Positions 1 through 64,000 of a DNA stretch of 64,000 nucleotides are shown here, piece after piece; the stretch's first letter is position 1, and every line of letters starts with the position of its first letter. Made by a program: the position numbers and the translations under genes. The notes beneath the pieces were generated by a model. It was not told the origin of the DNA and searched no databases. It was given only the letters and a program-made list of their open reading frames with translations. The stretch is from Spirosoma profusum (lineage in GTDB: Bacteria; Bacteroidota; Bacteroidia; Cytophagales; Spirosomataceae), in assembly GCF_014699005.1 (NCBI RefSeq), contig NZ_JACWZY010000005.1:62001-126000 (forward strand). Direction: 5' to 3'.

Positions 1-1
1 G

Positions 2-271
2 GATTTATTTCACCGGCTCAGTGTAATTATGATTCACGTACCGCCCCTGGCCGAACGACGTGTCGATATTCCGCTGCTGGCTGACAAATTCCTTCACGAC
101 ATTGCCACCGAATACGGCGCTCCCCCAAAGGAACTCTCAAACGATGCAATTGCCTACCTGCAATCGCTCCCCTGGACCGGTAACGTACGCGAACTACGTA
201 ACGTCATCGAGCGTCTGGTCATCATGTGTGGCGAAGAGATATCGCTGGAAGACGTGAAAGCGTACGCGTAA
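2..271 (+). CDS. Sigma-54-dependent activator, C-terminal part (partial at window edge)
   Basis: This is the 3' end of an open frame that enters from before the window. The translation starts DLFHRLSVI and continues IHVPPLAERR, then PWTGNVRELRNVIER, which is the end of the AAA+ domain of NtrC-type activators that remodel sigma-54 RNA polymerase. The protein stops about 15 residues after the NVRELRN helix, at EISLEDVKAYA. There is therefore no C-terminal Fis-type helix-turn-helix, which most family members carry. The N-terminal receiver or sensor domain is not visible. Family assignment is secure; the signal it answers is unknown. Confidence 0.88.
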   Translation, partial: DLFHRLSVIMIHVPPLAERRVDIPLLADKFLHDIATEYGAPPKELSNDAIAYLQSLPWTGNVRELRNVIERLVIMCGEEISLEDVKAYA

Positions 272-341
272 TACAATTTTGAAAGAGCGAAAGAGCGAAT
301 TTCCAGCAAGTGCGCTCTTTCACTCTTTCACAATTGTATCA
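271..341. terminator. Word-built inverted repeat between convergent genes
   Basis: The left arm (about 271-297) and right arm (about 313-341) are complementary and consist of repeats of GAAAGAGC/GCTCTTTC flanked by ATACAATT/AATTGTAT. It separates the sigma-54 activator from the oppositely oriented LuxE-like gene and overlaps the latter's 3' end. It probably acts as a two-way terminator. A relative built from the same words lies at about 8255-8346. Confidence 0.6.
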
Positions 342-1482
342 TCAAATTGCACCCCCTAACATCCGAGTTATCGAAGCGGCCGATGACGCGAAAATTGCCT
401 TCATTACCAACGTATTGGCCAAGATCCTGAGTCTCAATAAATGAGCAGGAATCCAGATTGGCTAAATCCACTACGTTGACACCGCCCGAACGGGAAAAAT
501 CATTTGGATACAGGTGAAACGGATCGTTTATGTCACGCAGTAATACACGTAGCGTCGGACTTGGCCGGAACACGCCCTCTCCTGTTGAATATGCCTGCGA
601 CAGAAGTTCAGTCATTCCGTACTCAGAATGAATCGCCTGTACGCCCAGCCGATCTTTCAGAAGTGTATGCACTTCTTCACGCAGCAACTCTCGCCGACGG
701 CCTTTCATACCGCCCGTTTCCATAATAATCAGGCTGGATAGGTTACCCAGAAACGACAGGTCTGGTGACGATTCGGCCCAATCGAGCAGGGCGAATGTTA
801 CGCCAATCAGGAGAATCTTTTTCTGAACGTTACGTTGGCTCAGCGAACGTAGCTGACTGGTCAGTTCGTCGTAGTTGTTAAGGAAAAAGCCACTCGTTGG
901 TTCAGGCGTTACGTTCATTCCAACCGAAACACGTTTACTTCGGTCTATAAATCGCTGAACCATATACACCAGCGAGGAGTTATTTCGTTCAAGGTAAGAA
1001 GGCAGGAGCGCCAAGACATTCACATTCTGAAGCGGCCCATAAAGTTGCTCAAAAATCTGGACGCTGATGGCTTCGTAAAGTGCCGAATCCGGAACGTAAT
1101 GTCGGCTGGTCTGGTCTCCGGTGGTACCACTACTGGCGAACATCAACGTATCAGGAGGCAACGTAGTGAATTGATTACTGATGCCCGTCTGCACGGTATG
1201 TCTTTTAAAAAAACCGATGGGTAGAAAAGGTATTTGGCGGACTTCCGTGACTTGTTCCGGACGTACATTCAGATACTTCAGGTAGTCACGATACAGCGGA
1301 TTGTAGGTTGATTGATAATGAAAGACAGACAAGGCCAATTCGTCAAATTGAGCAACATCGGGCGACTGGCTGCTTATTGCCAGAATTTTCCGCCGGAGTG
1401 CCTGTCGAATCGGTTCGGCCTCGGTTGAGCGAATAAGTGGAAAAGACAATAGATTTAAGCGTTTATTGGGTAACAAGTACAA
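328..1482 (-). CDS. LuxE-like acyl-protein synthetase family protein
   Basis: The protein has up to 384 residues and resembles the LuxE/acyl-protein synthetase family of adenylate-forming enzymes. The region FASSGTTGDQTSRHY near residue 115 is the phosphate-binding loop expected of such enzymes. MTELLSQAYSTGEGVF later in the chain matches the second conserved block. In lux operons LuxE activates a fatty acid and hands it to LuxC reductase; no LuxC is present here, so the acyl acceptor is unknown. No ATG occurs in frame near the 5' end: the longest frame begins with TTG at 1482, and the true start may lie further in. Its 5' end almost touches the divergent lipoprotein gene. Confidence 0.75.
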   Translation of the reverse strand: MYLLPNKRLNLLSFPLIRSTEAEPIRQALRRKILAISSQSPDVAQFDELALSVFHYQSTYNPLYRDYLKYLNVRPEQVTEVRQIPFLPIGFFKRHTVQTGISNQFTTLPPDTLMFASSGTTGDQTSRHYVPDSALYEAISVQIFEQLYGPLQNVNVLALLPSYLERNNSSLVYMVQRFIDRSKRVSVGMNVTPEPTSGFFLNNYDELTSQLRSLSQRNVQKKILLIGVTFALLDWAESSPDLSFLGNLSSLIIMETGGMKGRRRELLREEVHTLLKDRLGVQAIHSEYGMTELLSQAYSTGEGVFRPSPTLRVLLRDINDPFHLYPNDFSRSGGVNVVDLANLDSCSFIETQDLGQYVGNEGNFRVIGRFDNSDVRGCNLMIQL

Positions 1483-1486
1483 CAGT

Positions 1487-2035
1487 ATGCGACGGCAACA
1501 AATTCACCCGTATCTCTTCATTATTGGAGCTGCCTGGCTCCTTTCGTCCTGTTTCAACGAACCAAATTATTCGAACACGCCCGAAATCGACTTCAAAGGG
1601 ATATTTAAATATCCTATTGCGCCGGGTAAAGGGGTCGGCCAATCGAAACGCGATTCGGTCGTGATTACCATTGGCTTCCGCGATGGCGATGGTAACCTGG
1701 GTAACTCATTGCCACCATCCAAAGCCGATTCGACAAAATACGCTTCGAATGGAAAGTGGGGTAATTACCAGATTCGCACGTTTCGACTAATCAATAAGAA
1801 ATTTGAAGAGCTTCCTCTATCCGTTAACACAACGCTTATTTTCCCGGAATTCACTCCCGGCAAACCCAAAGGCGCCATTGAAGGGACGCTGGATTTTAAC
1901 CAGACGTTTCAATACGGAACTAGTTTTACACTCTACCCAACTAAATTCCAGATTAAAATCCGGGATCGCGACCTCAACGAAAGCAACGTCATCGAAACCG
2001 ATACGGTAACCGTGCCGTTCCCAAACGGCGAGTAA
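1487..2035 (+). CDS. Predicted lipoprotein, unknown function
   Basis: A 182-residue protein. I chose the ATG at 1487 because it gives a signal peptide (MRRQQIHPYLFIIGAAWLLS) ending in the lipobox LSSC, which predicts lipidation and export. A longer TTG start at 1466 would spoil this signal. The mature part contains GFRDGDGNLGNS and later KIRDRDLNES, blocks seen in secreted Bacteroidota proteins of unknown role. The start lies five bases from the presumed start of the divergent LuxE-like gene, so the two may share a control region. The histidine kinase on the other strand ends 10 bases after this stop codon. Confidence 0.75.
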   Translation: MRRQQIHPYLFIIGAAWLLSSCFNEPNYSNTPEIDFKGIFKYPIAPGKGVGQSKRDSVVITIGFRDGDGNLGNSLPPSKADSTKYASNGKWGNYQIRTFRLINKKFEELPLSVNTTLIFPEFTPGKPKGAIEGTLDFNQTFQYGTSFTLYPTKFQIKIRDRDLNESNVIETDTVTVPFPNGE

Positions 2036-2045
2036 GCGCGCTACG

Positions 2046-3245
2046 TCAGTTAGCATTCAGAACAATTCGGAAGGTGGTTCCTTTTCCGACTTCTGAACTT
2101 TTTACGAAGAGTTTTCCGCTATGGTATTCTTCCACGATACGTTTGGCCAGCGTTAGTCCCAATCCCCAACCCCGTTTTTTGGTACTAAAACCCGGCGAGA
2201 AAACCTTCTGCATATTGGCCTTCGATATGCCTTTCCCCGTATCCGTGATGTCGATGGCTACCTGCTGATGCGGCAGAGCTAACATGTTTAATCGTAACTC
2301 GCCCGTTCCTTTCATGGCATCGACGGCATTTTTGCAAATGTTTTCGATAACCCATTCGAACAGTAACTTATTGATTTTCACCTCCTGCGTAGCTGGAAGT
2401 TGACTTTCCAGACTCATTTTAACTTTTGTTGAAATCCGGCGGGCCAGGTAATTGGTGAACTGTTTCACTACGTCGTTTATATTCTCCTCCTTTAGTGTCG
2501 GAATCGAACCGATGCTCGAAAAACGGGCTGTAATCGTTTCCAGACGTTGTACGTCCTTCTCAATTTCATCGGTAATACTGGCATCGTACTGGTCTGGGTC
2601 CGAACGCATATACTCAACCCAGGCCATCAGCGACGACATTGGTGTACCTAACTGGTGTGCCGTTTCTTTCGCCAGTCCCACCCAAACCCGGTTCTGCTCG
2701 GCCCGGCGCGATGAACTGAACGATATGTACGCCAGCACGCTCAATACAGCCAGAATAGCGAATAGCAAGAACGGGAAATAGTTTAACTGCCTTAGTAAGC
2801 TTGAGTTATTGTAGTAAACCAGACCCCGTACTCCATTGCCGACCTCAACCATCAATGGTGGATGGTTTTTCCGCATTTCCTCTCTTTTTTGTTGCAAATA
2901 CTTCTGTTTAGCCTCTGGGATAGTGTCATATTCGAGTGGAACTTCAAAATTGCGATACATGGCAATATGGCCATCCGGGTTGACGTAAATAGCTGGTACG
3001 CTTTCGTTTGCTTCCAGAATTTCACTGGTCACAAACGTCAAATCACCTGAGTTGGAGTGGCTGGTATCAGCCACAAAAGCTATCGAATTAGCGTATAACT
3101 GAACGTAATGCTCTTCACGCGTTTCCAGTTGATTAATCAGTCGATTCGTATACAACAGCGAACCCGTTCCGACCAGAAGCAGGTTTAGGGCGACAATAAT
3201 TTTCAGAATATTATTCTGGCTGTAAATGTCAAATGACTTCAGCAT
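2046..3245 (-). CDS. Membrane sensor histidine kinase
   Basis: A 399-residue two-component sensor. There is a transmembrane segment near residues 13-32, an extracytoplasmic region of about 120 residues, a second segment at about 157-176, then the dimerisation/phosphoacceptor helix with ETAHQLGTPMS (His197). The ATPase domain shows NICKNAVDAM (N box), DTGKGI (G1) and GWGLGLTLAKRI (G2). No HAMP or PAS domain is evident. No response regulator lies next to it, so its partner is elsewhere. It is divergent from hemA across a 320-base gap. Confidence 0.9.
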   Translation of the reverse strand: MLKSFDIYSQNNILKIIVALNLLLVGTGSLLYTNRLINQLETREEHYVQLYANSIAFVADTSHSNSGDLTFVTSEILEANESVPAIYVNPDGHIAMYRNFEVPLEYDTIPEAKQKYLQQKREEMRKNHPPLMVEVGNGVRGLVYYNNSSLLRQLNYFPFLLFAILAVLSVLAYISFSSSRRAEQNRVWVGLAKETAHQLGTPMSSLMAWVEYMRSDPDQYDASITDEIEKDVQRLETITARFSSIGSIPTLKEENINDVVKQFTNYLARRISTKVKMSLESQLPATQEVKINKLLFEWVIENICKNAVDAMKGTGELRLNMLALPHQQVAIDITDTGKGISKANMQKVFSPGFSTKKRGWGLGLTLAKRIVEEYHSGKLFVKSSEVGKGTTFRIVLNAN

Positions 3246-3522
3246 GGTGTAGTACCGCTCGTCAGCTTATCGATTTAGTATCTGAAAAGCGGTTTCGTTG
3301 ATTTTGTGTTTGGTTCAACCGGGTATATAACGCATTCTAAGGTATAAAATGCTTGTTTCACCTGTCAAAAAATACGCTTTGTGGTATCAGAGAGAACGTA
3401 GCGCCTGTCTTAAGTGTTTATTTTGTAAATAGGATTGTAGGAAGACAATTCGAGATTATTTAGATGTCTTCTAAATAGAATGCATGGTTTCGCTGGATGT
3501 TTTTACGTCCATGATTGTGTTG

Positions 3523-3530
3523 TAAATTTG
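3523..3530 (+). promoter_or_regulatory. Candidate Bacteroidota promoter (-7 box) for hemA
   Basis: TAAATTTG matches the Bacteroidota -7 consensus TAnnTTTG and lies 35 bases before the hemA ATG. No clear TTG -33 box is found 19-20 bases upstream. It sits in the 320-base gap 3246-3565 between the divergent histidine kinase and hemA, in which I see no other gene or hairpin. Confidence 0.45.
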
Positions 3531-3565
3531 TGCAGGTCTATGACCATTTAGTGAGTTTATCGGAA

Positions 3566-4873
3566 ATGTTAGATACGTTCAAAGCAATTAGTTTATCCCA
3601 TAAAACGGCGCCACTTCGCGTTCGTGAACTAATTGCACTTAACGAAGACGAAGCCAAGGGTTTTATGCTACGGCTTCGTGATTTTTTCGGGCTGACGGAT
3701 TTGCTCGTCATCTCAACCTGCAACCGTACCGAAGTTTATTACGCCCTCGAACCCGGAACTACGTCCTCTGATGTAAACGCTGATATTGCCCGGTTGTTAC
3801 TCATTGAGAAAGGGTTGACCGATACCGACGATTATTTACCTTATTTCCAGTTTTTCGATGCCCACGACGATGCAGTTCGGCATCTGTTTGAAGTTTGTGT
3901 AGGGTTGCATTCGCAGGTAATTGGCGATATGCAAATACCGAACCAGGTGAAACAGTCGTACCAATGGTCGGCCGACCTCGATATGGCGGGTCCGTTTCTG
4001 CATCGATTGATGCACACGATTTTCTTCACCAACAAACGGGTAGCACAGGAAACCTCATTCCGCGATGGAGCGGCTTCGGTTTCGTATGCCGCCGTAGAGT
4101 TAATCGAAGAACTGGTTGGCGAACGGCAAAAACCGAATATTCTGGTAGTTGGTCTGGGCGAGATTGGCACCGACGTTTGTAAAAACCTTGAAGCCCGCTC
4201 GGGTGGCGATGTCAGCCACATTACGTTGTGCAACCGCACCCAATCGAAGGCCGAAGCACTGGCTCAGGAATATGGTTTCCGGGTAGCTGACTTTGCCAAT
4301 CTGACTGACGAAATTTACCGAGCCGACGTCATTATTTCGTCGGTTATGCTCGATGATGCACTCATTACGCCACAGCTTCTGAAGAATGTTAAAATTCTGA
4401 GTTTTAAATACTTCATCGACCTCTCGGTGCCACGTAGCGTCGATACGTCGGTTGAACAGATTCCGGGCGTATTGGTGTACAACATCGACCATATTCGCAA
4501 TCGGGCCGACGAAGCTTTGAATCAGCGAATGGCGTCTATTCCGCAGGTCGAAGCCATTATTACGCAAGCCATCGCTGAATTTGGCGACTGGTCGAAAGAA
4601 ATGGTGGTATCGCCAACGATTAATAAACTCAAAAATGCGCTGGAGCAGATTCGTCGCGACGAGATTGCCCGGCACATGAAGCACCTTACCTCCGACGAGT
4701 CGGAAAAAATCGACAAAATCACGCGGGGTATTATGCAGAAAATCATCAAGTTGCCAGTCTTGCAACTGAAAGCTGCCTGCAAACGCGGTGAAGCCGAAAC
4801 GCTAATCGACGTACTGAATGACCTCTTCGATCTGGAGAAACAACCCGCTTCAGAAACCAGACATACGTACTGA
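3566..4873 (+). CDS. hemA: Glutamyl-tRNA reductase
   Basis: A 435-residue enzyme that reduces glutamyl-tRNA(Glu) to glutamate-1-semialdehyde, the first committed step of tetrapyrrole synthesis. The signature SHKTAPLRVRE and the catalytic cysteine in STCNRTEVYY (Cys52) are present. HSQVIGDMQIPNQVK and the nucleotide-binding VVGLGEIGTDV follow, then a C-terminal dimerisation helix region. I chose ATG 3566, which places the signature at the usual distance from the N terminus; a TTG at 3515 would add 17 residues without conserved sequence. It is monocistronic, ending in a strong terminator. Confidence 0.95.
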   Translation: MLDTFKAISLSHKTAPLRVRELIALNEDEAKGFMLRLRDFFGLTDLLVISTCNRTEVYYALEPGTTSSDVNADIARLLLIEKGLTDTDDYLPYFQFFDAHDDAVRHLFEVCVGLHSQVIGDMQIPNQVKQSYQWSADLDMAGPFLHRLMHTIFFTNKRVAQETSFRDGAASVSYAAVELIEELVGERQKPNILVVGLGEIGTDVCKNLEARSGGDVSHITLCNRTQSKAEALAQEYGFRVADFANLTDEIYRADVIISSVMLDDALITPQLLKNVKILSFKYFIDLSVPRSVDTSVEQIPGVLVYNIDHIRNRADEALNQRMASIPQVEAIITQAIAEFGDWSKEMVVSPTINKLKNALEQIRRDEIARHMKHLTSDESEKIDKITRGIMQKIIKLPVLQLKAACKRGEAETLIDVLNDLFDLEKQPASETRHTY

Positions 4874-4890
4874 TCTCTGTTATTTTACGT

Positions 4891-4927
4891 AAAAGGCCCT
4901 GTAACCGACTGGTTGCAGGGCCTTTTT
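4891..4927 (+). terminator. Rho-independent terminator of hemA
   Basis: AAAGGCCCTG and CAGGGCCTTT pair, and the stem extends by AACC/GGTT to a four-base loop. A run of five T follows. It starts 17 bases after the hemA stop. Confidence 0.85.
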
Positions 4928-5058
4928 GTGTTAACAAGTTTCGTGGGTCAGATACTCAAATCTGATCCCACGAAAATCCATTATTCATTTTAAATTGTTC
5001 ATTCAATTATCTTCATTCAGTGTTAACTTGAACGTAGTACTTCCAACGGTTTTCATCC

Positions 5059-5652
5059 ATGACCCGACTGATAAGTGCCCTGTTTCGTTTGTTTCTGATT
5101 GCCGTGCTGGTAGTTGGTCTGATCGCCATTTGGGAACAGGTACGTAGCAACGACTTGATGAGCCGGTTTCGGCGGGGCGACAGTGTTACCCAAAGCATTG
5201 TGTTAAAAGAAGTTAAGGCGATGGGAAAGCTGGAACTGGTACGTTATACGTTCAAAGATATTGTTGAACATGAACAAGCCAATACGTTCCTGCCGAATGC
5301 CAACGCTATTTTGCTGGTCGAAGGAGAAGCTACTGGCTGCCTGGATCTTACGAAAATCGTACCAACTGATATTGCCGTCCATGGCGATTCAATCACCGTG
5401 CTACTGCCTAAACCTGAACTCTGCACCTGGAAAATCAACCACGACCGTTCGCGGGTTTACGATACCCGGTTTTCGTTTCTGAATGAGTCGCAATTAGTAA
5501 GCGATGCGTATCGCAAGGCCGAACATCAGGTTCGTGAGTCAGCACTCAATAGCGGAATTTTAGATCAAACGAGCCGTAACGCCGACCAGATGCTACGTCC
5601 CCTTCTCGAACGGATTTCGGGCCGAAAAATCAAATTGGCATTTCAATTGTAG
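5059..5652 (+). CDS. DUF4230 family protein
   Basis: A 197-residue protein with one N-terminal membrane helix (about residues 5-24) and a soluble part. The sequence LKEVKAMGKLELVRYTFKDIVEHE and the later PELCTWKINHDRSRVYDT fit DUF4230, a family of membrane-anchored proteins of unknown role. Helical charged stretches at the C terminus (AYRKAEHQVRESAL) are typical of the family. It stands alone between hemA and yqgE. Confidence 0.75.
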   Translation: MTRLISALFRLFLIAVLVVGLIAIWEQVRSNDLMSRFRRGDSVTQSIVLKEVKAMGKLELVRYTFKDIVEHEQANTFLPNANAILLVEGEATGCLDLTKIVPTDIAVHGDSITVLLPKPELCTWKINHDRSRVYDTRFSFLNESQLVSDAYRKAEHQVRESALNSGILDQTSRNADQMLRPLLERISGRKIKLAFQL

Positions 5653-5885
5653 GCATCTGCTTTATAAATCCGTACCATTGCCTTAGTCGTAAACAAAAGT
5701 AAGCGACCAGCAGGTTGCCTATTTTTGTTATTTCATATATACGATTTGAGGCTTTAGTACACGATTTACAGGCTAAGAAAAAGGAAATGGTATCCCAAAA
5801 CATTGACCTGTATTCAGAAAATAGTTTGTATCAATATCAGACCAAAAAAGTCGTTAATTAGCTACGAACAGCTTAAAGCAACCTG

Positions 5886-6461
5886 ATGTTTATGGACACG
5901 AACTCAACAACCGTAATGAACGGTGACCTACTAATTGCCGAGCCATACATGGGCGATAATAACTTCGAACGTAGCGTTGTGCTGGTTTGCGAACACGGCG
6001 CGTCTGGTACGTTTGGCCTCGTCCTCAATCAATTGACAGACATCCATCTGAGTGACGTAATCGAAGAAGTACATACCGACTTACCGCTTTTCATCGGTGG
6101 GCCGGTCCAGCAAAATACTCTGCACTTTATTCACCGTCGGCCCGATCTTATCGATAGCTCGATTCGGGTGTTAGATGGTTTATACTGGAGCGGTGATTTT
6201 GAGCAGATTAAAAAATACGTGAATCTGGGTACGCTCACCGAACGGGATGTGCGGTTTTTCATCGGTTATTCGGGCTGGAGCGAAGGCCAGTTAGATGCTG
6301 AACTAGGTCAGAAATCGTGGATTGTGAGTCACAGTAACCGTACCAGTGCTGAATTTTTGTTCGAGACGCCAACGAAAGAGTTCTGGCGGGGCGTGTTAAA
6401 ACGTATGGGTGGCGAATACAAAGCCATTGCTCATTACCCGGTCGATCCACGGCTCAATTAA
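5886..6461 (+). CDS. yqgE: YqgE/AlgH family protein (UPF0301)
   Basis: A 191-residue cytoplasmic protein of the YqgE/AlgH family. The N-terminal block GDLLIAEPYMGDNNFERSVV and the later FIGYSGWSEGQLDAEL are the family signatures. The biochemical role is not established. The first ATG (5886) is followed by a second at 5892, and either could serve. The 233 bases upstream hold no other gene. Confidence 0.92.
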   Translation: MFMDTNSTTVMNGDLLIAEPYMGDNNFERSVVLVCEHGASGTFGLVLNQLTDIHLSDVIEEVHTDLPLFIGGPVQQNTLHFIHRRPDLIDSSIRVLDGLYWSGDFEQIKKYVNLGTLTERDVRFFIGYSGWSEGQLDAELGQKSWIVSHSNRTSAEFLFETPTKEFWRGVLKRMGGEYKAIAHYPVDPRLN

Positions 6462-6596
6462 GCAGTATGTTCCGGCCAATCGAGAACGTAGCAACCGCTT
6501 CTTTAAGTTTTTTTAACCAACTTTGTGCATCCTTGAGGAGCAGCGTTTCGGTAATATTACGTTATCGAAAGGTAAACGCTCATTTTAAACTCGTGT

Positions 6597-7211
6597 ATGC
6601 ATACGTATCGCTTACTCTTTTTTCTTGTTTCAATTAGTCTTCCCCATTTCGTCTGGGCACAAAGTAATAACCCTGTTGGTGGCCATTTTGGTGTAAAAGT
6701 TGGCGTATCGTTTACTCAATTAGCCATTACAGGGGTTAGCCCAAATATTCCCCACCGGGCTATGGAACCTCTTGCCGGTGTCATGTATCGGTATCGGTAT
6801 CATAAGGTGGTTATACAGCCCGAAGCGTTGGTAGGTGTTCGGGGAGGCACGTTTCAACAGGAACTTACTACAGGTGGCCGGTCAACAACCGGTGTATCGT
6901 ATTATTACGCCAGCCTCCCTATTTTGGCAGGTTTTATTCCGACCGAAGGTATTACAATACAGGCCGGTCCTGAATTTAGTTATGCATTGAATGGCGGACG
7001 CACTGGTGGGCCCGGTTCTAAAAACGACGTTGGCGTAGTTGTGGGTGCCCATTACGATTTTCTGGACATGCTCGACAAATTCAGCCTGCACATTCGCTAC
7101 GTTCACGGACTCGTCAACGTATCACCTGAAGCCGGCGCCAGTTACTACAATCGCAATCTACAGATAGCGATTGTGTATAATCTATATCCGAAAAAGAAGA
7201 AAAATAAATAA
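6597..7211 (+). CDS. Outer-membrane beta-barrel protein (OmpW/PorT-like fold)
   Basis: A 204-residue exported protein. The signal peptide MHTYRLLFFLVSISLPHFVWAQ ends at a clear AQ cleavage site. The remainder alternates hydrophobic and polar residues with strand-turn patterns (GHFGVKVGVSFTQ, GVMYRYRYHKVVIQPE, YYYASLPILAGF, FSLHIRYVHGL) and ends in a short aromatic strand followed by a lysine tail. It resembles the small eight-stranded barrels (OMP_b-brl_2) common in Bacteroidota. The function is unknown. It is followed 42 bases later by nuoA but is probably not functionally linked. Confidence 0.75.
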   Translation: MHTYRLLFFLVSISLPHFVWAQSNNPVGGHFGVKVGVSFTQLAITGVSPNIPHRAMEPLAGVMYRYRYHKVVIQPEALVGVRGGTFQQELTTGGRSTTGVSYYYASLPILAGFIPTEGITIQAGPEFSYALNGGRTGGPGSKNDVGVVVGAHYDFLDMLDKFSLHIRYVHGLVNVSPEAGASYYNRNLQIAIVYNLYPKKKKNK

Positions 7212-7253
7212 TTAACTGGCAGCCCACAGAGCATTCTTCATTATCATTTATTA

Positions 7254-7721
7254 ATGCTTTCCGATTTCGGTATCATATTGCTCTTTATTCTGGCCGCGTT
7301 TGCGTTCATTGCGATTGTGCTTTTTGCAGCGCGATTGCTACGTCCTGACCGACCAAACATTGAGAAAAACAGTACGTATGAGTCGGGGGAGGAGCCAGTC
7401 GGTAATGCCAATGTGCAGTTCAATATTCGCTACTACGTTGTAGCGCTGGTCTTTGTGCTGTTCGATGTCGAACTAGTTTTTCTGTTTCCCTGGGCAACCG
7501 TATTTGGGCAAGCTCAACTTATTAAATCCACCAACGGACTCTGGGGCTGGTTTGCCTTGACCGAAGCCATCCTGTTTGTAGTTATTCTGGCGCTCGGTCT
7601 GGCCTACGTCTGGGCAAAAGGCTATCTTGATTGGGTGAAACCAACGCCTAAAATTCCGACGGTAGAAACCAAAGTGCCCAGGCAGTTGTATCAACAGGTA
7701 AACGAACGCTACAAACACTGA
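7254..7721 (+). CDS. nuoA: NADH-quinone oxidoreductase subunit A
   Basis: A 155-residue membrane subunit of respiratory complex I. It has three predicted helices (about 4-27, 62-82, 92-115). The family motifs [20 protein letters not shown] and [18 protein letters not shown] are present. The C-terminal tail ([11 protein letters not shown] onward) is longer than in many NuoA proteins. nuoB follows 50 bases later. The remaining nuo genes are not in this window. Confidence 0.95.
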
Positions 7722-7771
7722 TCAATTGTAGAGTTAATTCATACCTTGTCTCTACTACGAATCTGAAAATT

Positions 7772-8284
7772 ATGACGTCTCACTCAATAGGTGACAAATC
7801 GGGCGAGGCCAGCGTTTTGCTGATGCATTCCGAGGATTTACTCAACTGGTCGCGGGAGAAATCACTTTGGCCGCTCACGTTTGGGCTGGCGTGCTGCGCC
7901 ATCGAAATGATGGGTGCTATGGCCTCCAACTATGACTTGGAGCGATTCGGTATTTTTCCGCGCCCTTCCCCCCGTCAGTCCGATATTATGATTGTGTCGG
8001 GAACAGTAACATATAAAATGGCCGACCGCATCCGGCGACTTTATGAGCAGATGGCCGAACCGCGCTACGTGATTTCGATGGGTTCTTGTTCAAACTGTGG
8101 CGGACCTTACTGGCAGCACGGCTACCACGTAGTAAAAGGCGTCGACCGAATTATTCCGGTTGATGTATACGTTCCCGGCTGCCCCCCGCGCCCCGAAGCA
8201 CTGATCGACGGCTTTCTGAAATTGCAGGAGAAAATCAGAACTGAACATCCATTAAGTGAAAAGAGCGAAAGAATGAAAGAGTGA
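7772..8284 (+). CDS. nuoB: NADH-quinone oxidoreductase subunit B
   Basis: A 170-residue peripheral subunit of complex I that carries iron-sulphur cluster N2. The cluster ligands are visible: Cys41 and Cys42 ([11 protein letters not shown]), Cys106 ([10 protein letters not shown]) and Cys137 (VPGCPPRPE). The last ten residues (SEKSERMKE and stop) are encoded by a low-complexity repeat that fills the gap to the next gene, so the original C terminus has probably been replaced by repeat-derived sequence. nuoC does not follow; an unrelated membrane protein does. Confidence 0.96.
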
Positions 8285-8346
8285 AAGAGTGAAAGTATCT
8301 GCCGGATGGATTTCGCTCTTTCATTCTTTCGCTCTTTCGCTCTTTA
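8255..8346. repeat. GAAAGAGC-word inverted repeat, overlapping the nuoB 3' end
   Basis: Tandem variants of GAAAGAGTGAAAGAATGAAA on the left face their complement (CTCTTTCATTCTTTCGCTC) on the right, with a short spacer around 8300-8320. The repeat begins inside nuoB, supplies its stop codon, and ends four bases before the next ATG. It uses the same words as the element at 271-341. Confidence 0.75.
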
Positions 8347-8349
8347 AAA

Positions 8350-9294
8350 ATGGCTCCTCTCCTTACCTCCCTTCGACAGACGCTTGGCAGTTTCCGACTG
8401 CTCTGGCTCATTTACGGTATTACGTTGGTGTTGGGACTCGTGGTTGCTTTACCATTTTACTCAACCTTCAGCGTTGAGACTCAGCATTCGCTTGCTTTTC
8501 AGGAGTTACTAAATGGGTTCGATTATACCGTTTTTTCAGACTTTTGGCACCGAAGTAAGCCAGCCATTCGTCCGCTTATAAGTGTGGGACGTTGGTTGGG
8601 GCTTTTGTATTTATTTCTGAGCGTATTCTTAGCGGGAGGTATTTTACTACGTTTCGCTCAGCCCAATACACGATTCGATGTCGGTACGTTTTGGCAAGGA
8701 TGCACGCACTACGTTGGTCGGTTTATGCGGTTACTGGGCGCTACGTTGTTGTTCGCCGTTATTAGTGGAAGCATCTGGCTGATAGCCGGTTCGCTGGTAG
8801 GCTTCGGCCTGAGCGACGACGTAACGGAGCGGGGGCAGCTTTGGATTGGCAGTATCTTTTTCGGATTCTTTGCTCTTACTGTTACGTTGGTATTCTGCAT
8901 CGGCGATTACGCCAAAGTCATTTTGTTTCGGGAAGACCAGCATAGCGCGCTACGGGCTTTTGGCCTCGCCCTCCGGCTAGTGCTACGTCATCCGGGTAAA
9001 ACCTATGGCCTTTACCTACTGCTTATATTAATAGGTACCGGATTGTTTGGACTTTATTTTCTAATCGATTCAGTGATTCTGATGAGTGGATGGCTTACCA
9101 TTTTACTCATGTTTATTATTCAGCAAACGCTGGTTTTCGCTCGCGTCGGGCTGAAGGTTTGGGCGTTAGGTACGGCTTATCATGTATATGGTTCGCTGCC
9201 TAAACCGGAACCCGTGCTACGTTCCCAACCAATCGTTACTCCTGTTCAGGCAACCGCTACTGTCTCTGACAATCCTGAATCGCCTGTTGAGTAA
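8350..9294 (+). CDS. Integral membrane protein, unknown function
   Basis: A 314-residue protein with about six hydrophobic helices: LLWLIYGITLVLGLVVAL near 18-36, then near 92-112, 138-160, 175-195, 225-248 and 250-268. The C-terminal 45 residues are hydrophilic and proline/threonine-rich. I recognise no catalytic motif. It starts four bases after the repeat downstream of nuoB, so it may or may not be co-transcribed with nuoAB. Confidence 0.7.
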   Translation: MAPLLTSLRQTLGSFRLLWLIYGITLVLGLVVALPFYSTFSVETQHSLAFQELLNGFDYTVFSDFWHRSKPAIRPLISVGRWLGLLYLFLSVFLAGGILLRFAQPNTRFDVGTFWQGCTHYVGRFMRLLGATLLFAVISGSIWLIAGSLVGFGLSDDVTERGQLWIGSIFFGFFALTVTLVFCIGDYAKVILFREDQHSALRAFGLALRLVLRHPGKTYGLYLLLILIGTGLFGLYFLIDSVILMSGWLTILLMFIIQQTLVFARVGLKVWALGTAYHVYGSLPKPEPVLRSQPIVTPVQATATVSDNPESPVE

Positions 9295-9405
9295 GTGTCT
9301 GATAAAAGACATTCGTTAGCATCAGCAAGGGTAATAGAGAGCTTTCATTGCCTTATGGAAAATATCTCCTGGCTTTTTAACGCAATTAGCCAAAGATAAT
9401 GTCGT

Positions 9406-10680
9406 ATGACCACCCGCAGAACTTTTCTCAAACAAACCCCTTCTCTCGTCAGCCTGTTGATGAGTTTTCCGGCACTTGCCCAGTCAGCCGCTAAAAAATC
9501 AATTATACTACGTTCGTCCTGGCAAACGGTCAACATTGGTGATATTGGTCATACACCTGGCGTGCTGGCCTTACTTGAAAAATACCTGCCCGATGTAGAA
9601 GTGCGTTTGTGGCCATCCAGCCTTACCAATGGCGTAGAGGATTTGATGCGTCGGCGATTTCCGAATGTACCGATTATTCAAAAACCCGACGAAATTGCTC
9701 AGGCGCTGAAGGAGTGCGCGTTTCTATTGCATGGTTCAGGGCCGTCGTTGGTGGCGGCAAAAGACGTAGACCGCTGGCGCACTGAAACCGGCAAACCGTA
9801 TGGCGTCTATGGCATTACGTTCCCCGGTGTGTACAGTCCCGACCCTAAAGCCATGGTTACCGCCAAACCACTCGACGTAGAACTGCTGACTAAAGCCCGT
9901 TTCGCCCTGTTCCGCGATTCGATTTCGCTGGATTTTGCCAGAAAGAACGGTGTTACGTGCCCGATTATGGAGTTCTGTCCTGATGGCGCGTTTGGTGTGG
10001 ATTTACGTAACGAACAGGCAGCCACTACGCTCCTGAAAGAACACGGTCTGGAAGAAAGCAAATTTATGTGCGTCATTCCTCGTCAGCGCTTTACGCCTTA
10101 TTGGGAAATTCCGGCTAAAAACACGCCGTTCGATGCCACGCGCGATGCCCGAAATCAGGCCATGAAAGAACACGACCATGCACCACTTCGGGAAGCCATG
10201 ATCGCTATTGTTCGACAGACTCCCCTGAAAATTCTGATTTGTCCCGAAGACGAAACCCAGGTGAAATTGGGAAAAGAAATCCTGTTCGATAAACTGCCCG
10301 ACGATGTAAAGTCCAAGGTAGTGTGGCGGGATCGATACTGGCTCACCGACGAGGCTGTCAGTACGTATATTCGTTCGGCGGGATTGTTCGGGCTGGAAAT
10401 GCATTCGCCTATTATGTGCGTCGGCAATGGTATTCCAGCCGTTGTGGGTCGATTTGCCGAACAAACGAGTAAGGGGGTGATGTGGAAAGATATTGGACTG
10501 GGCGACTGGCTCTTCGACATGGACAACGCAGCGGACGTAGCGCGTTACGTTCCGACAGTGCTGACAATGGCCAAAGATCCAAAGGCAGCTAAAGCCAAAG
10601 CGGCTAAAGCGCGAAAATTTGTGGAGCAACGCCAGCGCGAAACCATGAGCTATGTAAAGAAGAACGTAGTAACGGTTTAG
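9406..10680 (+). CDS. Polysaccharide pyruvyl transferase family protein, exported
   Basis: A 424-residue protein. The N terminus TTRRTFLKQT followed by a hydrophobic stretch ending PALAQS is a twin-arginine-type signal, so the protein probably acts outside the cytoplasm. The body has NIGDIGHTPGVLALLEKYLPD and FLLHGSGPSLVAAKD, the two landmarks of the pyruvyl transferase superfamily, plus GLEMHSPIMCVGNGIPAV. Known members transfer pyruvate to sugars of exopolysaccharides; a Tat-exported version would need a different role or donor. The next gene is a carbohydrate esterase-like protein, which suggests sugar processing. Confidence 0.8.
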   Translation: MTTRRTFLKQTPSLVSLLMSFPALAQSAAKKSIILRSSWQTVNIGDIGHTPGVLALLEKYLPDVEVRLWPSSLTNGVEDLMRRRFPNVPIIQKPDEIAQALKECAFLLHGSGPSLVAAKDVDRWRTETGKPYGVYGITFPGVYSPDPKAMVTAKPLDVELLTKARFALFRDSISLDFARKNGVTCPIMEFCPDGAFGVDLRNEQAATTLLKEHGLEESKFMCVIPRQRFTPYWEIPAKNTPFDATRDARNQAMKEHDHAPLREAMIAIVRQTPLKILICPEDETQVKLGKEILFDKLPDDVKSKVVWRDRYWLTDEAVSTYIRSAGLFGLEMHSPIMCVGNGIPAVVGRFAEQTSKGVMWKDIGLGDWLFDMDNAADVARYVPTVLTMAKDPKAAKAKAAKARKFVEQRQRETMSYVKKNVVTV

Positions 10681-10697
10681 AATTTCAATTAGGTAAT

Positions 10698-10809
10698 TCG
10701 TTACGTAGCGACCTAACAACTCATTCTATATTGAGGTCACTACACGACGAGAAAGAGATTAAATCTGCTTCATTTGCTACATACAACCATTTGGTCGCTA
10801 CGCGACGAG
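10698..10809. repeat. Dispersed GTCGCTACGCGAC repeat cluster
   Basis: Three related cores lie in this gap: TCGTTACGTAGCGACC (10698-10713), GGTCACTACACGACGA (10735-10750) and GGTCGCTACGCGACGA (10794-10809). The first is inverted relative to the other two. The same core occurs twice at 37673-37774. This looks like a small dispersed repeat family able to form hairpins. Confidence 0.7.
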
Positions 10810-10852
10810 CTATTGAATCAAGTGACTCGTTAATTACTTATGACCTCTTGCC

Positions 10853-11644
10853 ATGAAAACCAGCGTAAGTCCTATTATTGTCGCACTTCTTTTCATCATG
10901 CTTGCATTCAAACAGGACGTTCCGCCCCGGTTGCAACTGTTTCTGCTCATCGGGCAGTCGAACATGGCGGGGCGGGGTGTTCCAGAAGCCGAAGATCAAC
11001 AACCTCATCCGCGTATCTGGATGCTTGATAAAGCTGAAAGTTGGGTGCCAGCCCGCGACCCGATGCATTTTGATAAACCAGCCGTTATCGGCGTAGGGCC
11101 GGGTTTTGCTTTTGCCAAAAAACTGGCCGGTACGTACCCGACCATGAATATTGGGCTGGTTCCCTGCGCCGTTGGTGGTTCGGGGATTGACGACTGGAAA
11201 ACGGGAGCGTATTACGATCCGACCAAATCGTACCCTTACGATGATGCACTACGTCGAGCAAAAAAAGCACTGGAAAACGGCCAATTAGTGGGTTTCATCT
11301 GGCATCAGGGCGAGTCAGATTCTACGCCAGAAAAAGCCCCGGTCTATGAAGCCAAACTAGAAGAGTTGGTGACCCGTTTTCGGAAAGATTTGAATGCGCC
11401 GAATGTACCTTTTTTGGTTGCTACGTTAGGCGATTTTGTCGTGAAGCGCAATCCAAACGCGAAAACAGTCAATGACGCGCTTAAGAATGCAACACAGCAC
11501 ATTTCCAATTCATACTACGTCCTTTCATCGGGTCTGACTGACAAAGGTGACTCGACCCATTTCGACACCCGCTCGGCCCGAACCCTTGGTGAGCGCTATG
11601 CCGATGTGTTCATTCAGAAGAAAATGATAAAGGAGAAGCCCTAA
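10853..11644 (+). CDS. Sialate O-acetylesterase-like (SASA/CE6) carbohydrate esterase
   Basis: A 263-residue exported hydrolase. The signal peptide MKTSVSPIIVALLFIMLAF is followed directly by the SGNH-type catalytic domain. LIGQSNMAGRG holds the nucleophile serine, VPCAVGGSGIDDWK the second block, FIWHQGESD the third, and GDSTHFDTRSARTLGERYA the terminal Asp-His pair. Family members remove acetyl groups from sialic acids or xylan; the substrate here cannot be told. It lies between a pyruvyl-transferase-like gene and two MFS transporters. Confidence 0.88.
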   Translation: MKTSVSPIIVALLFIMLAFKQDVPPRLQLFLLIGQSNMAGRGVPEAEDQQPHPRIWMLDKAESWVPARDPMHFDKPAVIGVGPGFAFAKKLAGTYPTMNIGLVPCAVGGSGIDDWKTGAYYDPTKSYPYDDALRRAKKALENGQLVGFIWHQGESDSTPEKAPVYEAKLEELVTRFRKDLNAPNVPFLVATLGDFVVKRNPNAKTVNDALKNATQHISNSYYVLSSGLTDKGDSTHFDTRSARTLGERYADVFIQKKMIKEKP

Positions 11645-11708
11645 TCTTCTTTGGCGGTTTCGTAATATTGCAGAATTATTTCGCTCTCTTAGCCCTTGAT
11701 TTTGCCGC

Positions 11709-12977
11709 ATGGCTGTTTCCACCGTTTCTTCTAAAACCGAATCTCCGACCGTTGGTCTGTTTAGTCTGCCTGTTATCGTAGCGGCTCTGGGTTACTTCGT
11801 TGATATTTACGACCTGCTGCTGTTCGGCATTGTGCGTGTACCCAGCCTGAAAGACCTCGGCCTGTCTCCCGAACAGATTTCGACAGTAGGCGCCAGCATC
11901 CTGAACTGGCAAATGGGCGGGCTACTGCTGGGAGGTATTCTTTGGGGCGTGCTGGGTGATAAACGGGGGCGACTCTCGGTACTGTTCGGCTCTATCATTA
12001 CGTACTCCATTGCCAACATTGCCTGCGGATTTATTACGAACATTACGTTCATGGACCCGATTACCTACTACGCACTGATGCGTTTTATTGCCGGCATTGG
12101 GCTGGCCGGTGAGCTTGGGGCCGGTATTACGTTGGTGAGTGAGGTATTACCCAAAGAAAAACGGGCAATTGGTACGTCGCTGGTGGCGGGAATTGGCCTG
12201 TTTGGGGCCGTAGTAGCCTATTTTACCGTCAAATTGTTCGACTGGCAGATGGCTTTCTTCGTCGGTGGTGGACTTGGCGTCGGGCTGCTGCTGCTACGTG
12301 TCGGCGTAGTAGAGTCGGGCATGTTCACCAACGTATCATCGCAGGAGCACGTCAGCCGGGGCAATTTCCTGTCTTTTTTCACGAATAAAAACCGATTTAG
12401 CCGCTACCTCAAATGCATCGGCATTGGCTTACCGACCTGGTTCGTTATTGGTATTCTTGCTACGTTCAGTAACGAATTTGGAAAGGCGTTAGGTATTACC
12501 GAAGAAATTCAGCCGGGTTTGGCGATCATGTGGTGCTACGTTGGTCTGGCCGTCGGCGACCTGGCGAGTGGGTTCATTAGTCAGGCAATGGCATCGCGCA
12601 AGAAAGCCGTTACGTTGCTCATGATCGTATCGCTGGTTTTCGGGCTGATCTATCTGTACTTCGGTGTTAAAAGTGCTACGTTATTATATGGTCTATGTCT
12701 GGCGATGGGTTTCGGAATTGGTTACTGGGCCATGTTCGTTACGATTGGCGCGGAGCAGTTCGGAACAAACCTTCGTGCTACGGCGGCTACTACCGTTCCG
12801 AACATGGTTCGTGGAACGGTTATTCTGATGACAAGTCTGTATGGTTCTCTGAAACCTTCGCTCGGAATTATCGATGCCGGTGCCGCAGTGGGACTGATTT
12901 CGTTTATTATTGGCTTCTATTCTATTCTGACCATTCCTGAAACCCACGGGAAGGATTTGAATTACCTTGAGGAGTAG
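11709..12977 (+). CDS. MFS transporter, paralogue 1 of 3
   Basis: A 422-residue transporter with 12 predicted membrane helices. The cytoplasmic loop motif GVLGDKRGRLSVLFGSI matches the MFS loop 2-3 signature. The central loop reads HVSRGNFLSFFTNKN. Paralogues with the same landmarks lie immediately downstream (13184) and at 29320. All three keep VRVPSLKDLGLS or VRVPSLQSLGLS in the first periplasmic loop, and GFGIGYWAMF or a close form in helix 10. The substrate is unknown; nearby sugar-acting proteins hint at a carbohydrate or organic acid. Confidence 0.9.
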   Translation: MAVSTVSSKTESPTVGLFSLPVIVAALGYFVDIYDLLLFGIVRVPSLKDLGLSPEQISTVGASILNWQMGGLLLGGILWGVLGDKRGRLSVLFGSIITYSIANIACGFITNITFMDPITYYALMRFIAGIGLAGELGAGITLVSEVLPKEKRAIGTSLVAGIGLFGAVVAYFTVKLFDWQMAFFVGGGLGVGLLLLRVGVVESGMFTNVSSQEHVSRGNFLSFFTNKNRFSRYLKCIGIGLPTWFVIGILATFSNEFGKALGITEEIQPGLAIMWCYVGLAVGDLASGFISQAMASRKKAVTLLMIVSLVFGLIYLYFGVKSATLLYGLCLAMGFGIGYWAMFVTIGAEQFGTNLRATAATTVPNMVRGTVILMTSLYGSLKPSLGIIDAGAAVGLISFIIGFYSILTIPETHGKDLNYLEE

Positions 12978-13184
12978 TCTGAATTGGGATTGTAAGGATT
13001 TTCAGAATTGTCTGAACCAAGATTTTAACAAGATTGAATCCAGTCAAGCAGAAAACAAAATCCTGTGAATCCTTTCAATCCTGAAAATCTAGGTTCAGAC
13101 AATCCCGTAAATCCTTTCAATCCTGAAAATCCTGGTTCAGAAACAATCCTGTAAATCCTTAAATCAGCTAAATACTGGTTCAGA
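12978..13184. repeat. AATCCTG-word repeat cluster between two MFS genes
   Basis: Three direct copies of a roughly 42-base unit (13059-13100, 13101-13142, 13145-13184) have the form AATCCTGTAAATCCTT followed by TCAATCCTGAAAATC and GGTTCAGA. A degenerate inverted copy lies at 12978-13042. The third copy ends on the A of the start codon of the second MFS gene. The units are contiguous and contain no unique spacers, so this is not a CRISPR array. Confidence 0.8.
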
Positions 13185-14431
13185 TGGAGACTCTCTCGCC
13201 ACCATCACTACGTCCTTCACTACGTCCACTGCTTACCTTACCGGTGATTGTATCGGCGCTGGGCTTTTTCGTGGATGTGTACGACATGCTTATTTTCAGC
13301 ATCGTGCGCGTGCCGAGTTTACAATCGCTGGGATTGTCGCCAGCTGAAGTATCGAAGGCTGGTACGTTTATCCTGAATTTCCAGCAGGCCGGACTGGTAC
13401 TGGGCGGATTTCTATGGGGTGTGCTGGGCGACAAGCGAGGGCGCATGTCGGTGTTGTTCGGCAGTATTCTAACGTATTCGCTTACGAACATCGCCTGTGG
13501 TTTTGTGCAGGATGTCAATACGTATGCTATACTTCGCTTTATCGCTGGAGTCGGGCTGTCGGGAGAGATTGGGGCGGCTATTGTATTAGTTTCCGAAATT
13601 CTCCCTAAAGAAATCCGCAGCTATGGTTCTTCAGTAGTAGCGGGTATCGGTTATCTGGGCGCGGGAGCCGCTTACCTCACCGTCGAATACTTTAACTGGC
13701 GCATGGCCTTCTGGGTGGGTGGCGGTATGGGTCTGGCACTGTTACTGTTGCGGGTAAGTATATTCGAGTCAGGCTTATTCAGTCGTATGAAAGCCGAGCA
13801 TCAGCACGTCAGTCGCGGGAATTTCCTTCAACTTTTTAGTAGCAAGACTAAAACAATCAAATATTTACGTTGCGTAACGGTGGGCATGCCTACCTGGTTT
13901 ATAGTGGGTATTCTGGCTACGTTCGCGAATGAGTTTGGTGAAGCCCTTGCCATACCAGACGTAGTAAAGCCTGGGCGCTGCGTAATGATGATTTACGTCG
14001 GACTGGCCGGGGGCGATTTGCTTAGTGGCCCATTGAGTCAGTGGCTGCAATCCCGTATTCGTACTATAACTGGTCTATTGATAGCTAGCGCTTTGTTGAG
14101 CAGCATTTATCTGTTTGGTGGCATACGTAGCGCCAAAGGCCTTTATACGATCTGTCTGCTGGCAGGTTTCTGTACAGGGTATATCGCCATGTACCTGACA
14201 ATGGTAGCCGAGCTTTACGGCACCAACCTCCGTAATACGGCTACTACGTCGGTACCCAGTGTGGTTCGGGGAACGCTTATTCCGATGACATTGCTTTTTC
14301 AGGCGCTGAAACCATCCGTGGGTGCCCTGCTCGCAGCCGGGTTGTTGGGAGTCATCGTTTACGGCTTATCATTCTGGTCGTTAAGCCGCATGGACGATAC
14401 GTTCGGCAAGGATTTAGATTTTGTAGAATAG
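13184..14431 (+). CDS. MFS transporter, paralogue 2 of 3
   Basis: A 415-residue, 12-helix transporter in tandem with and clearly homologous to the gene at 11709 (shared GDKRGRMSVLFGSI, HVSRGNFLQLF, GILATFANEFGEAL, YGTNLRNTATTSVP). The ATG at 13184 is the last part of an intergenic repeat copy, so its translation start region is repeat-derived. Loop charges and the substrate-facing helices differ enough to allow a different substrate. The first 15 residues are serine/proline/arginine-rich and are not conserved with the paralogues. Confidence 0.9.
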   Translation: METLSPPSLRPSLRPLLTLPVIVSALGFFVDVYDMLIFSIVRVPSLQSLGLSPAEVSKAGTFILNFQQAGLVLGGFLWGVLGDKRGRMSVLFGSILTYSLTNIACGFVQDVNTYAILRFIAGVGLSGEIGAAIVLVSEILPKEIRSYGSSVVAGIGYLGAGAAYLTVEYFNWRMAFWVGGGMGLALLLLRVSIFESGLFSRMKAEHQHVSRGNFLQLFSSKTKTIKYLRCVTVGMPTWFIVGILATFANEFGEALAIPDVVKPGRCVMMIYVGLAGGDLLSGPLSQWLQSRIRTITGLLIASALLSSIYLFGGIRSAKGLYTICLLAGFCTGYIAMYLTMVAELYGTNLRNTATTSVPSVVRGTLIPMTLLFQALKPSVGALLAAGLLGVIVYGLSFWSLSRMDDTFGKDLDFVE

Positions 14432-14543
14432 CTTAAACCGCTTATCCCTTTTTTTGGCCGTTGCTCCTAAACGACGGCGATGCACCTGTTTCTGTCCATC
14501 ATTGAGTTGACAATTAAAGGTTCTCTTTTAATCATACAGCTCA

Positions 14544-14957
14544 ATGAAAACCACCTTCAAAATGCTCGCCAGTGTCCTTTTGTTGGCACTAACCGTATCC
14601 GTATCGTCACCTACATTAGCTGACGATGGTCAATCGCAGAAGAAAGTATTTGCTGCAGCCGTATTTCCAGCCGCCGACATGACCAAGATGTGGTTCTATC
14701 TGGAAAAGTATAAGTCCGAGAATAAAGTCAGCCTGGAATTGATTGGTCAGCGAGGGGAAGTACTTTATCAGGAAACTGTGCTTGGTAAAAACAGCAAACG
14801 TAATACGTGCCGTCAGCAGTTCGACATGAGCCAATTGACCGATGGAAACTATACCTTCCGTATCACAGCAGGTACGCAAGTCGAAGAATACACATTCAAA
14901 CTTTCGACGCCACAGGAAGTAAAGCCTGCACCGTCGCGGCATATTGCCATTAAATAG
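14544..14957 (+). CDS. Small secreted protein with beta-sandwich, unknown function
   Basis: A 137-residue protein. The signal peptide MKTTFKMLASVLLLALTVSV ends near SPTLADD. The mature part shows the strand pattern WFYLEKYKSENKVSLELIGQRGEVLYQETV followed by DMSQLTDGNYTFRITAGTQVEEYTF. The DG.Y.F..... step resembles the C-terminal Ig-like folds of Bacteroidota secreted proteins (DUF3244 or T9SS type A-like), but there is no large cargo domain. The function is unknown. A strong hairpin follows 13 bases after the stop. Confidence 0.65.
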   Translation: MKTTFKMLASVLLLALTVSVSSPTLADDGQSQKKVFAAAVFPAADMTKMWFYLEKYKSENKVSLELIGQRGEVLYQETVLGKNSKRNTCRQQFDMSQLTDGNYTFRITAGTQVEEYTFKLSTPQEVKPAPSRHIAIK

Positions 14958-14969
14958 CTCATACGAGCC

Positions 14970-15031
14970 AAGTATGTCATCGCCCCTGGAAGGTTAGCCT
15001 CAAGCCGACATTCAGGGACGATGACATACTT
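14970..15031 (+). terminator. Hairpin after the small secreted protein gene
   Basis: The 19-base arms 14970-14988 and 15013-15031 (core AAGTATGTCATCG / CGATGACATACTT) pair at 18 of 19 positions around a 24-base loop. Its position 13 bases after the stop suggests a terminator or 3'-end stabiliser, though there is no long T run. Confidence 0.6.
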
Positions 15032-15048
15032 ATTTATCCTATATACTA

Positions 15049-15205
15049 AAGCTGTTTAAACTTCCGACAAAAGCATAGAAATGAGCGTTTTTGTCATGCT
15101 GAGGAACGAGGCATCTCAAATCATACTAATTCGCTTGTGAGATTTTAAAATGCTTCGTTCCTCAGCATGACAAAAACGGCTCTATCATAAAAGTTTAAAC
15201 AGCTT
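15049..15205. repeat. Nested 157-bp palindromic element (REP/MITE-like), copy 1
   Basis: The outer arms AAGCTGTTTAAACTT (15049-15063) and AAGTTTAAACAGCTT (15191-15205) are perfect inverted repeats. They enclose a second pair whose core is TTGTCATGCTGAGGAACGAG / TGCTTCGTTCCTCAGCATGA. The inner core recurs at 33806-33905 and 56136-56223, but the outer arms do not. It carries no ORF. It lies in the 470-base gap 14958-15427, which otherwise holds the preceding hairpin and an AT-rich promoter region. Confidence 0.75.
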
Positions 15206-15251
15206 CAATCTATTGTTGTACTAAAATTATAATTTCCAAAAATAAATTTAG

Positions 15252-15259
15252 TAAGTTTG
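15252..15259 (+). promoter_or_regulatory. Candidate -7 box upstream of the tail-fibre-like gene
   Basis: TAAGTTTG matches TAnnTTTG. It lies about 170 bases before the ATG at 15428, which would imply a long leader; the AT-rich stretch in between shows no other consensus box. Weak assignment. Confidence 0.3.
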
Positions 15260-15427
15260 AAAACACTTAGTTACCTTTAAGCGTATTACGAGTATGAATT
15301 ACAATTACTCATACGAGTAAGCTGTATCTGTTCAAAAAAGTACCTTATAATAAAAGTATCACAAAATACTTTGCCGATTGAACCCAGAACACTAACTTTT
15401 CGACTTGATAATAAAAATCTACCACAA

Positions 15428-16756
15428 ATGAAACACTTTCTCTACGTCGGTTGCCTTGCTCTCTCTGCCAGCCTGACCGCTACGGCTCAAACAATTGAGG
15501 TACCGGTTGGTACTCCATTAACCGTTCAGGGTAACCTGAACCTGCCCACAGGCTTTAACGTCCTGGTCAATAATCAGACATACATTAAACAACCTACTGC
15601 CGGTTCTTCGAACGTCTATATGGGCCTGAATGCAGGAACCTCTGGCGGAGGTACCAACAACCTAGCTATAGGTACTAATGCTGGCCCTGCCATTACTGCC
15701 GGTGGCAATAATAACGTTTTCCTAGGATCTGGAGCAGGTGCTAGCAATACCACTGGTACAGCGAACGTTTTTATCGGTGCAAATGCCGGTTTAAGTAATC
15801 TGACTGGCACAGGTAACATGTTCATCGGCCAATTGGCTGGTCTAAGCACTACGGGTTCCTATAACCTGTTCCTCGGCAACTCCTCAGGCCAACAAACCAC
15901 TGGCGGAGCTGGTAATACGTTCATCGGAAATGGTTCTGGCTATGCGAATACCAGCGGACAAAATAACACCTATATCGGAAATTCCGCTGGCTTTACCGGG
16001 AATGCCACTGGTCAAGCCAATACATTCATTGGCTACGGAGCCGGCACCAACGGCCCTAATGTAAACAACTCTACAGCTATCGGCGTGAATGCAGTGGTTA
16101 CTGCGGACAATTCGATCATCATAGGTGCTGCTAACGCTGCCTGGAAAGTAGGTATCGGTAACACTGCTCCTCAAAATAAAGTGGAGATTACTGCGGGCGT
16201 TGCAGCTACCTCAGGCCTTCGGTTCACAAACTTGAAAAGCACTGACGCTGCTTCAATGACGAACCAAACAAAAGTTTTGTCTGTCAATGCTTCCGGAGAT
16301 GTGATTCTGGTCAGTACAAATGCTTCGACTCGTGAAGGTGTAACGGAAGCGTTCTGGCAACGGAAAGGCTCGTTCCTGCAAAGCACTCAGGATGACGCCG
16401 TTATTATCGGCGCTAACACACGTACGCCAGTTGGTTACAAACTGTTCGTTGAACAGGGTATCCTGACTGAAAAAGTGAAAGTGGCTCTGAAGAACACATC
16501 TGATTGGAGTGACTATGTGTTTCAGTCTGATTATAAGCTGAAATCACTTTCTGAAGTAGAAAGCTTCATCCAGGCTAACAAGCACCTGCCAGGCGTCCCT
16601 TCGGCTCAGGAGATGGTAGAGAAAGGCAACGATCTTCACAAAACTGATGCTAAACTGCTGGAAAAAATCGAAGAACTAACGCTGTATAGCATTCAACAGC
16701 AAAAAGAAATCGATCAGTTAAAGCAACTGGTTAAGCAATTGGTAGAGAAGAAATAA
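15428..16756 (+). CDS. Secreted beta-helical protein with endosialidase-chaperone-like C terminus
   Basis: A 442-residue exported protein; ATG 15428 gives the signal peptide MKHFLYVGCLALSASLTATAQ, whereas the upstream TTG does not. Residues about 55-225 hold irregular repeats of the form N-x-F-I/L-G-x-x-A/S-G (NNVFLGSGAGAS, ANVFIGANAGLS, GNMFIGQLAGLS), typical of trimeric beta-rolls in adhesins and fibres. The C terminus (YKLKSLSEVESFIQANKHLP, then GVPSAQEMVEKG) and the coiled coil EKIEELTLYSIQQQKEIDQL match the tail common to many Bacteroidota proteins near Peptidase_S74-type domains. Probably a surface fibre. It carries only one CTACGT word in 1.3 kb. Confidence 0.75.
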   Translation: MKHFLYVGCLALSASLTATAQTIEVPVGTPLTVQGNLNLPTGFNVLVNNQTYIKQPTAGSSNVYMGLNAGTSGGGTNNLAIGTNAGPAITAGGNNNVFLGSGAGASNTTGTANVFIGANAGLSNLTGTGNMFIGQLAGLSTTGSYNLFLGNSSGQQTTGGAGNTFIGNGSGYANTSGQNNTYIGNSAGFTGNATGQANTFIGYGAGTNGPNVNNSTAIGVNAVVTADNSIIIGAANAAWKVGIGNTAPQNKVEITAGVAATSGLRFTNLKSTDAASMTNQTKVLSVNASGDVILVSTNASTREGVTEAFWQRKGSFLQSTQDDAVIIGANTRTPVGYKLFVEQGILTEKVKVALKNTSDWSDYVFQSDYKLKSLSEVESFIQANKHLPGVPSAQEMVEKGNDLHKTDAKLLEKIEELTLYSIQQQKEIDQLKQLVKQLVEKK

Positions 16757-16764
16757 GGAAATCA

Positions 16765-16812
16765 ATACATAAAAAACGCCAGCCCTTTTCAGGGCTGGCG
16801 TTTTTTATGTAT
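16765..16812. terminator. Strong bidirectional terminator
   Basis: Perfect 22-base arms (16765-16786 and 16791-16812) with core ACGCCAGCCCT / AGGGCTGGCGT and a TTTC loop. The A run and T run on either side allow function in both directions. It starts nine bases after the stop of the fibre-like gene. Confidence 0.92.
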
Positions 16813-16921
16813 GTAGTTGAGGATAGGTATATAATAAGTGGGATTGGACCACCAGTAAGGATAGCTTCATTCTTCATTGAGCAAAGACATATTTGTACGG
16901 GTAAGTGCATCTATGGAAGTG

Positions 16922-17088
16922 AATTGCTATATTTGCGGGCTACTATGAAAAATTTACTGCGTAATTACATTCGATTTCTTTACATATCTTTTCAGGGCAA
17001 AAAACTATTAGTCGAAGTACTTTTCTATCACTTATACCTACTATAATGGTAAGTCGTTAGAAATTGGCCCTTTTTCAAATTCTCACCA
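16922..17088 (+). pseudogene. Degenerate tandem copy of the methyltransferase promoter and 5' end
   Basis: This segment of about 167 bases is a diverged direct repeat of 17089-17255. Both copies contain TGCTATATTTGCG, an ATGAAA start, CTTTTCAGGGCAAAA, AGTCGAAGTACTTTT and CACTTATACCTACTA. The first copy has lost a base after CTTTACA and gained two near CCTACTAT, so its frame is broken. It is a remnant of either an earlier methyltransferase paralogue or a local duplication. The rest of the gap 16813-16921 shows nothing I recognise. Confidence 0.75.
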
Positions 17089-17092
17089 TTGC

Positions 17093-17100
17093 TATATTTG
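17093..17100 (+). promoter_or_regulatory. Candidate promoter -7 box of the methyltransferase gene
   Basis: TATATTTG matches TAnnTTTG and lies only nine bases before the ATG at 17110, which suggests a nearly leaderless transcript. An identical box occurs at 16928-16935 in the degenerate upstream copy, so the gene may have two promoters. Confidence 0.5.
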
Positions 17101-17109
17101 CGAGCTACT

Positions 17110-17910
17110 ATGAAAGATTTCCTGCGTAACTGCTTTCGATTTCTTTACAATATCTTTTCAGGGCAAAATGCTATCAGTCGAAGTACTTTTTTATCACTTA
17201 TACCTACTAATGCTAAGTCATTAGAAATTGGTCCTTTTTCAAATCCTCACCTACGTGGCCCTAATGTTTATTATTTTGACGTAGATAATAAAGAAGATAT
17301 TATCAAACGAGCCATCGCCGTAAATTATGTCATCGCTGACAACCTCCCAGATATACACTACGTATCACCTACAGGCGATCTTTCAATTATTGAAGACACT
17401 TTCGACGTAGTTTATTCAGCTCATTGCATTGAACACCAGCCTGACTTAATTAAACATCTTATTGACGTAGAAAAGCTGTTCAACTCGGGGGGGAAATATT
17501 ATATAACAATTCCTGATAAACGCTATTCATTTGATGCATTGCTGCCGACACTCGATTTAGGTTCGGTCGTTGAAGCTTATGAGGAGAAACGTAAAGTGCA
17601 TCAGCTTGCCAATCTTATTCGCCATCAGGCTTTGGTCGTCCATAATAGCCCAATTCGCCATTGGCTTTCTATGCATGGAACCCCAGGTAATTCAAATGCG
17701 ATAGTATCGCATACGCGGCAAGCGCTTAATCAATTCAAGGAAGCAAAAGGAGCCTATGTTGATACGCATGCCTGGCGTTTTACACCTGAATCATTTAGGG
17801 AAATAATTACCCAACTGAACGAACTAAACTATATTAATCTACAGATTGAACGCCTGTATCCGACTGCTTTTGCTTCGAACGAATTTTATGCAATATTGAA
17901 AAAAAAGTAA
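17110..17910 (+). CDS. SAM-dependent methyltransferase (type 11)
   Basis: A 266-residue protein. KSLEIGPFSNPHLRG is the SAM-binding motif I, and DTFDVVYSAHCIEHQPDLIK followed by the GGKYYITIPDKRYSF block are motifs II and III of class I methyltransferases. The late part (HAWRFTPESFREIITQLNEL) resembles methyltransferases of surface polysaccharide clusters. ATG 17110 was preferred to the TTG-type start at 17089 because the -7 box overlaps the latter. No other sugar gene is adjacent. It is AT-richer than its neighbours, which hints at transfer. Confidence 0.82.
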   Translation: MKDFLRNCFRFLYNIFSGQNAISRSTFLSLIPTNAKSLEIGPFSNPHLRGPNVYYFDVDNKEDIIKRAIAVNYVIADNLPDIHYVSPTGDLSIIEDTFDVVYSAHCIEHQPDLIKHLIDVEKLFNSGGKYYITIPDKRYSFDALLPTLDLGSVVEAYEEKRKVHQLANLIRHQALVVHNSPIRHWLSMHGTPGNSNAIVSHTRQALNQFKEAKGAYVDTHAWRFTPESFREIITQLNELNYINLQIERLYPTAFASNEFYAILKKK

Positions 17911-18116
17911 ATTGTACTTGCCATTTAAACTTCTGTTGTCAAAATCATTAATTTAATCTAACTCTACTTATATAAAAACAGATTTTGTCATTTGTCTTGA
18001 TTAGAGCAACATTAATAGCATTTATTTGCAAATGATTTCATTGGAAAGTAAGCTGAATTAAAGAAATAATTGCTTTTTTACAGGCTGATTCCGAACTCTA
18101 TTTCCGTGTTGTTAAC

Positions 18117-19814
18117 ATGAACCAGCTTAACCAGACCGATTACATCATCTTCTTCCTGTATTTTATTGGTGTTTCTTCCTACGGGTACTGGATTTACAAA
18201 CAAAAGCAGAAAACCAAACTCGATACAAAAGACTTTTTCCTGGCCGAAGGTTCGCTGACCTGGTGGGCTATCGGTGCTTCGCTGATCGCTTCCAATATTT
18301 CCGCCGAACAGTTTATCGGTATGTCAGGAAATGGTTTCACGTTTGGTATTGCCGTTGCGGCTTATGAGTGGTTAGCGGCTGTTGCACTTATTATAGTAGC
18401 CATATGGTTTATTCCTATTTATTTAAAAAACCATATCTATACTATGCCGCAGTTCTTGAAGACGCGGTATAATGAGACAGTAAGTTTAATAATGGCTGTT
18501 TTCTGGCTATTTCTTTACGTATTTGTTAACCTAACCTCTATCCTGTTTCTAGGAGCACTGGCAATCAGCACTTTAGTTGGTGCCGACTACTTTCATCCAA
18601 TTGTCATCGGTCTGAGCATTTTTGCTCTGATTATTACGTTGGGGGGTATGAAAGTAATTGGCTACACTGATGTTATTCAGGTTGTTGTATTGATTATCGG
18701 CGGCCTTGTTACGAGTTATATTGCCCTTACGTTAGTTAGTCAGAAATTCGGATTAGGTAACGACGTTATAGCTGGTTTCGGGGCTATGATGAACGATGCT
18801 GAAGATCATTTCCACCTGATTTTCCCAAAACCAGGCCCTGATACGCCCCAGGTTGAAGTCAATAAGTACCTGACCGTACCGGGTATTACTATGTATTTCG
18901 CTGGACAATGGATTGTGAACCTCAATTACTGGGGTTGTAATCAGTATATTACCCAGCGGGCTCTTGGTGCCGACTTAAAAACGGCACGTACGGGTATTCT
19001 GTTTGCGGCCATGATCAAGCTGTTCATGCCACTGATTGTGATGCTTCCAGGGATTGCTGCTTATGTGTTGTATAAAAATGGCGGTCTACAAAACGAGATG
19101 GCTCCAGGCGGTAAACTGCTTGCCGACAATGCCTATTCTGCAATTCTGTCTTTCCTGCCGAATGGTCTTAAAGGCTTGTCGATGGCAGCATTAACGGCTG
19201 CTATCGTGGCTTCGCTGGCCGGTAAAGCCAACTCGATCTCCACTATTTTCACGCTTGATATTTACCACAAATACATTAAAAAAGACGCCAGCGAAAAGCA
19301 ATTGGTCTGGGCTGGACGTATCACTATTTTTGTGGCTATGCTCCTTTCTATTGCTCTGACCTGGAAGGATACACTAGGAGTGGGTAGTGAAGGAGGCTTT
19401 ACGTTCATTCAGAAATATACAGGCTATTTGAGCCCTGGTATTTTTGCTGTATTCCTGCTGGGTTTTTTCTGGAAACGTACAACAGGAGCAGCTGCAGTTG
19501 TCGGAATATTGTTGGGCTTTGCCTTAACGACCCTATTCAACAACTTCGCTCCTGCTCTGTTTGGACACGAAACAATTCTCTACACAGCGTTTAAAAATGC
19601 CGAAGGTGTTTATGAAATTCCGTTTCTTGTAGCAATGGGTTGGGCCTTTGTTTTCACGCTACTGGCTATGGTGTTAATTAGTCTTGCAGGACCCGCTATT
19701 AACCCAAAATCGTTTGAGGTTGATTCCACAATGTTTAAACTTGCTCCATCAGCGACAGCAATGGTTACCGTTATTATGCTGATTCTGACGGTTCTTTATA
19801 TTCGATTCTGGTAG
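18117..19814 (+). CDS. Sodium/solute symporter (SSS family, SglT-like)
   Basis: A 565-residue inner-membrane protein with about 14 helices. LAEGSLTWWAIGASLIASNISAEQFIGMSGNGF holds the N-terminal SSS signature, and MYFAGQWIVNLNYWGCNQYITQRALGA the sugar-type signature. GLSMAALTAAIVASLAGKANSISTIFTLDIY is the usual sodium-site region. The sequence is closest in style to SglT-type sodium/glucose or galactose transporters. No CTACGT word occurs in its 1.7 kb, unlike most of the window. It ends in a long hairpin shared with the convergent response regulator gene. Confidence 0.92.
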   Translation: MNQLNQTDYIIFFLYFIGVSSYGYWIYKQKQKTKLDTKDFFLAEGSLTWWAIGASLIASNISAEQFIGMSGNGFTFGIAVAAYEWLAAVALIIVAIWFIPIYLKNHIYTMPQFLKTRYNETVSLIMAVFWLFLYVFVNLTSILFLGALAISTLVGADYFHPIVIGLSIFALIITLGGMKVIGYTDVIQVVVLIIGGLVTSYIALTLVSQKFGLGNDVIAGFGAMMNDAEDHFHLIFPKPGPDTPQVEVNKYLTVPGITMYFAGQWIVNLNYWGCNQYITQRALGADLKTARTGILFAAMIKLFMPLIVMLPGIAAYVLYKNGGLQNEMAPGGKLLADNAYSAILSFLPNGLKGLSMAALTAAIVASLAGKANSISTIFTLDIYHKYIKKDASEKQLVWAGRITIFVAMLLSIALTWKDTLGVGSEGGFTFIQKYTGYLSPGIFAVFLLGFFWKRTTGAAAVVGILLGFALTTLFNNFAPALFGHETILYTAFKNAEGVYEIPFLVAMGWAFVFTLLAMVLISLAGPAINPKSFEVDSTMFKLAPSATAMVTVIMLILTVLYIRFW

Positions 19815-19828
19815 AGAAAATCCAATGA

Positions 19829-19876
19829 TTGTATAAAAAAACGGTTGTAAGCACTTACAACCGTTTTTTTATACAA
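19829..19876. terminator. Bidirectional terminator between convergent genes
   Basis: Perfect 23-base arms (19829-19851 and 19854-19876), core ACGGTTGTAAG / CTTACAACCGT, with A and T runs on both outer sides. The right arm includes the stop codon of the response regulator gene. Confidence 0.93.
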
Positions 19877-20549
19877 TCAACTTATAACCAATACCTCGGA
19901 CGTTGATAATTTGGATCTGCGGGTCGTCACGGAGATGACGACGGAGTTTGGTAATAAATACGTCTAAACTTCGTCCGTTGAAAAAGCTGTCGTCGCCCCA
20001 TAGTTCGATCAATACGGCATTACGTTCCAGTACCTGGTTCCGCTGCTCATATAAATGACGTAGCAACTCGGCTTCGCGATGCGACAACAACGTATCTTGC
20101 CCGTTGAACGATAATTTTTGCTTGGGCGCATCAAATTGATACCGACCGATACGTACCGAATCTGACGTAGCAGCGGGTCCAACTGCTACGTTACGTCGGA
20201 GAAGCGCGTTGATACGTACAATCAGTTCATCCAGACTAAATGGTTTTTTGAGGTAATCATTCCCGCCCAACTCAAATCCACGTACTACGTCGGCGGTTTG
20301 CGAACGGGCCGTCAGAAACAGAATTGGTACGTCCGGATCAGTCTGACGAATCTGCTGGGCCACCGAAAATCCGTCCATATTCGGCATCATTACATCGGCC
20401 ACGACAATATCGGGGCGCTCCTGTCGAAAATCAGCCAAAGCTACGTCACCATCGGCTGCGTAACGTACCGTAAAACCACGCACTTCAAGGCTATCCTTCA
20501 CAATCATGCCAAGGGCGACTTCATCTTCTATCAATAGTACGGTTGCCAT
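19869..20549 (-). CDS. OmpR/PhoB-type response regulator
   Basis: A 226-residue regulator. The receiver domain has the acidic pocket LIEDE, the phosphoacceptor Asp in VVADVMMPNMDG (near residue 52), and the conserved Thr and Lys (FLTARS, LKKPF). The C-terminal winged helix (residues about 130-226) includes LSHREAELLRHLYEQRNQV and VFITKLRRHLRDDPQIQIIN. The upstream histidine kinase gene ends three bases before it, so the two form an operon. The targets are unknown. Confidence 0.95.
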   Translation of the reverse strand: MATVLLIEDEVALGMIVKDSLEVRGFTVRYAADGDVALADFRQERPDIVVADVMMPNMDGFSVAQQIRQTDPDVPILFLTARSQTADVVRGFELGGNDYLKKPFSLDELIVRINALLRRNVAVGPAATSDSVRIGRYQFDAPKQKLSFNGQDTLLSHREAELLRHLYEQRNQVLERNAVLIELWGDDSFFNGRSLDVFITKLRRHLRDDPQIQIINVRGIGYKLIV

Positions 20550-20552
20550 CAG

Positions 20553-22127
20553 TTAGGAAGCAGATTGGAGCGGGTTGAAGTTGATACGGAGTCGCCTGAT
20601 GCTTACCTGTCCAGTACCGCCCTGCATGGGGACGAGCAAGGTAAATTCACTGCCCTGACCGGGTTCGCTGATCACCTCGGCAAGACCACCGTGTTTTTCG
20701 ACTACCTGCCGCACATACGACAGCCCTAGGCCAAAACCTTTGACCGGATGCAAGTTGCCGGTTGGTACACGGAAGAAGCGATCAAAGATCGCTGCCTGAT
20801 AGGCCCTGGGAATGCCAATGCCATTATCTTTGACCGACAATCGCCAGACATGCTCCCGTTGCTGACTCGCAATCCGAATATTAACCGACTCGCCTGAATA
20901 TTTGATAGCGTTTTCAATTAGATTATTGAGCACATTAGTCATGTGGAATCTGTCAATCAAAACCGGTTCATCGGTAGTTTCTACAGCTACCTCGAAATCA
21001 ACCAACTTGTCGGATTTCGGGTGATAATTCCCTATGGCCTGGCTGATTATTTCCGACGGTTTCACCCATTCTGGATTAAGAACCAGCTCCTTCTTCTCTT
21101 CGACGGCCAGATTCAGCACTTTTTCGACCAGATCAGAAAGGCGTTGCAGGTTATTTTGTGAAATCGCCAGATACATCTGCGTTTTCTTCGGATCATCCAG
21201 TGCGCCAAAATGCTGTAAAGCTTCCACAGCTGCCGTTACGGTAGCAATGGGCGTTTTCAGTTCGTGCGTCATGTTATTGATGAAGTCGTTTTTCACTTCC
21301 GATAGTTTTTTCTGACGCAGAATCGTACTCAGCATGAACAGAAAACTACCTGTCGTCAACAATACTAGAAACACCGAACCGCCCAGCAACCAACCCATTC
21401 GACGTAGCAAGTAGAACGTTGGCGTTTCAAAGGTCACTTGCGCAAACAAATTCCGAATTGGGTTGATGGGCACAACCAACCTGTTCATTACGTTCGGCTT
21501 ATCATTTGGCCTTGAGGGAGCACCCAATTGACGTACAAGTACATTTTTGGACATCTTTTGAGGTTGAACGCTCACCGTATCCAGTTTAAACGTAGGATTT
21601 ATACCTCGCTGAAAAAGTTCAGCACGGTACGCATCTGCTAACTTAGCCAGATTGATACGTGTCCCTTCAGCCCAGTCGAGCAGCAATAGAGTCGAAATTC
21701 GGTGAGCAAGCGTATCAGGTGATTCGAATAGTTCTGTTTCTGTTCCTGGCGGACCTGGCGACAGCTGCTGATAAAACCCAACAGACACCGCACGTTTACC
21801 AGGCCTACGAGTTCTCTTTGCGCTTAATGGAGGCCCGGGTTGTCTTACAATAACTCGAATCTGCTCCCGATTGGTAGTACCGTCAAACTGGCGAATAATC
21901 ATTCGTGTCGGTTTCAGTGACTTCTCATTACCCTGCCTGGCAAATAAGCGGTTAGCCTCGACCATCTGACGATTCTGCAAAACCGAAAATAGCGCATCCC
22001 GCATCGTTTGATTAAACTGCTGGCTTTTAAGATGATACGTTGTCCAGAGCCAATAGCCCTGAAACGCATTGATGCCAATGATGCATAGCGCCATCAGCCA
22101 GAATATGGAACGAATGCGTCGGTTCAT
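20553..22127 (-). CDS. Sensor histidine kinase, partner of the adjacent response regulator
   Basis: A 524-residue kinase. The ATG at 22127 was chosen over a TTG two codons earlier. There is an N-terminal membrane helix (IFWLMALCIIGINAFQGYWLW), a large extracytoplasmic region of about 210 residues, and a second helix (LLGGSVFLVLLTTGSFLFML). The phosphoacceptor helix FINNMTHELKTPIATV and the ATPase boxes NNLIENAIKYSG, VKDNGIGIP and GFGLGLSYVRQV follow. The reverse complement of 22131-22138 reads TAGATTTG, a -7-like box right at the start, so the mRNA may be leaderless. Confidence 0.94.
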   Translation of the reverse strand: MNRRIRSIFWLMALCIIGINAFQGYWLWTTYHLKSQQFNQTMRDALFSVLQNRQMVEANRLFARQGNEKSLKPTRMIIRQFDGTTNREQIRVIVRQPGPPLSAKRTRRPGKRAVSVGFYQQLSPGPPGTETELFESPDTLAHRISTLLLLDWAEGTRINLAKLADAYRAELFQRGINPTFKLDTVSVQPQKMSKNVLVRQLGAPSRPNDKPNVMNRLVVPINPIRNLFAQVTFETPTFYLLRRMGWLLGGSVFLVLLTTGSFLFMLSTILRQKKLSEVKNDFINNMTHELKTPIATVTAAVEALQHFGALDDPKKTQMYLAISQNNLQRLSDLVEKVLNLAVEEKKELVLNPEWVKPSEIISQAIGNYHPKSDKLVDFEVAVETTDEPVLIDRFHMTNVLNNLIENAIKYSGESVNIRIASQQREHVWRLSVKDNGIGIPRAYQAAIFDRFFRVPTGNLHPVKGFGLGLSYVRQVVEKHGGLAEVISEPGQGSEFTLLVPMQGGTGQVSIRRLRINFNPLQSAS

Positions 22128-22248
22128 ACACAAATCTACATCGTCTGGGCGGGCTTTGGATGGTTGTTAACACTGTTTAACACTATGTAGCAGTGCGTTA
22201 CAAAACTCCGCCTGACCTTTGAACCGTCAAATCAAACCAGCAATTTTC

Positions 22249-23019
22249 ATGAAAACGCTCCTTTGCGTAGTTGTTAGCTTTTTAGTAGTCGGTCTGGCAA
22301 CGCATCCAATTATTGCTCAAACGGCCTCTGCTACGTGGTCTGGGCAGATTACCTACGAAGGCATCCACAAAATCGATCCGGCGAGTCTGAAATTCCTCGA
22401 TAACAATGGCGAGCTAATGAAACCTGGCGATCCGAACTGGCCAAAAGACATTCCTGATAACCGAATGTCGGAGCAAAAGGTATTCATTAACGGTACCTAT
22501 GCGAAAGTAACCGGCAACAATTATCAGGTGATGCCGACAGCCGGAGGTAAGCGCCCATTTACTGAGCAGTTTTTTGTTGATCTGAAATCCCTGAAAAAAG
22601 TGACGATCCTTACGGTCGGCAATGATGAGGATGCAAAAACGTATCAGGCCGAGGTGCCCCTTCAGCGAGTAAGTGGCTGGCAATTAACCGATCAAACCAG
22701 GAAAATAGCTGGGTATACCTGCCGAAAGGCCACTGTGCCGTACAAAAAGGAAACCTACGCAGTCTGGATAACCACCGAGCTGCCCATCACCTACTCACCT
22801 ATTCAGGAACTTACCCCCGACACCGGTACGGTCTTGCTCATTGAAGGGAGCAAAGAGCAATTCAAAGCCAGAAAAGTGGCTAAAACCGCGCTCGATCCGT
22901 CCGTGCTTAAACCCAGTGTACAGGCGCAGACTGTTGCGCCAGAACAATTGACCGAGCTACGCCAGAAAGCTATCACCGATTTTCTGGAAAAGAACAGACG
23001 CGTAGGGCAAGGGGGTTAA
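22249..23019 (+). CDS. GLPGLI family protein, copy 1
   Basis: A 256-residue exported protein; ATG 22249 yields the signal peptide MKTLLCVVVSFLVVGLATHP ending at IIAQ. The family core is WQLTDQTRKIAGYTCRKATV followed by YKKETYAVWITTELPITYSP and GTVLLIEG. These proteins of unknown function sit beside TonB-type receptors throughout Bacteroidota. A close paralogue follows 77 bases later. The receptor comes next, suggesting periplasmic or outer-membrane work with it. Confidence 0.85.
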   Translation: MKTLLCVVVSFLVVGLATHPIIAQTASATWSGQITYEGIHKIDPASLKFLDNNGELMKPGDPNWPKDIPDNRMSEQKVFINGTYAKVTGNNYQVMPTAGGKRPFTEQFFVDLKSLKKVTILTVGNDEDAKTYQAEVPLQRVSGWQLTDQTRKIAGYTCRKATVPYKKETYAVWITTELPITYSPIQELTPDTGTVLLIEGSKEQFKARKVAKTALDPSVLKPSVQAQTVAPEQLTELRQKAITDFLEKNRRVGQGG

Positions 23020-23096
23020 GAGAGTTCAGCTCTGTGTATCACAACGTTACAATTCCATCTGACTAGTAAAACATCCAATTAAACTATCAATTTTTC

Positions 23097-23891
23097 ATGA
23101 AAACTATCCTTTGCGTAGTTGCTAACTGTCTGGTAGCCCTTCTAATAACTCATCCCATCGTAGCTCAAACAGCCGCCACTACGTGGTCTGGGCAGATTTC
23201 GTACGAAGGTGTCCGTAAAGTTGACCCATCCCAAATGCGTATCGTCATTAATGGCGAACAGGTAAAACCCGGCGATCCGAACTTCCCAACCGACATTCCT
23301 GATACGCGCTCGTTTGGCCAGAAGACGCTAATTAACGGTACGTTTGCGAAAGAAAGCCGCGATGACCAGGCAACTGTTGTTCGGGTAAGGGGCGACGGTG
23401 GGGTGCCTCAGACCAGAAACCTTCCGCGACCATTTACTGAGCAGATTTTTGTGGATCTGCAAGGCCAGAAGAAAGTAACGCTACTTACAGTCGGTAAAGA
23501 TGCGGAGGCTAAAACGTATCAGGCCGAAGTGCCCCTTCAGCGGGTAAGTGGCTGGCAACTAACCGACCAAACCAAGAAAATAGCCGGCTACACCTGCCGA
23601 AAAGCGACAGTCCCTTACAAAAAGGAAACCTATACAGTTTGGGTAACTACCGAAATTCCTGTCACTTACTCACCCATCCACGAACTTACGCCCGAAACGG
23701 GCACCGTACTGCTCATCGAAGGGAGCAAGGAGCAATTCAAGGCAACCAAAGTCGATACTACGTCCCCCGATGCTTCGGCGGTCAAACCGAACGCACAGGC
23801 ACAGACCGTTACTCCGGAACAATTAGCGGATCTACGTCAGAAAGCCATTACCGATTTCCAGCAACAACTTCAACTGAACGAGCGGAACTAA
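23097..23891 (+). CDS. GLPGLI family protein, copy 2
   Basis: A 264-residue exported protein, a tandem duplicate of the previous gene. The signal peptide, the block GWQLTDQTKKIAGYTCRK and even the end region (QAQTVTPEQLADLRQKAITD) are nearly the same. The main difference is an insertion around residues 90-105 (ATVVRVRGDGGVPQTRNLPR) that replaces the shorter loop of copy 1. The duplicated part includes the bases just before the start codon, so the copies may be expressed together with the downstream receptor. Confidence 0.85.
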   Translation: MKTILCVVANCLVALLITHPIVAQTAATTWSGQISYEGVRKVDPSQMRIVINGEQVKPGDPNFPTDIPDTRSFGQKTLINGTFAKESRDDQATVVRVRGDGGVPQTRNLPRPFTEQIFVDLQGQKKVTLLTVGKDAEAKTYQAEVPLQRVSGWQLTDQTKKIAGYTCRKATVPYKKETYTVWVTTEIPVTYSPIHELTPETGTVLLIEGSKEQFKATKVDTTSPDASAVKPNAQAQTVTPEQLADLRQKAITDFQQQLQLNERN

Positions 23892-23988
23892 AGCATGGAT
23901 TGCAGGGAATAGCAGAGAGCGCATGGAATTGCCTAATTCTGCTTCTCTGCCATCCTTTCTCCCTGCCATCCCTGCCATTTACAACCTT

Positions 23989-26766
23989 ATGAAAGCGTTT
24001 TTCTTACTTTTCTGTCTTTCCCTGACAACTAGCCTGTTTGCCCAACGTAACGGATCGAAATCGGAGATTGGGGGGATGGTCGTTGATTCATCTAGTGGCA
24101 AACCTCTGCGGCAAGCATCTATCTCGCTGATGACAGACCGCGATTCGAGCTACGTGATGGGTACGATTACCGATGGCGATGGAATGTTTCAGATACGCAA
24201 CGTAGCACCAGGGGTCTATCGGCTGCTCGTTACGTTTCTGGGCTATCGGAATGTCTCCCAATCGATTACGGTTACGTCAGGCGAGCCAGCGAATAGAGTA
24301 GGCATACTGCGGATGGTTGAGCAGAGCAATCAGCTTCAGGAAGTGATTGTTCGGCAGGAAAGCGCGCCCGTAATGGTTAAACAGGATACGTTGGAATTCA
24401 ACGCAGGATCGTTCAAGACGCAGCAGAATGCCGCAGTGGAGGAATTACTCCGCAAATTGCCCGGTATGCAAGTGAGTCGCGACGGGACGGTTAAAGCACA
24501 GGGGCAAACGGTCAGCCGAATATTGGTGGATGGAAAGCCGTTTTTCGGCAATGATCCTAAAATGGCGACCCGAAATCTGCCCGCCGATATTGTCGATAAG
24601 GTTCAGTTATACGATCAGTCGTCAGATCAGTCGCAGTTTTCAGGTATCGACGATGGGAATCGCGAACGAACCATCAATATAACCCTCAAGCGGGATAAAC
24701 GGAAAGGGTATTTCGGGAAGAATGAATTGGGGCTTGGCACAGCGCGCGACGGGGAGGCCAATCGGTATCAGGCTCAATTGAATCTGCACCGCTTTAATAA
24801 CGGGCGCCAAATTTCCCTGATTGGTCAGGCCAACAACCTCAATCAGCAAAATTTCACGCTAGGCGCTGGGCCAGCACAAGGGCCAGTATTTGTTGGAGGC
24901 CAGGAAGGGGGTGGACCTCCGGGTAGCCAGACGCCCACAAATGTAATCGAAGTACGCGCTGGCGGATTAAACTATCGGGATAAAGTGGGCCAGCGTGCAG
25001 AAATCGCAACGAGCTATTTTCTGAATCAGGCCATCACGACCACCGATCAACAGAGTCGGCGCGCCAGTATTTTGCCGGGACGTTCCCTGACTACCGATCA
25101 GCAGAATTACTCGCAGAATCAGCAATTGACGAATCGATTCAACGCCCGTCTCGATTGGGTACTTGATTCGATGACCAGTCTTCGGCTAACACCCAGTTTC
25201 TCGTGGCAATCGACCGATTACACCAGCCGACTATCCAGCCGCTCTACGTTACCCGGTCTGGAGGGACCGGGTCTGCCGGGGCAAACGGCTCAATTAGTGA
25301 ATACCGGCGAAACGGGCTATGGATATACAGGTAAAGGTTTAAATGGCTACAACAACCTGCTGCTCATGCGTAAATTCCGACTCGAAGGACGTACCCTGTC
25401 GTTCAACCTAAATACGGTGTTGGGCGATGGTGAAACAAAGGCGTTGAATCAGTCGGTCAATACGTTTTACGACTCCACAGGTAGTAATCCAGTTTCGAAC
25501 CTATTGAACCAGCAGAACCGACAGGCGAATTACAACCTGCAAAACACGCTGACGTTGTCCTATACCGAACCGTTATCATTCACGCAAAAACTAGAATTTC
25601 GGTACACCTATTCGGTCAATAGCAATCGTGCCGACCGATTGGTTACGGACCGAAATGAAGCGACTGACCAATATGACCGCGTCAATTATTCGTTATCGAA
25701 CAATTTTAGTAATTCATTTACTTTTCATCGGGCGGGTGCTACGTTTCAGAATCAACGACTACGGTATCGATTTGCCCTCGGAATGGACGTTCAGCAGTCG
25801 CAGTTGCAACTCGATAATCGTTCAGCCGATACCAGTCAGCGACGTCAGTACCTTAATCTGTTGCCAAATGCCTTGTTCAATTACACATTTTCGGGTAATC
25901 GAAACCTGCGCCTGCAATATCGAACCCGCCTGAATGCACCTTCGCTTTCTCAATTGCAGCCTGTTGTCGATAATACAAATCCACTCAATGTTCGAATCGG
26001 AAATCCACAACTTGCCCCCGAGTTTTATAATACAATTACCCTTGGTTATAATGTGTCGAAAGATCAGGGTAGCAAAAGTTTATCGGCGTTTGCCAGCCTG
26101 AATCAGAGCCACAATCGGATTGCTACGTCAACGACAATCAGTTCGTCGGGTGTGCAGACGACGCAACCCCTCAACGTAGGTGGTTTTTGGTCGGTCAACG
26201 GGTCAATGTCTATCGGGCGAACGCTGCAACCGTCGAACCTGGGGCTTACCTTCACTACCAACATTGGTCTAAGTCGGGCGGTGAGTTTCATTAATGACCA
26301 ACAAAATGTTGCAAAAACAGCCAGCGTGGGGCAGGGATTTCATCTACAATCTAATTTCAACAATAGCCTGGAATACGGCATCAGTGGTAATCTAACGTAT
26401 CAAACGGCTGCGTATTCACTAACCTCGAAACAGAACACATCCTTCTGGTCGCAATACGCCACCGCCGACTTATTCTGGAAGCTTCCCTTCCGTTTCGTAC
26501 TCAGCAGCGATTTGACGTATACAGGCACAACGGGTAGGGCTGCGGGTTATAATCAGCAGTTTATGCTCTGGAACGTAGCACTGGCGAAGCAGTTTTTTAA
26601 AGGCAACACAGGTGAATTGCGGCTACAGGTTTTCGACGTAATGAACCAGAATCGCAGTCTGGTACGTAACACCACCGATACGTATATCGACGACGTGCAA
26701 AGCCGGATACTACGTCGGTATCTGCTCGTGAGCTTTGTGTACAACCTGCGTAAATTTGGAATATAA
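23989..26766 (+). CDS. Outer-membrane TonB-dependent receptor-like protein (OMP_b-brl_3)
   Basis: A 925-residue outer-membrane protein. ATG 23989 gives the signal peptide MKAFFLLFCLSLTTSLFAQ; the upstream ATG at 23923 would place 22 unrelated residues in front. Residues about 25-105 are a carboxypeptidase-regulatory-like beta-sandwich (GGMVVDSSSGKPLRQASISL). A plug region follows (ELLRKLPGMQVSRDGTVKAQ, VSRILVDGKPFFGNDPKMAT), then a large barrel ending FVYNLRKFGI. This is the receptor type paired with GLPGLI proteins. The ligand is unknown; no SusD is present. Confidence 0.88.
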   Translation: MKAFFLLFCLSLTTSLFAQRNGSKSEIGGMVVDSSSGKPLRQASISLMTDRDSSYVMGTITDGDGMFQIRNVAPGVYRLLVTFLGYRNVSQSITVTSGEPANRVGILRMVEQSNQLQEVIVRQESAPVMVKQDTLEFNAGSFKTQQNAAVEELLRKLPGMQVSRDGTVKAQGQTVSRILVDGKPFFGNDPKMATRNLPADIVDKVQLYDQSSDQSQFSGIDDGNRERTINITLKRDKRKGYFGKNELGLGTARDGEANRYQAQLNLHRFNNGRQISLIGQANNLNQQNFTLGAGPAQGPVFVGGQEGGGPPGSQTPTNVIEVRAGGLNYRDKVGQRAEIATSYFLNQAITTTDQQSRRASILPGRSLTTDQQNYSQNQQLTNRFNARLDWVLDSMTSLRLTPSFSWQSTDYTSRLSSRSTLPGLEGPGLPGQTAQLVNTGETGYGYTGKGLNGYNNLLLMRKFRLEGRTLSFNLNTVLGDGETKALNQSVNTFYDSTGSNPVSNLLNQQNRQANYNLQNTLTLSYTEPLSFTQKLEFRYTYSVNSNRADRLVTDRNEATDQYDRVNYSLSNNFSNSFTFHRAGATFQNQRLRYRFALGMDVQQSQLQLDNRSADTSQRRQYLNLLPNALFNYTFSGNRNLRLQYRTRLNAPSLSQLQPVVDNTNPLNVRIGNPQLAPEFYNTITLGYNVSKDQGSKSLSAFASLNQSHNRIATSTTISSSGVQTTQPLNVGGFWSVNGSMSIGRTLQPSNLGLTFTTNIGLSRAVSFINDQQNVAKTASVGQGFHLQSNFNNSLEYGISGNLTYQTAAYSLTSKQNTSFWSQYATADLFWKLPFRFVLSSDLTYTGTTGRAAGYNQQFMLWNVALAKQFFKGNTGELRLQVFDVMNQNRSLVRNTTDTYIDDVQSRILRRYLLVSFVYNLRKFGI

Positions 26767-26781
26767 ATTAATAATCGGATC

Positions 26782-29220
26782 ATGATTGGGAGCTACATCA
26801 AAACAGCCAGACGCAACCTGCTGCATAATAAGCTGTTCTCAGCTATCAATATTATTGGCCTTGCTATCAGTATGTCCGTCGGGTTACTGCTAATCGCGTT
26901 CGTACTAGACCTGCGTTCGTACGATAGGTTCCATGAAAATGGTGACCGAATCTATCGCATCACCAACGTAGCAACGTTCAATGGTGAACAGGGCGGCAAG
27001 TTTGCCACTACGTCCATAAAAACCGGAAAGCTTATTCGGGAGAAAGTATCTGGTATCCAAGACGTAGCGACTATGCGCAACGATTTTTCGCAGGATGCGA
27101 AGGTCGGCGACGATATTATCCCGATAAAGGGCTTCTGGGCGGAGCCGTCGCTGTTCAGAATATTTACATTCCCGATGCTGGAAGGCAATCCCGAAACGGC
27201 GCTGAAAGATCCTTACTCGATTGTTTTGACTGAGACGGCAGCGAAAAAGCTATTTGGCAACCAACCTGCGCTTGGGAAGGCAATCAGGTTCGATACACTC
27301 GCTTACCAGGTGACCGGTGTCATGAAGGATGTTCCCTTCTTTTCGCACATCCATTTCGAAGCGTTGGTATCGCTGTCAACGGCCGAGCAGCTCAACAAGA
27401 ACGACACGGACTTCGAGAAATGGACAAATATGTCGTCGAACTTCGTATACCTCCGGCTGCCAGAAAATGCCGACGTAGCATCAATTCAATCGCAGCTCGA
27501 CGTCATTGCCAGGCAGGAAAATCTTGCTGAAGGGGCCACGAAAATTCAGCTTGAACTTCACCCTTTATATAAGATCGTAGTTGGGGAAGGATTCCGTCCC
27601 TCCGAGGGCGGTCCTGGCTCTGTGGGTCCTCACATGTCTCCTCGTGTACTTTGGATGCTCGGCGGGCTAGCACTCGTTGTGATTTTGTCGGCCTGTTTTA
27701 ACTATACTAATCTTTCGATGGCGCGCGCCCTACGTCGCTTTAAGGAAGTCGGTATTCGCAAGGCAATCGGCGCCGAAAAGGGCCAGATACAGCAACAATT
27801 CCTGGCCGAGTCGATCATGATTTCGCTGTCAGCCCTGGTTCTTTCATTTTTGATCTTTCTTGTATTGCGCCCGCTGCTAATCAATCTGGCTCCGGAGATG
27901 CAGCAAACGGTGAAGCTCGAACTAACCCCGTCAATGGTCGCAGCTTTTATCATCTTTTCGGTCACTGTTGGTGTGATTGCCGGCTTCATGCCAGCCCTAT
28001 TCTTTTCGAAAGTCAACGCGATCAGTGCGCTCAGGAATGTGTCCGCTCCGGCGTACCGGACGGTGAAAGTATTTAAATACCTGACACTCCGACGCGCCCT
28101 AGTGGTGGTTCAATACACGCTTACCCTACTCTTTATTACGACAACCGCCATCGGCTATGTGCAGTACAAAAACATACTGGCGTTCGATCTGGGATTCAAC
28201 ACCGAAAACATCCTGAACATCAATATGCAGGGTAATAAACCGGATGCGTTTTTCAAGAAACTGAGCGAGATGCCCGAAGTGACGACTCTTTCTCGATCGC
28301 TGATCGTTACCAGCGTTGGGAATGCCTGGGGTGGCTATATGAAATATAACGATTCGCGTGACTCAGTACTGGTCATGACCAACCACGTCGACGAAAATTA
28401 CTTGCGGCTGCATAACTACAAACTCATTGCCGGAGGAAACTTTATGGCGCGACCTACTACGGCCAAGGCCGCCACAGAAGTGATTGTTAATCAGCAAGTC
28501 TTAAAACGATTTAACATTGGTAATAATGATCCTGAGAAAGCAATTGGTAAGGAAATCACCTTCCGTAATTTCAATGGAACACGCAAAATGACCATTGTTG
28601 GCGTCATGAAAGACTTTCACTATGGCAAGGTCGACAATCTCGTCGGCCCGGTTGCCTTCATGCACTGGACACCCGAAGACAGAGCGGTCATTAATGCCAA
28701 AATACAAAGTACGGACCTGCTGGCAACCAGAGAAAAAATCGAGTCCGCCTGGAAAGAAATCGACCGTGTTCATCCCTTTCAGGCTGAATTCTACGACGAA
28801 GCCATCGAAGAGGCATACAGCGAATTTTCTACCCTAATCAAGATCATTGGTTTTCTTTCATTCCTTGCCATTTCGATCGCATCGATGGGCTTGTTCGGCA
28901 TGGTAGCGTACACGACCGAAACCAGATTAAAGGAAATCGGCATCCGCAAAGTGATGGGGGCCAGCTCAGGCAGCCTTATCTACTTATTAAGCCGCGGCTT
29001 TCTCGTACAGTTGTCTATATCGGCACTCATCGCGCTGCCAGTAACGTATCTTTTCTTCGAAAAAGTGGTTCTCATCCGATTTCCGTATCACACACCCGTG
29101 CAGATCGGCGAATTATTCGTCGGCTTACTGGCGGTCTTGCTGATCGCCTTCCTAATGATCGGATCGCAGACGATGAAGGCCGCAAAGACTAATCCAGTGG
29201 AAGTTCTGAAAAGCGAATAA
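26782..29220 (+). CDS. ABC transporter permease, MacB/FtsX type
   Basis: An 812-residue membrane protein with two repeats of the MacB_PCD-FtsX unit. Each has one helix, a large periplasmic domain and three helices (first near residues 19-41, later around 290-420 and 680-800). FKEVGIRKAIGAEKGQIQQQFLAESI and LKEIGIRKVMGASSGSLIYLLSRGF are the two coupling-helix signatures. No ATPase gene is adjacent, so it must use one encoded elsewhere. It begins 15 bases after the receptor gene and is likely co-transcribed. Its second half lacks CTACGT words. Confidence 0.9.
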   Translation: MIGSYIKTARRNLLHNKLFSAINIIGLAISMSVGLLLIAFVLDLRSYDRFHENGDRIYRITNVATFNGEQGGKFATTSIKTGKLIREKVSGIQDVATMRNDFSQDAKVGDDIIPIKGFWAEPSLFRIFTFPMLEGNPETALKDPYSIVLTETAAKKLFGNQPALGKAIRFDTLAYQVTGVMKDVPFFSHIHFEALVSLSTAEQLNKNDTDFEKWTNMSSNFVYLRLPENADVASIQSQLDVIARQENLAEGATKIQLELHPLYKIVVGEGFRPSEGGPGSVGPHMSPRVLWMLGGLALVVILSACFNYTNLSMARALRRFKEVGIRKAIGAEKGQIQQQFLAESIMISLSALVLSFLIFLVLRPLLINLAPEMQQTVKLELTPSMVAAFIIFSVTVGVIAGFMPALFFSKVNAISALRNVSAPAYRTVKVFKYLTLRRALVVVQYTLTLLFITTTAIGYVQYKNILAFDLGFNTENILNINMQGNKPDAFFKKLSEMPEVTTLSRSLIVTSVGNAWGGYMKYNDSRDSVLVMTNHVDENYLRLHNYKLIAGGNFMARPTTAKAATEVIVNQQVLKRFNIGNNDPEKAIGKEITFRNFNGTRKMTIVGVMKDFHYGKVDNLVGPVAFMHWTPEDRAVINAKIQSTDLLATREKIESAWKEIDRVHPFQAEFYDEAIEEAYSEFSTLIKIIGFLSFLAISIASMGLFGMVAYTTETRLKEIGIRKVMGASSGSLIYLLSRGFLVQLSISALIALPVTYLFFEKVVLIRFPYHTPVQIGELFVGLLAVLLIAFLMIGSQTMKAAKTNPVEVLKSE

Positions 29221-29226
29221 GATACA

Positions 29227-29264
29227 AATCCGCAATTTGTCATTCTGAGGACAAATTGCGGATT
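29227..29264 (+). terminator. Terminator of the GLPGLI-receptor-permease operon
   Basis: Perfect 15-base arms AATCCGCAATTTGTC (29227-29241) and GACAAATTGCGGATT (29250-29264) with an eight-base loop, six bases after the stop. The following T run is short. Confidence 0.8.
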
Positions 29265-29319
29265 TATCTGCGTTCTATTTTTTAATGTACCTTCGGCAAT
29301 TGATTATCTCTTGCCGTAT

Positions 29320-30555
29320 ATGCATCCTACCGTTACGTCCTCTAATTCACTACGTCCGCTTTTCGCTCTACCTGTTATTGTAGCAGCTCTGGGTTATTTC
29401 GTCGATGTGTATGATCTGCTGCTCTTCAATATTGTGCGCGTTCCGAGTCTGAAAGACCTGGGTTTGTCTGAAGCAGATATTTCTCTGGTGGGCGGAAAAA
29501 TCCTGAATTATCAACAAGCCGGGTTACTGGCTGGCGGCATTCTCTGGGGTATTTTAGGCGATAAGCGCGGTCGGCTTTCCGTCTTATTCGGCTCAATCAT
29601 TACGTATTCATTGGCAAACATCGCCTGTGGTTTCGTGCACGACCCACAACTTTACGCTATCCTTCGATTTGTGGCCGGATTAGGGCTAGCCGGTGAGTTG
29701 GGCGCGGGTATTACGTTGGTCAGTGAGATTCTGCCACCCAACTTGCGGGGTTATGGTTCATCGCTGGTTGCCAGTGTGGGCTTGCTGGGGGCGGTGGTTG
29801 CTTATTTCACCGTTACGTTGTTCGACTGGCGCACTACGTATTTCATCGGCGGAGGGCTCGGTTTAATCCTACTCCTGATGCGCGTCAGCGTGCTCGAATC
29901 GGGTATGTTCAAGCGGGTGCAGCAGACGAATGTATCACGCGGAAATTTCTGGGCCCTATTTCGCGGAAAAGAGCAAACGCTACGTTACCTGCGCTGTATG
30001 GGTATTGCTATTCCTACGTATCTGGTCATCGGCATTCTCGCTACGTTCAGCAATGAGTTCGGAAAAGCCATTGGTGTTTCGGAGCCTATCCAGCCAGGAC
30101 GCGCTGTTATGTTCACCTACGTAGGAACCGTTGCGGGTGATTTATTCAGTGGTTTTCTGAGTCAATGGCTGCGGTCGCGTCGGAAAGCGATTGGCATTAT
30201 GATGAGTGTTACGTTAGTACTCGTCCTAATTTATCTGTTTGGCGGCATTACGTCGGCTGATTCGTTCTACGCACTCTGTCTGGCGCTGGGTTTCGGCATC
30301 GGCTACATCGCTATGTTCCTGACCATCACCGCCGAAAGTTTCGGAACCAACCTCCGGGCCACGGCCACTACGTCGGTTGCTAATAACGTGCGGGCCACTA
30401 CGTTGCTTACCATTCCTGCTTTTCAGGCGATGAAACCGTCACTGGGGGTAATTCAGTCAGCGGCTATCGTTGCGCTAATTTGTTTCGCGCTGGGCTATTG
30501 GGCCTTAGTTACGATGGAAGAGACGTTTGGGAAAGAGTTGGATTACAGTGAGTAA
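29320..30555 (+). CDS. MFS transporter, paralogue 3 of 3
   Basis: A 411-residue, 12-helix transporter close to the gene at 11709 (VRVPSLKDLGLSEADISLVGGKILN, ILGDKRGRLSVLFGSIITYS, NVSRGNFWALF, GILATFSNEFGKAIG). ATG 29320 is used; the frame extends three codons upstream only with TTG. It is separated from the tandem pair by 15 kb of other genes, so the copies arose by duplication with dispersal. Its 3' end faces an amidohydrolase gene six bases away on the other strand. Confidence 0.9.
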   Translation: MHPTVTSSNSLRPLFALPVIVAALGYFVDVYDLLLFNIVRVPSLKDLGLSEADISLVGGKILNYQQAGLLAGGILWGILGDKRGRLSVLFGSIITYSLANIACGFVHDPQLYAILRFVAGLGLAGELGAGITLVSEILPPNLRGYGSSLVASVGLLGAVVAYFTVTLFDWRTTYFIGGGLGLILLLMRVSVLESGMFKRVQQTNVSRGNFWALFRGKEQTLRYLRCMGIAIPTYLVIGILATFSNEFGKAIGVSEPIQPGRAVMFTYVGTVAGDLFSGFLSQWLRSRRKAIGIMMSVTLVLVLIYLFGGITSADSFYALCLALGFGIGYIAMFLTITAESFGTNLRATATTSVANNVRATTLLTIPAFQAMKPSLGVIQSAAIVALICFALGYWALVTMEETFGKELDYSE

Positions 30556-30561
30556 TTGGTT

Positions 30562-31521
30562 CTATCCAGGTTGCGAAGCGTCGCGCTTTTGCCAATGATA
30601 AGCAGCAATTGAGTTCTTCCAGAAATACTTTTCGGCCACGGCCCGACTTTTCGCGTTGAAGTATTGTTTGACCAGATTCAATCCGCTGTCGAAAGGTAGC
30701 CACTGATCACTGTTGGGCCAATCGCTTCCATACAGCAACCTATCTTCACCAAACGTAGCATAAAGCGCATCCAGCCGTTCCCGATAGAAACTCAGATTCT
30801 GAGGAATTTTCCCGTCCACCCGACGTAGCACTTCTGAAATCTTCAGATAAATCTGGGGCCGCTTGCCTAGTTCCTGTAAGTCCGCTTCGTAGTTTTTCCG
30901 TACGTCGGCCACTTCAGGAATAGCCATTTGCGGGAGATGATCGATGACTACCCGTAACGCTGGCACTTGATCGGTGATACGTACCACGGCAGCAAGTAAT
31001 GCCGGATTCGGGTTTGCCGTATCCAGCACCAGCCCCAACTGAGCAAGGAATTTAAGATCCGGGATAAAATCGGGATTTGTCAATTGGCGAGAAAGATCAT
31101 GGCCCTCCCAAAGGTTTCCGTAGCGAATACCGCGAAACAAAGGATTACGCTGGAAACGTTCGAGCTGTCGGCGGAAGTCTGGCTTGCCCGGTTCAAGATT
31201 GCCTACCGTTCCAACGATAATCTTGTCTTTTTCTGCTACGTCGAGTACCCATTGGTTGTCTTCAATCCAGGGACTTGCCTCTACGACAATTGCGCCTACA
31301 ACTCCGAGAGGCATCACAATCTTGTGATAACGATCTGGAAGTGCTGGCTTGTAGAGAATAGTATCTTTGGGTGTTGGCCAGGGTACGCCCTGCGAACGAG
31401 ACGTATCGAACAAATGAATGTGCGTGTCAATGATCGGGATGGCGAACTCTTCTTTCCAGCTTAGTAACGGGGCTGTCACAGAAGCGCCCGCAGCCAGGGC
31501 AAGAAATTTTCTGCGGTTCAT
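30562..31521 (-). CDS. Amidohydrolase family 2 protein (lactonase-like), Tat-exported
   Basis: A 319-residue metal-dependent hydrolase. The N terminus MNRRKFLALAAGASVTAP is a twin-arginine signal. The TIM-barrel core starts with IPIIDTHIHLFDTSRSQGVP (HxH metal ligands), continues VVIDHLPQMA and closes with RLLYGSDWPNSDQW (conserved Asp). This is the pattern of the 2-pyrone-4,6-dicarboxylate or fuconolactonase type. The substrate is probably a lactone or sugar acid, which is only inference. Its regulation is not visible; the gap of 200 bases to rsr is divergent. Confidence 0.85.
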   Translation of the reverse strand: MNRRKFLALAAGASVTAPLLSWKEEFAIPIIDTHIHLFDTSRSQGVPWPTPKDTILYKPALPDRYHKIVMPLGVVGAIVVEASPWIEDNQWVLDVAEKDKIIVGTVGNLEPGKPDFRRQLERFQRNPLFRGIRYGNLWEGHDLSRQLTNPDFIPDLKFLAQLGLVLDTANPNPALLAAVVRITDQVPALRVVIDHLPQMAIPEVADVRKNYEADLQELGKRPQIYLKISEVLRRVDGKIPQNLSFYRERLDALYATFGEDRLLYGSDWPNSDQWLPFDSGLNLVKQYFNAKSRAVAEKYFWKNSIAAYHWQKRDASQPG

Positions 31522-31651
31522 GGCCTGAAAATAGTGATTTCAGCAAAAAGAAATGCGGTCTGTTACCTAGTCAGCTAAATCGATAATCAGGCCGGTCGGC
31601 TGCGTATACTAGGCCAGCAAAATTTTTTTTAACTTTTTCTCAAAAATTTTC

Positions 31652-31676
31652 TCCTGCGCAAAAAGACTGCGCAGGA
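31652..31676 (+). promoter_or_regulatory. Palindrome upstream of the Ro protein gene
   Basis: TCCTGCGCA (31652-31660) and TGCGCAGGA (31668-31676) form a perfect nine-base inverted repeat with loop AAAAGAC. It sits 46 bases before the rsr ATG and just upstream of AATCTTTG (31683-31690), a near match to the -7 consensus. That position fits an operator, but a leader hairpin is equally possible if transcription starts further upstream. Confidence 0.5.
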
Positions 31677-31721
31677 ACCCTAAATCTTTGTATCGTCAAG
31701 TTTACTAAAACACCGACGGCC

Positions 31722-33251
31722 ATGAAATTCAATATCTTCAACCGCAACGTAACGAAAACTGTCAACCATGAAGGAGCCAAAGCCTATACGCTAACTCCTG
31801 AAGTTGAATTATACGCAGCCGTGGTTACTACCATGCTGAGCGATACGTTCTATGAGAAAGCTGATGATCGGTTGATACGAATTCAGGCGTTAATTGGAAA
31901 GGTTGATCCGGTGTTTGTAGCTAAACTGGCAATCTATGTTCGGGAACGCATGTATCTGCGTTCGGCGCCGGTCATGCTTCTGGGCGAACTTGCGAAAGTT
32001 CACAACGGCGATGGTCTGGTTGGGAAAGCTGTTGGACGTACCATCCAGCGTCCTGACGAAATTACGGAGTTGCTGGCGTACTATCAGTTAACGAACCAAC
32101 GTACTGGCGCAAAGAAACTCAACCGTATTTCGAAGCAGTTGCAACGGGGGTTATCTACGGCGTTCAACAAGTTTGACGAATACCAATTTGCCAAATACAA
32201 CCGCAATGCCGCCGTTAAACTTCGCGATGCTTTGTTTCTGGTGCACCCAAAGGCAAAAGACGAAAACCAGCAGGCTATCTTCAACAAAATGGTGACTGGT
32301 ACGCTGGAAACGCCCTACACCTGGGAAACGGAACTAAGTGCGCTGGGGCAGATGCCGTTTGAAGACGTAACAGCGAAAGAAGCGGCTATACGCACCAAAT
32401 GGGAAGAACTGATCGATAGCGGACGGTTGGGATATATGGCCATACTACGTAATCTGCGGAATATGCTGGAAGCAGGTATTAGCGGAGCGCATGTAGAGAA
32501 AATATGCACTTTACTAGCCAGCGATAAAGCTGTTCAGAAGGCAAAACAATTGCCTTTCAGGTTTCTATCGGCTTATCGAGAACTCAAGGAACTGCCCTTT
32601 GGCCATGTTCCGATACTAATCGACGCGCTGGAAAATGCTGTTTCCGCAAGCGTGGCAAATCTGCGGGGATTTGACGCTGACACCAACGTAGTAATTGCCT
32701 GCGACGTATCGGGTTCAATGCAGAAACCGGTTTCGCCGAGAAGCAAAGTATTGCTGTACGATATTGGGCTGTTGCTGGGAATGCTGTTGCAATCCAAATG
32801 CCGGAACGTAGTGAGCGGTATGTTTGGTGATCGCTGGCAAACCGTTACGTTACCATCTCGGTCGGTATTGGCGAACGTAGATGAATTTTACCGTCGCGAA
32901 GGCGAAGTGGGGTATTCAACTAACGGTTACCTGGTAATCGATGACCTGATTCGACGCCGGCACAAAGCCGACAAAGTGATGCTGTTTACTGATACACAAC
33001 TGTGGAACAGCTACGCAGCACATGAGAATTCGGCCGTAAATATTTCGGCAAAATGGCTACAGTACAAAACACTGTTTCCTGACGCCCGCCTGTACTTGTT
33101 CGATCTGGCTGGATACGGCAACACGCCATTATGTGTCGAGAAAGACGATGTGTATCTGATTGCAGGATGGTCAGATAAACTATTCGACGTATTACAGGCC
33201 CTCGAAGAAGGCCAAACGACGCTAAGCGCCATTGAACAAATTGTGCTTTGA
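31722..33251 (+). CDS. rsr: Ro60/TROVE domain protein (bacterial Ro orthologue, Rsr)
   Basis: A 509-residue orthologue of the eukaryotic Ro60 autoantigen. The TROVE HEAT-repeat ring spans about residues 15-320 (AYTLTPEVELYAAVVTTMLS, IYVRERMYLRSAPVMLLGEL, RLGYMAILRNLRNMLEAG). A von Willebrand A domain follows with an intact metal-ion site: D328-x-S330-x-S332 in ACDVSGSMQ, Thr400 in YSTNGY and Asp424 in LFTDTQLW. Ro proteins bind Y RNAs on the outside of the ring and the ends of misfolded RNAs in its hole. In Deinococcus a Y RNA tethers Rsr to polynucleotide phosphorylase. Three Y-like RNA units lie directly downstream. No RtcB, RtcA or PNPase gene is in the window. Confidence 0.96.
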   Translation: MKFNIFNRNVTKTVNHEGAKAYTLTPEVELYAAVVTTMLSDTFYEKADDRLIRIQALIGKVDPVFVAKLAIYVRERMYLRSAPVMLLGELAKVHNGDGLVGKAVGRTIQRPDEITELLAYYQLTNQRTGAKKLNRISKQLQRGLSTAFNKFDEYQFAKYNRNAAVKLRDALFLVHPKAKDENQQAIFNKMVTGTLETPYTWETELSALGQMPFEDVTAKEAAIRTKWEELIDSGRLGYMAILRNLRNMLEAGISGAHVEKICTLLASDKAVQKAKQLPFRFLSAYRELKELPFGHVPILIDALENAVSASVANLRGFDADTNVVIACDVSGSMQKPVSPRSKVLLYDIGLLLGMLLQSKCRNVVSGMFGDRWQTVTLPSRSVLANVDEFYRREGEVGYSTNGYLVIDDLIRRRHKADKVMLFTDTQLWNSYAAHENSAVNISAKWLQYKTLFPDARLYLFDLAGYGNTPLCVEKDDVYLIAGWSDKLFDVLQALEEGQTTLSAIEQIVL

Positions 33252-33259
33252 TAAAAACG

Positions 33260-33335
33260 TAGTCATTGATGGTCAGGCATCGTCATTTATTAAAAACAAT
33301 ACCAATAAATGACGATGCCTGACCATCAATGACTA
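33260..33335. repeat. Perfect 32-bp inverted repeat between rsr and the Y RNA units
   Basis: Arms 33260-33291 and 33304-33335 are fully complementary over 32 bases (core CATTGATGGTCAGGCATCGT), with a 12-base A-rich loop. The left arm begins nine bases after the rsr stop. It could end the rsr mRNA, or be a processing site if the RNA units are made as part of the same transcript; no separate promoter consensus for the RNAs is visible. It belongs to the class of word-built intergenic palindromes. Confidence 0.85.
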
Positions 33336-33351
33336 CTAATGACAAGAAATT

Positions 33352-33496
33352 AAAACAGGATGTCGTAGAAGTGGGATACTTCGCACCATCAAAGGGGAGG
33401 AATGGCCATTATACAAGGCCATCTGACGGTCGGCCATCTGGTTCGACTCCAGCTAGCAATGCCCCGTTCCCATTTCGGCTGTTACTCCTGTTTTTT
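33352..33496 (+). ncRNA. Y RNA-like unit A
   Basis: About 145 nt. The ends pair: AAAACAGGA (33352-33360) with TCCTGTTTT (33486-33494), followed by a T run. Inside follows TGTCGTAGAA, six bases, TACTTCG on the 5' side and TTTCGGCTGTTAC on the 3' side, where GTCG can pair with CGGC. The upper stem is TGGGA (33372-33376) with TCCCA (33468-33472), then GGGG with CCCC (33462-33465). The head holds a hairpin ATGGCC/GGCCAT (33402-33422) and a tRNA-like T arm CTGG-TTCGACT-CCAG (33438-33452). Assignment rests on structure, the motif shared with units B and C, and the adjacent rsr gene. Confidence 0.82.
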
Positions 33497-33501
33497 AGCC
33501 T

Positions 33502-33646
33502 TAGCAAGTGCCGTAGAATAGAGTTACTTCGGATCATAACCTGGCGGTCGCTGGTTCGAATCCAGCCATCGGGAAATCACTTCCCAATGTAGCTCAGTGG
33601 GTAGAGCACCAAAACGTACTCTTTTCGCTTGTTGCCTTGCTATCTT
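33502..33646 (+). ncRNA. Y RNA-like unit B, YrlA-type tRNA mimic
   Basis: About 145 nt. Terminal stem TAGCAAG (33502-33508) / CTTGCTA (33636-33642). Shared motifs TGCCGTAGAA and TTCGCTTGTTGC. Upper stem GAGTTAC / GTACTC with one bulge. The head is a circularly permuted tRNA: T arm GCTGG-TTCGAAT-CCAGC (33550-33566), then an acceptor-like stem GGGAA/TTCCC (33571-33585) closed by loop ATCAC, then a textbook D arm GCTC-AGTGGGTA-GAGC (33592-33607). There is no free CCA end, and the Y stem takes the place of the anticodon arm. This is the architecture reported for YrlA RNAs of other bacteria. Confidence 0.88.
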
Positions 33647-33650
33647 TACG

Positions 33651-33800
33651 TACCAAAACCGGTGTCGTAGAACAGAAATACTTCGTGCCCCGTCTGGAGG
33701 TGATGATCAAATCCATCTCACTGCAATGCAGCGATAGTTCAATCTAGAACACCAGAGTGAAGTCTGTTCGGCTGTTGCCCGGTTTTGGTATTTTTCTTTT
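33651..33800 (+). ncRNA. Y RNA-like unit C, with terminator
   Basis: About 150 nt. The terminal stem is a perfect 12-base pairing, TACCAAAACCGG (33651-33662) with CCGGTTTTGGTA (33779-33790), followed by TTTTTCTTTT, so it also works as an intrinsic terminator for the array. Shared motifs TGTCGTAGAA, six bases, TACTTCG and TTCGGCTGTTGC are intact. The upper stem is CAGA(aata)CTTC with GAAGTCTG, then TCTGG / CCAGA (33693-33697, 33752-33756). The head differs from A and B: a small hairpin CTGC-AAT-GCAG and only a weak T-loop-like TAGTTCAATCTA. It probably binds a different partner. Confidence 0.82.
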
Positions 33801-33805
33801 GTGCT

Positions 33806-33905
33806 GATTTTTTTGTCATGCTGAAGTACGAAGCATCTTAAAGCATACGGACACTAAAATCAGGAAAGTTTAAGATGCTTCGTACCTCAGCATGACAAAA
33901 AAATC
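33806..33905. repeat. TGTCATGCTGAGG palindromic element, copy 2
   Basis: Arms of about 36 bases (33806-33841 and 33870-33905), core TCATGCTGAAGTACGAAGCA / TGCTTCGTACCTCAGCATGA, with A/T runs outside. It lies between Y unit C and the convergent amidase, whose stop codon is inside the right arm. Same family as 15087-15177 and 56136-56223. Confidence 0.85.
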
Positions 33906-35418
33906 ACAATTTCGGGCGTTTATCGAACCAGGGTCGCTCTTGCTCCAATTGCCCCGCCAAACGGAATAACGTAGCTTCGTCGCCGAGTTTGGCTGCGAAC
34001 ATGACGCCAATTGGCAACCCATCCTCCGACCAATGTAACGGCACAGACATAGAGGGTTGACCGGTCATATTGGTAATTACTGTAAACGAAATATACCCCA
34101 GCGACCGCTCCGCCAAATCGGTTACGGTTTTACTTCCATTTAAGTATTTCAGTCCACCGAGCGAATCAACTAGTTTCAGCAAACGCTGTTCGGAAGTCGT
34201 ATTCTGGAACGTACCAATCGCAATGGGCGGACGAGGTAATGTCGGCGTTAGAAACACATCACAGGTTTCGTGAAGCTGTCCCATAGCGCGATTAAGCGTA
34301 TTCCAGCGACGTTTCTGAAACGCTACGTCAGCCGCCGAAAAACCTTCTGCCAAACGAGCCTGCGCCCACGTATTCAGTTCTACGTCGCTACGTCGGACAG
34401 GGCGTCCTAAATATTGCCCCATTTCACGTAGCACACCCGCCGTTTCACTCAATACGTTCAGGAAAAACGCTTCGGTGACGATGGTTTTCTCGTAGGGTAA
34501 AGGTACTTCCTCTACCGTATGCCCTAATTTTTCGAGCAACTTGACGGCTTCCTGAACAGCTTTTACACAGTCAGGATGAGTCGGTTGCGATTCAATCAGT
34601 GCCTGCGTGGAGAATGCGATACGTAGTTTACCCGGTTCCCGGCCGACTTCCTCTTTGAAAGGTCGTTCAGGTGCAGCAATGCCGTATGGGTCGCCAGCCA
34701 AAGGGCCAGCAATCACATCCAGCAAGTTTGCACTATCGCGCACGCTACGTGTAACAGCGAGGCCAGTAACGGCTCCGTTCCAAAGTTCACCATAACGCGG
34801 GCCTAACGTAACACGGCCGCGCGATGGTTTTAGTCCAAACAATCCACAACAAGCCGCCGGAATCCGAATGGAACCTCCCCCATCGGTAGCCGTAGCCGCC
34901 GGAACAATGCCAGCCGCCACCGCTGCCGCTGACCCTCCACTCGACCCGCCCGGCGAATGTGCTACGTTCCAGGGATTGCGAGCCGGTCCGTACAGTTTTG
35001 ATTCCGTATAAGGCGTTAAGCCAAACTCAGGCGTATTGGTCTTGCCGAAGAAAACAAGTCCAGCGGCTTTTAATCGCTTAACAACTTCACTATCAGACGA
35101 AGAAACGTAGTGTTGATAAGCGAAACTCCCCGACTTCATTGGCGTCCCCTCCCACTCCATTTCTAAATCTTTCAGCAGAAACGGTACACCCCGAAATGGG
35201 CCTGTTTTGGGAAGATGCTTCGCCATGTCTCGGCCTTTATCGTACAAAAGTGTAACAATCGCATTTAGTTGTGGATTGACGGCTTCTGCACGGGAAATGG
35301 CTGTTTCCAGCAATTCGTCAGGTGTTACGTCGCCTTTCCGAACCAGTTCGGCCAGTGCGGTAGCATCGTGTTTAACGTATTCGTCGAAAGACAACGTTTT
35401 AGAATTGGCGGTTTGCAT
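33904..35418 (-). CDS. Amidase (amidase signature family)
   Basis: A 504-residue hydrolase. The Ser-cisSer-Lys machinery is present: the lysine in [11 protein letters not shown] near residue 83 and the serines in [37 protein letters not shown] completes the signature. The C-terminal block [20 protein letters not shown] is usual for non-GatA amidases. It has no signal peptide. It cleaves an amide bond of unknown substrate. No gatB or gatC neighbour is seen, and the sequence is more like degradative amidases than the tRNA amidotransferase. Confidence 0.92.
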
Positions 35419-35445
35419 ACAATCAATACGTTAAAAAGTTATCGT

Positions 35446-36537
35446 TTATTGGGGCGCTACAGCCACGCCAATTTTAGAATCTGCGGTACCATAATAAAGA
35501 AACCAGCGCCCCCGAAAAGGCACAAGTCCCTCCAGAAAACAAACCTGATTAACTTGCCCATGAATCTCATACGGCTGGTCAGGCTTGATGAAATAGGTTT
35601 CTGAGCGATCGATCAGTTTGGTTGGGTCCTGCGCATCGAATAGCAGTTGTCCGCCGCTATAGGCTCCTTCAGGCAGATGCACATCACCATTTTTGGCGTC
35701 GTTCATTCCGTTGTAAATCAACAGAATACCTTTTGGTGTCAGCATTGCCATCGGCCCCGGTTCGAGCAATCGGTAATCGTGTTTTCCTTTACGGGATTCA
35801 GCCGCTGGCAGCAAGTTACCGTCCTGGGTTTCTACCGGATTCCAATGCAATAAATCGTCAGAAGTGGCCAGACGAAGCTGCGGTTTATCGCCCCAATACA
35901 TCCAGTATTTCCCCTTTATTTTCTGCGCGATAAACCGATTTCCAACCCGTTTGCAAACGACGGCTCCCGATTTCGACCAACTATTTCGGTATTTCCCATT
36001 CACTGATTCGCCAAAAGCCAACCCCTGCTTTTTCCAGTCAGTAAGGTTAGTTGATGTAGCTACGCAAAGCCGGGCAATCTTGCCATCGTATGCTGTATAC
36101 GTCAAAACGTAAACCCCATTTGGGCTTTCTATAACTCGCGGATCTTCGCAACCGCCCTCCCATTCATAGGTTTTCATGGGATCGTTGTTGGGGTAAAAAA
36201 CAGGCTGAGGTAACCGTTTGAAATGAATTCCATCATCGCTGATTGCCAATCCTAATCGTGACGTTCCACCGACCCGACGAACCGTATCTTCGGCCCGATA
36301 CAGCATGTAAACTTTATTGTTACGTATCACTGCCGTTGGATTATACACGTCTTTCTCTTCCCACCGCACCGTCTCTTTACGAACCGGACAATTGAACGTA
36401 GTACTGGCCTTCGCATCCAGAATCGGGTTGTGTGCATTTTCTTTTTGGAAAGGGCCTAACATCCAGGGCTTTTCAGGTTTCGGCTGTACCCAAAGGAGGT
36501 TTGGAAGCAGAATGAGTAACAGTAATCGTTTGGGCAT
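35446..36537 (-). CDS. Glycoside hydrolase family 130-like protein
   Basis: A 363-residue protein with a short signal peptide (MPKRLLLLILLPNLLWVQ). It has a five-bladed propeller layout: EKDVYNPTAVIRNNKVYMLY, LGLAISDDGIHFKRL, EWEGGCEDPRVIE, GKYWMYWGDKPQLRLATSDD and FLYYGTADSKIGVAVA. The EDPR block and the closing YYGTAD match GH130 mannoside phosphorylases and hydrolases. Export argues for a hydrolase or a binding role rather than a phosphorylase, since phosphate is needed for the latter. The amidase gene follows 27 bases after its stop on the same strand. Confidence 0.82.
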   Translation of the reverse strand: MPKRLLLLILLPNLLWVQPKPEKPWMLGPFQKENAHNPILDAKASTTFNCPVRKETVRWEEKDVYNPTAVIRNNKVYMLYRAEDTVRRVGGTSRLGLAISDDGIHFKRLPQPVFYPNNDPMKTYEWEGGCEDPRVIESPNGVYVLTYTAYDGKIARLCVATSTNLTDWKKQGLAFGESVNGKYRNSWSKSGAVVCKRVGNRFIAQKIKGKYWMYWGDKPQLRLATSDDLLHWNPVETQDGNLLPAAESRKGKHDYRLLEPGPMAMLTPKGILLIYNGMNDAKNGDVHLPEGAYSGGQLLFDAQDPTKLIDRSETYFIKPDQPYEIHGQVNQVCFLEGLVPFRGRWFLYYGTADSKIGVAVAPQ

Positions 36538-36724
36538 GATTGACGAAACAAATGCTATTGCAGGTAAAGCAAAATGTCACTGGATGTTAACTACACTTTG
36601 CTATAATCCACCCAAAGGTAATTTGAAATAAAACCGTAATACGTAGTGATTTTATGGCACAAATTATAACCAATGCCGCTTGCTGAGGTTGTTACGCTAC
36701 AGGAAGTCCTATAAACAACGTAGC

Positions 36725-37651
36725 ATGCATCGTACCCTAACGATTTCGTTACCTTCAGAACGTACCAACCCACTTATCGAGCAACTCAAGCCTCTGGACG
36801 CTGTTATCAGTATATCCGTTCAATGGGGCGGATCGGTTAAACCTCCCGGCAACGTATTAATCCTCCAGGTTCTCAACAAAGGCGTCGACGAGTCGCTACG
36901 TCAAATTGCAGCTGTTTGCGCAGGAGAAACGTACTCCATTGCTACGGCTGAACAAGCCAGTTTCATTGACCCGCAACAAGATAAAATCATCGGAAATGAC
37001 GTTGACGAGGCCATCTGGGAAGAAATGGAAACCGGGCTGCGTCATCAGTCGAGGGTTACCAGTAATTATCTGGCGTTAATGGCCCTTGGCGGGGTGATGT
37101 CGGCGGTGGGTTTGGTGTCAGAACCGGTTCCGCAGGTAGTGGCGTTTATAGCCGCGTCGATTGTTGCGCCCGGTTTTGAACCCATCGCCAAAATACCACT
37201 GGGGCTGGTGCTACGGAATCTGCACACCATAAAACGTGGTCTATGGTCGTTTGTGTCGGGTTATGGCGTGTTAATTCTGGCGGCTGCACTAAGCTTTGCT
37301 CTATTACGATGGGCGGGCGTAACCAACGTAACGGAACTCACTCAGAATCAGTCTATAAAAATGATGTCAGACCCTTCTGCAAAAGATATTATCGTATCGA
37401 TTTGCGGTACGTTATCCGGCGCGCTGATCGTCGCTTCGTATCGACGTAGCATTATTGCGGGCGCACTGATTGCGATGGTCATTATCTCCGCAGCCGCTAT
37501 GATTGGCGCGGCATTAGCCTGTGGTCAGTGGGAACTGGCTCTCGAAGGTGCCGAACGATTTTTTCTTGACGTAGCGTTTATTATCGTTTCCTGCCTGCTC
37601 GTTTTTACCGCAAAACAGCGCTTTTTGCATAAACGAAAACCAATTGTTTGA
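36725..37651 (+). CDS. DUF389 family membrane protein
   Basis: A 308-residue protein. I chose ATG 36725, which begins directly with a strand (MHRTLTISLPSERTNPLIEQ). The N-terminal 110 residues are a soluble regulatory domain, followed by HQSRVTSNYLALMALGGVMSAVGLVS and FIAASIVAPGFEPIAKIPLG, the DUF389 signature. About six helices follow. The role is unknown; related proteins are called TIGR00341 or TIGR00271 hydrophobic proteins. It stands alone, facing a dispersed repeat pair and the M61 peptidase gene. Confidence 0.8.
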   Translation: MHRTLTISLPSERTNPLIEQLKPLDAVISISVQWGGSVKPPGNVLILQVLNKGVDESLRQIAAVCAGETYSIATAEQASFIDPQQDKIIGNDVDEAIWEEMETGLRHQSRVTSNYLALMALGGVMSAVGLVSEPVPQVVAFIAASIVAPGFEPIAKIPLGLVLRNLHTIKRGLWSFVSGYGVLILAAALSFALLRWAGVTNVTELTQNQSIKMMSDPSAKDIIVSICGTLSGALIVASYRRSIIAGALIAMVIISAAAMIGAALACGQWELALEGAERFFLDVAFIIVSCLLVFTAKQRFLHKRKPIV

Positions 37652-37672
37652 GAAGTACTTTGAGTTATTTTT

Positions 37673-37774
37673 CGTCGCGTAGCGACCAAATGTTTGCAGC
37701 TATAGAACGAGATTAGATCAAGTCCCGTCGCGACTAAACAAAACTCTGCCAAATGGTTTGGTCGCTACGCGACG
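37673..37774. repeat. Dispersed GTCGCTACGCGAC repeat, inverted pair
   Basis: CGTCGCGTAGCGACCAAA (37673-37690) and TTTGGTCGCTACGCGACG (37757-37774) are perfect 18-base inverted arms, each itself nearly palindromic. A partial third core, CCGTCGCGACT, lies near 37725. Same family as 10698-10809. It fills the gap between two convergent genes. Confidence 0.8.
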
Positions 37775-37820
37775 GAGTTTAGCTAACACAAATAGCTCTT
37801 AATAAACGTATTGGTTCCTT

Positions 37821-39404
37821 CTATTTAGCCACTACGGTCTTTCCTGCTTTTTCTTCCGGCACCAGTTTGGCCTGTTCGTCAACCGGTGGTTCCGTCAACG
37901 TAGCGCCAAACCACTGTGCCCGCTGCTTCCGCGTGTCCGTTACGTTGTCTTGGGATTCTTCCAGTTCCAGCAGCCGGATACCACCCGGATGATCGGGCGT
38001 AGGTTCTTCATAAACGATCTGTAAGCCGACCCAGGCCAGGTATTCGTTCAGTTTAGTTTCGAGTGGCTGGTTACCAAAAATACATAAGTCATAATACCAA
38101 TCGAGGGATTCGCCTGCTACGTCCTCGGTGATTACCCGATAATCATCCAGCGTATAACCGACAAAAGGTTTTCCGAAACGCTGCCACATTTGCCGCATTA
38201 CGTCGTCCAGCGAACGGGCGTGGTTCGTTAACTTACGGAGGTGTAAATCCAGGATAAGGGCAGCAATCGATCCCTTATGGTAGACCGAAACTTTCCGGTC
38301 GGGAACGCCCTTGTCATAACCATCAAGCCACAAATCCCACGACGATTCGACCAGCGACTGAAACGCTCCGCCATTGTTTTCAAAATGTCGTTTAAAAAGC
38401 ACCTGCAACTCTTTCAGATACGCTTCGTCCGTAAAAACACCTGATTGCCGAAGCATCAAATCGCCGTAATACGTTGTCACGCCTTCGGCCACAAAACAGG
38501 TTGGGAAATAATTTTCCTTCGTGAAATCATAAGGAAGTAACTCCACTGGTCGAATCCGAATAATATTCCAGGCATGAAATAATTCGTGCGACGATACACC
38601 CAGCAAATCCTGATAAAGCCCCTCCCCTTCGTCGTTCGGACCAAGCACCAGCACTGTTGAATTACGGTGCTCAACTCCATGATAATAGGGTACCGTCAAT
38701 ATCAATGTCAGAAAATGATACGTCTGCTCAGGAAATTCGCCGAAGAGTTCTAATTGTTTTTCGGTAAACCGGCTGAAATCCTGAACCAGTCGTTCGGCGT
38801 CATAAACCGGCGTATCATCACTGCGCCAACCGCCATAAATCCAGACGTTAAAGGGGGTTTCGTTTACTACGTATTGAATGTGCTGTAACGCGGAAGACGC
38901 AATTAGCGGGCAATCGACCAGTTCATAAAAATCATGGGCACGTAACGTTTTAGCGTCTACTTGTTCAAGGCCGCAAGCGATTGTCCAGCCATCGGGAATA
39001 GCAAGTTCAAGTGTACAGGATTCATCGATACGTCCCTCGGCATATAGGCACAGATTTACCGGATTTACGTACAGCAACGTATCATCTATGTAACTGCTGC
39101 CCGCATTGAGTGGATAGACTGTGGGCAAAATAGCGTAGTAATTATAACGAACCGACAACGTAGTGTTATCGTTCGTCTGCACCCGCCAGCGATCTTTCGT
39201 GATTTTCTGGTAACGTAGCGGCTTCCCTTCGCCATCGAAAACCTCGAACCGCTGAATATTTTTCGCAAACTGCTGTAGCTCATAACGTCCCGGTCGCCAG
39301 GCGGGTAGTTGCAACTCAACTTCCGACGTAGTAATGTCTGATAGTTGAGCTTCGACGGCAATATAATTCGGTAAAAAAGGATCAGCAGACAGGCGATAAT
39401 GCAT
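37821..39404 (-). CDS. M61 family metallopeptidase (glycyl aminopeptidase type)
   Basis: A 527-residue zinc peptidase. The N-terminal beta domain (VELQLPAWRPGRYELQQFAK) is followed by the catalytic domain with SSHELFHAWN: zinc ligands His273 and His277 and catalytic Glu274. GVTTYYGDLMLRQ holds the third-ligand helix region. The usual C-terminal PDZ domain is short or absent; the last 40 residues are only WFGATLTEPPVDEQAKLVPE and a lysine-rich end. No signal peptide is visible, so it is probably cytoplasmic. Confidence 0.9.
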   Translation of the reverse strand: MHYRLSADPFLPNYIAVEAQLSDITTSEVELQLPAWRPGRYELQQFAKNIQRFEVFDGEGKPLRYQKITKDRWRVQTNDNTTLSVRYNYYAILPTVYPLNAGSSYIDDTLLYVNPVNLCLYAEGRIDESCTLELAIPDGWTIACGLEQVDAKTLRAHDFYELVDCPLIASSALQHIQYVVNETPFNVWIYGGWRSDDTPVYDAERLVQDFSRFTEKQLELFGEFPEQTYHFLTLILTVPYYHGVEHRNSTVLVLGPNDEGEGLYQDLLGVSSHELFHAWNIIRIRPVELLPYDFTKENYFPTCFVAEGVTTYYGDLMLRQSGVFTDEAYLKELQVLFKRHFENNGGAFQSLVESSWDLWLDGYDKGVPDRKVSVYHKGSIAALILDLHLRKLTNHARSLDDVMRQMWQRFGKPFVGYTLDDYRVITEDVAGESLDWYYDLCIFGNQPLETKLNEYLAWVGLQIVYEEPTPDHPGGIRLLELEESQDNVTDTRKQRAQWFGATLTEPPVDEQAKLVPEEKAGKTVVAK

Positions 39405-39473
39405 AGAAAGAGGGAATCGTAGTTCTGGTAAAGAGATGCCGAAGATACCAAATGGTTTTTATAAACGCAGGCT

Positions 39474-39503
39474 TGGTAAACTGCTTCGATTCAGCTATCT
39501 TTG
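39474..39503 (+). promoter_or_regulatory. Promoter of the rpmH-rnpA operon
   Basis: TTGG (39474-39477) and TATCTTTG (39496-39503) match the Bacteroidota -33 TTG and -7 TAnnTTTG boxes with 18-19 bases between. The ATG of rpmH follows 42 bases later. This is the clearest promoter in the window. Confidence 0.75.
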
Positions 39504-39545
39504 CGGACTCATTTCGGAAATAACGATTTTAGGCAGAGATATATC

Positions 39546-39713
39546 ATGAAAAGAACGTTCCAACCATCGAACCGGAAGCGGAAAAACAAACACGGATTCC
39601 GTGAGCGTATGTCAACCGCTAATGGCCGTAAAGTAATAGCTCGTCGTCGGGCTAAAGGTCGCTGGAAACTAACCGTTTCAGACGAGAAAAAAGGCGAAAG
39701 ATTTAAAATCTAG
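39546..39713 (+). CDS. rpmH: Ribosomal protein bL34
   Basis: A 55-residue basic protein of the large ribosomal subunit. [20 protein letters not shown] followed by [19 protein letters not shown] is the universal bL34 sequence. The C-terminal [11 protein letters not shown] is slightly longer than in E. coli, as is common in Bacteroidota. ATG 39546 is fixed by homology. rnpA follows as in most bacteria, but separated by a repeat-filled gap of 97 bases. Confidence 0.97.
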
Positions 39714-39714
39714 T

Positions 39715-39805
39715 CGATAGTCACGGTCCGCCGTTGCGGTTAGTCAACAGTCGTAGTGGTTGATTATACCAACGACTATTGACTATTAACTGCTGACTAA
39801 CGACT
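39715..39805. repeat. TAGTCAACAGTCG-word inverted repeats, rpmH-rnpA gap
   Basis: TAGTCAACAGTCGT (39741-39754) pairs with ACGACTATTGACTA (39772-39785) at 13 of 14 positions, and TTAGTCAACAG also with CTGCTGACTAA (39790-39800). All are built of the same GTCGATAGTC/GACTATTGAC words seen after rnpA (40198-40290). It may form alternative hairpins between two co-transcribed genes. Confidence 0.75.
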
Positions 39806-39810
39806 TTTTT

Positions 39811-40230
39811 ATGCTGCACCCCTTCCCCAAATCCGAACGGCTTTGCAGCAAAAAAATCATCGGAGAATTATTTAAGAAAGGTAGTTCGTCTGTTAAGACG
39901 TTCTACCTTTTTCCATTTCGGGTACTTTATCTTCCTCAGCCTGAATTATCTCCCGAAAGCAACGTTTCGCTCCCTTCCATTGTCATTACCGTACCGAAGC
40001 GAACGTTTAAACGAGCCGTAGACCGAAACCTAATTCGTCGACGCGTTCGTGAGGCTTATCGACTTAATAAACAGTTGTTTAGCCAGGATTTAGCAACACC
40101 TACTTCGGCTGGTCCGGCCTACATTGCCTTTTTGTATACCGCCAAACAAATTATTTCGTTTGAAGAGATAGAAAAAGGTATGAAATTAGTGATACAGAAA
40201 AGTCGTCAGTCGACAGTCAACAGTCGTTAG
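39811..40230 (+). CDS. rnpA: Ribonuclease P protein component
   Basis: A 139-residue basic protein that helps the RNase P RNA mature tRNA 5' ends. The signature VPKRTFKRAVDRNLIRRRVR followed by EAYRLNK is intact, as is the N-terminal FPKSERLCSKKIIGELFKKG. The last residues SRQSTVNSR and the stop codon are encoded by the intergenic GTCGACAGTC word repeat, so the C terminus is repeat-derived. It lies between rpmH and an S41 protease gene. Confidence 0.95.
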   Translation: MLHPFPKSERLCSKKIIGELFKKGSSSVKTFYLFPFRVLYLPQPELSPESNVSLPSIVITVPKRTFKRAVDRNLIRRRVREAYRLNKQLFSQDLATPTSAGPAYIAFLYTAKQIISFEEIEKGMKLVIQKSRQSTVNSR

Positions 40231-40290
40231 TGCTACTGCGGCCGTTTCATTTCCTGACGACTATCGACTCTTGACTATCTATCGACTCAT
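40198..40290. repeat. GTCGACAGTC-word inverted repeat at the rnpA 3' end
   Basis: AGTCGTCAGTCGACAGTCAA on the left and GACGACTATCGACTCTTGAC on the right pair imperfectly around a GC-rich centre. The left arm lies inside rnpA and supplies its end. Same words as 39715-39805, so the two elements can also pair with each other across rnpA. Confidence 0.75.
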
Positions 40291-40292
40291 CT

Positions 40293-41951
40293 ATGCGCTT
40301 CCCTAAACGTTTTACACTCCTGGCCTCGTCTGCCCTCATAGCGGGTGGCATTGGGCTCTTTTCGTTCAAAAACGACGACCGGTTTTTCGAAATCGCCCGT
40401 AACCTCGACATCTACGCTACGTTGTTCAAGGAATTGAACCTGTACTACGTCGATGAAGTAAATCCGAACCGCATGGTGAAGACCAGCATTGACGCCATGC
40501 TGAAAGCGCTTGATCCGTATACCAACTTTTTCGCCGAAGACGAAATCGAGGATTACATGACAATGACCACCGGCCGTTACAACGGTATCGGGGCGCTCAT
40601 CGGTCAGCGGCAGGGCAAAAGCATCGTGCTGATGGTGTATGAAGGTACACCCGCCGAAAAATCAGGCTTACAAATTGGCGATGAAGTCATTAAAATTGAC
40701 GGTGTTACGTTGAAAAACGTGAAAGAAGCCGATCCCGGTAAACTGCTGAAAGGGCAGAATAATACGGCGGTAAAACTGACCGTTCAGCGTTATGGCCAGA
40801 AAGCGCCGGTTGAACTGAGCGTCACGCGCGACGTAGTGAAAATGACCAACGTACCGTATTACGGCATGATTACGGAAGACGTTGGCTATATCGATCTGAA
40901 AGATTTTACGGCTACAGCTTCGCGCGAAGTACGCACGGCATTTCAGGAATTGAAGGGAAAAGGGATGAAAAAACTCATTCTCGATGTTCGTGAAAATCCG
41001 GGTGGGCTGCTGAACATGGCCATCGACATCTCCAACATTTTCATCCCGAAAGATTCGGAAGTTGTTACGACGAAAGGTAAAGTGACGGAGTGGAATAAGA
41101 CATACACGGCACTTAATCCTCCGCTTGAACTGGAAATGCCAATTGTTGTCCTGACGAATAACCATAGTGCGTCGGCAGCCGAAATCGTTTCGGGTGTTAT
41201 TCAGGATTACGATCGGGGCGTTCTGATCGGTCAGCGAACCTACGGCAAAGGGCTGGTACAGACCACCCGTGAGTTGTCGTTCAATACGAAACTGAAAATC
41301 ACGACGGCGAAATATTACATTCCGAGCGGTCGCTGCATTCAGGCCATCGATTACAGCCACCGGAATCCTGACGGCAGCGTTGGCAAAATTCCCGATTCAC
41401 TGAAAACAGCCTTCAAAACCAAAGCCGGTCGGGTGGTTTATGACGGTGGTGGTGTGTTACCCGACGTAGTGATTGAAGCCCAGACGCCCACGCCGATTGC
41501 GTTGAGTCTGACCAATAAAGGCCACATTTTCGATTACGCCGTGAAGTATCGTTACGAACATCCTACTATTAAACCAGCTCGCGAATTTCGCCTGACCGAC
41601 GCAGAGTATCAAGACTTTACGAAATGGGTAGCCGATAAAGAATACGATTATACGACCCAGGTAGAAAAAGACCTTGGTACGTTGGAAGCTTCGGCAAAGA
41701 AAGAAAAATACTTCGACCAAATTCAGGATCAGTTGAAGTCGCTGAAAACGAAGATGTCGCATAGCAAAGACGCCGACCTCAATACGTTCAAGTCGGAAAT
41801 CAAGACGCTGCTCGAACAGGAAATTGCCGGTAATTACTATCTGCAACGTGGTCTGAAAGAGTCCTCTTTTTCTACCGATCCCGAAATGAAAGCCGCCCTC
41901 GACCTCTTCAAAGACATGGGCCGGTATAATTCTATTCTGAAAGGAAAATAA
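40293..41951 (+). CDS. S41 family C-terminal processing protease
   Basis: A 552-residue exported serine protease of the Ctp type. An N-terminal hydrophobic segment (FTLLASSALIAGGIGLFSF) is followed by a substrate-binding PDZ domain at about residues 85-170 (GIGALIGQRQGKSIVLMVYE; SGLQIGDEVIKIDGV). The catalytic serine is in NNHSASAAEIVSG and the lysine in GQRTYGKGLVQTT. It trims or degrades envelope proteins from their C termini. The rpmH-rnpA-S41-tsaB order suggests one operon, each gap being filled with a palindrome. Confidence 0.93.
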   Translation: MRFPKRFTLLASSALIAGGIGLFSFKNDDRFFEIARNLDIYATLFKELNLYYVDEVNPNRMVKTSIDAMLKALDPYTNFFAEDEIEDYMTMTTGRYNGIGALIGQRQGKSIVLMVYEGTPAEKSGLQIGDEVIKIDGVTLKNVKEADPGKLLKGQNNTAVKLTVQRYGQKAPVELSVTRDVVKMTNVPYYGMITEDVGYIDLKDFTATASREVRTAFQELKGKGMKKLILDVRENPGGLLNMAIDISNIFIPKDSEVVTTKGKVTEWNKTYTALNPPLELEMPIVVLTNNHSASAAEIVSGVIQDYDRGVLIGQRTYGKGLVQTTRELSFNTKLKITTAKYYIPSGRCIQAIDYSHRNPDGSVGKIPDSLKTAFKTKAGRVVYDGGGVLPDVVIEAQTPTPIALSLTNKGHIFDYAVKYRYEHPTIKPAREFRLTDAEYQDFTKWVADKEYDYTTQVEKDLGTLEASAKKEKYFDQIQDQLKSLKTKMSHSKDADLNTFKSEIKTLLEQEIAGNYYLQRGLKESSFSTDPEMKAALDLFKDMGRYNSILKGK

Positions 41952-41953
41952 GA

Positions 41954-42050
41954 AGTGATGAGCGATAAACGATGAGTGATGAGTTTGCTGACGCACCTAA
42001 TAACCGCTGGCGTCAGCAAACTCATCACTCATCGTTTATCGCTCATCACT
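41954..42050. repeat. Perfect 40-bp inverted repeat between the S41 protease gene and tsaB
   Basis: Arms 41954-41993 and 42011-42050 are fully complementary over 40 bases (core GATAAACGATGAGTGATGAG), with a 17-base loop. They are built of ATGAGCGATAA/ATGAGTGATGAG words. It starts three bases after one stop and ends eight bases before the next start. Confidence 0.92.
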
Positions 42051-42058
42051 CAATACGT

Positions 42059-42751
42059 ATGTCTTTACTTCTTTCCCTCGATACGTCGACAACGGTTTGT
42101 TCGGTGGCTTTGCATCGCGATGGTACGTTACTAGGAAGCTATGAATTGTTTACGGAGCGGACTTCGGCTGCGATGCTTACTACGCTCATTAACAACGTAG
42201 TACAGCAAACTGGAAACGAACTTCATCAACTGGATGCCATCGCCGTTGCCAAAGGGCCGGGTTCTTATACGGGTCTACGTATCGGCGTTTCCACCGCGAA
42301 AGGGCTGTGTTTTGCGCTCGACAAACCGTTGGTTGCGATCAATACGTTGGCCGCTATGACGGAGCAGGTTCGTGATTTTTTCCCAGTCGATTACACACTT
42401 TGCCCCATGCTCGACGCCCGTCGAATGGAGGTTTACTGTGCCTTTTACAATCAACAAGGGCAGGAATTAGACGTAACATCGGCCCAGATTATCGACGAAA
42501 ATTCGTTTCACAATTGGCTCACATCAGGACCAGTCGTGTTTTTCGGTGATGGGGCTGCCAAATGCAAACACCTATTGGATAAATCTCCAAAGGCGATGTT
42601 TCCGGACGTAGTGGTTCAGCCTTCGGCCCGGACAGTGGGCGCGCTTGCTACGTTGGCTTTTAACAGCGGTCAATTTGAGGATATTAGTACGTTCGAGCCG
42701 TTCTATTTGAAAGATTTCATGACTACCCAGCCTCGAAAACCGGTCGTTTAG
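42059..42751 (+). CDS. tsaB: tRNA threonylcarbamoyladenosine biosynthesis protein TsaB
   Basis: A 230-residue member of the ASKHA fold that partners TsaD in making t6A37 on tRNAs reading ANN codons. LSLDTSTTVCSVAL and AVAKGPGSYTGLRIGVSTAK are the signatures. ATG 42059 was preferred because the longer frame from 41972 only translates the palindrome upstream. It is the last gene before a convergent antiporter gene. Confidence 0.94.
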   Translation: MSLLLSLDTSTTVCSVALHRDGTLLGSYELFTERTSAAMLTTLINNVVQQTGNELHQLDAIAVAKGPGSYTGLRIGVSTAKGLCFALDKPLVAINTLAAMTEQVRDFFPVDYTLCPMLDARRMEVYCAFYNQQGQELDVTSAQIIDENSFHNWLTSGPVVFFGDGAAKCKHLLDKSPKAMFPDVVVQPSARTVGALATLAFNSGQFEDISTFEPFYLKDFMTTQPRKPVV

Positions 42752-42770
42752 TTCCGAGTTTTCGTTAGGG

Positions 42771-44354
42771 TTAGATGATCTTCAACCGCTCTTCTTCCAG
42801 ATCGATTTGATACAACTGCTGACGGATAATTTCTTCGTCAATCGTCGGATCTTTGTTAAGTTCGGTAAGAAACTGCCGTTGGGTTTCAAGCAATTCTACA
42901 AAAATCACCTTAGTCTTCTCATTCATCCAGCTATCGTCGGTCGCTTTTGACCGCTCTTCCCATTGCTTCAGGAATTTCTCAAGGCCAGTGTGACCATTCA
43001 ACTCGTTTTCATATTTAACCTTCAGAAACTGGTAGACATGCTGTTTCAGGCCTTGCTTCATTTGCTGCCGGACTAACTCTTCTGCTCCTTCTTCTACTAA
43101 GCCATCAAACAGTTTTGTCCTTCTTATGAGATAAGGAAGTGTAAGCCCTTGTACCAGAAGAGTAAGCAGGATCGCAACAAACGTAATAACAAGAATGAGA
43201 TTCCTTTGTGGGAAAGCGGTGCCATTTTCTAACGTAATGGGTATGGCTAATGCCGCAGCCAGCGACACCACACCACGCATACCCGTCCAACCGAGAAGCA
43301 TAGGCATCAGCCAACGCCTTCTATTAGAACGAGCCTGAGGCACTACGCTGGGACGAAAGATTATTGTAGCCAATAATGCCGCATAAGCACTAATCATTCT
43401 GGCAGCAATCAATACGCCTGTCACTAATACTCCATAGCCAATGGCAGTACGCAAGGGAATGCCTTCAGCGCGTAATCCTTCGACAATTTCGGGAAGTTCC
43501 AGTCCGATGATGAGAAAGACAACACCATTCAGGATAAACACAAAGCTTTCCCAGACACTAAAGCTCTGAATACGACTGGCGCTGTTCAGAAAAACAAGCC
43601 GTTTGCCCGACATAAACAGGCCACCGCTAACAATAGCCAGCACGCCCGAGCAATGAAACTCTTCTGCCACCCAATACATAAAATAAGGCTCAATAAGCGT
43701 CAGCGCAATATGCGATTGGGCATCGAGCGGAAGGCGTTTGTGCCCCTGAACAAAAATCCAGGCCAGTAGTAAGCCTGCGCCTGCCCCACCGATTACCATC
43801 CATAAAAAGCTCAACGCGGCCTGCTGCCAGACGAACTGCCCCGTACCGACAGCGACCAATGCAAACCGGAAAATGATCAGCGAGGAAGCATCGTTGAGCA
43901 GGCTTTCTCCTTCCAGAATTGCCGACGTGGATTTGGGGATTTTCACAAATTTGGTAATGGCTCCCGTACTCACTGCATCGGGCGGGGAGACGATTCCACC
44001 CAATAAAAACCCTAACGCAATGGTGAACCCTGGAATGAAATGATTAGCGGCTATCGCAACCGATAAGGCGGTGAAAAACACAACCAGAAAGGCAAAACTA
44101 CCAATGATCCGCCACCATTTTTTCATCTCTTTGAATGAAATCGTCCAGGAAGCCTCAAACAAAAGTGGCGGCAGAAAAATAAAAAAGATGAGGTCGGGAT
44201 TAATCCGTACTCTTGGCAAACCCGGCATAAAACTAACGAGCAGTCCTGCCACAACCAGCAGAATCGGATAAGCGATTTTTAGTTGGTTAGCCCACATATT
44301 CAGCAGCACGATGGCCGCAATCATGGCGAGCAGAAATGGTAAGAGGGTGTGCAT
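42771..44354 (-). CDS. Na+/H+ antiporter, CPA1 (NhaP-like) family
   Basis: A 527-residue protein with about 12 helices (residues 1-410) and a cytoplasmic helical tail of about 115 residues. FFIFLPPLLFEASWTISF, GGIVSPPDAVSTGA and ILEGESLLNDASSLIIF contain the conserved acidic and proton-path residues of the cation:proton antiporter-1 family. GWTGMRGVVSLAAALAIP follows. The tail (EELVRQQMKQGLKQHVYQFL) probably regulates activity. No CTACGT word occurs in its 1.6 kb. Confidence 0.93.
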   Translation of the reverse strand: MHTLLPFLLAMIAAIVLLNMWANQLKIAYPILLVVAGLLVSFMPGLPRVRINPDLIFFIFLPPLLFEASWTISFKEMKKWWRIIGSFAFLVVFFTALSVAIAANHFIPGFTIALGFLLGGIVSPPDAVSTGAITKFVKIPKSTSAILEGESLLNDASSLIIFRFALVAVGTGQFVWQQAALSFLWMVIGGAGAGLLLAWIFVQGHKRLPLDAQSHIALTLIEPYFMYWVAEEFHCSGVLAIVSGGLFMSGKRLVFLNSASRIQSFSVWESFVFILNGVVFLIIGLELPEIVEGLRAEGIPLRTAIGYGVLVTGVLIAARMISAYAALLATIIFRPSVVPQARSNRRRWLMPMLLGWTGMRGVVSLAAALAIPITLENGTAFPQRNLILVITFVAILLTLLVQGLTLPYLIRRTKLFDGLVEEGAEELVRQQMKQGLKQHVYQFLKVKYENELNGHTGLEKFLKQWEERSKATDDSWMNEKTKVIFVELLETQRQFLTELNKDPTIDEEIIRQQLYQIDLEEERLKII

Positions 44355-44705
44355 TAAATGAAGGGTGTATAATTATAATGTTCTAAAAAATTAGTTCTTT
44401 CCGGCAACTAGTCATTGACCGATTCAATCGGCGGAGAAAGGTCGACAACTCGCCCTAGGCCGTTATTGACGTATGGCGCCAGACTTATAATGATACGTTA
44501 AATTGAACGTTTAGCAAAACTTTTTGAACGTTGACGTATCCACCTGACTCCTCAGTAGTCTCAATTATCAAATTGATTAATTAACAGTTCAGTACTCTTT
44601 TTTAAAACAGCTTTTAGGGTTTCGGTTCGTACTACGTACCAAATTGTGCGGGATTCTGCGGTTTTTGTCCTTATTTCGCCCCGCAACCGTCTATCTCCCG
44701 CTTCC
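44355..44705. other. Divergent intergenic region with an operator-like palindrome
   Basis: This 351-base gap separates the antiporter and coaX. CCGATTCAATCGG (44419-44431) is a perfect palindrome with a central C and could be an operator. I find no TAnnTTTG box, hairpin terminator or small gene. An alternative GTG start for coaX at 44646 lies inside. Confidence 0.35.
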
Positions 44706-45473
44706 GTGCAGATTATCGTTGATATCGGCAATACCGACGCTGTTTTCGGTCTTTACGTCCAAACTACCTGGCCACACATCTGGCGAACACCTGCCCGACG
44801 GGAAGAATCACCAGACGCTTACGAACGACGTTTACGGCTTTGGCTACTCGAAGCCTCTATTCCGCTGAGTGCTATCCAGCATACGGTCATTAGCAGCGTA
44901 GTACCTGATTTAACACCAACGCTACGTACAATGCTGACCAATTTGTTTGGTTTTGAGCCGGTTGTGGTAGGGCCTGGCGTTTATCCGCTTCTGCCGATCG
45001 AAGTGTTACGTCCTCACGAAATCGGGGCTGATCTGGTAGCCAACGCGCTGGCTGCCTATACACGCTACCAGCGAAATTGCGTAGTAGTCGATTTTGGGAC
45101 GGCGCTTACGTTCACAACGGTTTCGGGCGAAGGTAAAATTCTGGGAGTCGCCATTGCGCCAGGTTTAAGAACAGCCATCCGTTCTTTATTTTCCAATACC
45201 GCCCAACTTCCTGAAGTACCTATCGAAGTTCCTGCGTCGGCGCTGGGTACCAGCACAACACACGCGATCCAGGCTGGCGTATTATTGGGCTACGAGGGGC
45301 TTGTTCGTTCCCTGGTCGAACGTATTCAAACCGAACTCAATGGCGACTGTATTGCCGTGGCTACCGGTGGTCTGTCGAGCCGGATTCCTTCATTACGTAG
45401 CGTTTTTACCGACATCATTCCCTCTCTAACGCTGGAAGGCGTTCGCCTGATTGGTGAATTCGCCAGAAAATAA
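44706..45473 (+). CDS. coaX: Type III pantothenate kinase
   Basis: A 255-residue enzyme phosphorylating pantothenate, the first step of coenzyme A synthesis. The motifs IIVDIGNTDAVFGLY (ATP site), RPHEIGADLVANALAAY (pantothenate site) and VVDFGTALTFTTVS (metal and phosphate) are intact. I chose the GTG at 44706 because CoaX proteins begin one or two residues before the IDIGNT block; a GTG at 44646 would add 20 unconserved residues. It is followed by a strong terminator. Confidence 0.92.
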   Translation: MQIIVDIGNTDAVFGLYVQTTWPHIWRTPARREESPDAYERRLRLWLLEASIPLSAIQHTVISSVVPDLTPTLRTMLTNLFGFEPVVVGPGVYPLLPIEVLRPHEIGADLVANALAAYTRYQRNCVVVDFGTALTFTTVSGEGKILGVAIAPGLRTAIRSLFSNTAQLPEVPIEVPASALGTSTTHAIQAGVLLGYEGLVRSLVERIQTELNGDCIAVATGGLSSRIPSLRSVFTDIIPSLTLEGVRLIGEFARK

Positions 45474-45505
45474 TTCAGAAGTTTTCGATAATCACAAGTC
45501 TACTG

Positions 45506-45550
45506 TAATACAAAAAGCGACTCTTAAGTTAAGAGTCGCTTTTTGTATTA
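45506..45550. terminator. Terminator after coaX
   Basis: Arms 45506-45527 and 45529-45550 are perfectly complementary (core AAAAAGCGACTCTTAA), with an effective loop of a few bases in TTAAGTTAA and a T run. The rest of the gap to 45835 is AT-rich; TAATTTGG near 45750 is at best a weak -7 box. Confidence 0.92.
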
Positions 45551-45835
45551 TATGAATATAAAGAATTTATCATACATATTTATCCTGACCGTCTAATAAA
45601 TTTTCATCTATCACGGATTTGACCTTTCTTCTGAAAAATAGAACATTCCATGCTTTTTCTTCTATCACTTCTATTACATCCGTTTATAGTTACAAAGGAG
45701 AAAATATCACTATTTTATACGGCAAATAAGGTATTTATAATAGTATTAATTTGGATTAAACGTATTAACTCAATAGTAAAAAAATAGACCTGAGTGAAGC
45801 GTTTCGCATTCAATTCCCATAAACGATCTGCTATC

Positions 45836-46516
45836 ATGAAAACAGGCAAACTTTTACTCAACGTTATCACAATTGTACTTTTTAGTGTTTCTTTTGTTCA
45901 GGCAAATGTTCCCAAACCATCCTGGCAGGCAGGAAAAATAGTGTTATGGAATAATGAAGTTCTTGAAGGAGAGCTCGTCTACAATTGGCTAGTTGAAACC
46001 GTTCAGTTTCGTCAGGAAGACGGGCGTATTCGTCTGTTTCCGGCTGATCAGATTCGCCAGTTTGGTTGGTTCGATACGCATCAAAATAGACAACGGGATT
46101 TCATGGCGCTTACTGACGTAGTATCCCATCCGGAAACGTACCGAATTTATGAAGTTTGTATGGATGGACCCTTAGCTGTTGTTCGGCGACTGAAGCGTCC
46201 ACGCGGACTCTGGAAACGAACGATAGGTAGTCCTGTTCATTTTAACGATAAGGCTACGCTGGCACAGAATCCTGATTTCTTTGATTACTACGTTCACGAT
46301 GCTGGTCGATTACTCGCGCTTGATCGCTATTACAAAGATATCTATGAGCCCCTCATGACATCATATGCCAAACAGATTGATACGTATACTGAGACACACA
46401 ATATCAACGACCGAACCTTGATGGGCCGACTTATTTTGATAAGCCATTATAATACGTTGGTTGAGCAGTCGTCTTCAACGGCTTCGGCCCGCAACCTGAT
46501 TCAGGCGCGGGAATAA
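45836..46516 (+). CDS. Exported protein of unknown function
   Basis: A 226-residue protein; ATG 45836 yields the signal peptide MKTGKLLLNVITIVLFSVSF ending VQANV. The start of the mature part (AGKIVLWNNEVLEGELVYNW, then RLFPADQIRQFGW) resembles a small beta-barrel found in several Bacteroidota secreted proteins in which a stored residue string is compared with a surface. The second half is helical (YYVHDAGRLLALDRYYKDIY). I do not recognise the family. It converges on the small RHH gene five bases away. Confidence 0.65.
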   Translation: MKTGKLLLNVITIVLFSVSFVQANVPKPSWQAGKIVLWNNEVLEGELVYNWLVETVQFRQEDGRIRLFPADQIRQFGWFDTHQNRQRDFMALTDVVSHPETYRIYEVCMDGPLAVVRRLKRPRGLWKRTIGSPVHFNDKATLAQNPDFFDYYVHDAGRLLALDRYYKDIYEPLMTSYAKQIDTYTETHNINDRTLMGRLILISHYNTLVEQSSSTASARNLIQARE

Positions 46517-46520
46517 AATG

Positions 46521-46715
46521 CTACGTTTCGGGAAGTAGAGGAGGTTCGTCGTCAGGCATTGAATTCTGTCGTTTTTTTCGCTTTCGAAGTGCATCGTTCA
46601 GCAGGTATTCAATCTGACCATTTACGCTTCGAAACTCCTCCTGTGCCCATCGCTCCAGTTCTTTCAGCGTTTCGGGTTGAATCCTCAACACAAATGCTTT
46701 TTTCTCAGCAGCCAT
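46521..46715 (-). CDS. Arc-like ribbon-helix-helix protein
   Basis: A 64-residue protein. KAFVLRIQPETLKELERWAQ followed by EEFRSVNGQIEYLLNDALRK has the strand-helix-helix pattern of Arc/MetJ DNA-binding proteins. The C terminus is charged and proline-rich. It follows the SPFH gene on the same strand, separated by a palindrome of about 115 bases. A toxin partner is not visible. This pair is seen in other Bacteroidota, to my knowledge. Confidence 0.72.
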   Translation of the reverse strand: MAAEKKAFVLRIQPETLKELERWAQEEFRSVNGQIEYLLNDALRKRKKRQNSMPDDEPPLLPET

Positions 46716-46720
46716 TCGTG

Positions 46721-46832
46721 AGTTGTAAGGTTATAAGGTTGTAGAGTTGTAGGGGTATAAAGCTGTAGAGTTAACAGCGACTAGCGCTATAACTGCACAA
46801 CTTTATAACCCTACAACCCTATAACTTTTCAA
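46721..46832. repeat. GTTGTAAGGTTATAAG-word inverted repeat
   Basis: The left part (46721-46762) consists of variants of GTTGTAGAG and GGTTATAAG; the right part (46798-46832) is its imperfect complement (CTTTATAACCCTACAACCCT). It lies between the SPFH stop and the RHH start codon on the same strand, so it is in the message leader of the RHH gene. Confidence 0.75.
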
Positions 46833-47690
46833 CTAATTATACAGTGTTCCCGCATTCACAACAGGGCTTACGGATTTTTCACCACACAATACGACCAGCA
46901 AATTGCTGACCATGGCAGCTTTACGTTCTTCATCCAGTTGTACTACGCCTTTTTCGGCGAGTCGGGCGAGGGCCATTTCAACCATACCAACGGCTCCTTC
47001 CACAATCTGTTTCCGGGCCGATACGACAGCCGTTGCCTGCTGACGCTGCAACATGGCTCCGGCAATTTCGGGGGAGTAGGCCAGGTGACTGATACGTGCC
47101 TCCATTACCCGAACCCCTGCCTGACCGAGCCGTTCGTCGAGTTCCTGCTCCAGAAATTTATTGATTTGGCCAGTATTGTCGCGCAACGTAACGGTTTCGT
47201 GTTCATCTTCCATGTTGTCGTAGGCATGAGAACTGGCCAGAAACCGCACGGCTGCCTCCGACTGAATCTGCACGAAATTCGCGTAGTTATCGACGTCGAA
47301 AAGGGCTTTGGCCGTATCCGAAACCTGCCAGACAACCACAGCTGCAATTTCGATGGGGTTCCCCATTTTATCGTTCACTTTCAGTTGTTGGCCATTCAGG
47401 TTTCGGGCTCGTAGACTGATACGTGTTTTACTATATAACGGATTAACCCACCGCAAGCCTGTCTCTTTCATCGTTCCTACGTAGTCGCCAAAGAACGTAG
47501 CAGCAATGCCTTCGTTTGGATAAATTACAATGATTCCTTTCAGAATGAATATGCCGGTGAAGGACAGAAGTATCCCCCAAAGTGGATTACTGGCGTAATT
47601 AATAATAACCAGAGCTGCCAGAATAAAGCTGGCCAGGCCAATCAACAGGAAAATATATCCTGACGCAGAAGTAAGCTTTTTCTCTTGCAT
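46833..47690 (-). CDS. SPFH/band 7 domain protein
   Basis: A 285-residue membrane protein with two N-terminal hydrophobic segments ([40 protein letters not shown]). An SPFH domain follows at about residues 60-230 ([60 protein letters not shown]). Proteins of this class form large oligomeric scaffolds in membranes. The next gene encodes an RHH DNA-binding protein. A promoter with both boxes is seen just upstream. Confidence 0.9.
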
Positions 47691-47707
47691 GACGGTAAAG
47701 TTTAGTC

Positions 47708-47737
47708 CAAAAGTATGATATCAAAATAATAGCACAA
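47708..47737 (-). promoter_or_regulatory. Promoter of the SPFH gene
   Basis: On the minus strand, TTG (47737-47735) and TACTTTTG (47715-47708) are 19 bases apart, matching the -33 and -7 boxes of Bacteroidota promoters. The ATG at 47690 is 17 bases further, so the leader would be very short. Confidence 0.6.
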
Positions 47738-47842
47738 TGATAGATAGTTTTTGGGGGAGTTCTTCCAAAATTGTATAAGCGGTTCTGATGATCTGGCAAC
47801 GGCTTCTTTTGACTTATGGCTGTAAACGCCAATCCTTTTCGT

Positions 47843-47850
47843 TATTTTTG
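47843..47850 (+). promoter_or_regulatory. Candidate -7 box of lysS
   Basis: TATTTTTG matches TAnnTTTG, 49 bases before the lysS ATG. No convincing -33 box was found at the expected distance. Confidence 0.45.
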
Positions 47851-47899
47851 CGCCCTCAAAGAGTGGTCGATAGAGAAACCGACCAACGTATTGACTACC

Positions 47900-49657
47900 A
47901 TGCAGCTTAGCGAACAGGAAATAAATCGCCGACAAAAGCGAGAAGAACTGATGCGGATGGGTATCGACCCCTACCCTGCCGCGCTTTTTGACGTAAATAC
48001 GACCGTGGCCGACATCCGAACGGCTTTTCACACCATAGAGCCCGAACAGGATTTATCGGGAGATAAACGTTGGGGCCATGTACAACTGGCTGGTCGACTG
48101 ATGATTATCCGCGTTAGTGGGAGCGCATCGTTTGCCGAATTACAGGATTCGACCGGACGTATTCAGGTTTATTTCCGGCGCGACGACATCTGCCCTGGCG
48201 AGGACAAAACCTTGTATAATACTGTATTTAAGAAGTTGCTGGACATTGGCGACATCATTGGCGTTCGGGGTCATATCTTCTCGACCAAAACCGGTGAATT
48301 ATCGGTGTATGTAAAAGAATTTACGATTCTTAACAAATCGCTACGTCCGCTGCCGGTCGTGAAAGAAGTGGTCAATGAACAAGGCGAAAAAGAAACCTAC
48401 GATGCCTTTACCGATCCTGAGCAACGGTATCGTCAACGCTACGTTGACCTAATCGTGAATCCGCAGGTACGTGACGTCTTCGTGAAACGTACCAAACTGG
48501 TCAATTCTATTCGGCAATACCTTAGCAACAAAGGATATCTGGAGGTCGAAACGCCCATTCTTCAGCCGATTCATGGTGGCGCTACGGCCCGACCGTTCAG
48601 TACGCACCACAACTCACTCGACATGACGCTGTACATGCGTATCGCGAACGAGTTGTACCTAAAGCGGTTGATTGTAGGTGGTTATGATGGCGTTTTCGAG
48701 TTTGCGAAAGATTTCCGAAATGAAGGGATGGACCGCACCCACAATCCGGAATTTACGCAGGTTGAATTCTACGTAGCGTACAAAGACTACGTCTGGATGA
48801 TGGACACCATTGAAGAGATGGTTGAAAAAGTGGCACTCGACGTAGCAGGAACGACCAAAGTAACGGTGGGCGAAAACGTAATCGACTTTAAACGTCCCTG
48901 GAAACGCCTGACGATGTTCGAAGCCATCCAGGAATATACGGGCGTCGACGTATCGGAGATGGATGAAGCGGCACTACGTCAGGTAGCCGAAAGTCGTGGG
49001 ATCAAAACCGATAGTACGATGGGCAAGTCGAAACTAATTGACGAACTGTTCGGTGATGCCTGTGAACCCAACCTGATCCAACCGACATTCATTACGGATT
49101 ACCCCGTTGAGATGTCACCATTGACCAAAAAACACCGTAGCAAACCAGGTTTAGTGGAACGCTTTGAAGCCATTTGTAACGGAAAAGAGATTGCCAATGC
49201 GTATTCAGAGCTAAACGACCCATTGGACCAACGCGAGCGTTTCGAAGAACAGCTTCGTCTGGCCGAGCGTGGTGATGAAGAAGCGATGGCGCTGGACGAA
49301 GATTTTTTGCGGGCACTTGAATACGGTATGCCACCAACGGCGGGCGTTGGTCTGGGTATAGATCGATTGACCATGATCATGACCAATCAGCCGTCGATTC
49401 AGGATGTACTTTTCTTTCCGCAGATGCGCCCCGAGAAAAAGCTTGAGCAATCAAGCGAGAGTGATTTCGTGGCAGCGGGCGTACCCGCGGAATGGGTTCC
49501 AGCCGTTCAGAAACTTGGTTTCATGACGGTAGAACAGCTACGTACCGCCAATCCCAACAAACTTTTCAACGATTTGGGGGGCGTTCGTAAGAAGTTGAAA
49601 TTGGAGGTTAAAATGCCGGCGCTCGACGAAGTAAAGAACTGGACAGGAAACAGCTAA
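47900..49657 (+). CDS. lysS: Lysyl-tRNA synthetase, class II
   Basis: A 585-residue enzyme. The OB-fold anticodon domain covers about residues 55-165 ([20 protein letters not shown]), and the class II catalytic core follows ([76 protein letters not shown]). About 70 residues after the core ([20 protein letters not shown] onward) form an extra helical tail resembling a helix-hairpin-helix unit, known in Bacteroidota LysS. ATG 47900 fits homologues; the longer frame from 47816 has no support. Confidence 0.96.
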
Positions 49658-49665
49658 CAACAATA

Positions 49666-49736
49666 CTGGACAGTTTATGTACGTAAAAGCCGGGGTTGCT
49701 GAAAAACAACCCTGCTCACGCTCATAAACTGTCCAG
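49666..49736. terminator. Cruciform-like terminator between lysS and the cold-shock gene
   Basis: CTGGACAGTTTATG (49666-49679) and CATAAACTGTCCAG (49723-49736) are perfect 14-base arms enclosing a second hairpin, GGGGTTG/CAACCCT. It lies between convergent genes. Confidence 0.75.
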
Positions 49737-49779
49737 ATTATAGGATTTCCTGCGCCGGGAGCCCGCCAGGTTACGTAGC

Positions 49780-49980
49780 CTAATCTTCTATCTTTTTAAC
49801 CTTTACGGCATTAAGGCCTTTTTTGCCATCGATTACCTCGAACTGTACGCGGTCTTTCTCACGAATCGTGATACCGTTCAGGCCGGTAATATGCACGAAA
49901 ATGTCACGATTGGTATCGTCTTCAACAATGAATCCGTAGCCCTTACTTTCGTTAAAGAATTTTACTACACCTGTTTGCAT
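49780..49980 (-). CDS. Cold-shock domain protein
   Basis: A 66-residue single-stranded nucleic acid-binding protein. The RNP1 motif NESKGYGFI and RNP2 motif RDIFVHI are intact, followed by EKDRVQFEVIDGKKGLNAVK. ATG 49980 begins MQTGVVKFF as in other Csp proteins; the frame extending to 50010 is not needed. The last residues KVKKIED are basic. It probably acts as an RNA chaperone. Confidence 0.94.
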   Translation of the reverse strand: MQTGVVKFFNESKGYGFIVEDDTNRDIFVHITGLNGITIREKDRVQFEVIDGKKGLNAVKVKKIED

Positions 49981-50318
49981 AAAACTTAAACAATTAAAAC
50001 AATTAAACACTTAAAGGGTCAGTTATTAACAAAAAACGCGGAACAGCCACAGGGTATCTCAGTGTTCAGGAAACATTGTTGAGAATCAGCGAACTTTGTT
50101 GCGTATTAGTATCCCGGCGGGGGGCCATAGGCCAAAACCGTCGTTGCAACACAAAGAAAACAAAAATGTTCCTACTACAAGTAGATTAGGCCCTTTTTTT
50201 AGCGATTTTCGATAGATTTACATCGTTTTCTGTGTAAACGGCAAACAATCTATTAAATCGGCCTATAGTTTTTTTCGCCCATGAATCGAATTTAGTAGAC
50301 ACTTCGCAGCAAAAACCG
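49981..50318. other. Leader/promoter region upstream of the cold-shock gene
   Basis: This 338-base gap precedes the cold-shock gene on the minus strand and the PspC-like gene on the plus strand. The first 60 bases are A-rich (AAACAATTAAAACAATTAAA), the middle holds GCGGAACAGCCACAGGGTAT and GGCGGGGGGCCATAGGCC. A long cold-shock leader would fit the family, but I could not identify a conserved cold box or a TAnnTTTG promoter on either strand. Confidence 0.3.
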
Positions 50319-50540
50319 ATGAATAAAATTCGATATTTCCTTGAAAGTCAAGCCTTTGGTGTTTGCTCGTGGCTTGGCGAGAAAATGAATATCTCGGCCA
50401 GCAGTATTCGGCTCTATTTTATCTATACGTCCTGCCTGACAATGGGCTCTCCCGTTATTCTATATTTGATTCTGGCGTTCTGGATGGAAATGAGCAAACA
50501 CCTCCGTCGACACGCCCACCCAACCATCTGGGAACTGTGA
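50319..50540 (+). CDS. PspC-like small membrane protein
   Basis: A 73-residue protein. The pattern GVCSWLGEKMNISASSIRLY followed by a hydrophobic helix FIYTSCLTMGSPVILYLILA fits the PspC domain, found in stress-responsive membrane proteins. It lacks a partner such as PspA. The 3' end runs into an intergenic repeat. Confidence is limited by its short length. Confidence 0.7.
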   Translation: MNKIRYFLESQAFGVCSWLGEKMNISASSIRLYFIYTSCLTMGSPVILYLILAFWMEMSKHLRRHAHPTIWEL

Positions 50541-50632
50541 TTTACGTATGATGTGTGAAATATGATATATGATGTACCATTCGGATAAAATAGGTGCATC
50601 ACACATATCATACATCCTACTTCATACATCAT
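50537..50632. repeat. ATGATGTATGA-word inverted repeat
   Basis: Variants of GATGTGTGAAATATGATATA on the left face CACACATATCATACATCCTA and CTTCATACATCATTT on the right. It lies between the PspC-like gene and the convergent glycosyltransferase gene and overlaps the stop codon of the latter. Confidence 0.75.
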
Positions 50633-51657
50633 TTAATCACCTCTTCAAACGTTTTCTTCCCTTCGCCAAAATATTGCCACACCAGGCTGCGTGGATACAG
50701 GATGACCTCAGTTCGTTGGGTCTGCTGCAATGCTTTGCGCTGACGGTGCAGCGCCGGTAATCGCCCGTAGAATGCGAAGTGGGCGCGTAGAATTGCTACA
50801 ATATCACGCCATTGACCAGCTTTCAGAAAAAGTATGGAAGAAAGCCCGTCCAGCGTTAGTCGTAGGAGGACTTTTGGCCAGAGCCATACGTTAGCTGGCC
50901 AGTTTTTATACAGCATGAAGAGGCTGTTCCGATAATTCAGATACGTTTTGTGTGGATTGGATTTATGGAGCGTTCCACCACCAACGTGATACACAGTCGA
51001 TTGCCCGCAGGTCCATACTTCGTAGCCCAGCCGCTGTGCCCGCCAGCACCAGTCGATCTCCTCCATATGCGCAAAAAAGTCAGCATCAAAACCACCGAGC
51101 TGATGAAATACGTCGGCGCGAACAAATAGGCAGGCTCCCGTCGCCCAGAAAACCGGACGGTTATCGTCGTACTGGCCGTGGTCGGTTTCGAACGTAGCAA
51201 AAACGCGCCCCCGGCAAAATACGTAACCTAACCAATCCAGAAATCCGCCAGCCGCGCCCGCGTGTTCAAATAACTGCCGCTCCTGATAAGACCGTATTTT
51301 GGGCTGACAAGCCACTACGTTCGGATTTGTTTCCAGCAACGTTAAAATCGGCTGAATCCAGTTGGCCGTTACCTCAATATCGGAATTGAGCAGGACGTAG
51401 TACGTAGCACCGCCATACGTAGTACGGATAAGATCGAGTGCTCGATTATAACCTCCCGCATATCCCTCGTTCTGAGGGAGTTCAATTACGCGAACGGCAG
51501 GAAACGTAGCGCGAAGGAACGTAACAGAATCATCGCGTGAAGCACTGTCTGCTACGTAGACTGGATGGCCATCGGCGTTGGCTACTACGTCAGGAAGGAA
51601 TTTCTCCAGAAACGGTTTCCCGTTATAATTCAGGATAACAATGGCGAGGGTATCCAC
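50629..51657 (-). CDS. Glycosyltransferase family 2 protein
   Basis: A 342-residue enzyme of the GT-A fold (rhamnosyltransferase WbbL-like in layout). AIVILNYNGKPFLEKFLPDV starts the nucleotide-sugar site. The metal-binding DxD equivalent is LLNSDIEVTANW near residue 97. FWATGACLFVRADVFHQLGG followed by FFAHMEEIDWCWRAQRLGYE is the acceptor region. It starts with GTG at 51657. It probably adds a sugar to a surface polysaccharide. ybaB lies upstream on the same strand with a palindrome between. Confidence 0.93.
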   Translation of the reverse strand: MDTLAIVILNYNGKPFLEKFLPDVVANADGHPVYVADSASRDDSVTFLRATFPAVRVIELPQNEGYAGGYNRALDLIRTTYGGATYYVLLNSDIEVTANWIQPILTLLETNPNVVACQPKIRSYQERQLFEHAGAAGGFLDWLGYVFCRGRVFATFETDHGQYDDNRPVFWATGACLFVRADVFHQLGGFDADFFAHMEEIDWCWRAQRLGYEVWTCGQSTVYHVGGGTLHKSNPHKTYLNYRNSLFMLYKNWPANVWLWPKVLLRLTLDGLSSILFLKAGQWRDIVAILRAHFAFYGRLPALHRQRKALQQTQRTEVILYPRSLVWQYFGEGKKTFEEVIK

Positions 51658-51671
51658 AAGACAGTTTTACA

Positions 51672-51733
51672 GTTTGTGGGTTGCCATGTACGGTGTATCT
51701 TGTCGGATAACCTGTACATAACAACCCACAAAC
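51672..51733. terminator. Palindrome between ybaB and the glycosyltransferase gene
   Basis: Arms 51672-51691 and 51714-51733: GTTTGTGGGTTG pairs with CAACCCACAAAC and ATGTAC with GTACAT, with two unpaired bases on each side between them. It probably ends the ybaB message. Confidence 0.7.
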
Positions 51734-51749
51734 GTATCAATTCAGTTTA

Positions 51750-52079
51750 CTACATTAACCCATCCAGATTCAGACCGGGAATATTGGGTAATAAACCTTC
51801 GGTAGCCTGACGGAGGTGTTCACGGGCTTTCGGCTCTACGTTGGCCATAGCCTTATTGATGGCTGCAACGATCAGATCCTGTAGCATTTCGCGATCGTCG
51901 GGCTTAATTAACTCCGAATCGATTTCGATTTTCAGTACGTTCTTCAAGCCGTTGACGGTTACCTTAACCAGCCCTGCGCCCGATTCACCCGTTTCGGTAA
52001 CGGTACTGAGTGTTTCCTGAGCATCTTTCATTCGGGACTGAACCTCCTTCATTTTCCCGAACATATTCATTATGTCCAT
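51750..52079 (-). CDS. ybaB: YbaB/EbfC family nucleoid-associated protein
   Basis: A 109-residue dimeric DNA-binding protein. The N terminus MNMFGKMKEVQSRMKDAQET and VKVTVNGLKNVLKIEIDSEL are the family signatures. The C terminus (GLLPNIPGLNLDGLM) is typical. Start could be either ATG, at 52079 or 52070. Not next to recR or dnaX here. Confidence 0.93.
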   Translation of the reverse strand: MDIMNMFGKMKEVQSRMKDAQETLSTVTETGESGAGLVKVTVNGLKNVLKIEIDSELIKPDDREMLQDLIVAAINKAMANVEPKAREHLRQATEGLLPNIPGLNLDGLM

Positions 52080-52148
52080 GTGCTTGGGTAATTAGGACCG
52101 ATAATTCGGTATGTTTATTGGGCAAACAGGCCAGAACAGCCTGCGGAC

Positions 52149-54107
52149 CTATCGGACTAACAACAACGCGCCCGTACGAACAGTTTTCGTCCCCAGTAAA
52201 TCAGTCATTTCAATCCGATACATGTATTGGCCCGAACCCGCAATCTCCCCATTGGCGTTACCATCCCATCCTTTCGTTTTGTCAACGGTATTATAAATGA
52301 CTTCGCCCCAACGTGAGTAGATGGTCATGCTGAACTTGTCAACGTAAATACCTTTAGCGATAAATACGTCATTGATGCCATCTCCGTTGGGCGTAAAGGC
52401 ATCCGGTACCAGAATTCGGGCCTCCCGTTCAAACGTAAAAAAGTTGGAATAACTCCGCACTCCCCTATCCGATACAGCCACGATTCGGTAACGCTGCGAT
52501 TGCAGATTCGGGTCGTTCTGGTCCGGTTCGTAGTGCCGATTCAGCGCAACTTCCACCTCGCGTTGCGTTCCATTTGCCGAGTCAATGACCTCAACGGAAT
52601 ATCTGGTAACGTTACCTATAAAGGGCGACTGACCTGTCCAATCTATTCCTGTGGGCGATTCTGAACTTAAATGCACCGTACAAACTGGCGTTGAAGGTTC
52701 CGAAGTCAGGCCGCAGCTATTTCGATACGTTACCTGATAGCAATAGGAACTGGCTGATGCATTGGCCGATGTATCCGTAAACGTACTACGTCGGTCGAGC
52801 GTAGCGATGGGCTCAAAGGTTCCCGTTGCGCCCTGAGCGCGGCTAACTACCATTGTATACGCAGAAGTCGTTGTGTTGAGTCCGGTAGGTGGCGTAGTAA
52901 CAAGTCTCGGGCGGCCATTTTCGATAGACACGGTGGCATTTGTTACGCTGCCGGGGGGTTCGGTATTGGTACCCGTTACGCAGGTTATATTCGACGTCAC
53001 AGTAGCATTTGGTGTTCCCTGAATGGTTGCCTGTATTTGATAACAATATTGCTGACCGCAAATGATGTTATCATTATCCTGATAAGATCCTGTTGCTTTA
53101 TTGGTAATTGTGGGCCCCGATTGGCCGCCGTTACGTAGCACCCGGTAACTTACAAATTGCCCTCCACCCGAATACGGCTGCCAGCTCACAGTGTTTTGCC
53201 GGTTAGCCGTTTGTATACTCATAACCAGGCTGCAAACTTCCTCCGACTGGGCAGCCGAATTATTGCATTCGTCCTGCACCTGTACTTTAAAACACTGCAC
53301 CTGCGTAGCATCCGTCTGAACGGTAAATTGGCCAGTTGTGGATTTTAAACCTGTGTCGGTATAATTGGTTCCGTTTTTCCGAAGAAGGGTCACATTCGTC
53401 CCTGCCGGTGCCTGATAACCTATCGCAATCGTGGTTGGGTTACTTGTATAAAGTGTTGATATAGAGGCCGCTCCTGTTGAATTAGATACGGTAATGGGTT
53501 GACTGGGACTCACGACATCACAAATACTCGTATTACCATTTACATAAATACCCGTTATGGATATGGAAACTTGTCCTGCATTGCTATAGGTATGTGAAGG
53601 AGTAAGCTGCAATTGACTACGGTCCACATACTGGGTTGATCCATCCCCCCAACTAATCATGTAGCTGTCGTATTGACCCAGTGATGTAAGATCGGGAGCC
53701 ACTGAAGCCCGTCGGTTAGCGCAAGCTTTAACTGTAAATTTGACTGGTTCAGCCGGAACAACAGTTACCTCTCTGCAAGCTACAGAACCCGCTCCATTGC
53801 TACCTACCTGAAGTACAGTGTACGAACCGGGCCTTGTATACACATTACTTGTTCCGCTGGCAAACGTAGTACTGCTCGTAATTGCACTTCCGTCATACTG
53901 AAATACATACTTAGGACCCACTATTGTCGGAGGTACGCTTATGATGTTAACAGGCTTTCCTGCGCACACTTTTGGTTTATCCAGCTCAAAAGCTCCCTCA
54001 GAAGCTGCTCCTCGATTTTGACAGACATTTTGAGCCTGAGTCGTATAACTATACGCAAAAATGATGGCTAGGAACGTAGCAATCCTTCGCAACGAGTTGG
54101 AGTTCAC
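52149..54107 (-). CDS. Secreted protein with gliding-motility C-terminal (T9SS type B) domain
   Basis: A protein of about 650 residues. The start is uncertain: no ATG is near; GTG codons occur at 54143 and 54107, and 54107 places the signal peptide NSLRRIATFLAIIFAYSYTTQAQ close to the N terminus. Several Ig or fibronectin-like repeats follow (KPVNIISVPP, PVKFTVKACANRR, NATVSIENGRPRLVTTPP). The final 90 residues (ILVPDAFTPNGDGINDVF, IYSRWGEVIYNT, GWDGNANGE, YMYRIEM) are the gliding motility-associated C-terminal domain, a sorting signal for type IX secretion. Probably a surface adhesin or structural protein. Confidence 0.85.
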   Translation of the reverse strand: MNSNSLRRIATFLAIIFAYSYTTQAQNVCQNRGAASEGAFELDKPKVCAGKPVNIISVPPTIVGPKYVFQYDGSAITSSTTFASGTSNVYTRPGSYTVLQVGSNGAGSVACREVTVVPAEPVKFTVKACANRRASVAPDLTSLGQYDSYMISWGDGSTQYVDRSQLQLTPSHTYSNAGQVSISITGIYVNGNTSICDVVSPSQPITVSNSTGAASISTLYTSNPTTIAIGYQAPAGTNVTLLRKNGTNYTDTGLKSTTGQFTVQTDATQVQCFKVQVQDECNNSAAQSEEVCSLVMSIQTANRQNTVSWQPYSGGGQFVSYRVLRNGGQSGPTITNKATGSYQDNDNIICGQQYCYQIQATIQGTPNATVTSNITCVTGTNTEPPGSVTNATVSIENGRPRLVTTPPTGLNTTTSAYTMVVSRAQGATGTFEPIATLDRRSTFTDTSANASASSYCYQVTYRNSCGLTSEPSTPVCTVHLSSESPTGIDWTGQSPFIGNVTRYSVEVIDSANGTQREVEVALNRHYEPDQNDPNLQSQRYRIVAVSDRGVRSYSNFFTFEREARILVPDAFTPNGDGINDVFIAKGIYVDKFSMTIYSRWGEVIYNTVDKTKGWDGNANGEIAGSGQYMYRIEMTDLLGTKTVRTGALLLVR

Positions 54108-54350
54108 CCTAACATCAGTCAGCCACAGTCGTAATAGTCGCACAGAGAGTAAAATTTTATCGTCCCAGGTATATTGGTTTCTATTTCGTAAAAAACGTCA
54201 AATCAGACATTTTCGCATCTGGCGAAACGTATCTTTCCTAAATTCAGTTTTCAGGTAGAATCTGCCAGAGGTCCGCACATCGTAATGTTGGACTGAAAAC
54301 AACTATTAAAGTATCAAAGATAATTCGATTGATACGCATCAACCAAACAG

Positions 54351-55652
54351 ATGAGCAATAATAGTACCAATACGGGGGCGTCGGAGAGCGAAAACTCAGG
54401 ACGTACCCAGCCTATCGAACCACCCGTTATTCACCTCGACCGTATCGAAGATGCCATTGCCGATATCAGGGCTGGCAAAATTGTCATTGTGGTCGACGAT
54501 GAAGATCGTGAAAACGAGGGCGATATGATTTGCGCTGCCGAAATGACCACTCCCGAGATGGTTAATTTCATGGTTCGCGAAGGGCGTGGACTGATGTGTG
54601 CGCCTATTACCGAAAGCCGATGCCAGGAACTTGGGCTTGATATGATGGTGAGTAGTAATACGTCGGTACATACTACGCCGTTTACCGTTTCCGTCGACTT
54701 ACTGGGTAACGGCTGCACGACAGGAATTTCGGCTTCTGATCGGGCCAAAACCATTCAGGCATTGGTCGACCCGAATACAACACCTGAAGATTTAGGTCGT
54801 CCGGGGCATATTTTTCCGCTACGTGCCGCAGAAGGTGGCGTTATCCGACGGGCAGGGCATACGGAAGCGGCTATCGATCTGGCCCGTTTGGCGGGGCTTA
54901 AACCGGCGGGCGTCCTGATTGAAGTACTTAACGAAGATGGCACAATGGCCCGGCTGCCTGAACTGCGCGTTATGGCCGACCGATTTGGGATGAAACTTGT
55001 CAGTATTCAGGATTTGATTGAATACCGGCTACGTAACGAAACGCTCATCCGACGCGAAATTGGTGTCGATCTGCCCACCGAATGGGGCCATTTCGACCTG
55101 ATCGCTTACAAGCAAAGCAATACCGGCGACACACACCTGGCGCTGGTAAAAGGCACCTGGGAGCCGAATGAGCCAATTCTGGTACGGGTTCACTCATCCT
55201 GCGTCACGGGCGATATATTTGGTTCCTGCCGCTGCGATTGTGGTGCTCAACTGCATAAATCGTTGCAAATGGTAGAAGAAGCGGGGAAAGGCGTAGTCGT
55301 TTATATGTTTCAGGAAGGCCGGGGTATCGGGCTTATGAATAAACTGAAAGCCTACAAACTTCAGGAAATGGGTCGCGATACGGTCGAAGCAAACCTCGAT
55401 CTGGGCCTGCCAATGGACGCCCGCGATTATGGTGTTGGTGCACAGATCCTGCGCGATTTAGGTATACGGAAGCTACGACTTCTCTCGAACAATCCGCGTA
55501 AGCGCGCCGGTTTGATGGGATACGGACTGGAAATTGTAGACACGGTTCCGATTGAAATTCCATCTAATCCCCACAACGAAACCTACTTACGTACCAAGCG
55601 CGACAAAATGGGCCATACCATTATGAACGAGCCGGTTAACGAAGAACAATAA
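54351..55652 (+). CDS. ribBA: Bifunctional DHBP synthase / GTP cyclohydrolase II
   Basis: A 433-residue riboflavin enzyme with both branches of the pathway. Residues about 25-225 are the 3,4-dihydroxy-2-butanone 4-phosphate synthase ([38 protein letters not shown]). Residues about 235-425 are GTP cyclohydrolase II, with the zinc-binding [10 protein letters not shown] and catalytic [18 protein letters not shown] and [14 protein letters not shown]. Upstream there is a loose hairpin GTTTTCAG/CTGAAAAC but no FMN riboswitch. A word-built palindrome separates it from the thioredoxin gene. Confidence 0.96.
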
Positions 55653-55654
55653 AC

Positions 55655-55728
55655 AAAGTTCCAAGTATCAGGTTTCAAGTTTCAACCGCTCCGGTGGCCA
55701 ATCTGGAACCTGATACCTGGAACAAAAA
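55655..55728. repeat. TTCCAAGTATCAGG-word inverted repeat
   Basis: GTTCCAAGTATCAGGTTTCA on the left and GGAACCTGATACCTGGAAC on the right pair imperfectly with a centre around CCGCTCCGGTGG. It fills the gap between ribBA and the thioredoxin gene. Confidence 0.75.
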
Positions 55729-55731
55729 CAG

Positions 55732-56037
55732 ATGAGCAAGCCGTCCTTCCATGACCTGATAAACGGCGACAAACCCGTTCTGGTCGATTTTTACGCCGAT
55801 TGGTGTGGGCCCTGCAAGCAGCAGACGCCAATTCTTAAGCAACTAACCGAGCGCGTCGGCGATGCGATACGTATCGTTAAAATTGATGTTGACCGGGCGC
55901 AGGCTGCCGCCAATCAATACCAGATACGTAGCATTCCGACCATGATTCTGTTTAAAAACGGAAAGATTGTCTGGCGGCAATCCGGCGTTCAGCCATTGCA
56001 CACGCTGGAAGGTCTGGTGAAGCAGTTCGGAAGCTAA
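55732..56037 (+). CDS. Thioredoxin
   Basis: A 101-residue thioredoxin-fold protein with the redox motif WCGPCK (Cys25 and Cys28) and the cis-proline IRSIPTMILFKNGK. It lacks a signal peptide, so it is cytoplasmic and probably a general disulfide reductase. The last residues are VKQFGS. It ends in a strong hairpin. Confidence 0.94.
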   Translation: MSKPSFHDLINGDKPVLVDFYADWCGPCKQQTPILKQLTERVGDAIRIVKIDVDRAQAAANQYQIRSIPTMILFKNGKIVWRQSGVQPLHTLEGLVKQFGS

Positions 56038-56080
56038 CACTACGTTCCGTGCTACGTCGAATTTGAACGTAACGCCCATA

Positions 56081-56118
56081 AAAACAGCCCGATTGCTACG
56101 TAGCAGTCGGGCTGTTTT
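56081..56118 (+). terminator. Terminator after the thioredoxin gene
   Basis: AAAACAGCCCGA (56081-56092) and TCGGGCTGTTTT (56107-56118) are perfect arms; the loop contains the palindrome TGCTACGTAGCA, a double copy of the window's common word. A run of T follows. Confidence 0.9.
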
Positions 56119-56135
56119 TTTTAATTGAAGCCGCC

Positions 56136-56223
56136 TTTGTTATGCTGAGGTACGAAGCATCTTAAAATGTCCTTACGCCTAAGTTTGGATGCATTAAGAT
56201 GCTTCCTGCGTCAGCATGACAAA
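56136..56223. repeat. TGTCATGCTGAGG palindromic element, copy 3
   Basis: Arms 56136-56165 and 56194-56223: TTATGCTGAGGTACGAAGCA faces TGCTTCCTGCGTCAGCATGA, ends TTTGT/ACAAA. The right arm lies six bases beyond the 3' end of the convergent lysine-rich gene. Same family as 15087-15177 and 33806-33905; this copy is the most diverged. Confidence 0.85.
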
Positions 56224-56229
56224 AATTCG

Positions 56230-56841
56230 TTAATCTTTCAAACTGCTCAGATACGTCTTGTTACCGTTCTTGTTGATGTAATATTTTCCACCACGCGGGC
56301 CCGTCATTACTTTCTCCCCGTTCGGGCCTTTCATTGACGCATCAACAGGTGCTTTGTAATCTTCAGGCTTCGCTTTCTCTTCCTTTATCGACGCCTTTGC
56401 CATTTTATCGGCCTTATCTTTCGACTTGGATGCCTTGTCGTCTTTCAAACCTGCGTTATCAGCCATTTTATCGGCCTTCTTTTCCGCTTTATCCACCTTC
56501 GCATCAACCTTTTTCTCGGCTTTGTCTATTTTGGCGTCTGCTTTGGCAGCTTTATCGTCTATTTTCCTGTCGACTTTAGCCGTTTCTTTGGCCGCTTTTT
56601 TCTCCGCTTTCGCTTCTGCCTTTGCTACGTCGTCACCAGCCGCTTTTGCGTCTTTTTTGGCTTCTTTGGCTGCATCCTTGGCTGCTTTTTTCTCTTCTTT
56701 CGCAGCCGTTTTTGCCGAAGCCTCGGCTTCCTTCATTTCTTTCTTCGCTTTCTTTTTGCCCGCGTCGGCATCCTGAGCCATGCCGTTGAACGCAACGAGC
56801 AGACTAAGCATGAGGCACATCGCTGAAAGAGTCTTTTTCAT
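56230..56841 (-). CDS. Secreted Lys/Ala-rich coiled protein with PBCV basic adaptor-like domain
   Basis: A 203-residue exported protein. The signal peptide MKKTLSAMCLMLSLLVAFNG ends near MAQDA. Residues about 25-165 are extremely rich in Lys, Ala, Asp and Glu (KKAAKDAAKEAKKDAKAAGD) and should form a long charged helix. The last 35 residues (GPNGEKVMTGPRGGKYYINK followed by NGNKTYL) match the small basic adaptor domain named after Chlorella virus PBCV-1, also found at C termini of Bacteroidota proteins. The function is unknown; a cell-wall or polyanion-binding role is a guess. Confidence 0.78.
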   Translation of the reverse strand: MKKTLSAMCLMLSLLVAFNGMAQDADAGKKKAKKEMKEAEASAKTAAKEEKKAAKDAAKEAKKDAKAAGDDVAKAEAKAEKKAAKETAKVDRKIDDKAAKADAKIDKAEKKVDAKVDKAEKKADKMADNAGLKDDKASKSKDKADKMAKASIKEEKAKPEDYKAPVDASMKGPNGEKVMTGPRGGKYYINKNGNKTYLSSLKD

Positions 56842-57055
56842 GATAATTGCTTGATTTAGTGAATTTATAAAGTTAGGAAAAGGTATTTATGCTGGAAAGA
56901 TGAGTATAAAATCACGATTCTACCAGCGGAAATGACTTAAAAAATGCTTAAATTTGAGTAAGAAATTTTTACCGCTTGTTGACTAATCAACAGCCTATTA
57001 CGTCTTACTGTTTTCAGGTCTGTTTTATTTTGCGGATACTTCTTTCTCCTGCTCG

Positions 57056-59182
57056 ATGTCTATTGCAACTTCGTCACGTGCGCAAACGCCAGCCGATTAC
57101 CTCAAACGCTATTACGGTTACGACCGCTTCCGGCCCATGCAGGAAGCCATCATCCAATCGATAGTAGGCGGGCGCGATACGGTTGTTCTGATGCCAACCG
57201 GAGGAGGCAAATCGGTTTGTTTTCAGATTCCGGCCTTAATGATGCCGGGTGTTACCGTCGTGGTGTCGCCCTTGATTGCTCTGATGAAAGACCAGGTCGA
57301 AGCGCTGCACATGAACGGGATTCCTGCGGCTTTTTACAATAGTACGCAGACTGCCCGCGAACAACGGGATATTGAGGACGACTGCCTTAGAGGAAAATTG
57401 AAACTCCTCTACGTATCGCCCGAGAAGCTACTGACGGAGTCGTTTTTTAATTTTCTGCAACGGGCCAACGTATCACTTTTCGCCATCGATGAAGCCCACT
57501 GTATTTCGTCGTGGGGGCACGATTTCCGTCCGGAATACACGCAGTTGCACGTATTGAAATCGAAATTTCCGAACGTACCAACCATTGCCCTCACAGCCAC
57601 CGCCGACAAACTCACCCGGCACGATATTGCCACGCAGCTTGGCATGAACGATCCGGCTGTGTTTGTGGCATCGTTCAACCGGACTAATCTGAGTTTGCAG
57701 GTGCTGCCGGGCCAGAATCGCATTCAGCAGATTACGAAACTGCTGCAACAGAAACCCGATACGTCGGGTATTATTTATTGCCTGAGCCGTAAATCGACTG
57801 AATCACTGGCGGCTAAACTCCAGGAAAAAGGATTTAGCGCGGCTTTTTACCACGCCAAAATGGACCCCGGCGACCGGTCCCGAACGCAGGAAGCTTTCCT
57901 GCGCGACGACGTACGTATCATCTGCGCGACAATCGCGTTCGGAATGGGCATCGACAAATCGAATGTTCGCTGGGTGATTCATTACAATATGCCCAAAAAC
58001 ATCGAAGGCTTTTATCAGGAAATCGGTCGAGCGGGACGCGATGGTGCTGCGGCCCAAACAGTGCTTTTCTACAGCTTCGCCGACGTAGCAACCTACAAAG
58101 AGATGCTGGCCGAAAACAGTCCGGCTAATTTGGGTTTGCAACTGGCTAAGCTGGAACGAATGCAGCAATACGCCGATGCCCACACTTGCCGACGCCAGAT
58201 TCTGCTTTCCTATTTTTCGGAGGAATTGCCCGAACCCTGCGGTAACTGCGATGTCTGCCGCGACCCGCGTGTTACGTTCGATGGAACTATTCTGGCGCAA
58301 AAAGCACTGTCGGCTATGATTCGAACGGGCGAACGGGTGCCCATGAATCTGCTTATCGATATACTACGTGGCTCACGCAGCCAACAGGTGCTTCAGGGTG
58401 GCTACGATCAGGTGAAAACCTACGGAGCCGGGCGCGACATTCGTTTTGAAGATTGGCGGAATTACCTGCATCAGCTCATTAACATCGGCGTTATAGAGGT
58501 TGCTTACGATAATCACTACGCGCTACGTCGGGGCATTCTGGCCGATCAGGTTTTATATGGTGGGCGTAAAATCGACCTGGTACGTCCCGACGATGCTCCG
58601 AAACCAGTTGTCGAGAAAACCCGGACAAAAACCGAAACGCAACGCGACGAGTTGTTCGAGCAGCTTCGGGCGCTACGTAAGCAAGTGGCCGATCAGCAAA
58701 ACGTACCGGCTTACGTTATTTTCACCGACACTACGTTGGAAGACATGGCCCGTCAGCGACCTACAACGCCCGATGCGCTACGTAACGTCAGTGGTGTTGG
58801 TGAACGCAAACTCCAGCTCTTCGGCAAGCAGTTTCTGGATATAATTGTGAGTTACGTTCGGGGGCGGGTACAGGCTGGCGAAAAACCCAAAGGTTCGACC
58901 CAATTGACTACGCTCGAATTGTATAATCAGGGACTGAGTATTGAGGAGATTGCCACCGAACGACAACTCACCACTGGGTCTGTCGCTACCCATTTAGTAC
59001 AGCTCTCGAAATCGGGTTATTCAATAGATTTGGCGTCTTTGATTAATCCAAACGAACGGCAGGAAATCGAAAAGGCGATTCTGACGGTTGGCATGGAAGA
59101 AGGCCGTTTAAAGCCCGTTTTTGACTATCTAGGCGGTCGGTACGACTACGGAAAACTAACCCTTGTAGCAGGTCTTCTGTAA
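57056..59182 (+). CDS. recQ: ATP-dependent DNA helicase RecQ
   Basis: A 708-residue 3'-5' helicase. Walker A LMPTGGGKS (about 46-53), DEAH at 145-148, motif VI YQEIGRAGRDGAAAQT, and the zinc site formed by CRRQILLSYF and PCGNCDVC. The RQC winged helix and an HRDC domain (AYVIFTDTTLEDMARQRPTT, LRNVSGVGERKLQLFGKQFL) follow. It is about 100 residues longer than E. coli RecQ: the extra C terminus (LYNQGLSIEEIATERQLTTG) is a second helix-turn-helix-like domain, common in Bacteroidota RecQ. ATG 57056 fits the helicase N terminus. Confidence 0.97.
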   Translation: MSIATSSRAQTPADYLKRYYGYDRFRPMQEAIIQSIVGGRDTVVLMPTGGGKSVCFQIPALMMPGVTVVVSPLIALMKDQVEALHMNGIPAAFYNSTQTAREQRDIEDDCLRGKLKLLYVSPEKLLTESFFNFLQRANVSLFAIDEAHCISSWGHDFRPEYTQLHVLKSKFPNVPTIALTATADKLTRHDIATQLGMNDPAVFVASFNRTNLSLQVLPGQNRIQQITKLLQQKPDTSGIIYCLSRKSTESLAAKLQEKGFSAAFYHAKMDPGDRSRTQEAFLRDDVRIICATIAFGMGIDKSNVRWVIHYNMPKNIEGFYQEIGRAGRDGAAAQTVLFYSFADVATYKEMLAENSPANLGLQLAKLERMQQYADAHTCRRQILLSYFSEELPEPCGNCDVCRDPRVTFDGTILAQKALSAMIRTGERVPMNLLIDILRGSRSQQVLQGGYDQVKTYGAGRDIRFEDWRNYLHQLINIGVIEVAYDNHYALRRGILADQVLYGGRKIDLVRPDDAPKPVVEKTRTKTETQRDELFEQLRALRKQVADQQNVPAYVIFTDTTLEDMARQRPTTPDALRNVSGVGERKLQLFGKQFLDIIVSYVRGRVQAGEKPKGSTQLTTLELYNQGLSIEEIATERQLTTGSVATHLVQLSKSGYSIDLASLINPNERQEIEKAILTVGMEEGRLKPVFDYLGGRYDYGKLTLVAGLL

Positions 59183-59280
59183 TGAAAAAATCCATTTTCA
59201 TACAGGACCGTTGGATAATTCTTAGAAAAATCGTTGGTAGATAGCCAATAATACCTTATATTCGTGTTCTTGTCTTTAGT

Positions 59281-59307
59281 AAAACCCGTTACGTCAGTAC
59301 GGGTTTT
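59281..59307 (+). terminator. Terminator after recQ
   Basis: AAAACCCGT (59281-59289) and ACGGGTTTT (59299-59307) are perfect nine-base arms. It lies about 100 bases after the recQ stop and before the first transglycosylase gene. Confidence 0.75.
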
Positions 59308-59371
59308 ATTATGTTTATGTACTAAAACAACAAATGTTATTTTGATTAAAGAGGTAAGTTTTTCACTACTG

Positions 59372-60436
59372 ATGGCCGCCTTTAAACCGGGTCTAACACC
59401 CCCGTTCTGGGCGGCTGATACGAGCCGGCTGCTTCCGTTATCAAATGGCCTGAACAGTCCCGAACTATTGGTTGTTGACTCCAGTCGGCGGGTTTTTCCT
59501 ATTTATTTCTGTGGTGAAGAGGTACCCGTTGGTGAGCCTCGCGTAGCCCGTCGATGGGTTCAAACGCTACGTACCTATGGAGCCGAGCCGGAGTTTCTGA
59601 TTGACCTTCGCTCGAAAGCGTCTGAATTTTTTACCATCATTGACCCCATTCTCAGGAAGTACAAAATCCCTCGCGACTTTCGGTTTATGCCGCTGGCAGA
59701 AAGCGCCCTCGACAATCGCAGTATTTCCCGCAAAGGAGCCGTTGGTTATTGGCAAATTATGCCCGGCACAGCCCGTGATTTGGGGTTGAAAGTAAATGGT
59801 GATGTAGATGAACGTCGTAATCTCGAAAAATCGACGATCGCTGTTTGTCGCCACCTTCACCAGCTTTATCGGGACCTGGGTTCCTGGACACTTGTGGCAG
59901 CCGCCTACAATGGGGGTATCACCCATGTTCGGCACAAAATGGATCAGCAGGGCCATTCAAATTACTACCGGCTTCGGTTACATAAAGAAACCAGTCACTA
60001 TCTGTTCCGGATTCTGGCGTTCAAGGAATTGCTGAGTAACCCACGGCAATACTCACTGCTACTACGTAGCGAAACGATTGCCGAACTGACCAAACCGCTA
60101 CCAAGTTGGCATAAGCCACTGGCGCTTCCGAAAAAAATTAAAGATGCGCCGATTGTTGAACTCGTTGATGAGGATTACGTCGAGCGCACCTGGGGCCCTC
60201 GCCCCAATACGGCTCTGACGCACACCCCGTCTGATTCCGAGCAACTTATTGCCGATGCGGCCTTAACAAAAGCTTCACCTGATGCACCTACGGCCGCTCT
60301 GGAGAAGCAGGAACCTCGTTTTCCTGTCAAACAATTAATGATGAGCCTCATGGTATTACGTTTCCGGCGGCCCCGTTTTCTGCAATTTAAAAAAGGTGAA
60401 GGTATCCGCCCTCTGCACTTCTGGGACTGGATTTAA
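59372..60436 (+). CDS. Lytic transglycosylase, copy 1 of 3
   Basis: A protein of about 354 residues in the SLT/MltD family, which cleaves peptidoglycan glycan strands to anhydro-muropeptides. The catalytic glutamate is in MPLAESALDNRSIS, followed by GAVGYWQIMPGTARDLGLKV, DERRNLEKSTIAVCRHL and SWTLVAAAYNGG. The N terminus is unclear: ATG 59372 is used, but TTG 59342 or GTG 59264 would extend it; the latter would pass through a terminator. No clear signal peptide and no C-terminal beta domain like copies 2 and 3. Two paralogues follow. Confidence 0.85.
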   Translation: MAAFKPGLTPPFWAADTSRLLPLSNGLNSPELLVVDSSRRVFPIYFCGEEVPVGEPRVARRWVQTLRTYGAEPEFLIDLRSKASEFFTIIDPILRKYKIPRDFRFMPLAESALDNRSISRKGAVGYWQIMPGTARDLGLKVNGDVDERRNLEKSTIAVCRHLHQLYRDLGSWTLVAAAYNGGITHVRHKMDQQGHSNYYRLRLHKETSHYLFRILAFKELLSNPRQYSLLLRSETIAELTKPLPSWHKPLALPKKIKDAPIVELVDEDYVERTWGPRPNTALTHTPSDSEQLIADAALTKASPDAPTAALEKQEPRFPVKQLMMSLMVLRFRRPRFLQFKKGEGIRPLHFWDWI

Positions 60437-60463
60437 CCTTATAAAATAGTATACCAAATACGC

Positions 60464-60490
60464 AAAAAGCCGCCTAAACAGCGGCTTTTT
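60464..60490 (+). terminator. Terminator after transglycosylase copy 1
   Basis: AAAAAGCCGC (60464-60473) and GCGGCTTTTT (60481-60490) with loop CTAAACA, 27 bases after the stop. The presence of a strong terminator means copies 1 and 2 are separate units. Confidence 0.92.
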
Positions 60491-60600
60491 GTATGTATAT
60501 ACGTCAGATTGTAAAATTATTTCACACCGACGTACCGTTACTTACCCTAATTATGGAGTCTAAAGAGTGTATATCTAACCCATATATTTTTTAAACTTTA

Positions 60601-61830
60601 ATGAATTTATTCACTTCATTCGCGTTAGCGACTGGATTGATAGTATTTTGTACGTTTCCCCGTATGCATCCGTTGGATGCGCCGACCAGCCAGTCGGTAT
60701 TTACCAATTCAGTTGATGTAACATACGATCCGGGACTGACCCGAATGCTTCCTCCGGTGTATTTCTGTGGCGAGTCGGTACCTTTGCATGAAGAGGCCGT
60801 TGCCCGGCAACTCGTGTCAGCTCTGCTACGTAATACGGCTCATAATCAGGCTCTGCTACGTATCCGGCAGCGTTCGGCTGTTTTTTTTCCGGTTATCGAA
60901 CCAATTCTGGCTTACCACGACATTCCATTAGATTTTAAATACCTGCCGTTAGTCGAGAGTGCCTTAACTGGCTCTGCCGTCTCGTCGGCCGGTGCCGTTG
61001 GCTACTGGCAATTCATGCCGGCCACCGCCCGCGAATTGGGTCTGAATATTCGGAATGGAGTTGATGAGCGCCGAAATCTAATTAAATCGACGCATGCGGC
61101 CTGTCGATATCTGCGCTATCTACATAATCGACTAGGTTCGTGGACGCTGGCAGCCGCAGCCTATAACAACGGCATTGGCGCGCTTCTCGGAAATATTCGT
61201 CGGCAACAGCAACGCGATTATTATTTTCTGCGGCTGAACGCCGAAACCGGGAAATACCTTTACCGGATTCTGGCGTTCAAGGAGTTGTTTTCGAATTCGC
61301 GGTCGTATCAGCACCTTATTCCTGAGCAAATGATGGCTTTTCTGCAAGTGCCAGTTTCGCCGGACGATGAGCGCGATGTGGATGAGGTAATTCTACCCGA
61401 AGTAGTTGTGGAAGAGGCAACTAGAAAGGCAATTAATACGTCCGTAATAGCAAAGGCACGTCCAAATCAGGCAGAAGAGTTACCTTTACCTAATGCGGCC
61501 GATGTGTTTCGGGGCGGCATCAAAGCCCGACTGGTCGAATCTGCGGGTGTAGCACGTGGGCAGGTGTGGGTTTTTCACCTGACACGTAGCGGCATGGCCG
61601 ATGGACGCGAAGTGGAAGAAGGCGATGTACTTTACGCCGTCGTGGAAGATGTCGATCCTAAAACCGACAAAATTTACCTGCGAGCCGATAAGATTTATTC
61701 TACTTCTGAAAAGCATACGTATTCGCTGACGCTTTCAGCAGTCGATGCGTCAACGGGACGTATTGGTATCAAAACCCCTGATATTGAGCAAATAAAGGCG
61801 GGCTGGATTCTGACCTGGAAAGCATTTTAG
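60601..61830 (+). CDS. Lytic transglycosylase with C-terminal beta domain, copy 2 of 3
   Basis: A 409-residue protein. The signal peptide is MNLFTSFALATGLIVFCTFP. The catalytic domain at about residues 55-240 has LPLVESALTGSAVS (catalytic Glu), GAVGYWQFMPATARELGLNI and SWTLAAAAYNNG. Residues about 300-409 form an extra domain (QVWVFHLTRSGMADGREVEE, GDVLYAVVEDVDPKTDKIYL, IEQIKAGWILTWKAF) that resembles the C-terminal domain of the conjugative-transposon protein TraM, by pattern only. Copy 3 shares this layout. Confidence 0.87.
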   Translation: MNLFTSFALATGLIVFCTFPRMHPLDAPTSQSVFTNSVDVTYDPGLTRMLPPVYFCGESVPLHEEAVARQLVSALLRNTAHNQALLRIRQRSAVFFPVIEPILAYHDIPLDFKYLPLVESALTGSAVSSAGAVGYWQFMPATARELGLNIRNGVDERRNLIKSTHAACRYLRYLHNRLGSWTLAAAAYNNGIGALLGNIRRQQQRDYYFLRLNAETGKYLYRILAFKELFSNSRSYQHLIPEQMMAFLQVPVSPDDERDVDEVILPEVVVEEATRKAINTSVIAKARPNQAEELPLPNAADVFRGGIKARLVESAGVARGQVWVFHLTRSGMADGREVEEGDVLYAVVEDVDPKTDKIYLRADKIYSTSEKHTYSLTLSAVDASTGRIGIKTPDIEQIKAGWILTWKAF

Positions 61831-61876
61831 CAAACTAAATGACAGGCTTGTACGTTTTGTATGGGTTCAACAACAA

Positions 61877-63127
61877 ATGCTTATTTTGGGAGTTTATTGC
61901 AAATACGTTTTCCTGCTGATGCTGAGCCTGTTAACTATCGCTACGTCTACGTTAGCGCAGAAGAAATCGCTACGTTCGACAGGCAAACCGAAGCGGCAGC
62001 CGGGCTTGATTGCCCCGAAGCCGGTTAGTCTGACTCCCCAACGGCTGCATTTCTGCGGTGAAATCGTACCGACCGAACAAGGCGATGTTTCGGCAAAACT
62101 CGCTCTGGCACTAGCAGGTAGTTCGGGCTACGTTCGTCACGTCAACAGCCTGAAAAATCGGTCTGCGCCTTACTTTACAATTATTGAACCAGCGCTACGT
62201 CGGCATAATATTCCCAACGACTTCAAATACCTACCGCTTATCGAAAGTGCCTGGAAAGCCGATGCCGTCTCGTCGGCAGGTGCCGTTGGTTACTGGCAGT
62301 TTATGGACGATACAGCGCAGGACATGGGCCTTTCCATCACTCCCGGCAACGACGAACGTACTGATCTGATTAAATCGACCGAAGCTGCCTGCAAATACCT
62401 GAAATTTTTGTACCGCAAACTAGGCTCGTGGACGCTAGTGGCAGCTGCTTATAATGGCGGAGTAGGTATGGTTCAGCGTAAGATTTCGAAGACCGGAAAT
62501 CGGGACTACTACGCCATGCCGATGAATGCCGAAACGGGCTACTACCTCTACCGGATTCTGGCCATGAAGGAGTTATTTACAAACCCTTCGTATGGCCTCG
62601 GTGCTGTCGGGCTAATGCTCGCATCGGGAGACGCTTATGAACGTGAACGTGAACAGGCTCGCCGAATGGGCTGGCTCCAGGACCAGGAACCCGAATTGGT
62701 CGGTACGCCAATTGAATCGGTTGATGAGAAAAATCCCGCGAGTCGAAGCGAAGTCACAATCATGGACAGTGTACTGGTAGGCATACTAAAAAATAGACCG
62801 GTTACTCCGCTTGTTTTTCCGAGCGATGCGGTAGCCAAACTGGTTCGGGCGGGGCTGCCGAAAATTGGGCAGAGTTGGACGTTCGCCCTGACGGAGCCGA
62901 TTCAAATTGATGAATATGAGTTGAAACCCGGCGATATTCTTTACGCTGTAGTTGACGATATAGACGGCCAGAACAACTTGTTTCTACGTGCTACCAAAGC
63001 TGTTTTGTCAGAAACAAAAACGACCATCCCACTTTCGTTGATTGCCATGAATCCAGCCACTGGTCTAGCGGGCATTCCCCGCCCGAAAGTGATCAAAACA
63101 GGCTGGATCGTGCAGTGGAAATTGTAA
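61877..63127 (+). CDS. Lytic transglycosylase with C-terminal beta domain, copy 3 of 3
   Basis: A 416-residue protein, most like copy 2. The signal peptide covers about 28 residues (VFLLMLSLLTIATSTLAQ). The catalytic site is LPLIESAWKADAVS, with GAVGYWQFMDDTAQDMGLSI and SWTLVAAAYNGGVGMVQ. The C-terminal domain (QSWTFALTEPIQIDEYELKP, GDILYAVVDDIDGQNNLFLR, KTGWIVQWKL) corresponds to that of copy 2. It starts 46 bases after copy 2 with no terminator between, so 2 and 3 are probably co-transcribed. Confidence 0.87.
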   Translation: MLILGVYCKYVFLLMLSLLTIATSTLAQKKSLRSTGKPKRQPGLIAPKPVSLTPQRLHFCGEIVPTEQGDVSAKLALALAGSSGYVRHVNSLKNRSAPYFTIIEPALRRHNIPNDFKYLPLIESAWKADAVSSAGAVGYWQFMDDTAQDMGLSITPGNDERTDLIKSTEAACKYLKFLYRKLGSWTLVAAAYNGGVGMVQRKISKTGNRDYYAMPMNAETGYYLYRILAMKELFTNPSYGLGAVGLMLASGDAYEREREQARRMGWLQDQEPELVGTPIESVDEKNPASRSEVTIMDSVLVGILKNRPVTPLVFPSDAVAKLVRAGLPKIGQSWTFALTEPIQIDEYELKPGDILYAVVDDIDGQNNLFLRATKAVLSETKTTIPLSLIAMNPATGLAGIPRPKVIKTGWIVQWKL

Positions 63128-63138
63128 TTACGGACTGA

Positions 63139-63999
63139 TTACCAACCATCTGGCTCGACAACTGGAACAGGGCCGTACACGTCGCGACAATCTCCCTGAT
63201 AATACAACGCCGTCTGACTAAAGATATACGAGTTTAAAGCTCCAAAATATCGAGACGTATAATCCTGAACACGAAGCCGTTTGCGCGTGATGGACGTAGC
63301 AGCAAAATAGCCCCGTGCCAAATCAGTTGAACTGGCCACGTTGACGACGTTGCCCGTTACGGGAGCAGGAAGCGGATCGAAAATACTGCCCGTTCGAGCG
63401 TTCTGCTGCTGGTATAGTTTCCAGAACTGATAGTTCGACTGTGTAATACCATATTGTATTATCTCAACTAACTGAGGGCCAATTGTGTAAATAGGAGCCT
63501 GAAGTACAAACCGGTTACGTAGCGGTTTACCATTAATAGCATCGTCGCTATAAATGTTGACGTCAGTACTGGGAATCGTTACCCAGCAGCGGTCGTAACA
63601 AATAGCCGGACTTCCCAGGTTACAAGGTCTCCCTTTCGACATTCGGTTGATAATCGCATAACCTGTCCAGCGGTAATAATTTTTCTCGCTGACTGGGTCC
63701 TGCGTGTTCACACTGTATTCAAAGTAGTAGGGTATGGGTAAGTTTTCTTTGGGCGTAATCACCTTCGAAATACTATCGATGAGGGGTACAGCGGGCATTT
63801 TTTCCGGTTTACTGACGTAGCGTTTACCATCATTGAGCACAATTGAAAGGCTATACGTACGACCAATTTGTCCCCGGAACGTAGTGTCTGCTGTCAGGTA
63901 TATCCCCTGCCCTCTTTGCAGCATCCGCGTCGACCGGCCCTGATCATCGGCCAGCGTAACCTGCGCCCCAGTTACGTATTGATCTGCGGGATTCTGCCC
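63139..63999 (-). CDS. DUF4249 family protein (partial at window edge)
   Basis: About 287 C-terminal residues of a frame that enters from beyond the window end. It reads GQNPADQYVTGAQVTLADDQ, later GIYLTADTTFRGQIGRTYSL and EKNYYRWTGYAIINRMSKGR with CYDRCWV. This is the DUF4249 pattern of Bacteroidota outer-surface lipoproteins, usually next to TonB receptors. The N terminus, including the expected lipobox, is not in the window. Confidence 0.85.
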   Translation of the reverse strand, partial: GQNPADQYVTGAQVTLADDQGRSTRMLQRGQGIYLTADTTFRGQIGRTYSLSIVLNDGKRYVSKPEKMPAVPLIDSISKVITPKENLPIPYYFEYSVNTQDPVSEKNYYRWTGYAIINRMSKGRPCNLGSPAICYDRCWVTIPSTDVNIYSDDAINGKPLRNRFVLQAPIYTIGPQLVEIIQYGITQSNYQFWKLYQQQNARTGSIFDPLPAPVTGNVVNVASSTDLARGYFAATSITRKRLRVQDYTSRYFGALNSYIFSQTALYYQGDCRDVYGPVPVVEPDGW

Positions 64000-64000
64000 A

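Follow-up and report, generated by a model that had tools for sequence, protein, structure and literature searches.

The Ro60 gene and its Y RNA array

The window analysed here, a stretch of 64,000 nucleotides from Spirosoma profusum, contains the gene of a Ro60 orthologue and, downstream of it on the same strand, three Y RNA units with the common ends GYCGTAG...ACTTCG and TTCGSYTGTT (Table 1). By profile search, TROVE is present in 22 of the 99 genomes searched, that of the window counted, and the Ro60 protein has no match to the PADLOC defence models at E ≤ 0.01. Unit 2, the subject of this study, starts about 250 bases past the end of the TROVE open reading frame (33251) and adjoins the Ro60 orthologue as YrlA-type RNAs do. 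Levitt pair, U-turn and tRNA numbering are used below as standard terms.

Table 1. Features of the Ro60 locus, in window coordinates
Feature	Position	Strand	Basis or detail
Ro60 orthologue (TROVE domain), 509 aa	31722..33251	+	Pfam TROVE PF05731, E 9.3e-31
Unit 1, sister Y RNA with T arm, without D arm, first in array	33353..33494	+	shared Ro-type ends
Unit 2, YrlA-type Y RNA, middle of array	33502..33646	+	Rfam match, alignment
Unit 2: basal (Ro60-type) stem, 5' strand	33504..33524	+	helices 33504-33508, 33510-33511, 33520-33524
Unit 2: upper anticodon arm	33531..33541	+	30-31 = 33531-33532, loop 32-38 = 33533-33539, 39-40 = 33540-33541
Unit 2: 41-43 of anticodon stem	33542..33544	+	pairs with 33609-33611
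Unit 2: variable loop CGGTC (44-48; G46, C48)	33545..33549	+	
Unit 2: T arm, loop TTCGAAT	33550..33566	+	Rfam match, 9-unit alignment
Unit 2: sealed acceptor stem	33567..33589	+	double changes in 4/8 scored pairs
Unit 2: 3' acceptor strand	33567-33575	+	
Unit 2: acceptor loop ATCAC	33576-33580	+	
Unit 2: 5' acceptor strand	33581-33589	+	
Unit 2: U8-A9 (33590-33591) and D arm (33592-33607)	33590..33607	+	Rfam match, 9-unit alignment
Unit 2: A26 and 27-29 (CCA), lower 5' strand of anticodon stem	33608..33611	+	
Unit 2: basal (Ro60-type) stem, 3' strand	33618..33640	+	9-unit alignment
Unit 3, Y RNA without D arm, third in array	33654..33797	+	shared Ro-type ends

Compared with the Rfam YrlA model (RF02553), unit 2 gives a local match (23-87) of 32.8 bits, with E = 2.1e-5 in 461 bases and 9.4e-5 over the whole genome, where 150 of the 327 first-look candidates were scored and unit 2 is the sole match under E 0.1 among these 150. 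The score is below the curated gathering cut-off of 69 bits, which is a detection cut-off and not a trait of the RNA. At the permissive E ≤ 1, the same model has matches in 13 of 14 control genomes, none above the cut-off; in the other loci fetched for Ro60 genes, 3 of 19 matches reach 69 bits and 16 are below. We class unit 2, with its place behind a Ro60 (TROVE) gene, among the bacterial Y RNAs of the YrlA type.

Units 1 and 3 are probably of the same general sort as YrlB and other D-armless Y RNAs. The kind represented by unit 1 (window 33353-33494; loci L031, L035, L038 and L040-L044) stands at the head of the array in each of the nine loci seen from the genus; besides the T arm, which is disturbed in L038, it has a second hairpin that covaries and a closing GGGG/CCCC. 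When unit 1 was aligned over nine genus loci, that of the window included, RNAalifold predicted 25 pairs, 13 of them with double changes. A unit resembling unit 3 by eye is the last of the L042 array. We also observed another kind of Y RNA, with GATTGGTTGAAAG followed by a small hairpin and then a T arm, as the second unit of L038, L041 and L044 and the third of L040; judged by eye, its order resembles that of the D loop, variable arm and T arm of a tRNA with a long variable arm, and it is not permuted.

Two palindromes flank the array. A near-perfect one (33255-33340) directly follows the Ro60 stop codon and has one other match in the genome, a partial one; in several other members of the genus a different hairpin takes its place. 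The other (33806-33904), with arms of about 40 bases, is a genome-wide repeat found in about 40 places, the count being based on 80 matches, mostly both strands of the same places, with 40 of 361 candidates scored. Matches to Rfam microRNA models in the flanks were rejected, all being below their own cut-offs and located on the palindromes.

The permuted fold of unit 2 and the place where it is opened

From the letters alone, the first-pass annotation had read unit 2 as a tRNA in permuted order, with the T arm, 3' acceptor strand, loop, 5' acceptor strand and D arm following one another. Sequence and alignment place all these elements at the coordinates it gave, and the circularly permuted fold, the sealed acceptor without CCA and the likeness to YrlA are supported by the Rfam match and the alignment. 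Joined by ATCAC, the acceptor strands leave no free CCA end; 8 of the 9 pairs of the sealed stem are formed, the mismatch being C33570/A33586. ARAGORN found no tRNA over the window. The ends of unit 2 form a long basal stem of 12 pairs, with 97.8-98.4% of cells paired and double changes in 6 pairs (4 of 7 and 2 of 5 in the nine aligned units, 33504-33524 with 33618-33640), which by its position and conservation is the putative Ro60-binding part.

To describe the rest of the fold, we aligned nine units: that of the window, seven from the genus and one from Fibrisoma. The structure tested on them was written by hand from the window's own unit, which tilts the test in its favour; 93.6% of cells are paired, against 34-44% when the structure is slid, and double changes that keep pairing affect 12 of 34 pairs, against 3.7 ± 1.4 by shuffling (0 of 500). 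Pairing is weakest, at 76.9%, in the helix formed by the lower anticodon stem and its D-side 29-41 pair: 28-42 is G-C in all nine units and 27-43 in eight, and the D-side A forms the third pair, 29-41, in 3 of 8. In the helix of the upper anticodon arm, 88.9% of cells are paired, with a double change in one of two pairs, and the 31-39 pair holds in 7 of 9 units. Base 33 is T in all nine, with the anticodons CAT (once), TTT, GTG, GAT and GTT (twice each). The 30 pairs that RNAalifold predicted for the same nine units belong to the basal, T, acceptor and D helices, both halves of the anticodon arm being absent from its structure; similarly, the minimum-energy fold of the whole of unit 2 includes neither the upper anticodon stem nor the lower anticodon pairs of our model.

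In unit 2, the anticodon stem reads C27-G43, C28-G42, A29-T41, G30-C40 and G31-C39, and the loop of seven bases (33533-33539) is ATCATAA, or AUCAUAA in the RNA, with the anticodon CAT (CAU) at 33535-33537. U33, the purine at 37 and the loop length are those of a tRNA, and the upper stem in the window consists of just two pairs, both G-C.

The 5' strand of this stem is not continuous. Position 26 is taken by the first base past the D arm, and the two bases that follow it pair with 43 and 42, respectively; 27-43 and 28-42 are both standard in 106 of 114 Bacteroidota domains and in 42 of 52 others. For the upper pairs, 29-31 with 39-41, the 5' bases are supplied by the Ro-side strand, and the full set of five standard pairs occurs in 40 of the 114 and 24 of the 52 domains. 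The 5' side of the five-pair stem is assembled from two strands, with 27-28 (27-29 in unit 2) on the D-arm side and 29-31 (30-31 in unit 2) on the Ro side. Since both strands build the stem, the opening of the tRNA lies in the 5' strand of its anticodon stem and not at the anticodon, where the earlier reading had located the permutation; the permutation itself stands. That reading also had the free ends continue into the Ro-type stem, as they do, but in place of the anticodon arm, whereas their point of entry is inside the 5' strand of the arm's stem, and the loop of 7 bases exists. The hairpin's own 28-42 and 27-43 positions show no covariation in either set of domains described below, the D-side strand substituting for them, and for a 26-44 pairing we saw nothing clear.

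The anticodon arm in relatives

Many relatives have a short hairpin in the stretch from the Ro motif to the T arm; its loop is, for instance, CTGTTAA, CTTTTAA, TTGTGGT or TTTGGGA. In a test that did not use the loop sequence and kept 152 of 178 domains, loops of 7 bases closed by at least three Watson-Crick pairs were found in 50 of the 152, against 16.7 ± 4.1 in 300 shuffles (maximum 33); among loop lengths of 3 to 12, enrichment is clear at 7 only. In 125 unique regions there are 37 such hairpins, one of them a misread T arm; 32 have T33 (background 0.32) and the loops of 10 are identical to a loop among the host's own tRNAs.

We also read these regions in register, counting tRNA numbering back from the T stem with no hairpin search, in the 99 of the 125 unique Bacteroidota regions with a length of 19-24 (24 of the other 26 are shorter). 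T33 is present in 77% of the 99 domains, a purine at 37 in 89%, A38 in 73%, G46 in 97%, T47 in 83% and C48 in 83%. Positions 29-31 covary with 39-41, Watson-Crick pairs being formed in 54/99 (31-39), 70/99 (30-40) and 52/91 (29-41) domains, with 0 of 2000 shuffles in each case, and 176 of 289 cells are paired in register against 44-72 when slid. At least two upper pairs, T33 and a purine at 37 occur together in 55 of the 99. The 15-48 Levitt pair, scored in the 125 domains, is G-C in 101 and A-T in 17 (118/125, 7 exceptions) and covaries (Fisher 6e-16).

Base 37 tends to follow base 36. Among 56 distinct T33 loops, 44 of which enter the table, G36 is followed by G37 in 18 and A37 in 7, and A36 or T36 by G37 in 1 and A37 in 18 (Fisher 8e-6); the rule is obeyed by 41 of 41 own tRNA loops, and 7 of the 25 distinct loops with G36 and a purine at 37 run contrary to it by carrying A37. 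Loops exactly equal to an own tRNA loop are weakly above chance (7/56; 32 of 1000 permutations), and the stronger test, which allows one mismatch, gives 36/56 (0 of 1000).

For a second set we took the 80 best of 220 confirmed IMG/VR loci, added four named phages and eight loci from plasmids or Salmonella, and obtained 52 unique permuted domains with a sealed acceptor stem, from 42 of these 92 loci. The upper pairs 31-39, 30-40 and 29-41 are formed in 33, 35 and 29 of the 52 (0 of 2000 shuffles each), with 97 of 156 cells paired against 24-55 when slid. All three occur together in 25 domains, 23 of which have T33, against 9 of the 27 others (62% overall). The 15-48 pair is G-C in 36 and A-T in 9 (45/52), with A-C in 7 (Fisher 3e-6), and the 36-37 association is found again (Fisher 5e-4; 25 distinct loops, 21 of them in the table). 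Exact loop matches to own tRNAs number 4/25 (277 of 1000 permutations) and those with one mismatch allowed 19/25 (3 of 1000).

The shuffles leave part of the shared ancestry in the anticodon-arm statistics. When redundancy was removed and all 169 domains were reduced to 90 representatives, all the results held. The upper pairs are formed in 51/90, 60/90 and 50/85, 27-43 in 75/90 and 28-42 in 77/90; p is 9e-7 for 36-37 and 5e-12 for 15-48 (11 exceptions), and T33 is found in 34 of the 37 domains with all three upper pairs, against 26 of the 53 others.

The anticodon arm is an optional part, formed by about half of the domains. The Salmonella YrlA (L165, a contig filed as phage), which is of the crystallised kind, does not have a good one, since it reads CC-TTGTAT-GG here, a two-pair hairpin out of register. 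This weak arm may be the reason why the anticodon arm escaped notice. Both L165 and L166 are short, are listed as contigs of Salmonella and Escherichia phages, and contain yrlB, yrlA and the last part of a Ro60 gene; they resemble host DNA.

Some arrays hold several domains. In Chryseobacterium, the DNA upstream of Ro60 has a tandem of two permuted tRNA-like domains, with T arm, sealed acceptor and D arm twice over (L142:60-260, L147:380-570, L152:390-580 and L153:140-340); directly after it comes a hairpin of five perfect pairs, CTACA/TGTAG, with a varying loop of 7 bases (CTGTCAC in L142 and L153, CTTTTAA in L147, CTATTAA in L152). A Cytophagaceae MAG has four successive YrlA-type units (L096:3100-4200), with the loops TTGTGGT, ATTTTAA, CCGACAC and ATGCTAA. 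In all five annotated Proteobacterial plasmid loci that we examined, Ro60 adjoins an rtcR-type gene, and in two of them the stretch contains rtcB as well. The Y RNA stretch of Xanthomonas sacchari had no match in E. coli genomes.

Origin, possible role and known systems

In the pooled 100 arms with T33 and at least two upper pairs we counted 31 anticodon triplets, led by GTT (15), CAT (13, many of them from close Chryseobacterium), TTT (9) and TGG (6). The stretch before the T loop, CATAACCTGGCGGTCGCTGG (33535-33554), had been taken as a sign that unit 2 derives from a real tRNA gene with a CAT anticodon. When compared with the genome's own tRNAs, unit 2 does match the initiator tRNA-Met best, with 28 of 34 bases from 32 to 65; best matches of at least 28 bases are found in 9 of 101 domains (unit 2 included). 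Outside the loop, this tRNA shares 22/27 bases and the Asn and Pro tRNAs 21/27 each; with orthologue anticodons that differ, recent derivation from a particular tRNA gene is unsupported. In a comparison covering 70 domains, the cognate tRNA proved only slightly closer than expected (percentile 0.630 against 0.584 ± 0.023; 15 of 500 permutations), own tRNAs being used for all species.

Comparison across relatives shows the whole predicted tRNA frame to be kept, and we consider it probable that unit 2 is a YrlA-type Y RNA with a whole, permuted four-arm tRNA body, serving as a tRNA stand-in held on Ro60. The acceptor is sealed by a short loop and, by comparison, the chain is opened where the basal stem exits. 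Because its acceptor end is closed and without CCA, such an RNA would be neither charged nor used in translation. In the simplest mechanism it would be folded, probably modified, and a partner of proteins with an affinity for tRNA bodies and anticodon loops, and might dock, occupy or decoy them for RNA handling directed by Ro60. The link of base 37 to base 36 suggests that these RNAs are seen by enzymes that read anticodon loops, or that such enzymes shaped the source of the RNAs.

Other explanations have to be weighed against this one. Unit 2 could be an ordinary YrlA, with the known tRNA-like body and Ro stem, in which the seeming anticodon arm is an irrelevant linker: Rfam treats the stretch as an insert in full-length matches, RNAalifold does not choose the arm, and many domains, the Salmonella YrlA among them, do without a good one. 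The enrichment at one loop length, the covariation, U33 and the 36-37 rule, found in two sets and after removal of redundancy, argue against a mere linker and make this reading unlikely. Recent capture and permutation of a real tRNA gene, that of the initiator tRNA-Met, would account for the 28/34 match; we rejected it as very improbable, since the match without the loop is barely above those of Asn and Pro and the orthologues carry UUU, GUG, GAU and GUU anticodons. Permuted tRNA genes that give working tRNAs are known in some algae, and the permuted order and full set of arms of unit 2 would fit such a gene, but the missing CCA and free acceptor end, the Ro-type basal stem, the acceptor linkers of widely differing length and the three ordinary CAT tRNAs already in the genome leave hardly any credit to this idea.

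It is also conceivable, if rather doubtful, that the arms with their variable anticodons are a decoy or sensor, a bait held by Ro60 for loop-cutting enzymes of host, plasmid or phage. The anticodons change among orthologues with the frame kept, and phages and viral contigs carry such domains. In the 13 loci with at least two arms, none of 15 anticodon pairs is a repeat, a weak point that chance can account for, with 1.0 expected (P 0.35). Work on the RNA repair operon of Salmonella suggested competitive inhibition by YrlA, and found YrlA uncut by the Salmonella anticodon nuclease (PMC7790460), but this YrlA is the one without a good arm. Change at 34-36 could also be neutral, and the present data do not separate selection from neutrality. 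That the arms are under selection and the arrays present changing anticodon baits on Ro60, which would protect tRNAs from anticodon nucleases or report these in the conflict between bacteria and phages, is a speculation to which we give limited weight.

Parts of this picture are published. The circular permutation of YrlA relative to tRNA has been described (PMC11472068, PMC13355120), and a permuted alignment of 6CU1 covers 91% of the reference tRNA; because of this coverage, part of the anticodon arm may already be occupied by something in 6CU1. A review gives the mimicry of YrlA as that of the D, T and acceptor arms and reports modification by DusA and TruB (PMC8394870), and a jumbo-phage review pictures RNA repair on a platform of TROVE proteins that have a tRNA-like partner. 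The YrlA passages in the papers covered by our search for YrlA with the anticodon, which did not extend to the primary YrlA papers, contained no description of the arm, so that the kept anticodon arm in YrlA-type RNAs can be called new only provisionally. With an arm that is kept, split in its 5' strand and provided with changing anticodons and a mostly correct base 37, Y RNAs would mimic the whole tRNA. Whether YrlA-type RNAs act as tRNA stand-ins then becomes testable, by modification of base 37, loop-mediated binding of tRNA enzymes and decoying of anticodon nucleases.

Unit 2 resembles YrlA (RF02553; PDB 6CU1) in adjoining Ro60 and in the succession of basal stem, T arm, sealed acceptor and D arm; the Rfam structure already has lower anticodon-stem pairs beside the D arm. 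What sets it apart from YrlA is the stem-loop of the anticodon, with U33 and CAU, in a stretch that Rfam treats as an insert in several copies. YrlB, present in L165 and L166, and the other D-armless Y RNAs also adjoin Ro60 and have a basal stem, but they are without a complete tRNA body. With tRNA itself, unit 2 shares all four arms, U8-A9, the 15-48 pair, G46, U33 and purine 37; unlike tRNA, it is permuted, closed at the acceptor, devoid of CCA and fused to a Ro60-type stem.
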